Positions 1 through 64,000 of a DNA stretch of 64,000 nucleotides are shown one piece after another. The stretch comes from Prototheca cutis. Taxonomy: Eukaryota; Chlorophyta; Trebouxiophyceae; Chlorellales; Chlorellaceae. The notes under the pieces were generated by a model that was given only the letters and a program-made list of their open reading frames with translations, did not search any database and was not told where the DNA came from. The position numbers and the translations under genes are program-made. The first letter of the stretch is position 1; the number at the start of each line of letters is the position of its first letter. Location of the stretch: NCBI GenBank assembly GCA_002897115.2, contig BCIH01000009.1, forward strand, positions 874,415-938,414, written 5' to 3'.

Positions 1-3000
1 CTGTCCGTGGCCCAGCGCGTGGAGATGCGGGGACGCCTGGTGTCGGGCCTGAAACGCTACTTCCACGGCAAGCGCATCCAGGGGCTGTTGAGCATCCGTG
101 GACTGCGCATTTTGGACTATGCCTGCGACCACGCTGCAGAGCACCCGGACGTCCCCATCCACATCTGGCAGCGTCTCCAGCGAGAGATCAAGGTAGTACT
201 ACGCATGCTGTTTTTTCTTTTTGCCTGTGTGCATGCCCACAAAGGTTTTTCCGCACGAACGGGTGTTATCGTTGCACGCTCTTATGCACGCGCCCACCCA
301 GCGAACGAACCAACAGAATTTCGCCGCCGCCAAAACCGCGAAACAGGGTGACTACGTGTCGCGGTTTGTGGCGCGGGTGCTGATGTGGACAGCCCGTGGT
401 TTCCGGGCCCTGCCTCACTGGGCGCAGTGGGTCTTCCAATGGCCCATGCGCCAGTTTACGGGCGTGCTGCGTGCGTCGCTGGGCCGACGCATGCTGCTGG
501 CTTGCGAGGTGGCGGTGGAGTTTTACCTGGGCCTGCTGTGGAGCCCCCAGGTCGCGTGGCTGCGGGGCGTGAACGGCGGCGACGTCCTGCTCCACGAGGT
601 CGAAGTCGAAACCGACGCAGCATACCGCTTCATCATCGACCGCGAGATCGAGGCACCGGATCGTTTTGGGGCCATCCAGTCGTACCGCGCAGCCATGGCC
701 CTGCTCAACCAGCAGGCCGGGTTTGTGGAGGAGATGTTTGACTCGGGCATGGTGGACTCGGCCGAGCGCCGCATCATGGCCGAGGCCGTGGACAAGAAAG
801 CGCGGCACCTGGAAATCACGGGGCCCGTCTGGCGCCCACCCCGGCCCCGCACTCTGGTCAGGGCCATGCCATTCCTGGAGGGGGTCAGTGAGGCCTACTT
901 CAGGTCCCTTTTCAATGCCGGATCCATCAAAGGTGTGTTTGTTTTTGTGTGGGGGGGGGGGGGGGGGGGGGGGGGGGTCACTCTGAAATTTTGAGAAATA
1001 CGCACAGAAACAAAATGAAACCACCATCCACCCTTCCTCCACCTCTCTCTAAAAATACACCGAACACTACTCTTCAGAGTTTCGGACTGGGGAGGTGTTT
1101 TGGTGTTCGACGGACGAGGTGGCGGAGAGCCATCGGCAGCAGGGTCCGGGGGCATTTATCGTCCTGTCTGGCGTGGTCAAGCAGGTGCACGTGCACCCCG
1201 ACGGCACCAAGCGCGAATACTTTCAGGGCATGGGCGGTGTCGTGGGACTGGTGCTCATGCTCACGGGCTCGCACCTGCCCGGGCGCCAGGTGGCCGTCGC
1301 CCAGGGCAATGTCCTGGGCAAGGGACCCGTGCTGTTCCACCTGCCCCAGCACCTCGCGCCTACGCTGCGGTCGCAGGCCGCCGCGGGAGACCCCAACGCC
1401 CGCATGCTGGAGACCGCGCTCTGTCGGCTGGCCGCGAGCTATGCGATCCAGGGTATGGAGGCGGAGGTGCGAGCGGACATCGCGCAGCACCTTCTCAGGC
1501 TGGCGACGGCGCGCGAACAGCGGCGGCGGTCGCGGCACGCACGCTACGCCAGTCACGGGAAATCTGCGGCCGACGAGCGTGGGGCTGCGGGTGCGGCGCC
1601 GCGGGTTGCGAGGGCGCTGCCTGTCCCCGGCCCGGGGGGTGCGGATCGCGGCCTGGCCGCACGCATGCAGTCCCTCGTTGCCGCGGAACTAAGGGCCCTG
1701 GCAGCCGCAGAGGACGCCGCGAGTGTCGGCGCTGGTGACGACGATGGTACGACAACCTCCACGGGCGACGACACCAGCAGAAAGCGATCATCAACGCTGC
1801 TTCGCCGGGCATCTGCTTCGTCGTCGGTCGAGCACCTGACAAGAGGAGGCTCTTCCTCTCTGGGCCGCTACTCGGCGCCGTTTGGCGACAGCGCTGGGCC
1901 CTTCTCCCATGCCCAAAGCTCCAGTGCCAATGGTGGAGCGGCACCACCCTCGGGTCCGTCGCTGCTGTCCCGGGCGACGGCCGGCGCGGTCCTGGGTGGG
2001 GGCCGGCGGTCCTGGGCGATGGATGAAGGGGACGAGGACGCAGCCAGCATGCAGACCACAGAAACGTCATTCTCCGCCGCGGCGCGCCGGCCCCTGCTGG
2101 GGATCAGCCGCCGCAGCAGCGGCGGCGGCAGTGGTGTGGGTAATGGCGCGGAGGGCCATGGCACGCCTGACGGTGCGACGGACGCTGGTGATGGCAGCCC
2201 TGGCTCTGGTGGTGCCGGGGACGAACAGCCTGGTGACGACGAGCATGCTCCGCAGGCCGACCGGCCCCAGGTCAGCTTTGCCCCTCGGGCAACGACTACA
2301 GGCCACGGCGACGCCCACACCTCCCAGCAGCAAGACGACTGGGACACGGAGCTGGAGCGGCGGGCGCACGCCGTGGCGCAGCGGGCACCGGCGTACGGCG
2401 ACGAGGTCCTGGCCTCGATGCGCGCGGCGCTGCAGTCTGGCACCGTTGTGTTCTTGCCTTGCGGCCGCGAGCTGGTGCAGACGACGCACATGGTGCTGAT
2501 TGGCGGGTCGATGCGTCATGCCAAGACGCGGCCATCCTCGCGTGGGCCGCCGGATGGCGCCGATACGGGGCACATCACCTGCAACACGGGGTACGATGCA
2601 GAGGAGGGTGGTTGGGGTGGACGGATGAATGGGGGAAGGGGTGTGTGTGTGAAAGACAGAGCACCATCATCAATTTTTTTTCCAGGGTTTTTTTGCATTC
2701 CTTATTCCATTTCCTTCAGCTCCATTTCCTTCAGCTTCATTCCAACAATACGCAATGGACAATGATGCAGGACGCGGTGGGAGGCAGTGGCTGCCCCGAG
2801 ACCAATCCCCTGGCTGTCTGATCCGAAACTACGGTGCAACAAGCACGTCCCGTCGGCGCTGCTGTTTTCGCAGCGGTGGGTGGGAGGGCCCCACGGCGCC
2901 TTTATCGTCGTCGGGCTGACCGATGCAGGGGAGGAGCCTGCAGCCGTCACGGCGTACGACATCTACGGTGCCGGTGGGGCGGCGGCCATGCAGGAGGAGG

Positions 3001-3125
3001 TGGCATACCTCTCACGCAGTGCCACGCTCGACTGGAGCGATCCCACGCCCGACTCCCCCATGCCAGCAAAGAACGAGCCGGGTGGGGTCGGTGAGAGCCC
3101 ACGTGGCCAGGCGCGGATGAGGTAG
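1..3125 (+). CDS. SOS1/NHX7-like Na+/H+ exchanger, C-terminal regulatory part (5' end outside window)
   Basis: Exons are <1-192, 317-932, 1078-2590 and 2771-3125; phases join (0, 1, 2) and give 891 residues before TAG. The membrane transporter domain lies outside the window. The first exons have the helical cytosolic region that follows the membrane domain in plant SOS1, with motifs such as SGLKRYFHGKR and LSIRGLRILDYACD. Residues about 270-360 of this part read like a cyclic-nucleotide-binding-like fold (EVFWCSTDEV, then GAFIVLSGVVKQVHV, then a GLVLMLTG stretch), as in SOS1, where this region is regulatory. A long low-complexity Ser/Gly/Asp region and a short tail follow. In the family the protein exports Na+ in exchange for H+ at the plasma membrane. 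Intron 2 carries 27 consecutive G (951-977). The family call rests on recalled motif similarity; a sperm-NHE-type exchanger is the main alternative. Confidence 0.55.
951..977 (+). repeat. Poly-G tract in intron
   Basis: Twenty-seven G in a row just after the donor of the exchanger gene's second intron (donor at 933). Confidence 0.9.
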
Positions 3126-4642
3126 GCGGGCCTGTGCATGTGCTGATGGTGTAATCGACCCTTGGGCAATGCAATGATGGCATCCGCCGGCAGCGTAGCA
3201 GCACCATCACCCTGGCATCGCCATCCCCCGCAGGGCTCGGCCGAGAAACCTTCTGGCGAGGATCCGGAGGATCAGCAGTCCCAAGCCACCCGACAACAGT
3301 GACGTGCCAGAAGTCTGAGGATGATGATGGGAAACGCATTGCCTATCTGTCTGCCTGTGAACCCACTGGTTCCTCCCGTTAAAACCCACTAAAGAGAACA
3401 AATTAACACAAATGAATGCATGTCGGTCATACCGGAGGCTGGACCCCCGGCCTCTGGGCGCGCCGCATGAACCCAGCAGCCACCCACACTGGCCTGCACT
3501 GCATTGCCTTGAACTCCCCCCCCTGATTTTTGATGGTACCCCTGCCAGGGGATCCAGAAAATTGCATTAATTTTTTGTGTACATTAACGGCAAGAAATGA
3601 TGAAAACTTTCTGAGATCCGTCGACTCCCACCTGTACAGCAGGGCATGTCTCCCAAACAAAATGCCTGTTGGACCGCATTCCCTAGCCGCGTCGCTCAGA
3701 GAATTGGTTTAGTTCCTTCTTGGCAGCAGGACAGGTCGTGCAAGGAGGTTTTAGAAGGTCCTGGAAATTGAGCCTGGCATGACACTTGTTGCAACTCGGT
3801 GGTCCATCATTGAGGTGGTCCACCTTCCTATTGCCCTGTGGGGGGTGACAATTCACAGCCATCAGTGATGCCCAGCAACCCCCGGGGTGATGTGACGCTG
3901 TTGCTGGCTGAGCTGGTGGCATTATTTTTGCCCTGCACGGTAGAGTGACAATATCCGTCAAATATTATCAGTCCTGCAACATATTTAGAAAGCGCAAATG
4001 ATAATTAATTAACTTTACTTTATATTGAAAAGGTAAAGAAAAATCTTTATATAGGTATAAAAATGGGATGCCAGAATTCACGCACGGGTGTCGTATCCGA
4101 TGTCCTTTACATGCAGCAGCAGTGCATTTGTCTGGGTTCAATCGCGGGCTTACATGTCAAAACTCTTGTGCACACCAGTGAGGGGTTGCACAGGCCTTCC
4201 ATTCAGTCACAAGGACATTTGAAAGTATATCAGGTGCATGCAGACTATTCATTCACTCATGCTTCCACAGGTCAACTACCCTCGGGGTTGTTTTCGACCG
4301 ACAGCCAACTCCTAACCTTGATCTTGCATTCACATGAGCGCTGGGTCCATTTGCGCGGGGCCATTCCATGACCTCCTTTGCGTGCTCCTTCCCCAGGAAT
4401 CAGTCAGTCGGTCTTGGACATCCTGGGAAGCAATGAAACGTTCTTCGACGATACTGCATCGACCTTGTCCAGAACCTCTCCCCTCTTGGTCGGAACTGAT
4501 GCTGCAGCCTCACTGGACATCACAATTCTCTGCATATGTGGGTGTTTTTGGGAATCTGAATGCGCTGTTTCCCTCAAAATACAGGAGCAGCAGGTCTGGG
4601 GGAAGGACTGTAGTACACCGGGCAGTCCAGCTGAACCATTGT
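3126..4642. other. Spacer with no convincing gene
   Basis: About 1.5 kb, poorer in GC than the coding DNA, between the exchanger stop codon and the small membrane-protein gene. It holds a TGTAA motif at 3149 that could be the exchanger's poly(A) signal, copy A of a dispersed repeat (3588-3743), and AT-rich DNA around 3960-4060. Open frames here are short and show no family motif. Confidence 0.6.
3588..3743 (+). repeat. Dispersed repeat, copy A
   Basis: This stretch aligns by eye with 63632-63787 in the same orientation, at about three quarters identity. Shared blocks include ACAAAATGCCTGTT, GCTCAGAGAAT and TTTAGTTCCTTCTTGGCAG. On the minus strand both copies carry an open stretch reading CTTCPAAKKELN, so it may be the eroded end of a transposon. 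Neither terminal inverted repeats nor target-site duplications were seen. Confidence 0.7.
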
Positions 4643-5134
4643 CTAGACTCCTCCGCTGACCTCTTCCAAGTCATGCAGATCCCCAAGAGACTTTCCGAGC
4701 TGGCGAATCAAGTAAAGGCCACTCAGAGCAACCAGCAGCAGCACCATGGAGAGCTGTGTCCTGGACTCTTGATCACTGAGGGCCCATTGGGTGGTTGGCG
4801 AGTGGAGATGGGTTTGCCAGGCTGCCAGCCACCGGCCCTTGCCAGGCCCCCAAAACACACACATTCCCGTTGCACACTCTTGCACACTGTACGACAAAAA
4901 CCACTCCCCGATTTTTGAGTCTCCATGCATGCATGCATGCAGTCGAGCGCCGGTCAAACTACCGGGCGTCCAAGAGACGGACCTGACTTGGATGTTGACC
5001 CCAGGGTCGGTCACAGGGCGTGACTTGCTGGAGGCCCTGGCCAGCCGGTAGATGTCCCACAGTGGACTGACGAGCGCGACGAGGGCGAGGGCCGTGCACG
5101 TGTGGACAACCGTTTTGCCCTGCATCAAGGCCAT
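4643..5134 (-). CDS. Small protein with two predicted membrane helices, family unknown
   Basis: Two exons on the minus strand, 5134-4983 and 4760-4643, joined in phase 2 (donor GTCCGT, acceptor TCCAG), give 89 residues. The N-terminal half has a hydrophobic segment (about residues 13-32, TALALVALVSPLWDIYRL). Exon 2 opens with a second one (LSMVLLLVALSGLYLIRQL), followed by an acidic tail ending GGV. The layout suggests a hairpin membrane protein or a subunit of an organellar complex. I do not recognise a family. Support is the coherent splice phase and the hydrophobic pattern; no promoter was identified and an upstream exon is possible. Confidence 0.4.
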   Translation of the reverse strand: MALMQGKTVVHTCTALALVALVSPLWDIYRLARASSKSRPVTDPGVNIQVRSVSWTPGSLTGARLHACMHGDSKIGEWFLSYSVQECATGMCVFWGPGKGRWLAAWQTHLHSPTTQWALSDQESRTQLSMVLLLVALSGLYLIRQLGKSLGDLHDLEEVSGGV

Positions 5135-5708
5135 GGCGTTCGCCAGGCTTGGTGATGTCCTAGGCTCCAGCTTCCATCAGGGCTCAGATTCAGGCTATTT
5201 CGCAGTTCCACCTCCATCAACTATAGTCACCCTCATACATATGCAGTGTATGTTGCTCTTGCCAGCATGATCCCGGGGCGATTGAGAGGGTGCGGAAGCA
5301 GCAGGGTCGACCCCCAGACCGTCTCCAATCCCAGCACCAGAAGCATGGGGATGGAGAATCCTTGCATCATGGTATCCGGTCCTCTTTGTATGGTCTGCAA
5401 CAATTCCAGTAATATAAATTGTTCTGAATCAGTGATACCATCGAATGGGTGCCCCGAAAAAAGCTACGAATTTCTTGGTGTCGGCATGTGATCTTCGCAG
5501 CAGCTTCATCTGCCCTTGCTTAAAATCTCCGTCGATTCGACCCAGGGCATGAAAGGCATCCCCGTGACCCCTCGGTGCGAGAATTGTCAGAGCCTGGCCA
5601 CGGGCCCTCTCACCCGCCACCCACCCTGGCACTCGAACCCTGGCACAGCTTGATTTTCCTCACCATCCAAACTGAATCGTATCGCAAGGTTCTGGAACAG
5701 AGGGCAAG
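5135..5708. other. Divergent spacer, no gene seen
   Basis: Lies between the start of the small membrane-protein gene (-) and COX6A (+), so it should hold both promoters. No clear TATA box or RNA gene was seen. Confidence 0.5.
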
Positions 5709-6414
5709 ATGATCGGCTCCATTCGTGCTGCCGCGCGCCTGTCGCGCACTGCTGGTCAGCAGACCCGGCGCTTCTCCAGCAACGTCAGCCTCGAGGAGGA
5801 GGTCAAGGTGAGGTCCACGTCGAGTCTGGTGAACCCCGAACGCGGGGTGGGTCTAGCGGGGGTCCCCGACGTTGGCCCGGCAGTGCCCCACCAGTGTCGC
5901 GAGGTGCTCGTTCCCGCAGGAAATGAACAAGTGGAGGATCATCACGTACGCCGCCATCCCCGTCTGCATCGGTATGTGGTATCACGTTTAAGTGTGACCA
6001 AGTGGGAGGAAGGCAGGTGCTGACTCGATGGCCGGGACTGGAGCTCGATCCTGGGTGGGGGGTGCTGCACTGGAGGGGCTGGGAGGGGCTGGGAGGGGCT
6101 GAGTTGTTTATTCTGCAGCCCTGCCAAACCCCTTCACTCAACGCTATCCTGGCCTGCAGCCAAGGCTTTCGTGGACCTGTCGCATCCCGAGCACCACGAC
6201 AAGGAGGTGCCGGCCTACCCCTACATCAGGAGTGAGTGGTTGGTAGCAGCGTGGTGACGAGGGCGGCGTCGGGGTGCCCAGGGGTGCGGCATGCATGGCT
6301 ACCTATTCAGCCTCCTCCTCATTAAAATTCTATTCCACTCCACCGAACGGTGCAGTCCGCAACAAGGCCTTCCCCTGGGGCGACGACGGCCTCTTTGAGC
6401 ACAAGCACGAGTAG
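5709..6414 (+). CDS. COX6A: Cytochrome c oxidase subunit 6a, mitochondrial
   Basis: Four exons: 5709-5807, 5920-5971, 6160-6231 and 6356-6414. Phases 0, 1, 1 join to 93 residues. Residues 1-30 form a basic, Ser/Ala/Arg-rich mitochondrial presequence (RLSRTAGQQTRRFSSN). The mature part has EMNKWRIITYAAIPVC, the single inner-membrane helix start typical of the subunit. The family C-terminal signature follows: PAYPYIRIRNKAFPWGDDGL and then FEHKHE. The subunit is nuclear-encoded and sits in respiratory complex IV at the inner mitochondrial membrane. Length matches plant and algal homologues. Intron 3 contains a short tandem repeat (6073-6101). Confidence 0.95.
6073..6101 (+). repeat. Short tandem repeat in COX6A intron
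   Basis: Three adjacent copies of a 10-bp unit, GAGGGGCTGG. Confidence 0.8.
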
Positions 6415-7006
6415 ACTCGTCCGTAGAATGCGTCAGCGCATGTGGTGTGCCAGTGAGAGCGGAACAGCTGGAGTTCCCGTGAGGAACCCACTTTAGGCCG
6501 CTGATGCAGGCACTAGGGAACGTGCCATTCCGACGGAGGCACGGCGCTGCATCAGAAACCCTTGGATCGGACGCTCGGGTCCTTGCCGATTCAGGGCCTG
6601 CCTCAAGAATACTCTCGCTGCTCCCGTGTGTGATGCGAGCTGCCTGTAAGAACTGAAGCGCAATGGTTTCTGGGAGTGCTCGTTTTGACCCCCAGTTGCT
6701 TGGTCGGTTCTCTGGCCAAGATCCTGCTTTGGCGAAAACGAACGGAAGGCAGGGGGGATGGCCGCTGGCGCCGACAGCGACCCGGGGGCACCCGTGACTA
6801 AGCCTGTGAGACTTCCGCACAAACCGCAAAAGATACATTGCATTGCCGCACTTCTCACGGGCCATACAACGTTTAAAAGCCCAGATCAGAATTTTTCTGA
6901 TTGGGTTTGATTGATTCGAGCGAATTCGTCGCTGCTCGGTCATTGGTCATCGAGGTTTTGGGGTGGGCTACCAAGCACCACTGAGCCAGATACTACCCGG
7001 TGCACA
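6415..7006. other. Spacer, no gene seen
   Basis: Holds the COX6A 3' end, with a TGTAAG motif near 6646 that could act as an algal poly(A) signal, and the presumed LarB-like promoter. No structured RNA or convincing frame was found. Confidence 0.5.
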
Positions 7007-8731
7007 ATGCTGGCTTTGGCTGCCTTCTCTACCGCCTCGGGATTTGTGTGCCCTCGAAAATGCTCGAGTCCTGCGGCCTCGCGGGCTGGGTCTCGGCGAT
7101 GCGCCTGGCCCCGGCCGGATCATTCTGGTGAGCAATCTGTCCTGGGGCTCGGGCGTGGCATCCCGGTCTCCGACCGCGGGCAGCCGTGGTCTTTTTTCCC
7201 TTGGCCCCAGGGTTGTTTGGTGGGGCATGGGAATCTGGAGACAAGCAAACAAGGCCATGGAAGATTTCAACATTGATGCAGGGATACTGCTTGTTAGTGA
7301 TGTTCCAAGTCAACAAGCGATGCAAAGTCCTTAGATTGTGGGCTCCAGTTCAGACCAAGCACTTACCATCCGCTCCCCCCCGTTGCCACCAACCACAGCG
7401 GTTGCCCGGCCGACGGCCCGTGCCGCCGCGACTAGTGGCTCCCCGAGTCCTGACCCTTCGGCGGCACTGATGGAGCTCCTGCAGAATGTGGCCACTGGCG
7501 TGATGTCGGCGGGGGATGCTGCAGTGCAGCTCAACGCAGTGGTGGGCACTGGCCAACCAGCTGGTGAGGCTGACTTTGGTGACGGGGCGGCCGGGGGCAT
7601 CAGCGGCAAAGAAGAAGAAGAAGAAGAAGAAAGTGCAGCGGTGCCCGGCCGCACCACTCCCGCCGGTGCCAAGCTGCAGACCGCGCCCGTGCCGGGACGG
7701 GAGAAGTTGCTGGCGTGCCCAGAGGTCGTGTGGGGGGAGGGCAAGACGGCTGCCCAGGTCCTGGCGGGGTTGCAACGCATCGCGGCAGCGCAGGGCCTGG
7801 CAGCCGCGACGCGCATGCACCCGGCCACCGCTGCTGAAGTGGTGCGGCTGGAACCCCGGGCGGTGCACAACGCCCAAGCCCGCATGGTCACGCTGAAATC
7901 TGGCCGGCCGACCAAGCGTCTGCCGGGGAGCGTGGCTCTGATCTGTGCCGGCACCGCTGCACAATCTGCGGTGGAAGAGTGTCGCCTTGTTCTCCAGGCC
8001 ATGGGCTGCTACGCATTCAAGCTTCCCGAATCAGGCATCATGGGCATGCACCGGTGAGAGTTTTGGGGGCTTTTCTGTTTCTGGCTATTTTCTTTTTTGT
8101 GATGCTGGTGATGTCTTGCGAGACTCAGCAATCCCCCACCCCGATACAAACCTGCAGAATTGTGAGGAATCTGGATGCGGTGCGGGCGGCGGATGTCGTC
8201 GTCGCGGTGTCTGGTATGGACGGTGGCATTGCCTCTGTCGTTGCTGGCATCGTGGACGTCCCCGTGGTAAGTCCATCCAGTGTGCGTGGGGGGGGGGGCT
8301 GTTGTTTTTCTAGAGAGGGATCTGGACATGATTGATGGCGCACTTTCGTTGTTCGTTGGGTGGGGCTGTGTCCATGAGGTGGTTCAGAGACAAAGGCAGC
8401 AGTGCTGCACCCAACCGGCACTGGCCTTTCTTTGGTTCTACTCCTTGAGCACCCCCCACCTCCACCCAAATCCATCAAGAGCTACTATAAGAAAGCACAC
8501 CAAACAGCCATCACACTGAAATAAATCCAACGAATGCAGATTGCCCTTCCGACGAGCGCGGGCTATGGCACGGCCTTTGGCGGCGTGACCCCCCTGCTGG
8601 CTGCCCTCAATTCAGCGGCGCCTGGTGTCACCGTTGTTAACATAGATTCTGGATTTGGTGCGGCCATGGCTGCCTGGCGCATCCTGACCAATGCCGCTCG
8701 AATCCGCGAGGCCGTCCTCCAGTCGGCCTGA
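7007..8731 (+). CDS. larB: LarB-like (AIR-carboxylase family) protein, plastid-targeted
   Basis: Four exons, 7007-7127, 7354-8053, 8158-8266 and 8540-8731, join in phases 1, 2, 0 to 373 residues. The first 40 residues look like a plastid transit peptide ([13 protein letters not shown], then Ser/Arg-rich). A LarB N-terminal helix ([19 protein letters not shown]) follows, then an acidic insert, then the PurE-like core: [52 protein letters not shown] and [14 protein letters not shown]. In bacteria LarB carboxylates nicotinic acid adenine dinucleotide to start the nickel-pincer cofactor. Bacterial LarB has a catalytic Cys in an NSC motif before the NID motif; here that position is Ala336 (codon 8615-8617). 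GMEG is GMDG here. The fold assignment is firm; the activity is doubtful. No other lar gene is in the window. Confidence 0.85.
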
Positions 8732-9355
8732 AGGCGAGGCCCTGTGGAGGGGAGGGCAGAGGGCCCCCGGCGGCCGCAGCCCTGCTTTGCCGCAGAGGAG
8801 TGCCACGCATGCTTGCACACCTCCCCAATGGAATGGAGAGGGGTTTCTCCTCTCTCTGCGAAGAAAACACCCTGCACTGCATCTTGTATGACACTGGCTT
8901 TGCTCTAGAAGCAATGGAGTGATGCCAATATTACCGCCACGACAGCATCCATCCATGTCGGGGATATCCTGGGAAGCGGGATGCATGCCATGTTCCTCCT
9001 CTCCTTCTGTCGTTCGAGCAACAAAACTAGCAGCAGTGATCTCCTTTTTGCATGCCACTGTGCCCTGGTCCCAACGATGATGTGTGTGTGCGTGCTGGAT
9101 GTGTCTGCCCAGGCTGGCAAGGGTGCTCTTCAGGCAATAGACGGTGCCCATGCTCTTGTCCTTGAAAAACAACATTTCACCCCACCCCATATCTGCTTGA
9201 ACGAATGAACAAAGATTGTGCTCGGTTTCCATGTGAGTGAATTGACCAATCAGCCAATGGGAGGAATGAGATTGGTTTTCCGTTGCAAGGGAATGGACAA
9301 GTCAGCACAGCTTCCTCAGCAGCGACAACGACAGGAGCTCGCCCTCCATTCCCTT
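8732..9355. other. Convergent 3' spacer, no gene seen
   Basis: Lies between the stop codons of the LarB-like gene (+) and Nup188 (-). Open frames on both strands lack recognisable motifs, and 3' untranslated DNA of the two genes is the simplest reading. Confidence 0.5.
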
Positions 9356-12300
9356 CTAGCACATGTTCTGGAGCTGGGCCGCGATGGCCCTCAGGCGTCC
9401 CGCGGCCTCGCTTTCCACCTCGGCGCCTACCGCGGCCAGCAGCGCCCGACAGGTCAGCGCGACGTCGGTGCCTGCCTGGAGCGCTGTTCGTGCCGGCGCA
9501 TGTCGCCCCGCGGCATCCCGGAGCCTCGAGGCCCCGTCCAGAGCACGGGACAGCAATGCCTGCAGCACGCCGGGGTCAACCCACTCAGGTCCCAGCGACG
9601 CCAGCTCGGTCTCGTCCAATTCGGGGGCCGTTTGAAGTTGGAAGGCCAGAGCGTCCTGCATTTTGCATGTGTTAATGGATTTACAGCTTCTGTGGTTCTC
9701 GGGGATTGATGCTGTGTGAATCGTTTCTGCCGTCATTTGCGGGTGCGTGCAGTCGAGTGCCCGTCATGCACCGCCCAGACCAACCCATGATGCACCTCGA
9801 CGACTACCGCAGCAAAGTCAAACCCTAACCCCCAACCAAGCAAGGGATCCCACAAGATAAAACACCACTTGCCTGGACACAGCCGGTGAGGAGCTCGGCA
9901 GCTGCCCAGGAAAATGCGGTGGGCTTGGGTGGTGGGGTCGAAGCGCTGTCGTTGGCCACACCACCACCGTTGCTGGTGGCACTGCCATCATCTTCCCCAG
10001 CTGAAGCACCAGCAACGCTGCTGGTCCCTGCCAGCAAGGCTTGCCAGCCGCCCAGCGCAACACCCAGCACAGGCGCAGGCCTGGCCGCCAGGAGCGCCTC
10101 TGTCTCGTCCTGGGGCATGACGGCCGGGATCAAATCGCCGGCTGCCCAGGCCAGGAAGATGGCCGTCGCCCGACGAAAGGCCGGCACTGCCGACGGCACA
10201 CCCGCGCGCCAGGCGCCCAAAAAACGAGGCGCCGCCGCGGTTTTCAGCAAGAACAGTGCCGCGCGGGATTCCTGCAACGCCGCAAGCGTCAGAGGCTGCG
10301 ACACGTCGCCTGCTGGCGGCTCCAGGGCCAGCAGTAATCGGTCCTGGGCCAGCACCACCGCGTCCAGGGTCAAACAATTGCCGGCAGAGGTCGAGGAAAA
10401 CGCAACTGCCGATGTCTCGACGCTCAGCACACCCAGCAGGCGCAGCGTGGTGCACCATACTGCATGTACGCGGGTTCGGGCACCACGGACTTGACCCCGG
10501 GCAATCACGTACGCGCCGGCAGTGTCGACCAATGCATTGTGGATGCTAGTGGCATCTAGTTCAGGGGCGGTCATGTCATTGCTGGCACCGGAGAAGATAC
10601 TTAGGGCTGTGTCAGTCTCCATCGGTGCTCGTGCAGCTGCAGCCCAATCACGACTGGGGCGCCAGGCGACAATCTCTGCTGCCGACGCTGCCATCGATGG
10701 TGGTGCCGGGGAAAGGGACGACACAGTGCTGCTGCTCTTCCTCCTCGCGGCCAGGTCATTCCCACCCAGCAGAGGAACTGGTAACGGTTGGCTCCAGTCT
10801 CCCATCGTTTCCATCTGCATGGCCGCCTGCACACGTCCGTCACCGCCACTCCCCGTCCGGAGGAGCTGTCGCCCCAGGCGGAGCAGTGCAGGCCCGACGC
10901 CACGCGCTGCAAGCATCGCGGCACCCTGCGGCTCCGAAGCGATCCGGGTGAGCAGGTCGAGTGCCGAGATTGCAAACCGGGGACAGGCAGGGGGGCCCAG
11001 CGCCGCCACGATGCCGGGGGCATCAAGGCACTCTTCCAGAGCGGAGGTCCAGCCCAGCGGCGGAATCACGTGGCCGATGGCCCATGCCGCTAGGGCAAAC
11101 AGCGCTCCAGCTTCATCATGAAGCTGCCGCGTCTGAGGGTTCAGTGAGCTGTCAGAGTCTGGTGCCGTGTTGCTGAGCGGGGATGCTGTGGATGATGTCT
11201 CTGAAGACAAAGAAGCGGTCGACCCGAGGGCCAGGAGCGATGCCCGGCGCAGCAGCGGCCGTAGCACCCGCGCCGCCGTGGAAGCTGCAGCTTCGATTGT
11301 GTCAGTGGAGGGACCGCCGGAGTTCACCGCGCTGGTTCCCAAGCATCGCAGCAGTGCCAGCGCAGCTGCTGAAACCGTGGCGATGATGGCCGACCGATTG
11401 GGTTGGGGGGCTGTTGCGGGCGCTGAAGAGCTGCCGGCAGACGCCCTGGAGATTCCGCTGCCATCCACCAGCAGCGTGTGGAGGTGGCCGCCATTGTTTT
11501 CTTCTTCTTCAAGAGCGAGCACAAGACTCTCCATCGGCATTGCATTGTTGCCATCATTTGCCGCACGGGCCGGCGTCGATCCCCAAGAGGAAGGACTGCC
11601 CTGGTCACTATTATCGCCGCTTGTCAGCCACCTGAGCAGGACGTCCAAGCACATGGCAGCCACTTCGGCTAGGGCAGCCGCCGGGGCGCCCTCCAGTGCT
11701 GCAGCCGCCATCTCTGACGCCAAGTCCAGCCGGACGTCCAGCTCCCGAATAGAGGGGAGGCCCAGGCTTCCAGCCGTGGTCATTGTCGTTGGAAGGCCTG
11801 ATTGCCAACGACCCAGCGAAGATCCTTCCCCATGGGCACCACCACCAAGGAGAGGCCAGAGCCCCAGTGAGGCTGCCAGTGCAGTGGCCTGCGCCCTGGA
11901 TGCCAAAGTCAATCCCCTTGCGGAGGCTGCCGAACGACCAAGCAGGCCCAGGCACGCACGTGCGAGACCGAGCCGTTCCTCCGGGTCCAAAGAAACGGCA
12001 GTCTGAGGGCGATCAAACCGACAGACGGCTAACAGCCAGTCGAGGGCCACGGGCCGGACACGGACGCGGAGGATCATCTGACGTGCCACGGCTCTGTCCA
12101 GCAGCTTCAGCGCAGCTTCCAGGCTGGCCACGGCTTCGGGGGCGAGCGTTGTTAAAGAATGCAGCCGCCGACGGACCAGCGACGGATCCCACTCCGTCCA
12201 TTCGAGAAGGGCCGTCCGCGCCGCCACCGACGCCGGCGACTGGCCCGCCAGATTGCGCAGTTCGGCGAGTTGGGAACCGGTGGACCTGACGTTTTGAAGA

Positions 12301-14318
12301 CCGGCCAAGGGCAACGATGGCACGGCGAGCGACACCACGCCGCGCAGTGTGGGTTCGGCCATGCAGGCAGCACGCAGTTCAGAGGCCAGACGGCCCAGCG
12401 CCGCCGATGCTGCGGCAACCGCCTTGTCCACATCCCGCGACCCGCCAGTCAACGCTCGATCCACGACCTCGAGCAGTGACGACTGCTCCACTGCTGCGGC
12501 GATAGCGCTGACCCAGCGCTCAGTAACAACGGGGTCGCTCGAGGTCTTGTCACGGTCCGGACCACTCTTTCCGCCACCACCGAGCGCGCGGATTTCGGCC
12601 GCCAGGATGCAGAGCGAAGCCGCCAGCGCGTCTGGTCCCGCGCTTTCTTCCAGCCCCGCCAGCACGGCGGCCGGGAACTCCTGTGCACTGTGCAGAGCGT
12701 GGAACAGCACTGGGCCAGCCACAGATGCACCAGCGTACGATGCCGCCGCGGCCTGCAGGGCCTGCGCACGCTGGCAAGACTGCAAGAGCTCCATTGCACT
12801 CCCCCACAGCGTGCACAGCGCGTGCAGCACCGTGCCGGGCCGGGGGAAGGGGTTCTGGTGCTGCTGGGCTGCACCCGTTCCTGTCGTTGGCAACACGGAA
12901 GGGACGATTGCCGTGCTGGGTTGCTCTGCTGTTCCTGTACTAGTGTTTGTGGTCGTGGAGGCCCGAGCCTGTGCGTCGGCGGCGGTGTCTGCACCAGGCA
13001 ACGCCTTTGGCTGCGCGAGCAACGGTGCCGCCGCCGCTGCAGTGGCTTCATCCCTACCGTCGCCATGGCAAAGCCGCTGCAGCAGCGCCGTCTGAGTGCC
13101 GGATGCTGCAGAAACGACAGCGACCCACAGCGCACATGCTGCGGCAAAGAGCGGCGGGTGCCTCGCCGCCGCTTCCGCCGTCAGCGCCCGACGCATCAGC
13201 GCTTCGAGCTTGGCAGCCGCGGATGGGCCCATCGCCGGCAGCAGCGGGACGTGCGGTGCGGTCAGCGCAAGGCACTGCAGGACCAGTGCATGCTCCGCAT
13301 CGCCCGTCCAGGGCGCTCCAGCACACGTGGTAAGCAAAAGGTCGAGCACCGTCGTTTGTTGTGCGCGGCCTTGCGGGTTAATGGAAGATGACGGCAGCAG
13401 TGTGGGGAGGCGCGTGCTGCTGGCACTGTTCATGCCACCACCAACGCTTGCACTAGCGACTGCTATCCCCAAGCCCGGGAGCTGAATGCCACTCGGCACG
13501 GGCCCCGATCCCAGGGGCATCGCCAGCGAAGGCGCCGCGAGCTCAGGTCTGCTTGCCAGGACCAGGGGAAGGAGCCGGAGCCATTCCCGGAGGCAAGCCT
13601 CCTCACCGTCGGCCTCGCCCGCGGCTGGCGGCAGGAAGGTCGCGTGAGTTGTCCACCCTGCCGGCCCCCCCCCCAGCGGCAGGTTGCCTGCAATGTGATG
13701 GAGGGTTCCACCAGGGCACAGCGTGCCTAGAGCATCAAGCGCCGCCCCACTCCCCGCGTGCGCCGACAGTGCCAGGCGTAGCGTACGCAGCGCGGCCGTC
13801 GTCACTTGAAGATTTCGTGGCGCTGAGGGAGAGGGTTCGCCCACCACCAGACCCGCACAGATGCCCAGAAGGACCTGTGCAGCATCATTTTGTTTGTGTA
13901 TTTCTGGATAACAACGCAACGAGCAAAGCACTTACAGGCAGTCATATCCCTGGTTTCTGATACGCATTTCACTCCAGAAGATCAATATACCCCACCCCAC
14001 CCCACCCCAAACCCCCCGACCCACAAACATACACAGACACCATACCTCTGTCTCCCGTGCTTCTGGCGCAACGGCCAGGAGGGCCGTGGCCAGACGGACA
14101 ATGGAAAGCGTGAACGACCGGCCTGGCACCGCGGTACTGGTGGATCCCACATTTGATTCTGCCGCCAGCAGATCTTGTACGGGACCCTGTTTGTATGAAC
14201 GGGTAGTTGGGTCGATTTTGCCAGTCAGCTCTGATGCTTGGGGTTTGCATTTGATTGGTCACCACCTTTCATTGGGAGGCGAGTCCCCAAAGGCAATTAT
14301 CTTGACATTTTTAAACCG

Positions 14319-14357
<39 letters not shown>

Positions 14358-14375
14358 ATGTCACTCCCAAGACCG

Positions 14376-14415
<40 letters not shown>

Positions 14416-15147
14416 NNNNNNNNNNNNNNNNNNNNNNNNNNNNNNNNNNNNNNNNNNNNNNNNNNNNNNNNNNNNNNNNNNNNNNNNNNNNNNNNNNNNN
14501 NNNNNNNNNNNNNNNCCCCCCCCCACCCACACACACACACCTCAAGTAAAGATCGGGTGAGCGCGAGGACACGGGCCGTGGCAGGCGCCGTCAATGCCGC
14601 CGCCAGGCCAACCGCATCGGCCAGTACCACGTTTGACCCCGGCTCGCGCGCCAGACCCTCGAGCGCCGCCGCCGCCAGGCTCAGCGCGTCGACAGGCGTC
14701 CCTTGCTGGCCGCGCCGCCCGCCCAGCCTCAGGAGCTCCAGAGCCAGCGCAGGGCTGCTGCTGGCAAATCGGCACAGCATGCTCAGCACGGCCGCCAGCT
14801 CGGCCGCTGCGGCACGGATGTTGTTTGGGTCCCGCCCCCCTCCTGCCTGGCGACTGCCCTGGGTCAAAAGCCGCAATGCTGTACCAGCACGCTCCACAAG
14901 GATGAGCAAGGGCGCGGCTTCCGGCATGGACACACTCCAAGCGATGAGCGACAGGTCATGGTGCCGAGGGTGACAAGATGCCACCGTGGATGCTTCGTGA
15001 CCCTGCTCGGTGTCCAGTGCCCAGGACCCTGATGCCGCCGCCTCTCCACGCCGAGCTTGGCCATCCTCTTCCTCCTCAGGCAACGGCAGCACTTCGCCCA
15101 TGATGCCCTTTATGTCGTCGTATTGCAATGGGTGAGTACATACGCAT

Positions 15148-15178
<31 letters not shown>

Positions 15179-17168
15179 CGCGCGTGCGCGCGTGCGTGCG
15201 TGCAGCACAACAACAAGGCCCAATTTCAGAACGATCCTCCCACAACAGACCAAACCAGCAAACAAGGAAAAAACCTCACCGGTGGGAGGGGGAGGGAGGC
15301 GACGCCCGGCAGGGGCAGTTCCTCAACTGTCATGACCCATCCATCGGCTTCGGGGTCAGGGACAATTGCACGTGCCCCACGGGGGAGCAGCGTCGCCACG
15401 CTGGGGGCATGGGCAAGAAAGTCAAACGCGGCCGCAGCGGCTTGGCTCGAGGAGCTCAGCGCAGACAGCAGCGCGCACAGCGCACGGGGCGCCGCAGGGA
15501 ACAGCTGTCGCGCCTCGTCCAGGAAATGCAGGAGGGGGGCATCGACGGCACGACCCCGGCGCCACAGGGCTCGGGACACCTGCGGATTCCCCTGGAATAA
15601 TGAAGAAAGCGCCGAGACAAGCTGCTCTGTTGCAGGCGATGGCAGGCTGAGCGGACTGAGCCGAAAGGCGCACAGCAGGCAGGCTACACCGCTCAACAGC
15701 ACGGCGCTGCACGCCTCGCTCACGGTCGCATCGGGGCAGGCCGGCGTCGCCAGCCAGGCCAAAGCCCCCAGGGCATCCAAGCGCCCCGCCAGCACCGCAT
15801 GCGCCTGTGAATCCGGGCCGTCGTTGCTACCGTCGCCGGAATCAGCAGTAAGTCGCAGCACCGCCGCCCAGCAGAGCAACACGGGGGCGTGCAAACCCCC
15901 TGCTCGCTCCCACCATGCGCCCAGCGCCGCATTGACCTTACGCTTGGTCGAAGGCTCGGCGTACTGATACGATGACACATTTAGCTTTTGCTGTTCGAAT
16001 GCGGGCTGTGCTGCATCGCCAGATACACTATTACTCAAACCATCACCATTCTGCCCCGTCTGGAGGCCGACCAGGTCCACCAGCCGCTCCAGGTCCAACA
16101 TCTCTACCAGCAACACCACAGCCTGGTGGATAGGGGGTTGTGGATGTGTTGTATGATGGTATCCATCCATCTATCAATTGTGGCTGATGCTTTGTTGGTT
16201 GGCACCTTGATAGTGCCAACCCCCGCTGGTTCCTCCTGTTCTTGGATGTCGAGCAAGGAACACGAATACGGACATGCGATGTTTGTTCCACCACACCTCC
16301 CCTACCAAGCTACCATCCAACCACAGCTTCTCACCAGCTTCTGGGCCAGCGCGGTCTCGACTTCGGGCGCCGCTTGCAGCCACCGTGGCGCGGTCAGCAA
16401 GCCGTCATGCAGCGCCTTGGACAATGCCAGGAACCGCTCCACACGTGGCCGGACCCTGGGGGTGTTTGTTAGGGCTTGGGCAACAGTGTGGTCGACCCAT
16501 CACCAGTCAACCCTTTTGGGAGCAGCTTTTCCGTGCTACCGCCCTGTACCTCATCCCATCCTATACCCACCAACCACCACACATGCCCACCTTGGAAAGT
16601 AGTAGATGAGCATGAGGATGCTGACCAGGGAGATTTGCTCCTGCACACGCTGCGTTGCCGCCACACTGTCCAGCGGGGCGCCGGGGGCGGGCAGCCCGCG
16701 TCCCTCCAGCGACGCGAGCAGCGCCGCCACCGCCGCCGCCTCCACCTCATCCGCGACGGACTGCAGGAACCCATCCAGCTCCTTGCTCCCTCCAGTCTCT
16801 GGTCGTAGTTGGGTGCAGAATTGGTGGTGGTTGTAATTTGCAGCCCAATGTTCCTCGTGTAGACCATCCTCCGAATGCCGCTGTGTCCCCCCCCCAAAAA
16901 AAAAAATAAATAAATAAATAAATAATAATCCAACAGCAGCAGCGGCAGCACCACATGCACCTCCGATTTCCAGGAGATCTTGTGTGATTTGCAGGATGCA
17001 TGATCGTTCCGTGAAGTAAGCCAGCAATAGGGCAGCCAGTTGGTCCAGGGTCAGCCTCGGGCCGACAGGCCCCAGCTTGTTGGCCTTGACAGCTCGCCAG
17101 AGCAATAGGTAGGCCTGCAGTTCATCCAGACTCTGCATTTGATCGATCCAGATGGAGCAGGTCCAGGG

Positions 17169-17257
<89 letters not shown>

Positions 17258-17644
17258 GGACAGGGTCATTGTGTTTCTGAGAGGTCTGGCATGAGAGAGA
17301 GAACTCGGGGGTTTTCACCCCCGCACCCACCTCGCTGCTGCACCTGCCATACAGCACAGAACACAACCCCATCAACGCACCAGGTACTCGCTGAGCTGCA
17401 GGGCTGCGCCGACCAGGTCTGCCTCGGGCTTGCGCTGCTCCTGATCGGGAAAAGGCAGGAGCTCACTGCCTTGCAGCCTGGCCTTTGACGTGGCGGTGGG
17501 CTGTTTGAAGAGGCCCAGTCCCCTGATGAGGTAGCTGGCATTGCCCTTGAGCTCATCAAGGTGCGACGCGCCGTCCAAATCACGCAGCTCGGTGCAGAGT
17601 TGCTGCAGCGGCGGCCACCACAGGTCCTTGCCGGTGACCGCCAT
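9356..17644 (-). CDS. NUP188: Nucleoporin Nup188
   Basis: Nine exons in coding order: 17644-17381, 17132-16961, 16798-16591, 16455-16335, 16122-15280, 15107-14541, 14186-14046, 13874-9873 and 9655-9356. All phases join to 2205 residues. The N-terminus (KDLWWPPLQQLCTELRDL), then DELQAYLLLWRAV, YFTERSCILQITQDLL and VVLLVEMLDLERLVDL match plant and animal Nup188 in order. GIMGEVL followed by LIAWSVS suggests the SH3-like insert. The 1334-codon exon 8 is an Ala/Leu-rich alpha-solenoid. Nup188 is a scaffold of the nuclear-pore inner ring. Intron 8 begins GCAAGT, a GC donor. The intron 6 acceptor and neighbouring poly-C enclose an assembly gap. The ATAAAG acceptor before exon 6 is weak but in phase. 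Confidence 0.85.
14319..14415. repeat. Two poly-C runs beside an assembly gap
   Basis: Runs of 39 C (14319-14357) and 39 C (14377-14415) are separated by 19 mixed bases, inside Nup188 intron 6; on the gene's sense strand they are poly-G. Nine more C follow the gap. Confidence 0.9.
14416..14515. other. Assembly gap (100 N)
   Basis: Exactly 100 N flanked by poly-C on both sides, within Nup188 intron 6. The flanking exons join in phase without it. Confidence 0.99.
15147..15204. repeat. (TG)n/(CG)n microsatellite in Nup188 intron 5
   Basis: A TG run passes into a CG run and then a CGTG-rich stretch, all inside the intron between Nup188 exons 5 and 6. Confidence 0.85.
17171..17256. repeat. (TG)n microsatellite in Nup188 intron 1
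   Basis: About 43 uninterrupted TG/GT units, read as CA on the sense strand, between Nup188 exons 1 and 2. Confidence 0.95.
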
Positions 17645-17968
17645 GGCGCCTCCCCCCTCGGCCGGCAGCCGGTGCTCACAGGGGCCCTCGCATCACCAAG
17701 GCTCGTCTACATGTACAAATGGGGATTGAATACCGTATTTCAGGGATGCAGGACTGACCAGCTGAGCGGCATGAGCGGGCGCGTCCATGTTCTTGCCGCT
17801 GCCTGATCATCAAAATTTCGGGTCTGTTTTGGGGGGGAAATGCGATGCGCTGCCGGTGGGGGTGGTAAGCGGGCCAGCAAACACGGTTCTTCCCAGGCAG
17901 AATGCTGACAATGCTCAACAAAAGAACCAATCTGGCTCGTTTCCATCGCACAGACCAACCAATAATGA
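17645..17968. other. Short spacer between two minus-strand genes
   Basis: Holds the Nup188 promoter and the 3' end of the DUF455 gene. No gene or RNA was seen. Confidence 0.5.
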
Positions 17969-19595
17969 TCATTGTGCTTGTGTTACAGGCTTTTGCTCGG
18001 GCGCTGGCTCCTTGGGCTGTCCTGCCAGGGGCAGGTACCACTCGGGGCCAAACCCTGCCTGCGCCCGGGCGGTGTCGTTAAAGGGTGGCTTCAGTGGGCC
18101 GTGAAAGTGCTCACGGACCAGCGCCCCAAACCATGTCTCGACACGCTCGTGCTTTCGCGCCCCGGTCACCCACGCTGGAGTATGTGGTGGGAGGGCTTCT
18201 GGGCCGGAGGTGCCGCCTGCACGGCAGGCTCTTGCCGAGGCGGCGGCAGCATTGGAATCCTGGCCGGCTCCAACCGGCCAGGGCCATTCCTCTTTGTCCC
18301 AGGCCTGGGCATGCAGGTACTTGAGCCACCGCACACCAGCCGCACAGTGCGTAATCTCCTCCTGATAAATCACCTCCTGCAAATTTGGGTGTGTTGCTCT
18401 CTTGGTTTGCGACTGGAAGGGATACCGTGAGTTGATGGATACTGCACCTCTGCGCCTGGGCGCCCAGCCCCGAACACACAGTTGAGCTTGCTCTGCAACC
18501 GACACACAGTGCGCCACTTCCACAGCAAAGGCCCATGCACCTCGAGCAGGCTCGCTGTCTCGGCGTCGCCGTTGCTGCGGAAGCGGTGGATGGTCTGGGG
18601 TAGCACGTCAAGACCCCGGGCCTCGTGCGTGCAGTGTTCCACCGCCAACCGTGCCGGCAAGCTCCGCTCTGCAATTTTTTGGTTGTCGTACAGGTTGTCC
18701 TCTTCATTGTTGCACAATTACACACAGCGCGCTGCATTTCCTAAAAACCTGAACATTGTCCATGCACACCCCCACCGCCATCCTTCCATCGCGCCCCCAA
18801 AATCACCCGAAATGATTTCTTCCCAAACACAAAACCTAGAATCCTCAACTCCCGCTCACTCGTCTTGTCGGCAGAGGTCCAAAGGCCATCGTGGCTGGGA
18901 AAGGCACCGTAGTGGGATCCCACGGCTTCCAGCCGCCGCGCCAGCAGCGTGTAGTGCCGCGCCTCATCCTCGGCCACTTTCACGAAATCTGCGAAGAAGC
19001 TGTCGGGGAGGCGGTAGTCTGGATCGGGTCCAAACCGCGCGACAATGTCCCACGCCAGGTCCACAGCCCAGTTTTCGATGTGGACGAGGGAGTGGAGGAG
19101 CGCCTGCCGCGACGCGAGACTGCCGCCCTTGCCCCGCTTCAGCTCCCACGGCTGCACCAGCCGCACCTATTTATTGTCATATGTGTTATTGTGTCTGTGT
19201 GTGTTTCGGGACACAGAACGGCATGCTTGACAAGGAAAGGGCGCTGCAAAAGGAGCAGGCACCCTGTGCAGGCCACAACGTCTGTACCAGCTTCTCTGCA
19301 GAGGGGCACAGGCCGCCGGCGGCGGTGTGGATTCCCGCTGCACATCTGCACAGCTACTGCCCACAGAAAATCCACACAACAAACTTGATTGTAACGGAGA
19401 CAGCTCAGTAAACCCTTCCCACACCTTGCCATCAGAGCGCGCTGGCCTGTCCGGCACGAGGTCTTGATGCCTGGCAAGGTTCCGACAGGACACCCGGCCC
19501 TGTTCCCAGACATTCCAAAACTCCGCCGTCAGGGCCGCCTTGCGATCCGCCTCGGGCTCATTCAGCACCTGCAGGGCGCACTCCACCACGTCCAT
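17969..19595 (-). CDS. DUF455 family ferritin-like protein
   Basis: Four exons, 19595-19425, 19166-18860, 18668-18541 and 18376-17969, join in phases 0, 1, 0 to 337 residues. Family signatures appear in order. First comes LVHIENWAVDLAWDIVARF, then a helix with EDEARHYTLL, then SHYGAFPSHDGLW, then RLAVEHCTHEARGLDVLP, then YQEEITHCAAGVRWLKYL. The Glu and His residues spaced along these helices fit a ferritin-like four-helix bundle that binds two metals, as inferred for the bacterial family (HI_0077 type). Biochemical function of the family is not established. The last 70 or so residues are a Pro/Gly-rich extension with a HERVETWFGALVREHFHGP segment that is also common in the family. No targeting peptide is obvious. 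Confidence 0.85.
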
Positions 19596-19977
19596 GGTAC
19601 TACAAGGCCAATAAAAAAGCGCTTCTCCCCAAGATTGGACTGGAATCCATGCGCGGAGGCCAGAGACGCCAAATGGCCATGTGCTCACTCAACCGGCCGA
19701 GAGTGATCCGGCTATTTTTTCGCGCCCTTTTTCCACCTGCAACCAAGCTTCGTCCTAATCCAACGAGCAATGGAGCATATTTCCAGAAGAAATCCCCTCC
19801 TTGCCACTTCTGAAGCATTTTAATATACGATTCATTCTCGGAACGCACACTGTGATCGACGTTCAAGGTTTTTGCGCCGGGAAATCTCTTCGAGTTCGAG
19901 GGAGCACCGCCAGAACAGTCCCGCACCGCCCCTCCCGGGCCTGACGTGAGGTGCCAGGAGACCGCGTGCGAGCCAAG
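19596..19977. other. Divergent promoter region
   Basis: A 382-bp spacer shared by the DUF455 gene (-) and ISCU (+), so probably a bidirectional promoter. No TATA box is evident. Confidence 0.5.
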
Positions 19978-20809
19978 ATGCTGGCGAGGGCATGCGCCAC
20001 TGTCGCGAGGACGGCAGCCAGCCGGTCGCCGGTGCTGGTGGAGGCCCTCCCGGCCGCGAGCTGCAGGGCTTACCACAAGAATGTGCGTGACGTAATGGAA
20101 GGGTGCCACGATGGCCTTGGCCCGGCCTTGACGCCTCCGGACTGGCCTCACTTCCGTCCACTCACCTCTTTTACAGGTTGTGGAGCATTATGAGAAGCCG
20201 CGGAATGTGGGCAGCTTCGACAAGAACGACCCCAACGTGGGCACGGGCCTGGTCGGGGCCCCGGCGTGTGGGGACGTCATGAAGCTGCAGATCAGGGTTG
20301 ACGATGAGGGCAACATCGTCGACTCCTGCTTCAAGACCTTTGGTTGTGGATCCGCCATTGCAAGCAGCAGCGTGGCTACCGAGTGGTGCGTTGCCCGGAT
20401 GGGTGCATTTGTGTGTAGGGTTGGAGCGGGGAACTGGTCGAACTGGTTTGGAGAACTCCTTGGGCAAGCTGGCACTCAGCAAAAAGAGGCGCTTGTCTCC
20501 CAAGAATCAACGCCGTGCGTCAAGATCATTCACAACACTCGCTGCATAATGAAACGCATAAGAAAATACAAGCTCAGAACATTTTAAACAAAACACTCGA
20601 CCTGCAGGGTAAAGGGCAAGCCTGTGGACGAGGTCCTGACCATCAAGAACAGTGACATTGCCAAGCACCTGAGCCTGCCGCCGGTAAAGCTGCACTGCAG
20701 CATGCTGGCTGAGGACGCCATCAAAGCAGCCGTCAAGGACTGGCGCGCCAAGCATTCTGGCAAGCAAGCCGAGGACGCCAAGGAGAAGGCGCAGGCGGCA
20801 GCGGCCTAA
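19978..20809 (+). CDS. ISCU: Iron-sulfur cluster assembly scaffold ISCU, mitochondrial
   Basis: Three exons, 19978-20082, 20177-20385 and 20608-20809, join in phases 0 and 2 to 171 residues. Residues 1-32 form a mitochondrial presequence (ARACATVARTAASR, then CRAYHKN). The mature protein starts with the family's VVEHYEKPRNVGSFDK. All expected cluster ligands are present: the Cys and Asp of PACGDVMKLQI, the Cys of FGCGSAIASSS and the Cys of KLHCSMLAEDAI. The LPPVK site used by the HSP70/HSC20 chaperones precedes the last Cys. A Lys/Ala-rich tail ends the protein. It is the scaffold on which [2Fe-2S] clusters are built in the mitochondrial matrix with NFS1, ISD11 and frataxin. Confidence 0.97.
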
Positions 20810-22142
20810 ATTGCGTCTAGTTTTTCTCGGCTTTCTGTGTTGAGCGTGGGACTGGCTCGGCGCCGGCCGACCGCCGCCAGCCATAGAGGCCGTCCCACCC
20901 CCGTCGACTCTTTGTTTCCACGTACACATGCTCTCTTTTCCATGCACCCAGGGCCCCCCAGTGGTGGCCCATTTTCCTCAATTTATTTTGCCGCGCCGTG
21001 CGGGGCATGGCGCGCTTGCTTTCTTGCTTTGGTGTCTGCTTGAGACGGGGCAGGGCGTTGCGTCCACTGCCTGGGACACGACCTTGTAACTTGCGCAAGA
21101 GATGATGAGCTGAGCTGACTTTGTGGGGGATGGGGGTGGTCGGTCGAGGGGTGACGATGATGGCGTCGTGCCTCCTGGACATGCCCATGACGTCCTTGAC
21201 CCTGTCGTCATGCTCTGGATCCAGGAATCGGAAAATCGGGTGGCGGGAACTCTCAGTCGGGAACTCTCAGTCGCCAGAAGTACAAGCCGTGGACCACAGC
21301 GAGACCAGATGCAGCTGCAGAGGCCCAGAAAACGGTGGCCATGACGTTGCCTGTTGCTGAACTTGAATCTGATCCCTAGATTGACCTGTCTTTGTCTGCA
21401 CAGTACTCCCCTTGATTTGGCAACAATGGGCAATTGAATGATGATATGGAGGTGTAAGACGAGATTTTCTTCTGAAATCAACCCAAACAGCACCTGCTCT
21501 GGGGCCCAAACAGGTGTAGGACCCTTTGGTTCTTGCCAATCCCGATCGCGCTTGCTGGCGGCGCGTTCGAAGAATGCCAAGGGCCGCCGAGCGAGAAACC
21601 GCGGAGACACAACTCCCATTTGCACCCTCAATCCTTTCATTATCTCGATTTATGGGGTAACAGGCGTTGCAGGGCCCTACACGCGCGGCTTGGTGGCCCC
21701 CCCCCCCGCAGCTGCGGAGTCCCCGAACGTCGAAGGGCGGTTGCCCACGAACACGCTCCTTCCTGGCCGCGTCCTGTTCTGAGACTAGACTTTTGGTGCG
21801 AAATAAACATCATCGTGCAGTCGTACAAGGGAGTGCTGCACGGGTACTGCACGGGAGGGCCTGGAGGCGATTGTCGACCATCCCCAACCGGAAATTCGAG
21901 TTTCAGGGGGCGCGCCAATTTTTGGCCATCGATCATGCAGGCCGAACACAAGACAACATGCAAGCAATAAACACAACATTGACGGTGCCCTGGAGCAACC
22001 CCCATTCCGGCAACGAATGTGCGTGCAGGGTGGGGGTCATTGATGCCTGTCCAAGCATCAAGAGAGAGGGAAAGCTTCCTTGGGGACCAGCAGAAATAAG
22101 TAGCTGGACAAGGAGGAAGGGGGAGGGGTGTTCAGGCTGAAC
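20810..22142. other. Spacer of 1.3 kb, no supported gene
   Basis: A TTGTAAC at 21083 could end ISCU transcripts. A 14-bp unit (CGGGAACTCTCAGT) is repeated in tandem near 21243-21272. Minus-strand frames around 20817-21342 include a short hydrophobic start but could not be joined into a convincing gene. The rest is featureless to my reading. Confidence 0.45.
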
Positions 22143-22361
22143 TCAGGCACGGGGCCAGGGGGGGAGCTGCTTGTCAAAAGGCTCCGGCCGGACGCCGTCG
22201 AAGATCAGGCCCATCGCCACATAGCACATGTTTCGCGCCGCGTTCTTGTTGCGGTTATGCACGACGCCGCAGGCCTCGTTCTGACACTGCCGGACAAAGT
22301 GCTTCTGCACGGTAGTGGGGCAGTCGCCCAGGCGCAAGGGTTTATTGCACGCCAAGCAAAC
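22143..22361 (-). pseudogene. Fanzor/TnpB-like C-terminal fragment (zinc ribbon and RuvC-III region)
   Basis: A 72-codon stretch begins after a good acceptor (CCGCAG at 22362) and ends at TGA. It reads CLAC, then a 20-residue spacer, then CQNEACGVVHNRNKNAARNM and a GVRPEPF tail. Two CxxC-type pairs plus NxNAARN and G-x2-RP-x2-F are the order seen in the C-terminus of TnpB and of eukaryotic Fanzor proteins. In active members the motif is DRD-x-NAA or NRD-x-NAA; here both expected Asp positions are Asn, so the RuvC site would be dead. No RuvC-I or RuvC-II part was found upstream on this strand (searched to 23400). I read it as a decayed element, or a domesticated zinc-ribbon exon. Confidence 0.45.
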
Positions 22362-23543
22362 CTGCGGTGTGGCGCGCTTGGGGCGGGCGTGACCCACAGC
22401 CCGCGGAAGCCATGCGTGCATGGCTGCGCACGCATGTGCATGTGTGTGCTCACCCGGCACCCGCACAAGCCCCGCCATCATATAAGGGAGGCGGTGCAGC
22501 AACAGCGACTGCGACGTCACCTGGGGCCACCGGCCGACCGTGCTTTCCTTGTCGCCCTGCGCACATGCATGCCACGGCCATCTGGCTAACAGCGTCCATC
22601 GTCAATGGCTTGGCCTGGACCCACGCAGGGGGCCTGTCATACCGTGGCAAGCGTGCAGTTCTGCCGACTTTCAAGGCAATGACATCTGAACTCTACCCCC
22701 TAGTTTGCTCTGCGTTGGTGGCTCATCAGAAACGGTAGTGTCGCTGTTTCCGGCGATCCCACAGCAATATCAGCACCAGGTCGACGATGCACGAGCCTTG
22801 GCTGGATGTCAACCCCAAGAAGAGNGCAACAATCCCGGCAAAATCTCAGGGGTACCACTTAGTCCACGCTCCTGGCAGTGAAAGTTCACCTCCCAGGTTG
22901 AACTGCCTGTACAACTCCCTGATCAAACGCGCCCTGATTTGGATTGTCAATACCCCAATGTAATAACCATGCAGAGTGAAACCACGAGGAATATCCCAGA
23001 TGGTTGGGGTTGTACAGAAGGCTCCTCCAAACAGGGCAAATAGCAGGCTCCTGCAAGTCACCTTCCTTCCCGCAGTCATGCTTAAAGGCCTGTAGGGGGT
23101 GCTCTTGAAACCACTTCAGTCGCGAATACAAGGTGCTCTTTCCATTCCTGATCTCCTAAATGTCTCTAGTATACATAGTTCTGAAAGGAACGGGCGTTGC
23201 AAAGGCCTATCCACGCTGTTCAAAGTGCCCGATCTTGGGTACGGCGCTCCGCGGGTGCTTTGGACGAGGACTGACTGCGTGCAGGCACGCCCACCTCCTT
23301 CCAAGGGGTACCCCCCGCAGACTGCGTCAGTGCTTTGGGATAAAAATTGTCGTGCAGCAGGCGAGGTTGGTGGGCGTAGGAAAGCCCCTGAACTCATTTG
23401 TTAACAATTACCGACCGCGGAGGCACAGACGGCATGAGCCCAAGCACATGGACTGGACATCCATACCACCACGCACTCGAATCTCCTTTCACTTACGAGA
23501 ACGATATAAAAATGAGTAGGACTGCAGTGCCTGGGGCGTTGCC
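22362..23543. other. Spacer of 1.2 kb, no supported gene
   Basis: Lies upstream of the Fanzor-like fragment and of the GAR-domain gene. It has one ambiguous base at 22825. Open frames of 60-120 codons exist on both strands but show no family motif. Confidence 0.45.
23505..23512 (+). promoter_or_regulatory. Possible TATA box of the GAR-domain gene
   Basis: TATAAAAA lies 31 bases before the ATG at 23544. If functional it implies a very short 5' leader. Confidence 0.35.
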
Positions 23544-25583
23544 ATGAAGAGTCCCGTGGTTTCCCAATTAGGTGGGCCCATGAGCTCGGGGGAGCCCTCG
23601 CCCGAGGCCGGTACTTCGATGGAGCCATGGATCCCATGGAAGGACCATGCTCAAAGAGACAAAGGAGAAGCCCTGGACAACGCCCCCTGCGCAGAGCCCG
23701 GGGCTCGGGCACAGGTGAGGCAGTTGTTCAGCCAGAGTTGGTTCGAATCTCTCTCATGGGGCCGTGCCGGCTCCCCTTGCCTCTCTGTGGGGCCGACGGG
23801 GTCCCCAAAAACAAAATCTCCGCAGGGAAAGCTGGGCCTGGACCACTCCCGCCTGCTGCGGCTGGAACTGGAAGTGGTTAGCCTGCAGCAGGCTCTTCAT
23901 GCGGCGCTCCTGGACCACGAGAGCCGCTCCGCCCAGCTCCACCGCCTGCAGCAGGTGCTGCAGGAAGCCGAGGAACGCGCTGAGGTGCGGAGATATAGAG
24001 TGGCAATTCTGGGAAGCGATTTTTTGGGGGAGGGGGCCTGCTTCTACACCCAAGCTGTGTGGACCGTGCATACAAACGTTTGACTGACTTTCTGGAGTGG
24101 CAGGCGCTAATATTCTGCTTGTCCCAGCGCCATCCTGTGCCTGCACACTGTAATGCCTGGTCCATCCACTCTCCAGCACTCCCCCGCACAAAACCAGGTG
24201 TCCAACCGGCGTGGACTGGAGCTTGCGGAGCAGGCACTGGCGTCGGAGGAGCGCGCATCGGCAGCTGCCCGGCAGCTTCAGGCCGCTGAGGCCCGCATCG
24301 CGGCGCAGCTCGACTCTCTGGCCTCGGCGCGGCGGCGGGCCGGCACGGCCGAGTCCCAGGCGACGCAGCTGTGTGCACAGCTGGCGACGGCGCAGCGCGC
24401 GCTGCGCGAGGCTCAGGGCAGGGTCGGAGAACTGGAAGGCTGCGTGGCACGCCTGCAGGCCGGCCACAGTCAGCTTGGTGGGGCTGGTGACTCGGACTTC
24501 AAGCTGGCTGTGGATGACGAGGCGCATCGTTGCTCGCCAGGTGATGATTCCTGGGGGCCAGATCAGGCTGTCCCTGATCATCGGCTTCCCGAGCCAACGC
24601 CGGCGGGTGCAGATAGGATGCTGCAGGAACCGACGGCTGGGGGAAGGAGGACAGGACTGCAGGAGGCTGTCCCCCCGCGCCACCCTCCAGACGCGGCTAG
24701 CACCAGGGATGAGTGGTTGTCGGTGCACAGCCCAGCAGACCCAACATTCCCACCGGGTGCTGCTTCCCTCCATCCCCCCCCTGATCCTGATGCGGAGCCT
24801 GCAGCGCCACGACCGCCGCCCGGGCCTGAGGCGCTGTCCTTGATCCCGGAGCCGCATCAGCGGACGCAGGTTCAGCTGCCAGGCGGCGGATCCGTCTCGC
24901 TGGCCGCGGCGGACCTCCACCTCATGCTACGGCAGTGTGGAGTAGAATTGGAGGCGGAAACACATGCCTCGGGAGTGAGGGAGGCCTCTGGTGTGCTAGA
25001 CTGCAGCATCTTAGCCACCTGCTTGGACCAAGGCATCGACCTCGGATGTGGAAGGCCACCGCCCAGAGGGACAGATATCAACGCGGAGTCCGAGAGAGCA
25101 CACGTGGCAAAGGCTGCCGCCCTGTCGCCATCAAATGCACGTTCTGCACCATCACAGGTGGTTCCAGCAACTACACGGCGGCCTGTGCCACCCCCGGCCC
25201 TTGCACGGCTGATGGAGGAAGGCGGGGGGCCCCGGGAGGTTGGGCCACTGCTGTCCAACACTCGTGCCAATGCCAGGGTGCCGAGCACTCAAAAATCCAA
25301 GCAGCCGCCTCCCGTGCTTCCAAAGTACGGGCAGGACCCCATGTTTCGTGAGCTCAAGGCGGCCTATAATGCTGGTAGGTCGGCATGTTGAGGAGTGCGC
25401 CCGAGTGGGGATGTCCCTGGATTTGGAGATGGGGCGATCAATGGGGGGGGTGATTTCCACTTCCCTAAGATTTCTGGCGAGCACCGCTATAGCCTAACAG
25501 CCTAAGGACTCCCTTTCTTTCTTCTGATGGTAGTATTGCAATCCCAGAGTTTGGCACGGACATCATCATCCTTGCTCTCCGGC

Positions 25584-25620
<37 letters not shown>

Positions 25621-26061
25621 NNNNNNNNNNNNNNNNNNNNNNNNNNNNNNNNNNNNNNNNNNNNNNNNNNNNNNNNNNNNNNNNNNNNNNNNNNNNNNNN
25701 NNNNNNNNNNNNNNNNNNNNNNNNNNNNNNNNNNNNNNNNNNNNNNNNNNNNNNNNNNNNNNNNNNNNNNNNNNNNNNNNNNNNNNNNNNNNNNNNNNNN
25801 NNNNNNNNNNNNNNNNNNNNCCCCCCCCCCCCCCCCCCCCTTCCTCTTACACACACACAGGGCCTGGTACAGCTGTTCTCGGAGGCTGGGCTGGACCTGC
25901 CGCTCAAGGCCGTAGGTAATTGCCGGTACAGTCTGGGGGGCAGCAGGGTCGGCGTGCGCCTTGTGCGAGGGCGGCTCATGGTACGGTCGGGGGCCGGCCT
26001 CATCCCGCTGATGGACTGGCTGGAGAAGCAGCCCTTGCCCAGGGGAGGCGGTGAAAACTAG
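23544..26061 (+). CDS. Coiled-coil protein with C-terminal GAR (GAS2-related) domain
   Basis: Exons seen: 23544-23714, 23826-23984, about 24198-25374, and a last exon 25861-26061. Exons 1-3 join in phase 0. Exon 3 ends in phase 1 (donor GTAGGT) while the last exon needs phase 0. At least one exon is therefore probably lost in the poly-C and N gap between them. Residues about 58-210 are heptad-rich, Leu/Ala/Glu/Arg coiled coil. A long low-complexity linker follows, ending near PKYGQDPMFRELKAAYNA. The last exon reads YSLGGSRVGVRLVRGRLMVR and then GLIPLMDWLEK, the pattern of the zinc-binding, microtubule-associated GAR domain. The inferred role is a microtubule or axonemal linker. That the two ends belong to one gene is inferred from strand and proximity. 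Confidence 0.55.
25586..25840. repeat. Poly-C flanking an assembly gap
   Basis: 35 C before (25586-25620) and 20 C after (25821-25840) a run of 200 N (25621-25820), in an intron of the GAR-domain gene. Confidence 0.95.
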
Positions 26062-26897
26062 AACCATCCCCCCTACCATGGGGGTACCCCCATGCTGGGA
26101 CCTAAGCACCCGGCCCCAACGAAACAAATCCAGAAGCGCCGCGTTCCTGAGCGGCCGGACCGCCTTGCGGTCATGGCCTAGGGTTGCCATGTCATGGTGA
26201 TAAAGCGCCATGATAGTGCCATGGCCATTGGCCGATGCCCTTTTGGCTGTGGATCGCCGACGTGGTCCCGACGACCTCATTGCAATCCACACCGTCCCGA
26301 CACCAGGCAAAAGACACTCCTGCCACCAAGCCTCCCATGTGCAATCACGACGCAATGTAAACGCCCTGTCACCAATTTACACGGCATGGATTCCGCGTTT
26401 GGCGCGCGAGGTGGCAGTTCCGGCCAGGTTCTGGAGAGCCGACAGGTAGACCCAGTGAGCCCTGCCGGCGGGGCTAAACCAGCCGCATCCGACACTTCCA
26501 AGAGCGCGTGAGATGGGGTGATGGATAGATCGCGCCATGTAACGCTGCACATTTTCAATTTCGGGTGCGTATGTTGGCCAGGGACGTTGTAAGAGTCCTT
26601 GAGCTCTGTGGGACCCTCATGGGCAGGGTGGCGTTCGACCCGGGGCAATCAAGCACGTACACCGAGTCGAGAACCCTGCAGCTTCAGGGGTCGAGGTGCC
26701 GGGGAGCTCACCAAGGTCGCCGTCGACCGGTTGAATGACATCTGTACCTTATAATTGACTCATGCGCGAGCTGCCGGGCGAGTTCGAACACCGCTGAGTC
26801 GTCGCAAAAGTTCCGGACATCTTTCCCGGGCAGGCGTGTTTGCGCTCTGACGAGGCACGCTAGTCATCGCGGCTCCTGGTCGAGATGCGCGGCGCGC
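26062..26897. other. Spacer, no supported gene
   Basis: Lies between the GAR-domain stop codon and the bromodomain gene's ATG, so it should hold the latter's promoter. A minus-strand frame starting near 26562 runs 53 codons but could not be extended into a gene. Confidence 0.45.
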
Positions 26898-29800
26898 ATG
26901 GGAGGATCTGATGACAAGGCCAGAGCTGGGGTTGAGAGTGCCGCCGTCGCCTTAACCAAGGCCGTGGACTCGGCGGATGACACCATGGTCGTTGCTCACC
27001 TGACGACCGTGGCGCCCGAGTTCCTCAAGCCCGGCCTGAAGGGGTTTTATGGATGCCCGGCAAAGGACTGGAAGGCCGAACCAGACCGGCCAGCCCCCCA
27101 GACCGGCCCTGGACCCTCTCCATCAACCACGTCGCCAGCTGTCTCCGAGGGCCAGAGCCTGTCCGCGGGCCTTGCGGAGGGCCCGGAGCAGTGCGCTGGG
27201 GAGTCCACGGCCATGAGTCCCAAGTCCGAGTCGGAGCCGGGGCAGCCTGGCCCCAGCCCGGGCCCAGGACCCTTGCAGCATCCCCAGGAGGGTCCTCCAA
27301 AGCCGGCGGGGCTGGCGCAGCTGCTGGGAATCCTGGACCGCCTGTCGCAGCTGGATGCAGAAGGCTGGTTCCAGGCCCCCGTCACCGACACGCAGGCACC
27401 AAACTACTCCTCCATCATCCGGCATCCCATGTGCATCTCCGTCATGCGCGAGAAGGCCGCTGCGGGGTCCTACGCGTCGTGGCCCGACTTTGTACGAGAC
27501 TTTGAGCTGCTGTGCAGTAACGCCATGCGCTACAACCAAAAGCGCTCGCGGATACACAAGCAGGTGAGCTGAGGTGATGATGGGGGGGGATGGGAATTTT
27601 TGTGGCATTTTTTTTGTTTTGGGGGCGGCGCGTTGGGAGAGAGCGGAGGGACCCCGCGCAGCAGTGATGATCCCACGTTGCCGCCTGAGCTTCGGTGGTG
27701 ACAGCCAATATTGAAGCCCCACCACAATCCCGCAGGCGTTGGTGATGCTGCGAGCCGGCAAGAAATTGCTGGTGGAGACGGAACTGGAGGGGCGCAAGGC
27801 GATTGCCGCCATTGCAGCCGCCACCGGCGACCGGCGCGCAGGCCCGGCGCCGGGGACGCAGCTGCCGTCCACGCCCGCAGCCAGCGGCCTTCCCACACGT
27901 GCGTGCAGGGTGTGATTCATGAGAATGCTTTTTGTTTGCCCTTTTTTAAAGGGGTGGGGAACGTGAATGGAGCGGGTGTTGGTGCCGCTGCTTCTGGGTG
28001 TGTAGGGGATTGGCTGGCGGCCGAGACGCCCACAGCCAGCCAGCCGGCCTACTGGGATGATTGGCAGCTCATTCAATGACGCTCCTCACCTTGTCTTGCA
28101 ACACGCCCCTTCTCTTCTTGCAGCGGCGGGAGCGGGGTCCACCCCGGTGACGCCCGAGCCGGAGGCCAGCGGGACACCCGTGGCTGTCGATGAGAAGGGC
28201 CCTCGCCAGGTTAACAGTGGCTACCTGATGCCCTGGGCCGAGGCCGCGGCGCCGCTCAGCGACTATGGCTCCACGGAAATCGACGCGAGCGAGGACGACC
28301 AGAATGCCGGACCGAGTTCGGTGGCGGCACTGGGGCCGACGACTGCAGCGCTGTTTGTCCCGTGGGCGGCAGACGCCGGCGCTGCTGAGTACTATGGTCG
28401 GGACTCTGGTTCTGCCGCCGCAGCTGCCTTGGAGCTGGGCCCCGGGTGGCGCTCTGCGTGCCAGGGGGCTGAGTGGCGCGCCCGGTGGCTGGAGCTGCGC
28501 CTGCGGGAGCTGCGGCGACAGGCAGCCCGGTACCGCGCGGCCCTGGCCAGCCTGGAGGCTAAAGGCGGTGGGCTTGGTGACCGCGTGATGCAGCCAAACG
28601 GCCGCGATATTACGAATGGCAGCGGTGCTGCAGCCAAGACGAGGTGCACGCTGCCCGGCTGGGCGCACTCGCTGCTTGTTGCCAAAGGTGGCGGGGCCGA
28701 GCCGCGCGGGCGCGAGCCGCTGCGGGAGCCGGCTGCGAGAGCACCTGGCGGGCTGGATTTTAAGGACACTGACGGGAACGGCACCGCCGTGGCGCCCGAA
28801 ACCGCTGGCTGCATGACCAGCGCCACCCTTTCGAGAAGCAACGACTTCAGCCACAATGATGATCGCTTGTCGCCAAGCTTTGCGGCGCGAGCCTTTGCGG
28901 CACTGGAACTCCTGGAGCTCCGGGTAGCGGCCCTGCGAGAATCCCTCGGCGGTGTTGGTCCCGGGCGTGCTGGCGGTGGCGACGGCGGTACCCCGACAGA
29001 CTCGCCCGCAGGCGGACGGCCGCTGCGGAGCGTGGAGCGGCGCCACGCGGCGCTGAACGCGCTCAATGGCCCGCTGCGTGCACTGCGAGCGACGGGTGTC
29101 ACGCTGTCGCGGTCGGCGAGTCTCCGGGTCGGCGGCAGCGGCGGCGGGTTTGGTCCTGCGCTCCCTGTTCGCCGCAGCGCCAGCCTGTCCCTGCACCGTG
29201 GTGGTATCGGGGCGCAGGGTGCTGGTGGCGGAGGGAGGGCAGGCGACGACAATGCGCTGGCCACCCCGCGCTCGCGCAATGGTGGTGCTGGCTTGCTGGC
29301 GCGGTCGGGTTCATCTCTCACTGCTGCCGCAGCAGGTGCCAGCGCGACCGCCAACACACCCAACACCACCTCGATTGAGGGCGGGGTGACGCCGCGGGCG
29401 GGATCGGTGGGGCTCAAGCGCCGCCGGGCAGCGCTCGAGTACGCGATCGGCGAGATGCTGACGCCCGGCGCGCTGGGAACCCCCAAGTTTGTCGAGCGCG
29501 TGCAGGTCAAGACGATCGACACGCCGGGAGTCAGGCTCATCCCTGCCGCGGAACTCAAGCGTCGCGCGGTCGAGATTGCTGCCATGAGTGCCAGGCTCGA
29601 CCAGAAGGGGGGCACGACGACCGGTGGGGGTGGTGGCGCCGGCAAAAAAAGGGGCTCAAGTGCAAGCGGAAGTCGACGTGGCACCGAGACTGCGACGACG
29701 CGGTCGCGATCGCCCTCCCCATCCTCTTCGGAGGAAGACACAAGCGATGAGGCTTTTGCTGCACGGCACGCTCCGCTGGAGGCCGCGGAGCGCGCGCGGT

Positions 29801-31167
29801 ACGAGGCGCACGCTGGTGGTGCGACTGGCGAGCGCAAGCCGGGGCGCAACAAGAAGCTGAGCAAGGATGGGCGCAGCAAGTCGGCGCCCTCCCTCCGTGT
29901 GCCCGGGAGTGGTGGACGGAGTGGTGGGTCCAGGTCCCGGCCCACGTCGCCTGTTGCCGACTGTGCCGGTGATGGAATGACAGTGGGAGGGCCAGGGCCT
30001 GCGGTAGCAGCGGCGACCGAGTCGGGCACTGCAGCGGTGGAAAGTGAGGTGGCGGCAATTGCGGAGAGCGAGGCGGCGGGGGGCCTCGTCCCGGAGGCAC
30101 CGGTGGTGGGTGCGGTCACCCAGGCGGTCGATGCAGTCATGACCGCCGACGGCCCAGTCGCCGTGGCCAAGCCTTCGAGCAAGAAGCGTGCCGCTCCCTC
30201 CAGCACTGCTGCTGTCGCCGCCGACCGCGGGACAAGCAGGAAGAGCAAGAAGCAAAAGGAGGCAACTCCCCCACCGGCGGCCGTGTTGGGGCAGCAGGCG
30301 TCTGGGGTAACGACCCCGGGGACAACCCCCGCGGCCGCGCCTGGGACGCCGGCTGCGGCCCCTAACGACACCGCCGTCGAGGTTTCCACGAGCGCCAAGA
30401 CCTCGCCCGCCATGAAGCCCGCGCCGAGCCTGCCGGCGGCGACGACGGCACAGCAGCAGCAGGTGCTCATGGCTGCGGCAGCCATGGCCGCGGGCGCTGC
30501 CGGCGGCAAGACCTCGCCCGGCCCACTGTCGGCGGTGGGAGCAGCGTCACCGCTGGCACTGGTTCCACCCGGCTCGGCCGCGGCAGCGGCCGCTGCAGGA
30601 CAGCTCATGGCCGCACACATGGCACAGATTGCGGCGGCCGCGGTGGCGGCGCAGGCGGCAGTCAAGGACGGGCCGGAAGCCGTCGCCGAGGCAGCGATGA
30701 AGGCCCTTCAACAGCAGCAACAGTCGCGGCCAGCGAGCGCGGGTGGCACACGCGATAGTAATGCGGCTGATAGCAATGCGACCCCGGGCAGCACGGCGCC
30801 CACAGCAGCGGCCTATGGGTCGGCGCAGGCGCTGCTCGCGCAGCTGTTTGCGCGCAACGCCGCGGCAGCAGCGGCGTCGGGGGGGTCTGCACCCTCGCCC
30901 GTGGCGGCGGCCATGGCGGCCGCCGCGGCGGCGGCCGCGGCGGCGGCGCAGCAAGCCATGGCGGCACGAACTGCCGGCGGCGGCGGTTCTGCCCCTGCGG
31001 GCTCCGCGTCATCGATGCCCGCTGCGCTGCAGGCCATCATCCCGCCGCTCACGCCCGCCAACGCCGTGCAGAAAGCAACGGCACCTGGACCGCCGTCGGC
31101 CTCGGCCAGCCCCGTGAAGGCTGGCACTGGTAGTGAAGTGCCGCCTGGTGGTGATGAAGAGCGGTAG
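26898..31167 (+). CDS. Bromodomain and PEHE-domain chromatin protein (KANSL1/MSL1-like)
   Basis: Three exons, 26898-27563, 27736-27898 and 28124-31167, join in phases 0 and 1 to 1290 residues. Residues about 150-235 form a bromodomain: DAEGWFQAPV, NYSSIIRHPM, then CSNAMRYNQ with the acetyl-lysine-binding Asn. A charged helix (WLELRLRELRRQAARYRAAL) follows near residue 410. Around residues 745-860 the order VERVQVKTIDTP, then Gly/Ser linker, then EEDTSDEAFAARHAPLEAAE matches the PEHE domain of KANSL1/MSL1, which contacts the MOF acetyltransferase. The C-terminal third is Ala/Gln/Pro low complexity with poly-Ala. Inferred role: a nuclear scaffold linking acetyl-lysine reading to a MYST acetyltransferase. 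The bromodomain is firm; PEHE is a recalled-pattern match. Confidence 0.75.
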
Positions 31168-31949
31168 GAACCGCCTGCGGGAGGTGATGATGCCTAGGGC
31201 AATACCATGTTGTCATGGAGACCCTCATCTCCCGTATGAATCTCCCCCAAAAGAAATCCCGGCCATGTGTATACGCACACGACGGCAGCTTTACGAATTC
31301 GTTGGATGACGCGCCGGTCAGTCCCCGGACGGGCACCTGCGCCATCCCCTATCTGCGGTTTTTCGAATGGACCCACCCTGGACCCATTATGTACGTGCAC
31401 ACGAATGGGGTTGCCGATGGTGGAATGAATGGAGCTGCTGCCGTGGTCGGCCTAGCGCCCGGCAGGCACATCTCCCACTACGCTTTGTTGTTTGACTTTC
31501 CCTTGCATGGTGCCCTATCGCTTTTATCGCCATGGCCCTTGTTGCGTGACCCTCCCTTCTCTGACAGTTTGGGCCGGCCGGTGTTTTGGGGCCGAGCTGG
31601 GGTAGGGGCTGCGCTGGCAGCATCTTGTACTCTTGGCGTCCACGAGCCCCTCCCACACACACGGGGGCGTGGACCATCCCCAGCTCCCGCTTTCCCAAGC
31701 CATCTGAATGTCTGGACTCCGACATGACTTTATGCGGTTTCTTGCGACGAGAGAGCATGTTGGCGTGGCCCTGTCGCCGTGCCGACTGCCTGGCTGTAAT
31801 GCCAACGAATACACATCGAGTTGCTGGGATGGTTGCGTGTGGTCACTTGTCAGGATGAGAAAGAGGGGTGGGCGAATGGGCGGGGCCAGCATGTTGGTCG
31901 GCCGATGGGCCCCACACCTCTGCGCCCAACCCAAACACCTCAAAAGCAA
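31168..31949. other. Convergent 3' spacer, no gene seen
   Basis: Lies between the stop codons of the bromodomain gene (+) and ARP7 (-). Overlapping frames on both strands have no family motifs. Confidence 0.5.
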
Positions 31950-33657
31950 TCACAGGCAGCGGAGGTGCACGGCTCCAGGCCCCATCTCGTCATACTCGGC
32001 CCGGCTGACCCACTGCTCCTGGGCCGCCAGGACTTTGGTCAGAATGGCCGCACCCGCCCACGCCGTGCAGCCTGCGGCGCCCCGCGGCATGTGTTCGGGC
32101 GGCTCCAACGCCGCGACGGGGACGAGGGGCGAGGGCAGCGCGGCGCGCACGGCCCGCGCCAGCGCGGCACCCAGCCCCGGGGTCCCCCCCCCCGCGGCCC
32201 CAGCGGCCAGCACGCCCGACAGCATCGCCTTGCGAGCCTCCCGGTCAGGCAGCGACCCCACCAGTGCCGCCACCAGCTCGCCAATGGGGCCGGGGCGCGG
32301 GGTTGAGTTGCTAGTGATGATTGTGCTGGTGGTCTGTGGGGCTCGTGATGGTCCCCCCCTGGCCCCACAAGAACCACCACTGCAACCGACAACCAGTAAC
32401 ATGCTGGGGTCGAGCAGTGCGGCGCTGGCGGCGGCGCCGATGGCGGTTGTCTCGATCACCTGCCCGTCCGGCAGCGTAAACGTGGTGGGGGGCCCGGGGC
32501 TGGGGGACCCGGGGCGGGTGCCTGGAGTTGTGTTTGGGGCTGCGCCAGGTGTTGGGCCCCCAGTGGTCGGCGCCGCCATCGATGGCCCCATATTGCCATT
32601 GTTACTCCGTCCTGTATCAAGGTCGGGGAATCCCAGGCACATGCGTTTGAGGCGCTCAGCCGTTTCCCAGTCCAGCTCGCAGCCAAGCCCCTTGGGTGGG
32701 GCCCGTGACCCCAGCCTCCGGACGTGCTCGGTCAACTGCCGGCCCCCGACCGGCAGCCGCACGCCGCCCATGGGGTGCAGTGTGCCTTCAAGCACGGGGC
32801 TGATGTCAATTTTGTCGTGGCCATAGTCCACCACGATTCCAGATGTCTTGGCTGCCGCGTACAGCGACGCCACGCCCTGGTCCACGATAAACAGGCCCGA
32901 AACACCCAGGCCCTCAAACGCCAGCTGCGTCAGCCGCTCACGGTCGGCCCGGGGGGTCAGGATGGGCTCCGCCACCACCAGCGCGCCCTCCTGCCCGGGG
33001 GACCACCCCATCTGCACAGGTGTTGTGTTTCGTCTCTTCTGCTGTTGTTGTATTGGACTGGGGGGAGATCCAGAGGGTACATGTCTGGGACTGTGCCGGG
33101 ATGTACACAGCAGCAACCAGCCTTCACGACCAGTGCCAATCCGGCTACAGACTGGGGGCACTGCACCAACAGCCACAGAGGGCTTGAACATCTCAGTCCA
33201 TACAACGAGAACATGCCATGCCCTACCCTACCCATGGAGGGTTGCCTGACTGGCAGGCATTCATGGACACGACCTCGCCCAACCATACATCGCACCCTGT
33301 TGAAGAGGGTGTGGTACAGCATCGCTTCCAGTGCCTCCCAGTCCGTGATGACCCCGGCGTGCATGGGATGCACCGTGGCATACTCACCCATGACGCGGCT
33401 GTCTTTAACAGAGCATGGCAGGACCTGCGTCAGGCATGGTGGCGGAAGGAGCATGGCCTGCTCTCGCTGCAGAGCCCCTGGCAGCGACGGTGGGACCTTG
33501 ATCCCTCACATTCGTCTGCAAAATCCCCCAGGGCATCCCATGAACCCATGCACTCCTCGGTACTCACCACAGATGGTTCCGTGTCGTTGGGATAGCCATG
33601 GGACGATCCTGCCCTGATCGTGTGGCTGCCGAGGTCCACCACCACCGGGGTGGCCAT
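31950..33657 (-). CDS. ARP7: Actin-related protein 7 (ARP7)
   Basis: Three exons, 33657-33568, 33424-33296 and 33011-31950, phases 0 and 0, give 426 residues. The N-terminus (VVVDLGSHTIRAG) is the actin phosphate-loop strand. Plant ARP7 landmarks follow in order: GVITDWEALEAMLYHTLF, FEGLGVSGLFIVDQGVASLY, VDYGHDKIDISPVLEG, LPDGQVIETTAIG, LEPPEHMPRGAAGCTAWAGA and the terminal SRAEYDEMGPGAVHLRCL. The protein is about 60 residues longer than land-plant ARP7. The excess is Pro/Gly-rich inserts in exon 3, around 32300-32560. In plants ARP7 is a nuclear subunit of SWI/SNF-type remodellers. It lies between two other chromatin genes. Confidence 0.93.
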
Positions 33658-34245
33658 GGCGACGGCTGCCGTCCACTTCCCGGCGCGCGCTTACGACGCG
33701 TTCTTGATCCCACAGCACTCTGTGATTGGTGTAGTGCACCTTACACCCGCTGCATGTACGCACATGCGCCGGAAACCTGGCGTCATGACCGTGTCATGGT
33801 GGGTCCCGTTGTCACCCCAGTGCCGTGATGAGCTGGGTCTGCACGCCCTGGGGGCCGACACGGCAATGCCTGGGCGATCCCAATGCACTCTTAAAAACAT
33901 GTTTGGTGGTCTGGGCAGCTCTGTTTATCGATCGGGGGGCGAGGGGCTCGGTGCCCGTGAAGCAAACGTGCGCGACTGGTTGCTTGAAAAAATGGACTGT
34001 GCCTAGTCTCCCTTGATCTGGGGGCCCCAAGATAGGAGTCCAGGACAGGTGTCCTTCTGGAGGAGTCCCTGGCGCAGTCAATGTTGCATTGATTCACAGA
34101 TAATTTTCCTCTGTCATTCGTGTGGCTTTCATCAAGGATATAGATCCATTTTTAGCTTGGGGGGACCAGAGAAGAAAAGGGTCGCGCCGACGAAACATGA
34201 CTCTCAGGGGGAGAGGGACACGCTTTGCGACAGCACCTCTTCTTT
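33658..34245. other. Spacer, no gene seen
   Basis: Holds the ARP7 promoter and the 3' end of the Nudix gene. The short frames show no motif. Confidence 0.5.
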
Positions 34246-35502
34246 TCAATTCCCGGGGGCGATGCCGCCTGGTGCCGCCCCGCTCCCTCCCGGCACCTCT
34301 GTCACCCCTTGGGTGGAAAGTCCCAGCCACGCATCCTCGTTGCGCTCGGTGCCGAGGGCCTGCTCGCCAAACATGAGCAGGTCGGCCTGGTTCCGAAGAC
34401 CCGCATTGACTTTCCGCGTCCAGATCCCGCGGTACGTGCCATCTAGGTACGCACGGCAGCATGCCATGAGGCGCACACTAAATGTGGACAGGCCCTGCAG
34501 GCCGGCGTACTCTTCCAGGTCCATCCACCGCGCCGCTTCGAGCTCCGAGGCCTGGAACGTCACTGTGTCCTGCCCGGGCTCGGGCTTGAGGGCCACCAGG
34601 AAGAACATGTCGCTCTTTCCAAAAGCCACGCCGTGCGCCTGCCGCATCGCCAGCACCGCGTCAAACCTTTCGATATTTTTTTGTTGTTACGGTTGTCAAA
34701 CTTTTGGATGGAGTGTGTGGCTGTTCTTTGCTTGCTTGCACGCAGACATATAGTACACCCCAAGAACAACTCACTTTGCACGGATGCCCGTTTCTTCCGC
34801 GACCTCGCGCTCGGCGGCTTCGGTGATGTCCTCGCCCAGCAAGGTCAGACCCGTGGGCAGTTTCCAGACGCCCTTGCCCCGCAGCGGGCCCAGCCGCTCC
34901 TGGACCACCAGCACCTCGCGACGCTCGTTGACCACCAGTGCCCCCACACCCACTTGGTGCGACGCGCTGGGGGGGAGCGGGCTGGGCTCGTCCCCGGGCA
35001 GCCATGCCGTCAGCATGACGTACGACTGCACAGGTTGTATCAAAAATGTGTTTTGTTTGATTGCCTGCTTGTGTTTGGGCAGTGCACACGGTGCTGCACC
35101 TGTTCCACTGCCCTGTCATCCCCAGAATGAGAGCTGTCCCTCCCCCGCCTTTCAAAAAAAGTCGACACCCCCGACATTTAAAAAAAAGAAACCCAGAAAA
35201 TGACCTACTTTCTCAGCGTGGTGATATTCGAATCCGGCATCGACGGCGTGACCGACGCAATGGGCGTGGGTGGCTGGCAGGCGCAGCCAGACCCCGCGGA
35301 CGCCGGCGGCACGCCAGGTCGGCAGCGCCCGCCCCAGCGCAGCCCGGAACACAGCCGGGTCCTCCGGCACGGTCTCTGGGTTGATGATGATGCCGTCATA
35401 GGCATCAGCCTGGGCCGTCAGGATGCCTTCCCCAGCCGCGTGCCGGACACGGTCCATCGGCAGCTGCGTCACCGCGGGCGTCAGACCGGCCTTGCTCGAC
35501 AT
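34246..35502 (-). CDS. Nudix hydrolase, plant NUDT2/6/7/8 type
   Basis: Three exons, 35502-35209, 35025-34775 and 34666-34246, join in phases 0 and 2 to 321 residues. The first exon is the pre-Nudix domain shared with plant NUDT and human NUDT6 proteins (WRAAGVRGVWLRLPATHA, GFEYHHAE). SASHQVGVGALVVNERREVL and KGVWKLPTG follow. Then comes a Nudix box that starts at the Gly of TGLTLLGE and ends REVAEETGI, with all catalytic Glu present. The third exon has FDAVLAMRQAHG, GKSDMFFLVALKP and ARWMDLEEY. These enzymes hydrolyse nucleoside-diphosphate-linked substrates such as ADP-ribose, NADH or CoA derivatives; the substrate cannot be told here. No targeting peptide is clear. Confidence 0.93.
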
Positions 35503-36311
35503 GGCTGCCGCGCCGGGGTGGGGATGCACTGCTGCAGCAGGAGGATTATGAAAAGGGAGGGGGAAGAGAGTCGGCGGGAGATGGAAGACACGACCGTGCT
35601 TGGTCAAGGCAAGCGCAAGTGCTCCATGGCAGTGCAGGTTGCACCTCCGTAAGGAAAGTATGGCATTCCTGCATCACAGAGATGCATCTGCTGCATGCCG
35701 GCATCAGGGCAGACAGCAATCTGCCTTGCTCTCCCTCTAGGGTGCCCCGTGGTTCTCATGACTAACCCCCTGTCTATGTTTTTTGCCATTCCACCCACCT
35801 GACCCACCCAAAGTCGACCCTTCGCGCCAGCACACACGCGCCCGAACTGCATTCGCACCTGCTTTCAATCCGCCGAAACTCCGGGGCCTAACAACAGACG
35901 AAATGACCGCGCGCAGTCGGCAGATGCTGGCTAAGGTCATGCCAGGCGGAATGACGCCCCGAACCACGACTGGCCAGCCCTGTGCATCCGGCCTTACTCT
36001 CGCCGAGCAGCGCAGCACCGGTTTATTGGGCTCAGAAAAAAATACTGAGACACCTATACATTGTGCCACGATTATGTGGGAACATGGGCGTTGCACCAAT
36101 GACGGCCGATCGGAATTGATCCGAGTCACCGGCACTCCACCAAAGGGGCCCTGCAAAAGGTCCCCCGCCACATCACCCCAGCCCACCTGCCATGGGAAGC
36201 TCATAGCACCGTCAATAAACGCGGCGATTTGCCGCATGTGCACTCCGCCCAACGCAGCATGTACTATTTGAAGGATGTGCATTGCCATGGGGCCTCCTTG
36301 ATGGGGCACAC
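35503..36311. other. Divergent spacer with one unassigned open frame
   Basis: Shared upstream region of the Nudix gene (-) and the KDM5-like gene (+). A plus-strand frame at 35783-36271 (162 codons, with a helical-looking stretch TTDEMTARSRQMLAKVMPGG) is open, but the opposite strand is open too. It is more likely chance or 5' leader than a gene. Confidence 0.4.
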
Positions 36312-39282
36312 ATGAGCGGCAGCCAGCCCAGCGGCGGGCTGGGCCTGGCGCCAGTCCCAGTGTTCCACCCCAGCCAGGAGGAGTGGGCGGATCCCCTCGG
36401 CTACATCTCCCGCACCGTGAGGTCCGGGACAGAGCCATGGACCGGCCTGGCGAAGATCGTGCCCCCCGGAGTCTGGGCCCATGGGCCTGCCATCGAGCCT
36501 GCCAGGATGAACCTGGGCGTCCAGGTGCAGTCCCCCGGCCTCCTTCTGCTCAAGCAGACCTCCTCAGTGGCCAGGGTGTGGCGGGATGACTATGCGGACT
36601 TCTGCCTGGCCCTTGGGCAAGCACCGGGCAGGGACCCCGTGGTGGCCGGGCAGGTGGTGGACCTCTTCCAGCTCTACACCGCCGTCACGGCGGTCGGTGG
36701 ATGGACGCGGATGGAGATGGAGAGGATCTGGGCAGGCCTAGCGGCGCGGTTGGAGGTGCGGAGGGGCCGCCCGGGAGGCAGATGAGGGCCTGGGCACTGG
36801 GGGAGTCTGGCACTGTACTGGCCCGCTGTGCTCTGCATGCCCGCGCTAAACCCTGAATTTATGGTGTCATGGCAGATTGGAAACACACGAGGAAGTGCTG
36901 CCCTGGGCCTGCGGTCTGCATATCGCAAGCGGCTGCTGGCGTACGAGCACCATGCTCTCCATGGGCACAGGCCGGGGGCCCCACGCCCAGGTGATCTCAG
37001 GAGGGTCTGGTCCGCATGACATGCGGCATGCTGCACCCATGCATGGTTCATGGCTGAGGGAATGCATCGGGGGAGACTGGACACTCTGTATCCGGGTGGC
37101 GACCACGATGCCGAGCCCCGGGCCCTGCCCACCCTTTAGCAGAGTCCGATGAGGAGGACGACGGCTCCGATGAAGATGGCATGCCTGGCCAAACAACACC
37201 ATCGGGTCAGGACGCGGATGCGACCTCTGCAGCAGAGGTTCTGGGAGCTCTGCTCGCGGTCTCCCCGCTGGCACCTGCAGGCGTCTCCGCCCCGGCCACC
37301 CTGATCTCAGCATGGGTGAGGCTCTCCCGTGATGCGTGCGTGCGTGGTCACGCAGAAATGGTATTTTGGGGGGAATTGGGCCCGCCGCATGAACTCCGAG
37401 GTGCCCAAACTCCAGACTCGGCCCCTCCGCCCTCGCAGGACGGCGAGCTCGACGACCAGGACGGCCACGAGGACAGCTCCTCAGGGGGCACGGTCCCGAG
37501 CAACATCTTCACGATGGTGTGCGAAGCGTGCCAAGGCGGTCATTCCGAGGATAAAATTATCCTCTGTGATCGCTGCGACAAGGGCTGGCACATGTTCTGC
37601 CTGCAGCCGGCGCTCGAGGCCGTGCCGGTCGGCGACTGGATCTGCCCGGTCTGCATAGAACGAGGTGCGGTGCAGTGGAATAGCTGAAGCGTTTTGTTTG
37701 GACTTTTCCGTATCAAAGGAATTCGCCTTTTGTGCGGCTTGTGTAGATTTGCTTTTGTTTTGCCTTGACTCTTTGTTGGGGGGGTGTCCCGACGTGGCAT
37801 CGCGCGGCGGGAGGATGGTTTTTGGAGGGATGTCGCGCTATTGGGACTAGGGGCTTGTTCCCTTTGCCCCACGGCACCCCCTCGAGTCCTGAACATTCGA
37901 CCCACCACAAGAGCACACACATCATGACAATGCATTCTTTCCCTGCATCTGTGACGCAGAGGTATCGCAGGGCTTGTACACGACATCCAAGACAATCACG
38001 CTGGAGGCCTTCAACGCCGCTGCCAGGAAGTTTGACCGGCAGTGGTTTTCCAGCAAGGCCGGCAAGGTATTGTGGCTGCTTGGCGTGTTTGTGATGCAGC
38101 GCATGTTTTTTTGCAGATGTTTGCCCAGGCTGTTGTCTGCACCCCAAGCCCACGCGGGAGATTGCGTGGTGGCAGGCCGGATGGCCAGCGTCTTCCCCCT
38201 CCCGCATCAACCCCGCCAATACCCAACACCGCCCCACGCGCTCACAAACCAAATGACCTCGCACAGTCATCGGATCCAGACAGCATCGAAGACGCGTTCT
38301 GGCACATGGTGCAGACACGGGCCGACCGTGCACGGGTACTGCATGGTACTGCGAGCGCCGAGGCCTCCGGGGAGTGGAGCCTGCTGGCTGGCATGACGGC
38401 ATCCTCCCCAGGCTGCACCTCCCTCCTGGACCGCTTGCAAGCTCCTTTGCCTGGTTAGTGCTTGCGCAGTGGTGGGGGCGAGGGCCCCTTCTGGGAAACA
38501 TGTATGTATGTCTGGGTGCCACCAGCCGGCCCAAGAACCCACGTTGTAGGCTACCCCCAACCCTCAAAATGCCCTCACCTCCCCCACTTCAACAGATGCG
38601 CTGTTGCCACGGTTGGAGGTGGACATGGCATTTAGCTGCGGCCCTTGGACCTGCCAGCACGACCTGCTGTACACGGCGACGCTCCTTCGCGAGGGTGCGC
38701 CCCGCGTGTGGTATGGCGTGCCGGCGACAGGGTCAAATGCCTTTGAATCTGCATTAACGATGCTGGCGCCGGCGGCGGCCCTGGCGCTGCCGTGTCTGTC
38801 GCTCAAAGGCCTCTGCATGCCGCCACCCGCGGCCCTTGCCGCACAGGACGTTCCCTTGACCCGATGCATCCAGGTTCGTTGGGGTAGGTTATAATCTTTT
38901 CTTTCCTTCTTTTTGCAGGGGGAGAAGGGGAAGGGCTTTGTTAGGTGCAAGATTGATTGCAAGTGTTTGTTGGAGCGACGGGTGCTGGGACACAACCCCT
39001 GGGGGAAATAAGCAAAAACAAAGGACCTCCCAAAAGACCCCACACCAAAAAAGCACAAACGACACTGTCACATGCAGTACCCTGGGGAGCTAGTGGTCTC
39101 CTTTCCCGGTGCCACGACGGCCTGGGTGTCCTGCGGGACGTCTGTGGCCGAGCGTGCGGTGTTGGCGCCGCCCAACGTGCTGCGCATGTCCACGCTGTGC
39201 ACGCTGCGCTGCAGGGCGCTGCGTCAACCGCCGGCCTGGGACCATGCTTTGCTGTCCCTGCTGGTGAGTGTATCTTTTGCCC

Positions 39283-39375
<93 letters not shown>

Positions 39376-42300
39376 TGTGTGTGTATGTGTGCGCGTGCGT
39401 GCGTGCGAGCATGTGTGGTGGGCTCCCTTGGTGAAAGGGGATTGTCTTCGAAACGCCACCACTCATGTGCCCCATCAAACGAACCAAATGAGGCAGTGGG
39501 CCCGAGGGAATGGCAATGGCGGCGCTGCCACCATTTCCCTCCCTGTCGAGACACGACGGTGGCTGGCAAAGGACCTGGCGGCTCGGGGGGACGCCGAGCT
39601 GGATCTGCGGCTGAGCGCATGGGCGGGCGGCATGCACCGTGCCCGCGCCGCGCCCGAGCTGCTGGAAACGCCGCACCGCTGCGCGCTGTGTGCGCTGCCC
39701 TGCAGCCTGTCGGCCGTGGCCTGCGGCACTTGCAAGCACGGCCGGTTAGTGTGTGCCACACACTCAGCCGCGCTGTGCGACTGCCCTCCAGCCAAACGGA
39801 CGCTGGTCTACTCGATGACGGTGCAAGAACTGCGGGCAGCTTCCGACCAGCTTCTTCTTGATGATCGTACTACAACTACCGATGCTGACGAGGACGACGA
39901 CCTGGCGGGTTTGGCCGGGGCCATGGTGACCATGCTGTCTGCCGGTGGTGCACGGGCACAGGATGCCACGACTCGAGATTCTCCTCGCAGGGGCGACGGA
40001 GAAGCCGCTGCTGCTGCCACGCCCGGCACAGTTGGCAGGGAGGATCGGCCTGGCACGATATCAACAGCCATCACAAGCAGCGCCAGCAACAACGCCATTG
40101 TTCTTGTGGAAATCACAACCGCAGAATTGAGAGAAGAGCTACTGGCCGCACTCTCAGAGGCGCACGCGCTGTGGCATGAGCGGTGTGAGGCGACGCTGGC
40201 CAAGGGTGGCCGTCTCGCCTCGGATTTGTCCGAGCTCCTTGAAGAAGCCGAGCAGTACACCTGGGGTGGCGGTGCGTGGAGTGATTGATGGATGGATGGA
40301 TCGATTGTTTTGTGTGGGTCGGGGGTTGGGTGTTGGGAGAGGGAAGGCATGTTTGCAAGCCCACCTTGCTCAAGTCAGCACAGCAGCGTCGAGTCTTTCC
40401 AAAGGCGCAAATGACAGAAACATCCTGAACCCNCCGACCCCCCCCCCCCCCNCAAACAACAGTGGATGACACCAAGGGCGTGGCGGCCTTGGTATGCCGA
40501 CTGCGCAAGGCACAGGATTTCCTGGGCCGCGTCGATGCCGCGCTTTCCAGCCGCCCCGACGCCGAGGAGCTGGACGTGCTGCTGGCAGTGGACCCCGCAC
40601 CCATGGGCGATGTGCCAGGACTGGATCAAGTAAGAGAGCTGGCGAACACTGCCAGCGACTGGCGGAGCCGGGCGCAGGCAGCTTTGGGTTCGAAATCGGC
40701 GATGAGCATTGCAGAGTTTGAGACTCTGTTGTCCGATGCTGCAACCGTAAACGTGCGCATGCCGGAGACGCGACTGATTCGGGAACGGCTGGCCGCGGCG
40801 CGGCGCCTGGGCGAGTCCATCCACGCCGCGCTGCCTGCTGCGGTGGCGATGACGACCACGGGCGATGGTACGCAACCACCACCGGGACGGAAGAGAAAGG
40901 GAGAACCTGTGCCACTACCGGACGCCGAAGCGCTGCTAGCACTGCGCTCCGCAGCACAAGCCTTGCGCTGCGAGGTTCCACATGCGGACACCCTGTACGA
41001 AGCCGTCGACGCAATAGAAGCCTGGCAGGCTCGGGCCAAAGAACTCCGCGCCGTGCGGACCCCTCTCCTCGACCTGCGGCGGTTGGTGGAAAGCGCGGAA
41101 CGCCTGCCGGCCGTGGTACCCGAGCGCGCCGACCTGGAGGCCGTGCTGACCCGGGTCCAAGCGTGGGTCGCCGCCATGCGGTCGCTGGTGTCCAGCCACG
41201 CGCCGTTGAAACGCCTTCGAGACGCGTTACACTCGGGCCTGCGCCTGCCCGTGGAACTGCCCGAGGTGGAGGACCTGCGCGCCGCCATTCGCGCGAGGGA
41301 GTGGGAAGAGAGCGCGCGCAGGGCCCTGTCGGGTCGGAGCACGCTCGGCCTGCTGCGCGATGTCGCCGGCCAGGCCGCAGAAATTGGTGGCTCCGACACC
41401 GACCTCGCCACCAGGCTCAGGTTGGTCGGTCTGACTGGTTTCATTTGATTCAATTATGGTCATTACATGTGTTTTGAACTCGGCCGGTGGATTCTTTTTC
41501 TGGACGGATGAATGGGTGTCGGGGTCTGCGTCCACAGGTCAGTATGGCGACTGGCTGTGGTGGGGGAGACAAACAGCCAACCGAGCCCTCCAACCAACGA
41601 TACACGGGCAGGGATAAAATCGTGCAAGGGGAGGCGTGGGACGTGAGGGCTGCTGAGTTTCTTGGACGTGCTGAAACCGCAAGAGCTGACGTGCAGCGGC
41701 GGCCAGCGTTGCAGGAGCTGCGGGAGATTGCTGCATCTGGCACTGCAGCGGGTGTGCGGCTGGAGCGGCTCAGCATGGTGACCCATGCTCTGGCCGCCGC
41801 CGATCGCTGGATGGAGTGCGCGCTGGCTTGCTTGGCTCATAGTGAGGAGGAGGAGGAGGAGGAGGAGGAGGACGACGGCATTGGAGCGGACTCGGGAGTG
41901 CATCCGGACGAGATGCAACCAGACACGGCCGGGGAGTGCACAGGAGAGTCGCAGGACAGCAGTGCGGGCGGAGAAAACGGTGCGGCTATCGCTTGCGCCC
42001 AGTCCACTGTCCACGCCATGGTTATGAACGACAAGAACAACAACAGCCTTATCGTCACATCAGAGGAACAAGAATGGCAAGAGGCGCCATGCGAAGACAA
42101 CACCACCACCCCAGCAACGCACGTCAAGCTAGAGGAGGAGGAGGAGGAGGACTTGAACAGGATGGACATCGACGCCGCTGGTCCACCATTATCATCCGCC
42201 CCAGGGCCAACATCAACATCACATGACGTCATCTCCCCAGCTGGACCTGCTGCTCATGCACCACGCCCAGATGGGCACCGCCGAGCCGGGCGCCGTGGTG

Positions 42301-43724
42301 CCCGCGCCGAGGTGCCAGAGCCGACAACGCCACCAGCAGAAGCAAGCGACTCTTCTGAGCTGCCAACGATCGGTCTCTTGACGGCACTGCTGGAAGAGTA
42401 CGAGGAGTCCCTGCTCATCCAGGCGCCACAGGCTCAGGCTCTGGCACGCCTCAAGCGGCGGGCAGAGGCCTGGCTGGAGCTGGCCGCGCCCGTGCTCTCG
42501 GCAGCAGCTGTTCTAGACCAAGCGCGTTACCCAGATCTGGTACGACTGATCGAAATTGGCAAGAAGGTGCCGGTGCACATGCCGGAGTTTGACCGTCTGT
42601 GGTCGCAGACGCGGGCTCTGGCCTGGGACCAGCGCGTGACGGCCTGGAAAGCAAGGGTTGCAGTGGTGGGGCCAACGGCGCCGGCGCAGGATGAATGCAA
42701 CAACAGCTGCATTAAGGGCGATGGGATTCCGAGCATCGCCATGCATCAGTCGACACCAGAGGCCGACGTGCCCACACGACGGCGTGATGATGACGGTGAC
42801 AGGTACGGAATGCTGATCGCATTTGGCTGGGACGCGGCAGCGCCACAAGCATGGGCTTGACACTGTCTGGGCAAACTCCTGAGACTGCGAGAGTCTTTGA
42901 AGCAGACGTGGCGACGACATGGCCATCCGTTTTAGTACTATGCAACAATCCTCCCAACCCTGCAGCAGCAGCTCTGGTATGACGCTGGAGGCTGGGACGA
43001 GGCTGGTGGAAGAGGGAAAGCAACTGCCCGTCAATGCCAGCCTGCTCTCTTGGCTGCAAGGGTGCGTCTGTTGTGTGGAGATCGTGGTGGGGGTAGAGAA
43101 CGATCTGGAACTCTAAGAATACCTGCATGCATCGGACGGGCGACTCCTGTGCACGGCCATGGAGTTGACCTGATCCTCATTGGTGCGTGCGTGCGTGCCA
43201 TCAGGAACCTGTTCCTTCACTACCACGACACCTCACGCAGGCACGTGGATGCCGGGGAGCGATGGAAGGTAGAGGCTGCTGGCATTGCCGCGGCGGCACA
43301 AGCGGCTGCTGTTGCTGCAGCTGCGGCGGCAACACTGCCGGCAGTCACCATCACATCATCGGCGGTCGCGGATGCAGCAGTCGCGGACAGAGAAGAAGGA
43401 GAAGCTGGCGAGAAACCGCAGGCTGAGTGGACCCAAGTCGATGCCCAAGTAGTCCGGGACCTGATCAAGGCCGGCCAGCATTTGGTGCTGAAACAGGCGC
43501 TGCTGTCAGAGTTGGAGGCAATAGTGGACGAAACAGATGCATGGGAGGCGCAGGTGCGGCGCCTGCAGGACACTACCGGTGCCGATCGGCCGCCACTTTC
43601 GAAGTTCGTCGAGCTGGCTGAGGCCGCCGAGCGTTCTGTCATCAAGCCCCCCCTCCAGTTTTTCGTGACCTCGTCCCTTACACTCACGGGTATCCCTTTT
43701 TTGTGGTAGTAGGGATGTGTGTGT

Positions 43725-43783
<59 letters not shown>

Positions 43784-46700
43784 TGGAATTGGGTAGCGGT
43801 GTGTGAGGGAGCTTGGAGTAACCCTTTACCGATGCGCTGCTCATCATCATGGACTGTTCCTTGGGGAAAATAAAAATAAAAAAAGCCCAACCCCCAACAG
43901 AGGAGTGGCTGGATAAGGCGCGACGGGCTGTGGCCAAGCGCAACTCGGGGTTGGCCCTGCAGGATGGGCTGCGCATCATGATTGACACTGTGGACGCCGC
44001 AGTCGGCCAGTTTGAGCGCCGTCTGGAGGTGGGTCTTATTTGTCTTAGGGTGGTTCTGGTTGTCGTTGGGGTTAGTCGTGACTGAAGGAAGAGGTTGGAG
44101 GGTGAGCCTGGGGATGGTGGTGTCTGGGGCATGTGGTCAAGGAGGACCGGGTGGACCCGGGGCCATGCCAGGAGAGGCCGTTTCAAAAAAACACTTTCTG
44201 GCCTGTCAGGGTACTTGATATGCTGACTAGACAGCGTCCATTCGCGGGCCAACCACGCAGATGGAGAGGAAGCTGATGGCTGCGAGGGATGCCGGGGCGA
44301 CTGGAGTCCCAGCGGGCACTGGTGATGCCCAGGACGGCTCCAAAACAGGACACCAGGACGACATGGCGTCAGACAACCAGCTGTATTGCCTGTGCCAGCA
44401 AAAGTACAGTGACCGCGCGTCGACCATGATTTCTTGTGATGCCTGCGGCGACTGGTATCACATGAAGTGTGTGGGCATGAGTCCCTCGGCGGCCAGGGCC
44501 ATCGCGGTGTACACCTGTCCCTTTTGCCGCGTGCTGCGTGGCGGGGGCCCGGACGGACTGAAGTCACTGCTTGGCAAACTGACCCGCACGCGGCGGCCGC
44601 CGCGGCTGGTGCTGCTGACACTCCTTGAAAAGGTTGCTCTTGGGCTTCTTCTGTTTATAGGGTGGCGTGGGGCGGGCTTGGCCCAGCATGGCCATTGTGA
44701 ACGACCCCGAATGCCTGTGGTACAGCTGCCCCAGCGATGGCACCCCTGCTCCCCTGTAGGCCCGGAAACTCCCTATCCTGCTGGCCAAGGAAGAAAGCGC
44801 GCTGGAGGAGCTGTTGGTCAAGTTTGACCGCTGGATGGTAAGTTGCTTGATGGGTGGGTCGTCGGTTCCTTTTTGGCTGCATGTATAGAAAGAAAGGGGG
44901 ACAAAGGTAACCGGAAGAGCCAGGTGTGAGCGTCAGAGCTGGCAACCCCCACCCACACTTCCCTGGGGATATTGCCACGATACACAATCCCCCCCAAGAA
45001 ACTCTTTCAACTACAGATGGCAACGAGCCGGGCGGTGGAGGTGCATGCGGCCTCGCGCTTGGCAGACACTGCATCGACCGCCAGGGTGCACCCCTTGTCA
45101 GAGGGTATCCTGTACCAACTCTGCAAATCAGGTGCGGCAAAGGGACCCCACCGCCATTGCATCCATGAACGCATACATTACACACATCCATTCACGTGCA
45201 TGTTCCTCCTTTATTCCATCGCAAAACGACATCAGCTTGGGCCATGGAGGTGGATGCCAGTGAAGCGGCGGCGAGCATCATGATGCTGCTTCAGGGTGAC
45301 CACTGGCGTTCCAAGGTGGATGCCCTCATGAACACCAAGCAAGGTGTGGGTGTGTGTGTGTGTGTGTGTGTCGCGGGGTGTGGGGATGACTTGGTTTTGG
45401 CTTGGAGTGAAACATTGGGGCCAAAGTCTGGGATGTGTTTTGGTGTATGCGGGATTGCCCTTGCTGTCTCAAGATGCCATTCACTAAAGAACTGAACCCT
45501 GCTTGCAAAGCAATCCACCCTACACCTGCAGCAACGCGACCCAGCTTCCAGACAGCCTCCCAGTTGCTGGCCGAGGCCGAGGCCTGCTGCATTGTGCCCG
45601 AGTCTGATGCCAGGGGTCAAGCCCTGGCCGCGGCCGTTGCCATCTGCCGCGAGTGGCGACTGTGCACGCACGGTGTGCTGGAGTCACTGCAGCCCCACGC
45701 ATCGCCCGTTGGGGGTTTTGAAGCACTAGCCGCTGCCGCGGCGAGCTTGGTGCGGGCAGAGGCCGAGCTGCCCTTTGAAATGGCCGCTGAAGCCGCAAGT
45801 CTGGCAGAGCACAGCAAGCTCTTCTGTCTCTGCCGGATGCCCTACGATGACCAGCGCCCGATGCTCGGCTGCGACTTTTGCACGGGCTGGTACCACTATG
45901 AATGCGTTGGGTTGAGCATCCCCGGCAGTGACGGTAAAGGTGGCAATGGTGGCGGTGAGAAGACTGCCGTCGCTGCCGGCGATGGAGTGGCAGATGGCGA
46001 CACGGCATCGGTCACCACCACCACCACCACCACTGTTACTACTCCTCCCAAACCCCCGCATCATCATCCCGAGCAACCATCGGCAACAGCAAGGCCGGCG
46101 CTGCAGCCGGCTCCCGAGGGCGATTTTCGGTGCCCCGTGTGCGCGCTGCGGGAGGGAGTGGAGTACCCCGCTTTCCACAGCCTGCCCCCGGCATCTGTGG
46201 ACGTCCTGCGACGCATGGCGGTCAGCATGGACTGCCAGCGGCCAGTGCAACCAGTGATTGGGCGCCCTGAAGAAACCGAAACTCAAGGTCGGGAAGGTGA
46301 TACCTTATTGCCCGACGCCGGGGTTTCAGACGAGCCCATGGGGGCGGCGGCGGCGGCAGCACCATCTGCTGATGCATCCTCTGGCGCGAGAGTTCCAGAT
46401 GATGCAGCAGCGCCCTCTGATGACGCTGTTCGTGACCCGACCGACGATGCCAGTGGGCGGGGGAGGGCGCGTCTTGAGGCTGCTGCTGCTGCAGGAGGCC
46501 TGCCCGAGTGTGGGGCCCTCAACGATCCGCGACCATCCAGTGGAGGCATACCAGAATTGACCCTGGGTCAGAATGACAGCACCGGGTCTGGACAGAACGC
46601 CACAGCTCTTTCTTTCACAGTTGCCAGGTCGGCCCCAGAGGGAGAACACCACCACCAGCCAGATGAACCACCTGCCAAGCGAACGAGATGCTGCTTAGAC

Positions 46701-46793
46701 AAGCCTGCTGCACCCGGCGAGCTTGAGACTGGCGTCCAAGGCGGCACGGCCACCATCAGTGCAGCAGCAGCACCGCCAGCCCCAGGAGAGTGA
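36312..46793 (+). CDS. KDM5: KDM5/JARID1-like protein with degenerate JmjC domain
   Basis: Nineteen exons: 36312-36755, 36876-36990, 37143-37315, 37439-37664, 37960-38066, 38117-38453, 38596-38873, 39078-39263, 39497-40271, 40463-41420, 41543-42802, 42966-43061, 43205-43689, 43901-44028, 44261-44632, 44760-44837, 45017-45131, 45236-45343, 45532-46793. Total 2500 residues. Domains in order: JmjN (PVFHPSQEEWADPLGYI), ARID (residues ~110-180), PHD1 (~271-318), JmjC (~468-600), C5HC2 zinc finger (~684-735), PLU-1-type helical repeats, PHD2 (~1899-1949) and a PHD3 with a long insert (~2178 on). KDM5 enzymes demethylate H3K4. Here the Fe-binding HxE is Thr486-Cys-Gln488, the distal His aligns with Thr574, and the 2-oxoglutarate Lys of GEPKTWYG is Arg (GAPRVWYG). 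Starts of exons 11 and 13 are the least certain. Confidence 0.9.
39284..39371. repeat. (TG)n microsatellite in KDM5-like intron 8
   Basis: About 44 TG units, then GCGCGTG-rich degenerate repeats to about 39410. Confidence 0.95.
43725..43781 (+). repeat. Poly-G tract (57 G) in KDM5-like intron
   Basis: An uninterrupted run of 57 G between exons 13 and 14, the longest homopolymer in the window. Confidence 0.95.
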
Positions 46794-47431
46794 CACCGAG
46801 GGCACAGGAAGGGCGACAGTACTACACAAGCTGTGGATATCCATCCATCCAGCAATAAACTTCCCGCATCCTTGGGCGAGGCTGTGAACCTATTTTTCAA
46901 CATTCGTGATGACGACAGCGGCCTCCGCAGGGGGTCCCTTTGCCCCTCTTTATCCCCATTTACCCTTGGGCCTGAATAGAACGGCACCGTTCTGGCTCAT
47001 CAATACAGGGCCTCCTAAAAGTGGTGTGCCAAACTTAATCATCTGATGGTCAGGCTTGACAGAAGTGTGAAGGGGCCAAGCATGATCTCATGAAATGGAG
47101 ATACCACGGGAGTGGCAGTATGTGATTTTCAGCGGCATCACCGGCGCTCACACGTGCAGTCTGACCGGTTCTCTCTTTCACTCCGCTCCCTGCACAAGCG
47201 CAGTGCAGGGATGCCGGTTCCGCTTCACCAAACGCTCTTTCAGAACGTAAGCAAGGTTTTGTGCATGCAAGCCGGAATGAGACACCAATTCAGAAAAGAA
47301 TGGTCATCATGATGCAACCAAAAACAGAGAGCCCCTGCACTGCACTGCTTCCTGGACATCTCTCTTAGAACACGGCCAATTGATCAATGCTCGTTGGCCA
47401 TTCTCCATGGCCAACAGGCTGCTCACATTCT
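46794..47431. other. Convergent 3' spacer, no gene seen
   Basis: Lies between the stop codons of the KDM5-like gene (+) and UMP kinase (-). It contains the poly(A) signal at 46854. No other feature was seen. Confidence 0.5.
46854..46859 (+). terminator. AATAAA poly(A) signal of the KDM5-like gene
   Basis: A canonical hexamer 61 bases after the TGA. Confidence 0.5.
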
Positions 47432-48698
47432 TCAGGAGGCCAACGTTGGCATGTCCTTGTCTTCCTCTGCTTCCTGGCAGCCGTTGATGACAGTTCCCAC
47501 AGTCCAATCCCCCAGCAATGCCCGAGTCGTTGCACCAGGCTCGTTGATATTGTACACCACAACTGCGATCGTTTGGGTGGGTTTGATGGGGGGATGGTTC
47601 AGTGGTTGGTCGGGCCTGCACGGAGGTGGTGTTCTCGATGGATACTGGGTGGGGCAATCAGGCCTCCCACACGTCATTTCACCCATGCATGCACTGCACA
47701 TGGCATTCTACGCCCCATTCCACTCCAAAGCCGCAGCGCCAGACACCTGGGATGTCGTTTTCCTTGCAGAGGGTGATGGCGGTGCCATCCATGACTCCCA
47801 GAGACCCTTGGATGACCTGGCGGTAGGTGCAGTGCTCCAGCCGCCGTGCATTGGCATTTGCCATGGGATCGGCATCATACACTCCGTCAACTTTAGTGGC
47901 CTTGAGCAGGACCCCTGCACCAATCTCGGCTGCACGCAGTGCTGCAGCACTGTCTGTCGTGAAGAAGGGATTGCCCGTGCCCGCCCCAAACACGACGACT
48001 CGGCCTCGTTCCAGGTGCCGCATGGCGCGGCGCCGGATAAAGGGCTCGGCCACTTCCTTCATCTCGATCGCGCTCTGCACGCGTGTGGGCACCCCCACGG
48101 CCTCCAGGGCGCTCTGCAGGCACACGGCATTCATGACGGTGGCCAGCATGCCCATGTGATCGGCCGCCGCCCGGTCCAGGCCGTGCCACCGCCGCACGCC
48201 TCGGAAAAAATTTCCACCGCCCACAACCACCGCCACCTCGATGTCCTTGCGCACTGCCGCCGCGATTTCCTCTGCCAGCTGCATCAGCACGGTGGGGTCA
48301 ACCCCAAAGCCCGCCGGGCCTTGAAGAGCTTCGCCGCTGATCTTCAGCATCACACGCCTGGGGCATGCGGTTCGTTGTGTACTTAATGGGGGAGAGTTGT
48401 GTGCCTTGACTGCAAGGGTGCAGTCATGCGAGTATGCTCGAGACAGTGCACAATGCCGTGCTCCATTTCGCCACCACCAGACTCACCGTGGTGGGTCAAC
48501 AGGCTGGCGGGGCGCCGAGGCGGCGCTGGGTTGGCCGTTCAGGGCAGGACGACGCGTGGTTTGTGCATTGCATCGCCTCATACAATTTGTATGGCTGTGT
48601 GCCACAAAGGGCGTGACGTGCCGCCGCTGTGTCGCCCTGAAGCACACTCCCGGAAGTGCCTGGGTCCAGGCCCCTTGCACGCCCGTGAAAGGACCCAT
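47432..48698 (-). CDS. pyrH: Uridylate (UMP) kinase, bacterial PyrH type, plastid-targeted
   Basis: Three exons, 48698-48487, 48357-47747 and 47562-47432, join in phases 2 and 1 to 317 residues. Exon 1 is a Ser/Thr/Arg/Ala-rich stretch that fits a plastid transit peptide. Exon 2 opens with [13 protein letters not shown] and contains [45 protein letters not shown] and [13 protein letters not shown], the classical amino-acid-kinase-fold motifs of PyrH. Exon 3 gives [19 protein letters not shown], the family C-terminus, plus a short acidic tail. The enzyme phosphorylates UMP to UDP in plastid pyrimidine supply. It is a cyanobacterial-type gene, distinct from the eukaryotic UMP/CMP kinase. Confidence 0.95.
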
Positions 48699-49146
48699 TG
48701 TACTGGATTGTCAAGTCTGCGCACTGTTCAAAATTCTATATGTAATGACTCATATACATTGCATTACCAGGAATACCTCTTCATGCAGGAGCATGGGTGT
48801 TGGGGCACGGTGACGACTTGCATGAGGAACCACCGAGCTTGAAAGGCAGCCGCAGATCGGAGAAGCCTTCACACACGCATCACGGTCGGAGCGTTGCGCT
48901 TGCATGGGCTCTCGCAATCGCCGCATGCCGCTCTTGACGCAATTATTTCTGTTGTCAACCGCATTTGCAGAGTTCGAGCTGGCCACAGGCGTGAGTGGGA
49001 GGGCTGCTCACGAGGCCTCCAGGCCACTGCCCCGCAGGGGCCCAATGCAGTAGACCACAGGGCAGGCCTCCCGCTGTTCTAACGGTGCCTGCTGTTGGGT
49101 ACGGCACTCTAGGCCCGGACCTTGTGTCCTTGGAGCCGGGAACGCC
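48699..49146. other. Divergent promoter region
   Basis: A 448-bp spacer between UMP kinase (-) and SF3B1 (+). No clear core elements were seen. Confidence 0.5.
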
Positions 49147-52100
49147 ATGACGGACGACGAGTCCGTGCCGCTGCACGGCAAGGCCGTCTACGATGCCGAC
49201 CTCTACGGCGGTGCGGACGCGCGGAATGGCTACGCCACGAGCATTCCCGTCGGCGATGAGGACGAACAGGATGAGCGGGAACGCCTTGTCGCCAGGCAAG
49301 AACGCGTGCTGTGCGGGACAAGGCGGGGAGGGAGGTGTCGCAAGCGCCGGCCTTGTCGACGATGATGGGTTGGGTGCCCCGCTGCCTGTGGCCTCCGGAC
49401 TGCGTACACCCCCAATGGCTCACGCGGATCCCCTCATGCCCTCTTACGTGCAGTAAACTGGCGTCTTACACTGCTCCCAAGGCCTTGCTGGACGAGGTAC
49501 CCATGGCCGAGGACGGTGATCAGGTGCGCAGTGTTGTAGCCCGGTGTGGTTGGGTGATTGGTCTGTGCGTGTTATGACAGGGTTTAATCAAAGATGAAAC
49601 TTGATGTCGATGTGGATGGTGGTGGTAGCCAGTGGCAGGGAGGGAGGTGTTGGTGGCCCGTCACTTCCTACACCCAAATCGCCGTTTCCCTTTGCCTCAC
49701 CACCCCTGCCCCTACCCACCCACGAACACACACGAACACACACACACCAGGCGGGGAGCTTTGGCGCGTCACGTCGGATCGTGGATCGGGAGAGCGAGTA
49801 CAGCCGCCGACGGCTGAACCGCGCGTTGTCGCCTTCACGGAATGACGCATTTCAGATGGGCGACCGCACGCCTGACGCCCGAGTGAGGACGTATGCAGAC
49901 GTGATGCGTGAGGCGCAGCTTGCGCGCGAGCGCGACAACACGCTGCGCAACATCGAGCTGAAACGCCGTGCCGAAGAAGAAGCGGCAGTGGCGGCTGATG
50001 CCACGGCGCCCACGCGCGCGTCGGCGGGCTCTGCGCCGGCGGCTGAGCCTCCGGGCAAGCGCAGCCGCTGGGACAACTCGAGCAGCAAGGCGAACGATTG
50101 GGAGGCGGAGGCCTCGGCCACGCCTGCGGCGCCGGTGGGCTCGTGGGATGCCACCCCGGCGCATGGCGCCGGGTCGCGGTGGGATGCCGCCGGCGGCGAG
50201 ACGCCCACGGGCGCCACGAGCCGCCGCAACCGCTGGGACGCTACCCCTGCCGACGCCGCCGCTGCGGCGAGTGCGGGGGGCAAGGGGAGCCGGTGGGACG
50301 CGACGCCGGCAGTGGTTGGAGCCACTCCTGCCTACGGCGCCACGCCCGCCTACGGCGCCACGCCTCTGGGCGGTGCGGGCTTGGAGACACCCGCATACGG
50401 TGCTGCCGGTGCCGCAGCTCCCGGTTCTGCCGGCCAGGTGCCCATGACCCCGGAACTGTACACGGCGCTGAAGATTGAGCGGGAGACCGACGCCAGGAAC
50501 AGGCCGTTGTCAGACGAGGACCTGGACGCGATGCTTCCCGGGGCTGATGAGGGGTACAAGATTTTGGAAGAACCACCCGGGTATGAGCCGATCCGCACGC
50601 CCGCCCGCAAGCTGATGTCGACACCGGCTCCCTATGGCGGCACGCCGCTCTACGGTCTCCCTGAGGAGGACCGGGGTCAAGCGTTTGACGTTCCTCTATC
50701 TGTCGAGGGCTTACCCGACCTGAAGCCCGAGGACGCCCAGTATTTCGGCGCGTTGCTCAAGGATGTGGACGAGGCCGCACTCAGCGTGGAGGAAGCGAAG
50801 GAGCGCAAGATCATGCGCATGCTGCTCAAGATCAAGAACGGCACGCCTCCGCAGCGCAAGTCGGCGCTGCGGCATTTGACCGATCGCGCCCGCGACTATG
50901 GGGCGGGCCCGTTGTTCAACCAGGTTTTGCCGCTCCTCATGTCGCCGACGCTTGAAGATCAGGAACGCCATCTCCTGGTCAAGGTCATCGACCGCATCCT
51001 GTTCAAGCTGGACGATTTGGTGCGACCGTATGTGCATAAAATCCTGGTGGTCATCGAGCCGCTGCTGATCGACGAGGACTACTATGCGCGCGTGGAAGGC
51101 CGCGAGATTATTGCAAACCTCGCCAAGGCGGCCGGCCTGGCGTCGATGATTGCGGCCATGCGTCCCGACATAGACAATGTGGATGAGTACGTCCGCAACA
51201 CTACCGCTCGCGCCTTTTCCGTCGTGGCATCCGCGCTGGGCATTCCCACGCTACTGCCGTTCCTGCGTGCTGTGGCGGGGTCGAAGAAATCCTGGCAGGC
51301 AAGACACACGGGCGTCAAGATTGTGCAGCAGATTGCCATCCTCATGGGTTGCGCCGTGCTGCCCCATCTACGTTCGTTAGTGGACATCGTCAAGGCCGGA
51401 CTGTCTGACGAAAACCAAAAGGTGAAGACGATCACTGCGCTGACTGTGTCCGCGCTGGCGGAGGCGGCGGCACCGTACGGCATCGAATCGTTTGACGACG
51501 TCCTGGAGCCGCTGTGGAAGGGCATTCGCCTGCTTCGTGGCAAGGTGCTGGCCGCGTATCTCAAGGCCATCGGCTTCATCATCCCGCTGATGGACGCGAG
51601 CTATGCCAACTACTACACGCGGGAGGTAATGGTGGTGCTGCTGCGCGAGTTTGCGACGCCCGACGAGGAGATGAAGAAGATTGTGCTTCGCGTGGTCAAG
51701 CAGTGCGTCGGGACCGAAGGCGTGGAGGCAGAGTATGTCCGTACGGAAGTCTTACCAGAGTTTTTCAAGCACTTTTGGGTGCGGCGCATGGCGCTGGACC
51801 GCCGCAACTACCGCGTGCTCGTCGAGACGACGGTGGCCATTGCCGCAAAGGTCGGGTGCTCCGAGGTCGTGGGGCGGATAGTTGAGGATTTGAAGGACGA
51901 GTCGGAGCCCTACCGGAAAATGGTCGCCGAAACCGTCGACAAGGTCGTCTCCACGCTAGGCGCGGGGGACATTAGCCCTGCGCTGGAGGAGCAGCTCATG
52001 GACGGTGTCCTGTTTGCCTTTCAGGAACAGGTGGCGGATGAATCGCCTGTGGTGCTGAATGCCTTTGGGTCGGTCATCGCCGCGCTGGGTTCGCGTGCGG

Positions 52101-53171
52101 CGCCGTACCTGCCGCAGATCGCGGGCGTGATCAAGTGGCGGCTGAACAACAAGTCGGCCCGGATCCGGCAACAGGCTGCTGATTTGGTCGGGCGGGTCGC
52201 TCCCGTTGCGGCACGCTGCGGCCAGGAAGCGTTATTAGGCCATCTCGGCGTGGTCCTGTTTGAGAATTTGGGAGAGGAGTACCCGGACGTGCTGGGATCG
52301 GTGCTGGGAGCGCTCAAGGCCATCGTCGCGGTGGTGGGCGCGCCGCGGATGACGCCGCCCGTCAAGGACCTCCTGCCGCGCCTGACGCCCATCATGAAGA
52401 ACCGACACGAGCGCGTCCAGGAGAACTGCATCGACCTGGTCGGTCGGATCGCCGACCGCGGCGCGGAGTTTGTCCCCGCACGCGAATGGATGCGCATCTG
52501 CTTCGAGCTGCTCGACATGCTTCGGGCGTTCAAAAAGGCAATCCGCCGCGCGGCGGTGAACACGTTTGGCTACATTGCCAAGGCCATCGGGCCGCAGGAT
52601 GTCCTGGTGACGCTGCTGAACAACCTGAAAGTCCAGGAGCGCCAGTCCCGCGTGTGCACCACGGTTGCCATTGCCATCGTCGCGGAGACGTGCGCGCCGT
52701 TCACCGTCCTCCCCGCGCTGATGAACGAGTACCGCGTGCCGGAGCTCAACGTCCAGAACGGCGTGCTCAAGGCCCTCAGCTTTTTGTTCGAGTACATTGG
52801 CGAGATGGGCAAGGACTACCTGTATGCAGTGACGCCGCTGTTGACGGATGCGCTGCAGGATCGAGACCTCGTGCACCGCCAGACGGCTGCCTTTGTCGTC
52901 CAGCATGCCGCTCTAGGTGTGGCGGGCCTGGGCTGCGAAGACGCCGTTCTGCACCTGCTCAACAACGTCTGGCCCAATCTGTTTGAAGCGTCGCCGCACA
53001 TCATCCAAGCCGTCACGGGTGCGATCGACGCCTGCCGCGTCGCCCTCGGCCCCGCAGTGATGTTGAATTACTTGCTCCAGGTGATCAGTAGTCGGGTTCT
53101 TCTTTGCTTGTTTCTGGGGTGCATACACATGTGTGAGCGTGGATAGGTATGTGTCCCCCCGACATGATGAC

Positions 53172-53228
<57 letters not shown>

Positions 53229-53416
53229 ACCACCACCAACCTCCACCACCCAAACAGGGGTTGTTCCACCCGGCGCGCAAGGTGCGGGAGGTGTACTGGC
53301 GGCACTACAACAACCTGTACATCGGGTGCCAGGACCCGCTGGTGGCGTTTTACCCGCGCGTGGAAGATGATGAGCTCAACGCATATGCCCGCCCCGAACT
53401 CGACGTCTTCATTTGA
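49147..53416 (+). CDS. SF3B1: Splicing factor 3B subunit 1 (SF3B1)
   Basis: Four exons, 49147-49310, 49454-49523, 49751-53080 and 53258-53416, join in phases 2, 0, 0 to 1240 residues. The N-terminus has [19 protein letters not shown], then [14 protein letters not shown], then [15 protein letters not shown]. Several RWD motifs follow, the U2AF-ligand motifs that bind UHM proteins, with TPAYGATP repeats. From about residue 390 the HEAT-repeat superhelix is nearly superimposable on human SF3B1, for example [20 protein letters not shown] and [10 protein letters not shown]. The Lys in NQKVKT at the position of the human K700 hotspot is kept. It is the core of the U2 snRNP and clamps the branch point. 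Intron 3 carries 54 C. The exon 1 donor used here is GTGCGG; a GC donor 17 bases earlier would also splice in phase. Confidence 0.97.
53175..53228. repeat. Poly-C tract (54 C) in SF3B1 intron 3
   Basis: An uninterrupted run of C running into the CACCAACCTCC polypyrimidine tract and the acceptor at 53257. Confidence 0.95.
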
Positions 53417-53715
53417 GCGAGTTTGTGGAGATGTTTTGATGGCGTGGCGTGGCGTGGCAGGTGCAGCGCATCGCTGCCATGGAGGAGTGAACGTTCCTTA
53501 CGCTGCGCCGCGTGCTTTGCAACAGTGCGCGCGGCTTTGAACAGTCAGTCTGCCCGCATGTTACACGACAATCGACAGACAGTTGGAGAGAGAGAAGCTG
53601 GTTGGAAGGTGGGATGGGTGGTCGGCGGCTTTGTTCGGGAGGGGTGGGGGGTACAGAAAAACTCACCCCCACCCACCACCATCCGGACACCCGCCCAAAA
53701 CCCAAGCCAACTCCA

Positions 53716-55683
<1,968 letters not shown>

Positions 55684-56160
55684 TCTCACAGGTTCTGGGC
55701 CCCGGGGGCCCGGGGAGGGGGGCAAAGAGCGCGGGCAAAGAACCGCGATCACTTCCCCCGCACAACGACCGCACCAGGCGTTCGGCAGCACGATCCGCAC
55801 CGATTATTGAATCTACGCAACATAAACAATGTACCAAACGGATACAGCATAAGCACATGCGCTTTCATGGCCCGTCATGTTCTGTGCACCACGACGTGAG
55901 CAGGGTGGATCGACCAACGAGGAACTTGGCTGCCGCCCGTGATCCCCGCAACCCAATCATCGGGCCCAAATTCTCCCCACTGGGGCGATACATTCACTTA
56001 CCAGACTGTTCCAAACCTTGAAAAATCACACATTGACGAATTTTGACGTAACTCGAAGCTTGTGTGGTGTACTGTGAACGAGCCAGGGAGTGCCTGTCTC
56101 AAACGCCCGGGCGCGCTGTCCTGCCCCGCCTTCGACGCCAGCAGGACCGGAGCGAGGACA
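55684..56160. other. Divergent promoter region
   Basis: A spacer between RPT1 (-) and the Cys-rich small gene (+). No gene or clear core element was seen. Confidence 0.5.
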
Positions 56161-56623
56161 ATGCATCAAAACATCACAGCTCAGTGGCCAATGAGCGCAT
56201 TTGCGCCCAGCACGCAGCACAAGTGCACGCGCTTCTGCCACTTTGAGCACGCCTTCGGCAACCTGTTCATTTGTCAGACGAGCGGCGCCCAGCACGTGTG
56301 CGACTCTACGTGCGACCAGGGCGTCTACTATGACGGGTCCCATGTTATTTGCCGGCTGTCCAAGGTCATCAGACCCGCGCAGCAGTGCGAGCAGCTGGAC
56401 AGGTGGGCTGTCCGCGGGGCCGGCGTTAACATCCGGCATGGGGGGGTGGGGCCCGGTACTGACTGGCATGTACAGCGCCGTGCCTGGGTATTGAAGCCCC
56501 GCCCATTCACCCCTCAATAAAACCTGCAGGAAGCGGTCTGCTGTGGAGGACATTGTGCCGACGTCCTGCAAGAGGAGCGCCTCGGATGCCCCACAGCTCA
56601 CGGCCATGCAAGGCTTGTGGTGA
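56161..56623 (+). CDS. Small Cys/His-rich protein, SKIP31-like module
   Basis: Two exons, 56161-56402 and 56530-56623, join in phase 2 to 111 residues. Residues about 20-75 carry a dense pattern of Cys and His: HKCTRFCHFEHAFGNLFICQ, then HVCDSTC, then GSHVICRLSK. The spacing suggests one or two zinc sites. A similar block is recalled from plant SKIP31-type F-box proteins and related algal or viral proteins, but no F-box is present here. The second exon encodes a basic tail (RKRSAVEDIVPTSCKRS) that could be a nuclear signal. Function is unknown. The ATG at 56161 is the first in frame. Confidence 0.6.
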
Positions 56624-57367
56624 AGTGGCTGCAGAGTCGTGAGAAATCCAGTCCGACATGCCATCCTCCTTTCTTTTTGCTGTTTGAATGGGCCCTGGCC
56701 CCAAGAAACGTGAGCTTATCGCCGGGTGGGCCACTGAAACCCTCCACTGAGAAGACCAAACCATCAATCACTTCTATCTCCCGGGGGCCCATTACATCCC
56801 TGGACACACCTCAGCCCCCTCTCTTTTTTATTTTCTATTTCATGGGACATCGACTACTCTTACGTGCTCTCCTGGCTCCCCATGAACATACTCGGATCCT
56901 GATGGTCCTTGTGTGTGTCTCTGTGTGCCCTGTCCATCCTTTTATGGCAGCTGTCGACATCTATTCCTGCCAAATTTTGCCTTGACCCTCCTCTCCAATG
57001 GAATTACAATACACACCTGAATATGAAAGCTGATGAGAGCAAGTACATGCAGCATGCAGCCCGGCAGCATAAGGTTGGTCCCTTGGCCTCCGCGTGGTTT
57101 CAGAGCCGGCAAGATCGCGCAAGTGATCTGACGGCCGAGAGCACGCACAATTCCAAGCACGCCTTGCTATTAATCACTTGCCATCACTCACTATTCTTGA
57201 AATTCGTGTGGTTCTACCGAAGAGCAGGGTATTGGAGCTTTGAACAGGGCCCGCCAGGGTCATTGCAACCTCGCTTCGACTTTGGTTGTCGGTGGTCGGG
57301 GGTTGGAAACTGTAGCAGGGCCAGTCGGCACGCCCCTCCCCCCCGCCATGGTACCCCGACCCTAGGC
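56624..57367. other. Spacer, no gene seen
   Basis: Lies between two plus-strand genes. It is AT-richer, with frames lacking motifs, and presumably holds the 3' end of the Cys-rich gene and the DENN promoter. Confidence 0.5.
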
Positions 57368-60300
57368 ATGGCCGATTCGAAGAACCGGGTGTCCCTGCCG
57401 GCCGCCCTGCCGTCCACGCTGACAGAACCCGCCCGGATTGCCGGCAGGATGGCTAGACGCCTCTTCCAGCAGTCCCCCAGCGAGGTTGGTTGGCTGGGGC
57501 GTGACTTGCTCGCGCGCATCCCATGCCCGATGACACACCTTTGGGAGCGTCAGAATACAGGTTGCTTGCTTGCACAGCCAACCTAGCTGTGTGTGCTAGG
57601 GGCCTGTGGTATGATGCGCCTCAAGTTTCATCCCATGCAGGCGGGTGCCAAGTCGCCAAGGCAGCCGGACCCAGCGCAGATCATCGATGAGAAGGTCCGT
57701 TGGTTGGTTGACCGGGGCAGGGCGGTCAGGGCCATCGGCAACAGTCTGAATGGGTCGTTGGTGCCTGTGACTGCTCCAGGTGGGCTCGGGGTCCTTGCTC
57801 TGATTTTCCTCCTGTTGTATGCAAGTGGGTCGGTGGTGGAGTGTCTTGCATGAACCGCCTCACGGCTGCCAAACAAGAACCCACATTCACCCCCCCAAAT
57901 AAAAGAATAAATCAATCAATGACCACCATGGTTTGGCAGCGTGCCTGGCGCCAGCGAGCCAGGAGTCAAGAGAGCTCGAACCCGGACCACCTCTTTGAGC
58001 ATTTTGTCATTGTGGTGAGTGGGTGTCAGAGAGAATGGGTTCTACCCAGTTTTGGAAATGGTCATTTGCATGCACACACAATTGCAAACGCAAACAGGGC
58101 GACCCAACTGTGCATGCATCCGTTCGCTCCTCGTAAATCAACAGGGCCTTCCCCCGACAGAGGATGTCAAGTCGGTGAGCAGTGATCCCAAGACCCTGGA
58201 GCGGTTGCGGAGCAGCATGGAACTGCCCGAACAGCTGCAGGTGACGGGGGAGAGCGGGCGAGGCCGCGGGGGGGGGAAAGCGACGCACGGCGTGCGCGGT
58301 CCCGCTGCAGAACCGCGTGTTTTGTACGCTTTGCCGTCATCGCTGGATGCCAGCATCCAGGGTGCGCTGCCGGGACTCTGCTTCCCGGCGGGCGTGCGCC
58401 CGCGTCTCCTCGAGCGCACCCCCTCCATGTCCGAGCTGACCGAGGTGATCTGCGGCCGGCCGGGCCAAGCGGCCGAGGACGAGGCATTCGTGTTCACGCT
58501 GCGGGTCGCGCCCAAGCATGCGCCGGGCGACCAGGCCCAGACGTTGTGGGGCGTGTGTCTCTACATGCGCGAGCTCGTCCACCGTCCTTCGGCCCTGTTG
58601 GCGGGGGACTTGGAGACTGGGAGCGGTGGCGGTGGTGGTACTGCTGCTGGAGCTGGTATCCCGGCTGGGAGCCCTGGCGACCTGCCCCAGCCGCTGATAT
58701 CCGGCCAACCACAGCAGCAACAGCAGCTTTCCTTACCACGGTACATGGTGGCGGCGCCGCGGTGTTACTGTTTCCTCACCCACCTGCCCTTTTTCTCGCT
58801 GCATTTTGAGGTGCTGGCGACGGTGCTGGGCCTGGAGCGCCTCGACCGCATGACGCAGCTGGCCGCCGCGCTGTCCGCGCCGCCCCTGCGCCCCGGAGTG
58901 CCAGGAGTGCGTCGCGGGGGTGTTGCCGCGGCGGTGGGGGGGTCTGCCGACACCGAAGACTCTGCCAGCACCGCCAGCACCAGCATTGACATTAGTATCG
59001 GGCTGGAGTCGGCGGCAGCGACACTTGACAGAGGAGCAACGGCGACAAGACAGACAACGACTGCTGCGGCTGGTCCTACTGGTCCTATAACTACCAGCAG
59101 GCATGGTGTTAAACCGTCGGTCAGCCCGCTCCACTCGACCATCCCGGGCACGGGCAGCGCGATGAGCCTGGCCAGTTCGACCACGGCAAGCTGCGGCACG
59201 CCACCAGCAGGGACAACGGCGGCAGGTTTGACCCCGGGGACGGCATACTTTACGGCGGCCGATGCCACGGCCCGAGTCACGGCGCGGTCGGCCAAGGCAA
59301 TGGCTGGCGATGCCGAGCGAGGGGCCGCTCGTGCCGCGGCGGTTCGTCGTGCTCTGGACGCCGTCCTTGCGCGGGAAGAGGATGGTCATGGCGGTGGCGA
59401 TGTTGAGGAGGGCGGAGAGAGTGGTCTCGGCGATGCGGGGCGTGGCACGGCTGCGAACAGCGGCAGTGCTGCGGATGCAAGCCCAGACGCAGCAAGGATC
59501 GGCCACGGGGCAGTGGTGGAATCGTCAGTGACTGGCCTGGAGCCTGCAACGCCACCGGAGGAGTCTCCGGTGGCAGTACCTGAGGAATCGTCACCGGCAT
59601 CTGATGAATCATCGCCGTCGCCGGGTCACAACCCCCAGACGCCCGTGGTAGCCCACGAATTATCGTCCACACCGCCACCGCAAGGAGAACCACCTGTACG
59701 AGGCTCGGCAGCGTATGAGACGGGCACACCAGCATCTTCTTCATCCCCGCCGGCACCGTCAGGTGATGAGCGGAGGACCAGTAGGGATGTAGTGGACTCG
59801 ACTCCCCAGCATCAGGAGGAGGAACAACAGACAGCACAAATCGGGATCACGCTGACACCACCATTGCTGGCGACATCTGGCGCTCGGCACCGGCGATCCA
59901 GTTCGGGGACGTGCGAGTCGGAGGCAGAGAGCTTCACCTCTGCGCTGTCCACGCTCCCTCCTGCCAGCGTAGCACGGTCCGGGGACGAAAGCCGGCTGCC
60001 CAGCGGCTCCCGCCTGCGCCACAGCAGCACCGCCGAGGCTGAGAATGTTGTAGAGCCTGGTGGGGTCCTGGGAACGGGTCAGGGGAACACAGGAGCTATG
60101 ACGGACGCATCCCCACCACTGACAGCAGCAGCGGCTGCTGGGCCCCATCGACGACAAAACCCCTCCTCTGAGGAGGCAGCAGCGAGTGGCGTGGAGGGCA
60201 CGCCACAGCGCGGAATGCTGGCCAGGGCGGACGTGTTTTCCCCCCAGCCACACACGCCCTTTCCCCACGTTGGCATGTCACGTGAAGCGGGTGCGGAGAT

Positions 60301-62336
60301 GGTCGTTGATCTATGTGCGTTGGTGTATGTCGATGGGCATAGGCACCTAGAGGGTGCGTGCGCCGGTGCGGCCGACTGGCGATCGTGCTACCTGTGATTC
60401 GCTCGATCAATCAGGACCAGCTCCTCACCTCAACCCCATCATCGACCAATCAACTCGCTGTCTGACAGACGAGCCGGAGCTTCCTGTGCTTCGTGTGGAT
60501 TGCAACAGTGCAGGCACGGGGCTGCCGGACTCCCCCCTCCGGTCAAGTGACCTCCTGCACTCCTTGTGGGCCGCGCCTGTGCCCAAGCTTGGACAGGTTG
60601 TGGGATGGATGGTTTCTTTCTTTCTTTTTCTGTCAGCCTGTTTTTCTGGTGGACCTGTCTAACCAACCACGCAGCTGACCAGGCCCACTGACCGGGGCCA
60701 TCCACCCATTACCCCCTCCCGCTAAAAAAAACACTGCATAGTTGCTGGAGTTTCGGCCGGACCCGGCGCTGCAGGCCATCAGCTACCGTCGGGCAGTGCT
60801 GGCGCGGGCGAGGCGCATGGCGGGCCTGCACGGCCGGCACCAGGGTGGTGTGGACCTGGAAGCAGCGGAGAACCTGGCCACCTGGGTCATCCCCGCGCTT
60901 TGCCGTGCCATGAGTCTGGACAACATCCTCACCTTCCTCGCAGCTGCCTTACAAGAGTGCCAGGTGCGTCATGTGATTTCTGGGGTGGGAAGGGATCCAG
61001 CGCGGACTGCTGCCCTCACACACACGTGCATCGCAGCAGCAACCCTCCCCACACCCCGTCAAGCCAGCCCACCGAAAAGCCTGACAAAGGTACCACAACC
61101 ACCACATGCAAACAGATGGTGGTGTTTTGCCCGCAACTGGGTCTACTCAGCGCGGTGGTGCTGTCGCTGGTGCCGCTGCTCCAGCCGTTTGCCTGGCAGA
61201 GCGTGCTACTGCCTGTCATGCCCCAGCCCGCGGCGCATCTGGATCTGTTGGATGCCCCGGTGCCTTTCGTCATGGGCGTCCAGTACAAGACTCGGGAGGT
61301 GTGTCGAATGTATTTGGACCGGGGTGGGGTGCTGTGATGTTGGTGTTGTTCTGGATTTCTGGTACTCATTCTGGATTTCTGGTACTCATGCTTGTGGGGT
61401 GTAGAGTGCCCTGGGGCTCACGGACGTTGTATGCGGTTCCAAGCCCATCTCCATCTCTCCACTTGGAGGGAAGAAAGAAGGAGAGGACGTGCCTCAGCTC
61501 ATCTCTTTCCCTGTAGGTGTGGTCTCGGTGTCAGGGCCTTGTCCGCGTGAACGTGTACAAGGACAAGGTCAGCAACGCTGGGAACGTACACCCTCTGCCC
61601 TCCCGAGCAACATTAGCGGAGGCACTTGCAGGGACCTACCAGGAGCTCAGGTAATCACCGAACCGTTTGCTCATGCGTGTGGTGAAGTGCTGTCTGCGCA
61701 CAATGCCACAGGGGAGGAGGTGCAGTGGTCTGGCACGCCCAATGCTGTATTGGAACTGGATGGCTCCAAGGGATGGACTGGCACTTATGGGGGACCCCCC
61801 CTTTCTCCGGGCACACCCGCACGAATTATTCAATCCGATCCAATCCAATGAACAAATGCACACAGGACGATGGGGTCCCAGGGCGGTGCGATCCGACGAC
61901 CAGTGTACCAGGTTTCGGATGCCCAAGCAGCGCTGGCAGGTGTGTTTCTCAGCACGGTACAGACGTACCTGCGAAACCTGGTGTCAGACTTGCGGGCCTA
62001 TACTCTGACCGACATCTCCGCCACCTCTGAACGCACCAGGTACGGTGCTGGGTATGTTTTTCAGTTGGATTTTTTGGGTTTGTTTCATTTGGGTTTGTGT
62101 GTGCTAGGGGAGGCAGAGTTTGGCAAACTGCTTGAAGCTCAAGAAAGATGATGACGATGATTGTTATAAATTTCCCCCCCAACCGCCACCCACTCAACAA
62201 GTACTGCAGCATTCTGTTGCGGGATTCGTTTGTGGACTCGGCGCCCGTGCGGGACCGGGCCTTCATGGCCGCGTTTGCCGAGACACAGCTGTTTTCAGTC
62301 TACACCGATGCCCTGTTGTCCACGCCCCAGCCCTGA
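57368..62336 (+). CDS. DENN-domain protein (plant AVL9/DENN type)
   Basis: Ten exons: 57368-57484, 57641-57694, 57940-58014, 58145-60353, 60469-60596, 60742-60963, 61116-61298, 61517-61650, 61866-62039 and 62210-62336. All phases join to 1140 residues. The uDENN part starts with LFEHFVIVGLPP and continues through LPGLCFPAGVRPR, EAFVFTLRV and PRCYCFLTHLPFFSLHFEVL. A Ser/Thr/Ala/Pro-rich insert of more than 400 residues (about 59000-60300) follows. The DENN core resumes with MSLDNILTFLAAALQECQM, then LLSAVVLSLVPLLQPFAWQS and DLLDAPVPFVMGV. The dDENN part has RPVYQVSDAQAALAGVFLST and LLRDSFVDS. DENN proteins are exchange factors for Rab GTPases in vesicle traffic; the Rab partner cannot be told. 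The start of exon 3 could be 57940 or 57955. Confidence 0.92.
61351..61390 (+). repeat. Tandem duplication in DENN intron 7
   Basis: Two adjacent copies of a 20-bp unit, CTGGATTTCTGGTACTCATT, differing at the last base. Confidence 0.9.
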
Positions 62337-62737
62337 CAGAGGCATGGGGTTGGGAAGAAGGAATTGGGGCTAGGCATCCAATCCAACCGCCGGAGACAGA
62401 TGGGCGCTCCTTTCCTTTGGATTTGCAGCTGGAAACACAAGTTACTGGCGCCTGCATCCAGCTGCGCGTGTGCGCACTCGAGGGCCCAACGCTCCTGCTG
62501 CAAAGGCCCGTTTCATCAATAAACATCACTGGCCTGTGAATCCCCTACCAGTGCACACATGCACGCACGCTGTTTTAGTGAGATAATCATGGTACATAGC
62601 AAAAGAACAGGCAGGCAGTGTGCCGACAATGAAATGATATCACTCGTTTGGTTGCTTGTGAGGCAGGGGGATGGCCATTCAGAGACCCTTTGTTCAGGAG
62701 AGCAGGCCTACCACACAAGTGTAAAAATATCCCCTGC
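62337..62737. other. Convergent 3' spacer, no gene seen
   Basis: Lies between the stop codons of the DENN gene (+) and bL28 (-). It contains the AATAAA at 62518 and nothing else recognisable. Confidence 0.5.
62518..62523 (+). terminator. AATAAA poly(A) signal of the DENN gene
   Basis: A canonical hexamer about 180 bases after the TGA. Confidence 0.4.
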
Positions 62738-63442
62738 TCAGAGCTGTTTGGGGTCCTGACCCTCACGGACGTAGACGACGCGCCCATCAAGGTAGCGTGC
62801 AACCAGGGGCTTCTTGCGGCTGGCGGCCAGACGCTCCGGATTTTTCATGACGCGCCGCTTCCTGCTCATGGGCGGGTGCCGGGGCGTTGCCTCCAGCCAG
62901 GCGGCCCTGTCGGGGCGGGCATCCCGGAAGGGAAGCTTCCACAGGTCGATGCCGGCTTCCTGCGCCATGGCGCTGAGACCACGCTTGTCTATCGTCTTGA
63001 GCGCGCGGGTGCACAGCTTGAGACGGACAAAGCGCTGGCCCTCGGGCCAGTACACCATGCGGTTCTGCAGGTTGGGCTGCTGCAGCTTGTGGTGGCGCCT
63101 GTGAGAGAAGCTCACCGTGAACGCATTGTTGGCGCGCTTGCCCGTCAGGTCACACTTCCGAGAAGCTAGGTAATTTGTGGTCGGGTAAGGAGGGGGGTCA
63201 CCCAAGGTGGATTGCTTCGCAGGGTCCTGACAAGCTTGCCAATACGCCCGGACTGGCAGCACACACACGTACGCGTGGCCTCAGATACAGCAAGCCCCAC
63301 GCAACGCACCTGTAATGATCAGGCGTCGTTGCATGCCTGCGGGAGAGGATATGCTGGTCCGCTTGAAGGCTGCAGTCAGGCCTCGGAGTGTCGAGGCCCC
63401 GGCGCCAAACGGGCTGCAGAGCAGCCCAGCCCTGCCATTCAT
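62738..63442 (-). CDS. rpl28: Plastid 50S ribosomal protein bL28
   Basis: Two exons, 63442-63310 and 63165-62738, join in phase 1 to 186 residues. Residues 1-44 are a plastid transit peptide ([20 protein letters not shown], then Lys/Arg/Ser-rich). The bL28 core follows directly: [33 protein letters not shown], then [16 protein letters not shown]-terminal extension of about 60 basic residues ([20 protein letters not shown] and on) goes beyond the bacterial protein. bL28 belongs to the large subunit of bacterial-type ribosomes; the gene supports a plastid-bearing host. A mitochondrial bL28 is the alternative but less likely from the leader. Confidence 0.93.
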
Positions 63443-64000
63443 GGCCTCCGCTCCAACGCTCAGATCCAGCCGAGCCGGCAGTGAATGTCAACACAGATGA
63501 AACGATCGCTATTTAATTTCGCTGTTTAATCACATATGCATTTCGGTAGGTCATGCCAAACTTCGCGGGAGCGCTTCTCATTGGCACAAGCATGTCCGGT
63601 TCATGAAATCCAGTCGCGGGACTACAGTGCAGGGCAAAAATGATGAAACCTTCTCGAGATTCGTTGACTCCCATGTGAATAGGATGGGCATGTTTTTCAG
63701 ACAAAATGCCTGTTTCACCACATTCCCTTGCCACGTGGCTCAGAGAATGGGTTTAGTTCCTTCTTGGCAGCAGGGCAGGTCGTGCAGAGAGCAGACGCCC
63801 ACGGTGGTGTGCCATCAGCTGGTGCTGCACCAACGAGGAGTGCTGCCCTCCAAACGGCGAGCATCGTCTCTGGAACAGAGACTTGATGGCACGTCTGAAC
63901 ATGAGGCACATCGTGGAACACCTGCGGGAGACCGGCCAGTGGCTGGAGCGCTTCCAGCGCCCAAAGCCGCAAATCTGATGGACATCCATCCATCCATCCT
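63443..64000. other. Spacer to window end with repeat copy B
   Basis: Upstream of bL28. No gene was seen. It holds copy B of the dispersed repeat and ends in a short (ATCC)n run at 63984-63999. Confidence 0.5.
63632..63787 (+). repeat. Dispersed repeat, copy B
   Basis: Counterpart of 3588-3743 in the same orientation. Similarity stops sharply after GGTCGTGCA at 63787 and fades more gradually to the left. Confidence 0.7.

What the first reader, a model, noticed from the sequence alone, without database searches (positions are those of the whole stretch)
38596..39263. KDM5-like protein that has lost all catalytic residues of its JmjC domain
The alignment to the KDM5 JmjC core is gap-free over 24 residues ending in WYG. 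The family's W-H-x-E is W-T-C-Q here (Thr486, Gln488). The 2-oxoglutarate Lys in GEPKTWYG is Arg, and the Asn of INYLHW is Thr. In the next exon the FPRSYHAGFN block is FPGATTAWVS, so the distal His is also gone. JmjN, ARID, three PHDs, C5HC2 and the PLU-1 region are all kept and the frame is open for 2500 codons. This points to a selected pseudo-demethylase that reads or scaffolds rather than demethylates.
Basis: partly seen in the sequence, partly recalled or inferred. Interest (0 to 1): 0.82.

Follow-up and report, generated by a model that had tools for sequence, protein, structure and literature searches.

The report
Alga's dead KDM5 demethylase, still kept
A colourless green alga and its relatives carry a histone-demethylase gene whose chemical centre has been lost while its chromatin-reading parts stay conserved, so it probably now reads or scaffolds chromatin instead of erasing a mark; similar cases are known in yeast and animals.

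Summary
Window 36312-46793 (+) encodes one 19-exon, 2,453-aa KDM5/JARID1 protein of the plant JMJ17 type: JmjN, ARID, three PHDs, JmjC, C5HC2, PLU-1. Its JmjC core aligns without gaps to human KDM5A. The Fe(II) triad H-x-E...H reads T-x-Q...T, and the 2-oxoglutarate Lys and Asn read R and T. Misassembly or a hidden exon is unlikely: the Auxenochlorella protothecoides orthologue (47% identical) is dead too, with other letters (S-x-H...A). Of 121 relatives readable at the triad, 112 are intact; five of the nine exceptions form one supported clade with the window protein, sister to the intact Myrmecia enzyme, also when JmjC is left out of the tree. In that clade JmjC evolves about 6.6 times faster, relative to C5HC2 plus PLU-1, than in intact relatives (95% 4.8-9.3), while PHD1 and PHD3 stay conserved. 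It is the only PLU-1 gene found in the genome; a catalytic JMJ14-like gene remains. Best reading: an anciently inactivated KDM5 kept as an H3K4 reader/scaffold. Reading and scaffolding are inferred. S. pombe Msc1 and animal JARID2 are precedents; this appears to be a separate green-algal origin.

The parts
36312..46793 (+). KDM5/JARID1 (JMJ17-type) gene, 19 exons, 2,453 aa, stop at 46791-46793
   Evidence: Spliced model, phases consistent, one stop; GT-AG; Pfam architecture
36357..36464 (+). JmjN
   Evidence: PF02375
36585..36947 (+). ARID, split by intron 1
   Evidence: PF01388 aa 92-172; one search finds its first part
37520..37654 (+). PHD1 (KDM5-type; 78% identical to Auxenochlorella)
   Evidence: PF00628 aa 272-316
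38596..38873 (+). exon 7: first half of JmjC. Thr436 (38649-38651) and Gln438 (38655-38657) at the H and E places; Thr446 at the Asn place; Arg454 (38703-38705) at the Lys place
39078..39263 (+). exon 8: second half of JmjC. Thr524 (39117-39119) at the distal His place
39680..39838 (+). C5HC2 zinc finger
   Evidence: PF02928
40609..42650 (+). PLU-1 region, matching stretches in the genome search (40609-40800, 41071-41385, 42339-42650)
   Evidence: PF08429, 171.5 bits for the whole protein; places
44378..44530 (+). PHD2, with the Y-Y-M-W pattern of H3K4me3-binding PHDs (pattern recalled)
   Evidence: best PDB matches BPTF and PHF2, PHF8 also listed; alignment, 54% identical to Auxenochlorella
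45816..46146 (+). PHD3, with F-Y-M-W pattern and a long insert before the last zinc ligands
   Evidence: best PDB matches BPTF, then PHF8 and PHF2; 82% identical to Auxenochlorella over the 33-residue core

Best explanation
This is the orthologue of the plant/animal H3K4 demethylase KDM5 (JMJ17 type). It lost iron binding in an ancestor shared with Auxenochlorella and several unnamed algae, and has been kept as a non-catalytic chromatin protein. Most likely mechanism: ARID (DNA), PHD1 (H3 tail) and the C-terminal PHD2/PHD3 (cage residues of H3K4me3 readers) hold it on chromatin; the JmjC/C5HC2/PLU-1 body, freed from catalysis, serves as a structural platform for partner proteins. Shown by sequence: loss of the triad, one clade, relaxed JmjC, conserved PHD1/PHD3, intact frame. 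Inferred: no activity, H3K4me3 reading, scaffolding. H3K4 demethylation would be left to the intact JMJ14-like enzyme on contig C8.
For: Gap-free JmjC alignment with all three Fe ligands replaced. Orthologue P0001 dead with other letters. Six dead proteins form a clade at 100/99 with JmjC and 98/97 without it (bootstrap/SH-aLRT). JmjC-to-reference rate ratio in the dead clade against intact relatives: median 6.6, 95% 4.8-9.3, seven catalytic columns left out. In six intact pairs JmjC is 68-82% identical and PLU-1 a 24-46%; in four dead pairs JmjC is at or below PLU-1 a (49/52, 42/44, 67/74, 52/61) while window/Auxenochlorella PHD1 is 78% and PHD3 82%. Within-genome control: the C8 JmjC core is 70% identical to Myrmecia's JMJ14-like one; the window JmjC is 29% identical to Myrmecia's KDM5. 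PHD2/PHD3 match BPTF/PHF2/PHF8. Dead-clade member P0008 is predicted to keep the KDM5B fold.
Against: No expression, binding or knock-out data. Decay is uneven: Auxenochlorella keeps the Lys and its own JmjC tip is slow (0.127 against 0.347 for the reference); P0008 keeps Asn and Lys; 4 of the 6 keep the distal His, two of these (P0009, P0010) being near-identical. PHD2 is only 54% identical to Auxenochlorella's; its cage is also in intact Myrmecia, so it did not arise with the loss, and is absent in intact P0011/P0013. P0006, P0008, P0009 and P0010 show no PHD1 in their predicted proteins, and P0006 and P0008 no PHD2/PHD3, so their readers are only partly seen. In a tree of JmjC+C5HC2 alone with fish JARID2 added, the dead algal proteins, Pycnococcus and JARID2 fall together (92/97) and away from Myrmecia, with the window pair beside JARID2 at 71/56; I take this for long-branch attraction (JARID2 stem 3.1, window tip 1.84), but it shows that the single-loss clade rests on trees that include PLU-1.
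Confidence: 0.8

Rival explanations
1. A decaying gene on its way to a pseudogene: catalysis went first and the rest drifts.
For: JmjC is under much weaker constraint than in intact relatives; the window has the longest JmjC tip of the dead clade (0.914).
Against: 2,453 codons over 19 exons without an inner stop, frameshift or non-GT-AG splice site; GC3 in exons 7 and 8 (75%, 84%) lies within the range of the other exons (61-86%); PHD1 78%, PHD3 82%, ARID 61% identical to Auxenochlorella; the dead state is shared by a clade that has kept the gene.
Confidence: 0.08
2. A wrong gene model or assembly error hides the real catalytic exon.
For: The assembly has single N's at 40433 and 40452 (intron 9) and long simple repeats in introns 8 and 13. 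The whole-genome JmjC search does not list this gene at all, so weak JmjC exons can be missed.
Against: Exons 7 and 8 hold the full aligned core; a motif scan of six frames of 36001-47000 for H-x-[ED]...[KR]..W[YF] gave one hit, which reads through a poly-C stretch at 40421, and none for the distal-His block; the orthologue is dead at the same places.
Confidence: 0.02
3. The JmjC still does other chemistry, or binds a metal or 2-oxoglutarate with replacement ligands.
For: The fold is probably kept in a dead relative. For S. pombe Msc1 the authors noted possible hydroxylase traits (PMC2770259).
Against: No candidate ligand set is conserved within the clade: the three places read T/Q/T (window), S/H/A, A/E/H, R/T/H, R/Q/H, R/Q/H, and JmjC as a whole drifts even with those columns left out.
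Confidence: 0.05
4. Retained only for a protein-protein role unrelated to histone reading, such as a Swr1C-like subunit; the PHD fingers are structural.
For: Msc1 is a stoichiometric Swr1 complex subunit (PMC2770259).
Against: PHD2/PHD3 keep the (recalled) cage pattern of H3K4me3 readers in the window protein and Auxenochlorella.
Confidence: 0.15

Closest known systems
S. pombe Msc1 (KDM5/JARID1-family subunit of the Swr1 complex)
   Same: JARID1 architecture (JmjN, ARID, three PHDs, Plu domain) and loss of key catalytic JmjC residues; judged probably not a demethylase (PMC2770259, passages read)
   Different: S. pombe also has Lid2, a second JARID1 member; here no second PLU-1 gene was found. 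Different kingdom; partners here unknown. No Msc1 sequence was compared
Animal JARID2
   Same: KDM5-related (JmjN, ARID, JmjC, C5HC2), catalytic residues substituted, acts in PRC2 recruitment (PMC11241480, passages read); fish JARID2 reads S-x-D...V
   Different: JARID2 lacks the PHDs (PMC11241480); the window protein keeps PHDs and PLU-1 and matches KDM5A far better than JARID2 (E 7.5e-56 against 6.8e-24). On JmjC+C5HC2 alone a tree does not separate them
S. cerevisiae Ecm5
   Same: JmjC protein that works with Snt2 and Rpd3 (PMC10841535, passages); one paper calls its demethylase activity unclear (PMC4201760, passages)
   Different: PMC10841535 also calls it a lysine demethylase; that its Fe ligands are lost is recalled, not checked here; no sequence compared
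Plant JMJ17 (rice P0024) and Myrmecia bisecta KDM5 (P0005)
   Same: KDM5 with PLU-1; Myrmecia is the sister of the dead clade
   Different: Intact H-x-E...H, Asn and Lys; loss of Arabidopsis JMJ17 raises H3K4me3 genome-wide (PMC13361950, passage read)

Membership tests
KDM5/JARID1 family (by descent) | JmjN, ARID, PHD1, JmjC, C5HC2, PLU-1, C-terminal PHDs in this order | tested here: met
   All over Pfam cut-off
KDM5/JARID1 family (by descent) | Groups with plant/algal KDM5 in a tree | tested here: met
   Inside the green KDM5 group, sister to Auxenochlorella, in the trees that include PLU-1, with and without JmjC; not resolved on JmjC+C5HC2 alone with JARID2 added
KDM5 as an active Fe(II)/2OG H3K4 demethylase | H-x-E...H iron triad | tested here: not met
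   T-x-Q...T
KDM5 as an active Fe(II)/2OG H3K4 demethylase | 2OG-site Lys and Asn (KDM5B K517, N509; numbers recalled) | tested here: not met
   Arg454 and Thr446
KDM5 as an active Fe(II)/2OG H3K4 demethylase | Demethylase activity | not testable with these tools
   No bench work
Catalytically dead KDM5-type regulators (Msc1-like) | JARID1 architecture with lost catalytic residues and an intact frame | tested here: met
Catalytically dead KDM5-type regulators (Msc1-like) | Swr1 complex subunit | not testable with these tools
   No interaction data
JARID2 | No PHD fingers (PMC11241480) | tested here: not met
   Three PHD stretches, and PLU-1, present
JARID2 | Groups with JARID2 in a tree | tested here: inconclusive
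   JmjC+C5HC2 tree puts the window pair beside fish JARID2 at 71/56, with very long branches
JARID2 | Works with PRC2 | tested here: inconclusive
   A VEFS-Box (SUZ12) search of the genome found nothing, but nothing rang in the controls either

The most novel reading that the evidence does not exclude
In one clade of green algae the sole PLU-1-type KDM5, with no PLU-1 paralogue found beside it in the one genome that could be searched, changed from an H3K4me3 eraser into an H3K4me3 reader that guards or interprets the mark: a clade-wide eraser-to-reader switch, reached by single-copy loss of the iron site and separate from Msc1 and JARID2.
Probability: 0.3. Interest if true: 0.65.

Novelty: new variant of a known kind. 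Interest (0 to 1): 0.52.

Why it matters
KDM5 proteins in animals have demethylase-independent roles that are hard to separate from catalysis. A clade that has lived without KDM5 catalysis but kept the protein is a natural separation-of-function experiment: whatever the conserved parts do there is the non-enzymatic job. It also adds what appears to be a separate green-lineage case of a KDM5 pseudo-enzyme, with erosion visible in steps (of the 6 proteins, proximal His lost in 6, Glu in 5, distal His in 2; [quoted passage not shown]

Tried and rejected
Rejected: misassembly and a hidden HxE exon; pseudogene; JARID2 orthology, on PHDs and PLU-1, the KDM5A match and the PLU-1 trees.

Led nowhere: VEFS-Box search for PRC2, no control rang; SWIRM search gave 2 places, not followed; the paper on yeast Snt2/Ecm5 (PMC3811877) is not held. 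dN/dS was not done: I had no DNA of a close orthologue (metagenome scans are capped at 0; genome contigs and viral contigs, which hold prokaryotes and viruses, were not scanned). The species of P0006, P0008, P0009 and P0010 carry no names, so placing the loss in Chlorellales is inference from Auxenochlorella alone (order). The first rate run left out the wrong columns as catalytic (off by one); one search repeats it with the right ones.

Rows dropped or chosen: of 125 proteins P0001-P0125, P0004 gave no JmjC row and P0108, P0124, P0125 were not readable at the triad, leaving 121. The trees held 22 rows picked by hand (21 of the 125 plus the window); the domain and rate work 12 rows (11 of those 21 plus the window); one search held 24. 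The Mesocestoides protein was in none of the trees. The protein searches scored only the roughly 8,000 candidates sharing most words, and one search listed 120 of 121 hits, so relatives may be missing.

Literature searches for an earlier report: (listings read; passages of PMC9029850, PMC11241480, PMC10841535, PMC4201760, PMC2770259, PMC2579438, PMC13361950; no whole paper). None that I saw describes a dead KDM5 in green algae; the library lacks most subscription papers and supplements could not be read.

Full report
What is there. I rebuilt the gene from the DNA: 19 exons at 36312-46793 (+), phases joining, 2,453 codons and one stop; all 18 introns are GT-AG. The finding's 38596-39263 is exactly exons 7 and 8. 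Pfam finds, all over cut-off, JmjN (30.8 bits), ARID (42.4), PHD (73.3, three stretches), JmjC (35.6 against 24), C5HC2 (39.8) and PLU-1 (171.5). The best solved structure is human KDM5A 5ceh, E 7.5e-56, aligned without gaps over the JmjC core; JARID2 chains come at 6.8e-24.

The catalytic site. In that alignment W-H-I-E becomes W-T-C-Q, GEPKTWYG becomes GAPRVWYG, the Asn of SINYLHW becomes Thr, and FPRAYHSGFN becomes FPGATTAWVS. In my numbering: Thr436, Gln438, Thr446, Arg454, Thr524 (residue check). The YGAD...GSGFP stretch upstream is missing too, here and in Auxenochlorella. An inactive enzyme is what the known chemistry of Fe(II)/2-oxoglutarate oxygenases predicts; it was not measured.

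The organism. The genome is 19.9 Mb in 23 contigs. No chlorophyll a/b-binding protein was found, in a search that rang in 1 of 14 controls, Synechococcus. The closest KDM5 relative found is from Auxenochlorella protothecoides (order Chlorellales), and the C8 JMJ14-like gene is 58% identical over 405 residues to a Prototheca wickerhamii protein. A Prototheca-like colourless alga is the likely host; this is inference.

Relatives. The A. protothecoides orthologue (47% identity over 93% of the query region) is also dead, with different letters: W-S-A-H for W-H-x-E, Ser for Asn, Ala for the distal His; its Lys is kept. Myrmecia bisecta, of the same class Trebouxiophyceae, is intact. Of 124 relatives with a JmjC row, 121 were readable at the triad and 112 intact. 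The nine exceptions are P0001 (S/H/A), P0006 (A/E/H), P0008 (R/T/H), P0009 and P0010 (R/Q/H), Pycnococcus P0016 (K/E/T), a Mesocestoides tapeworm protein P0115 (Q/E/H) and two fish JARID2 (S/D/V).

One loss or many. In trees of 22 chosen rows that include PLU-1, the window protein, P0001, P0006, P0008, P0009 and P0010 form one clade, 100/99 with JmjC and 98/97 without it, sister to Myrmecia (99/96 and 99/98). On the JmjC-free tree, dead/intact needs two changes, one for this clade and one for Pycnococcus. The simplest history is loss of the proximal His in the clade's ancestor, then drift: Glu is gone in 5 of 6, distal His in 2 of 6. Several losses within the clade cannot be excluded. Against this: a tree of JmjC+C5HC2 alone, with fish JARID2 added, does not keep the clade beside Myrmecia. 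It gathers the dead algal proteins, Pycnococcus and JARID2 (92/97) and sets the window pair beside JARID2 at 71/56. JARID2's stem is 3.1 changes per column and the window tip 1.84, so I read it as attraction of relaxed domains; JARID2 has no PHDs and, in the precomputed Pfam list of the two fish proteins, no PLU-1.

Constraint. In six intact pairs the JmjC core is 68-82% identical against 24-46% for PLU-1 a; in four dead pairs it is 49, 42, 67 and 52% against 52, 44, 74 and 61%. For window/Auxenochlorella, PHD1 is 78%, PHD3 82%, JmjN 62%, ARID 61%, but PHD2 only 54%. With branch lengths fitted on a fixed tree of 12 rows, JmjC without the catalytic columns has 3.34 changes per column in the dead clade against 2.43 for C5HC2+PLU-1; in intact relatives 1.01 against 4.79. 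The ratio of ratios is 6.6 (95% 4.8-9.3, 100 column resamplings); Pycnococcus alone gives 3.4 (2.0-5.3). Against a simple picture: the Auxenochlorella tip alone is slow in JmjC (0.127 against 0.347). A within-genome control argues against a general speed-up of JmjC domains: the same genome's C8 JmjC core is 70% identical to Myrmecia's JMJ14-like protein, against 29% for the window JmjC and Myrmecia KDM5.

What else the genome has. JmjC matches lie at seven loci outside the window (eight matches; the window gene itself is not listed, so weak ones can be missed). C8 is JMJ14-like (JmjN, JmjC, part of C5HC2; best structure JMJ14) with W-H-V-E and SYHSGFN, and groups with a P. wickerhamii protein and with Myrmecia and Coccomyxa ones (100/100); C4 is JMJ13-like by its best structure, with W-H-V-E; C7 reads W-H-K-E. 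PLU-1 matches are found only in the window gene (3 of 3 places), C5HC2 only there and at C8 (2 of 2). So the alga retains an apparent H3K4 demethylase but no catalytic PLU-1 KDM5 was found.

Mechanism. PHD2 and PHD3 match best the readers BPTF, PHF2 and PHF8, with the Y/F-Y-M-W residues that I recall as the H3K4me3 cage; the same pattern stands in Auxenochlorella, P0009 and P0010. PHD2's cage is also in intact Myrmecia and lacking in intact P0011/P0013, so it is not a product of the loss. AlphaFold2 on P0008, a dead relative of 874 aa (mean pLDDT 79.6), matches KDM5B structures best (6rbi, E 3.4e-26, TM 0.76 on the target): the fold is probably kept, though an alignment of 22 mostly intact relatives favours that answer. 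The window protein itself was not folded, since its spliced sequence is not a straight reading of the DNA. I therefore favour an H3K4-state reader and scaffold. Steps shown: triad lost, frame and PHD1/PHD3 kept. Steps inferred: no activity, H3K4me3 binding, partner proteins.

Known or new. The closest precedent is S. pombe Msc1, with JARID1 architecture, missing catalytic residues and a place in the Swr1 complex (PMC2770259, passages). JARID2 is the animal case (PMC11241480, passages). A survey of plant JmjC genes, whose green algae were Ostreococcus and Volvox, reports the KDM5 sites as conserved (PMC9029850, passages). In the searches listed under Tried and rejected I saw no report of a dead KDM5 in green algae. 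This is therefore a new, apparently separate variant of a known kind.

Noticed in passing
P0016 (Pycnococcus provasolii KDM5): A second, separate green-algal KDM5 with a broken site: K-x-E and Thr for the distal His, with 2OG Lys kept; its JmjC is also relatively fast
   Followed up: partly
P0115 and P0125 (Mesocestoides corti): A tapeworm KDM5-type protein with Q-x-E, Asn to Thr and Lys to Arg but distal His kept (P0125 readable only at Lys and distal His), while two other flatworm KDM5s (P0098, P0111) have an intact triad
   Followed up: no
window 49598-53146 (+): Long open frame with SF3b1 domain and HEAT repeats: likely splicing factor SF3B1, downstream neighbour
   Followed up: no
window 28006-31167 (+): Long open frame with a sub-threshold PEHE match (24 bits, cut-off 34), a domain of MSL1/KANSL-type acetylation complexes (complex names recalled)
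   Followed up: no
window 39285-39370, 43725-43781, 14319-14415, 53175-53228: Long simple repeats: (GT)n in intron 8, a 57-base G run in intron 13, C runs beside the assembly gaps at 14416-14515 and 25621-25820, and a 54-base C run at 53175
   Followed up: no
whole genome G000: No chlorophyll a/b-binding protein match, which fits a colourless, Prototheca-like alga
   Followed up: partly
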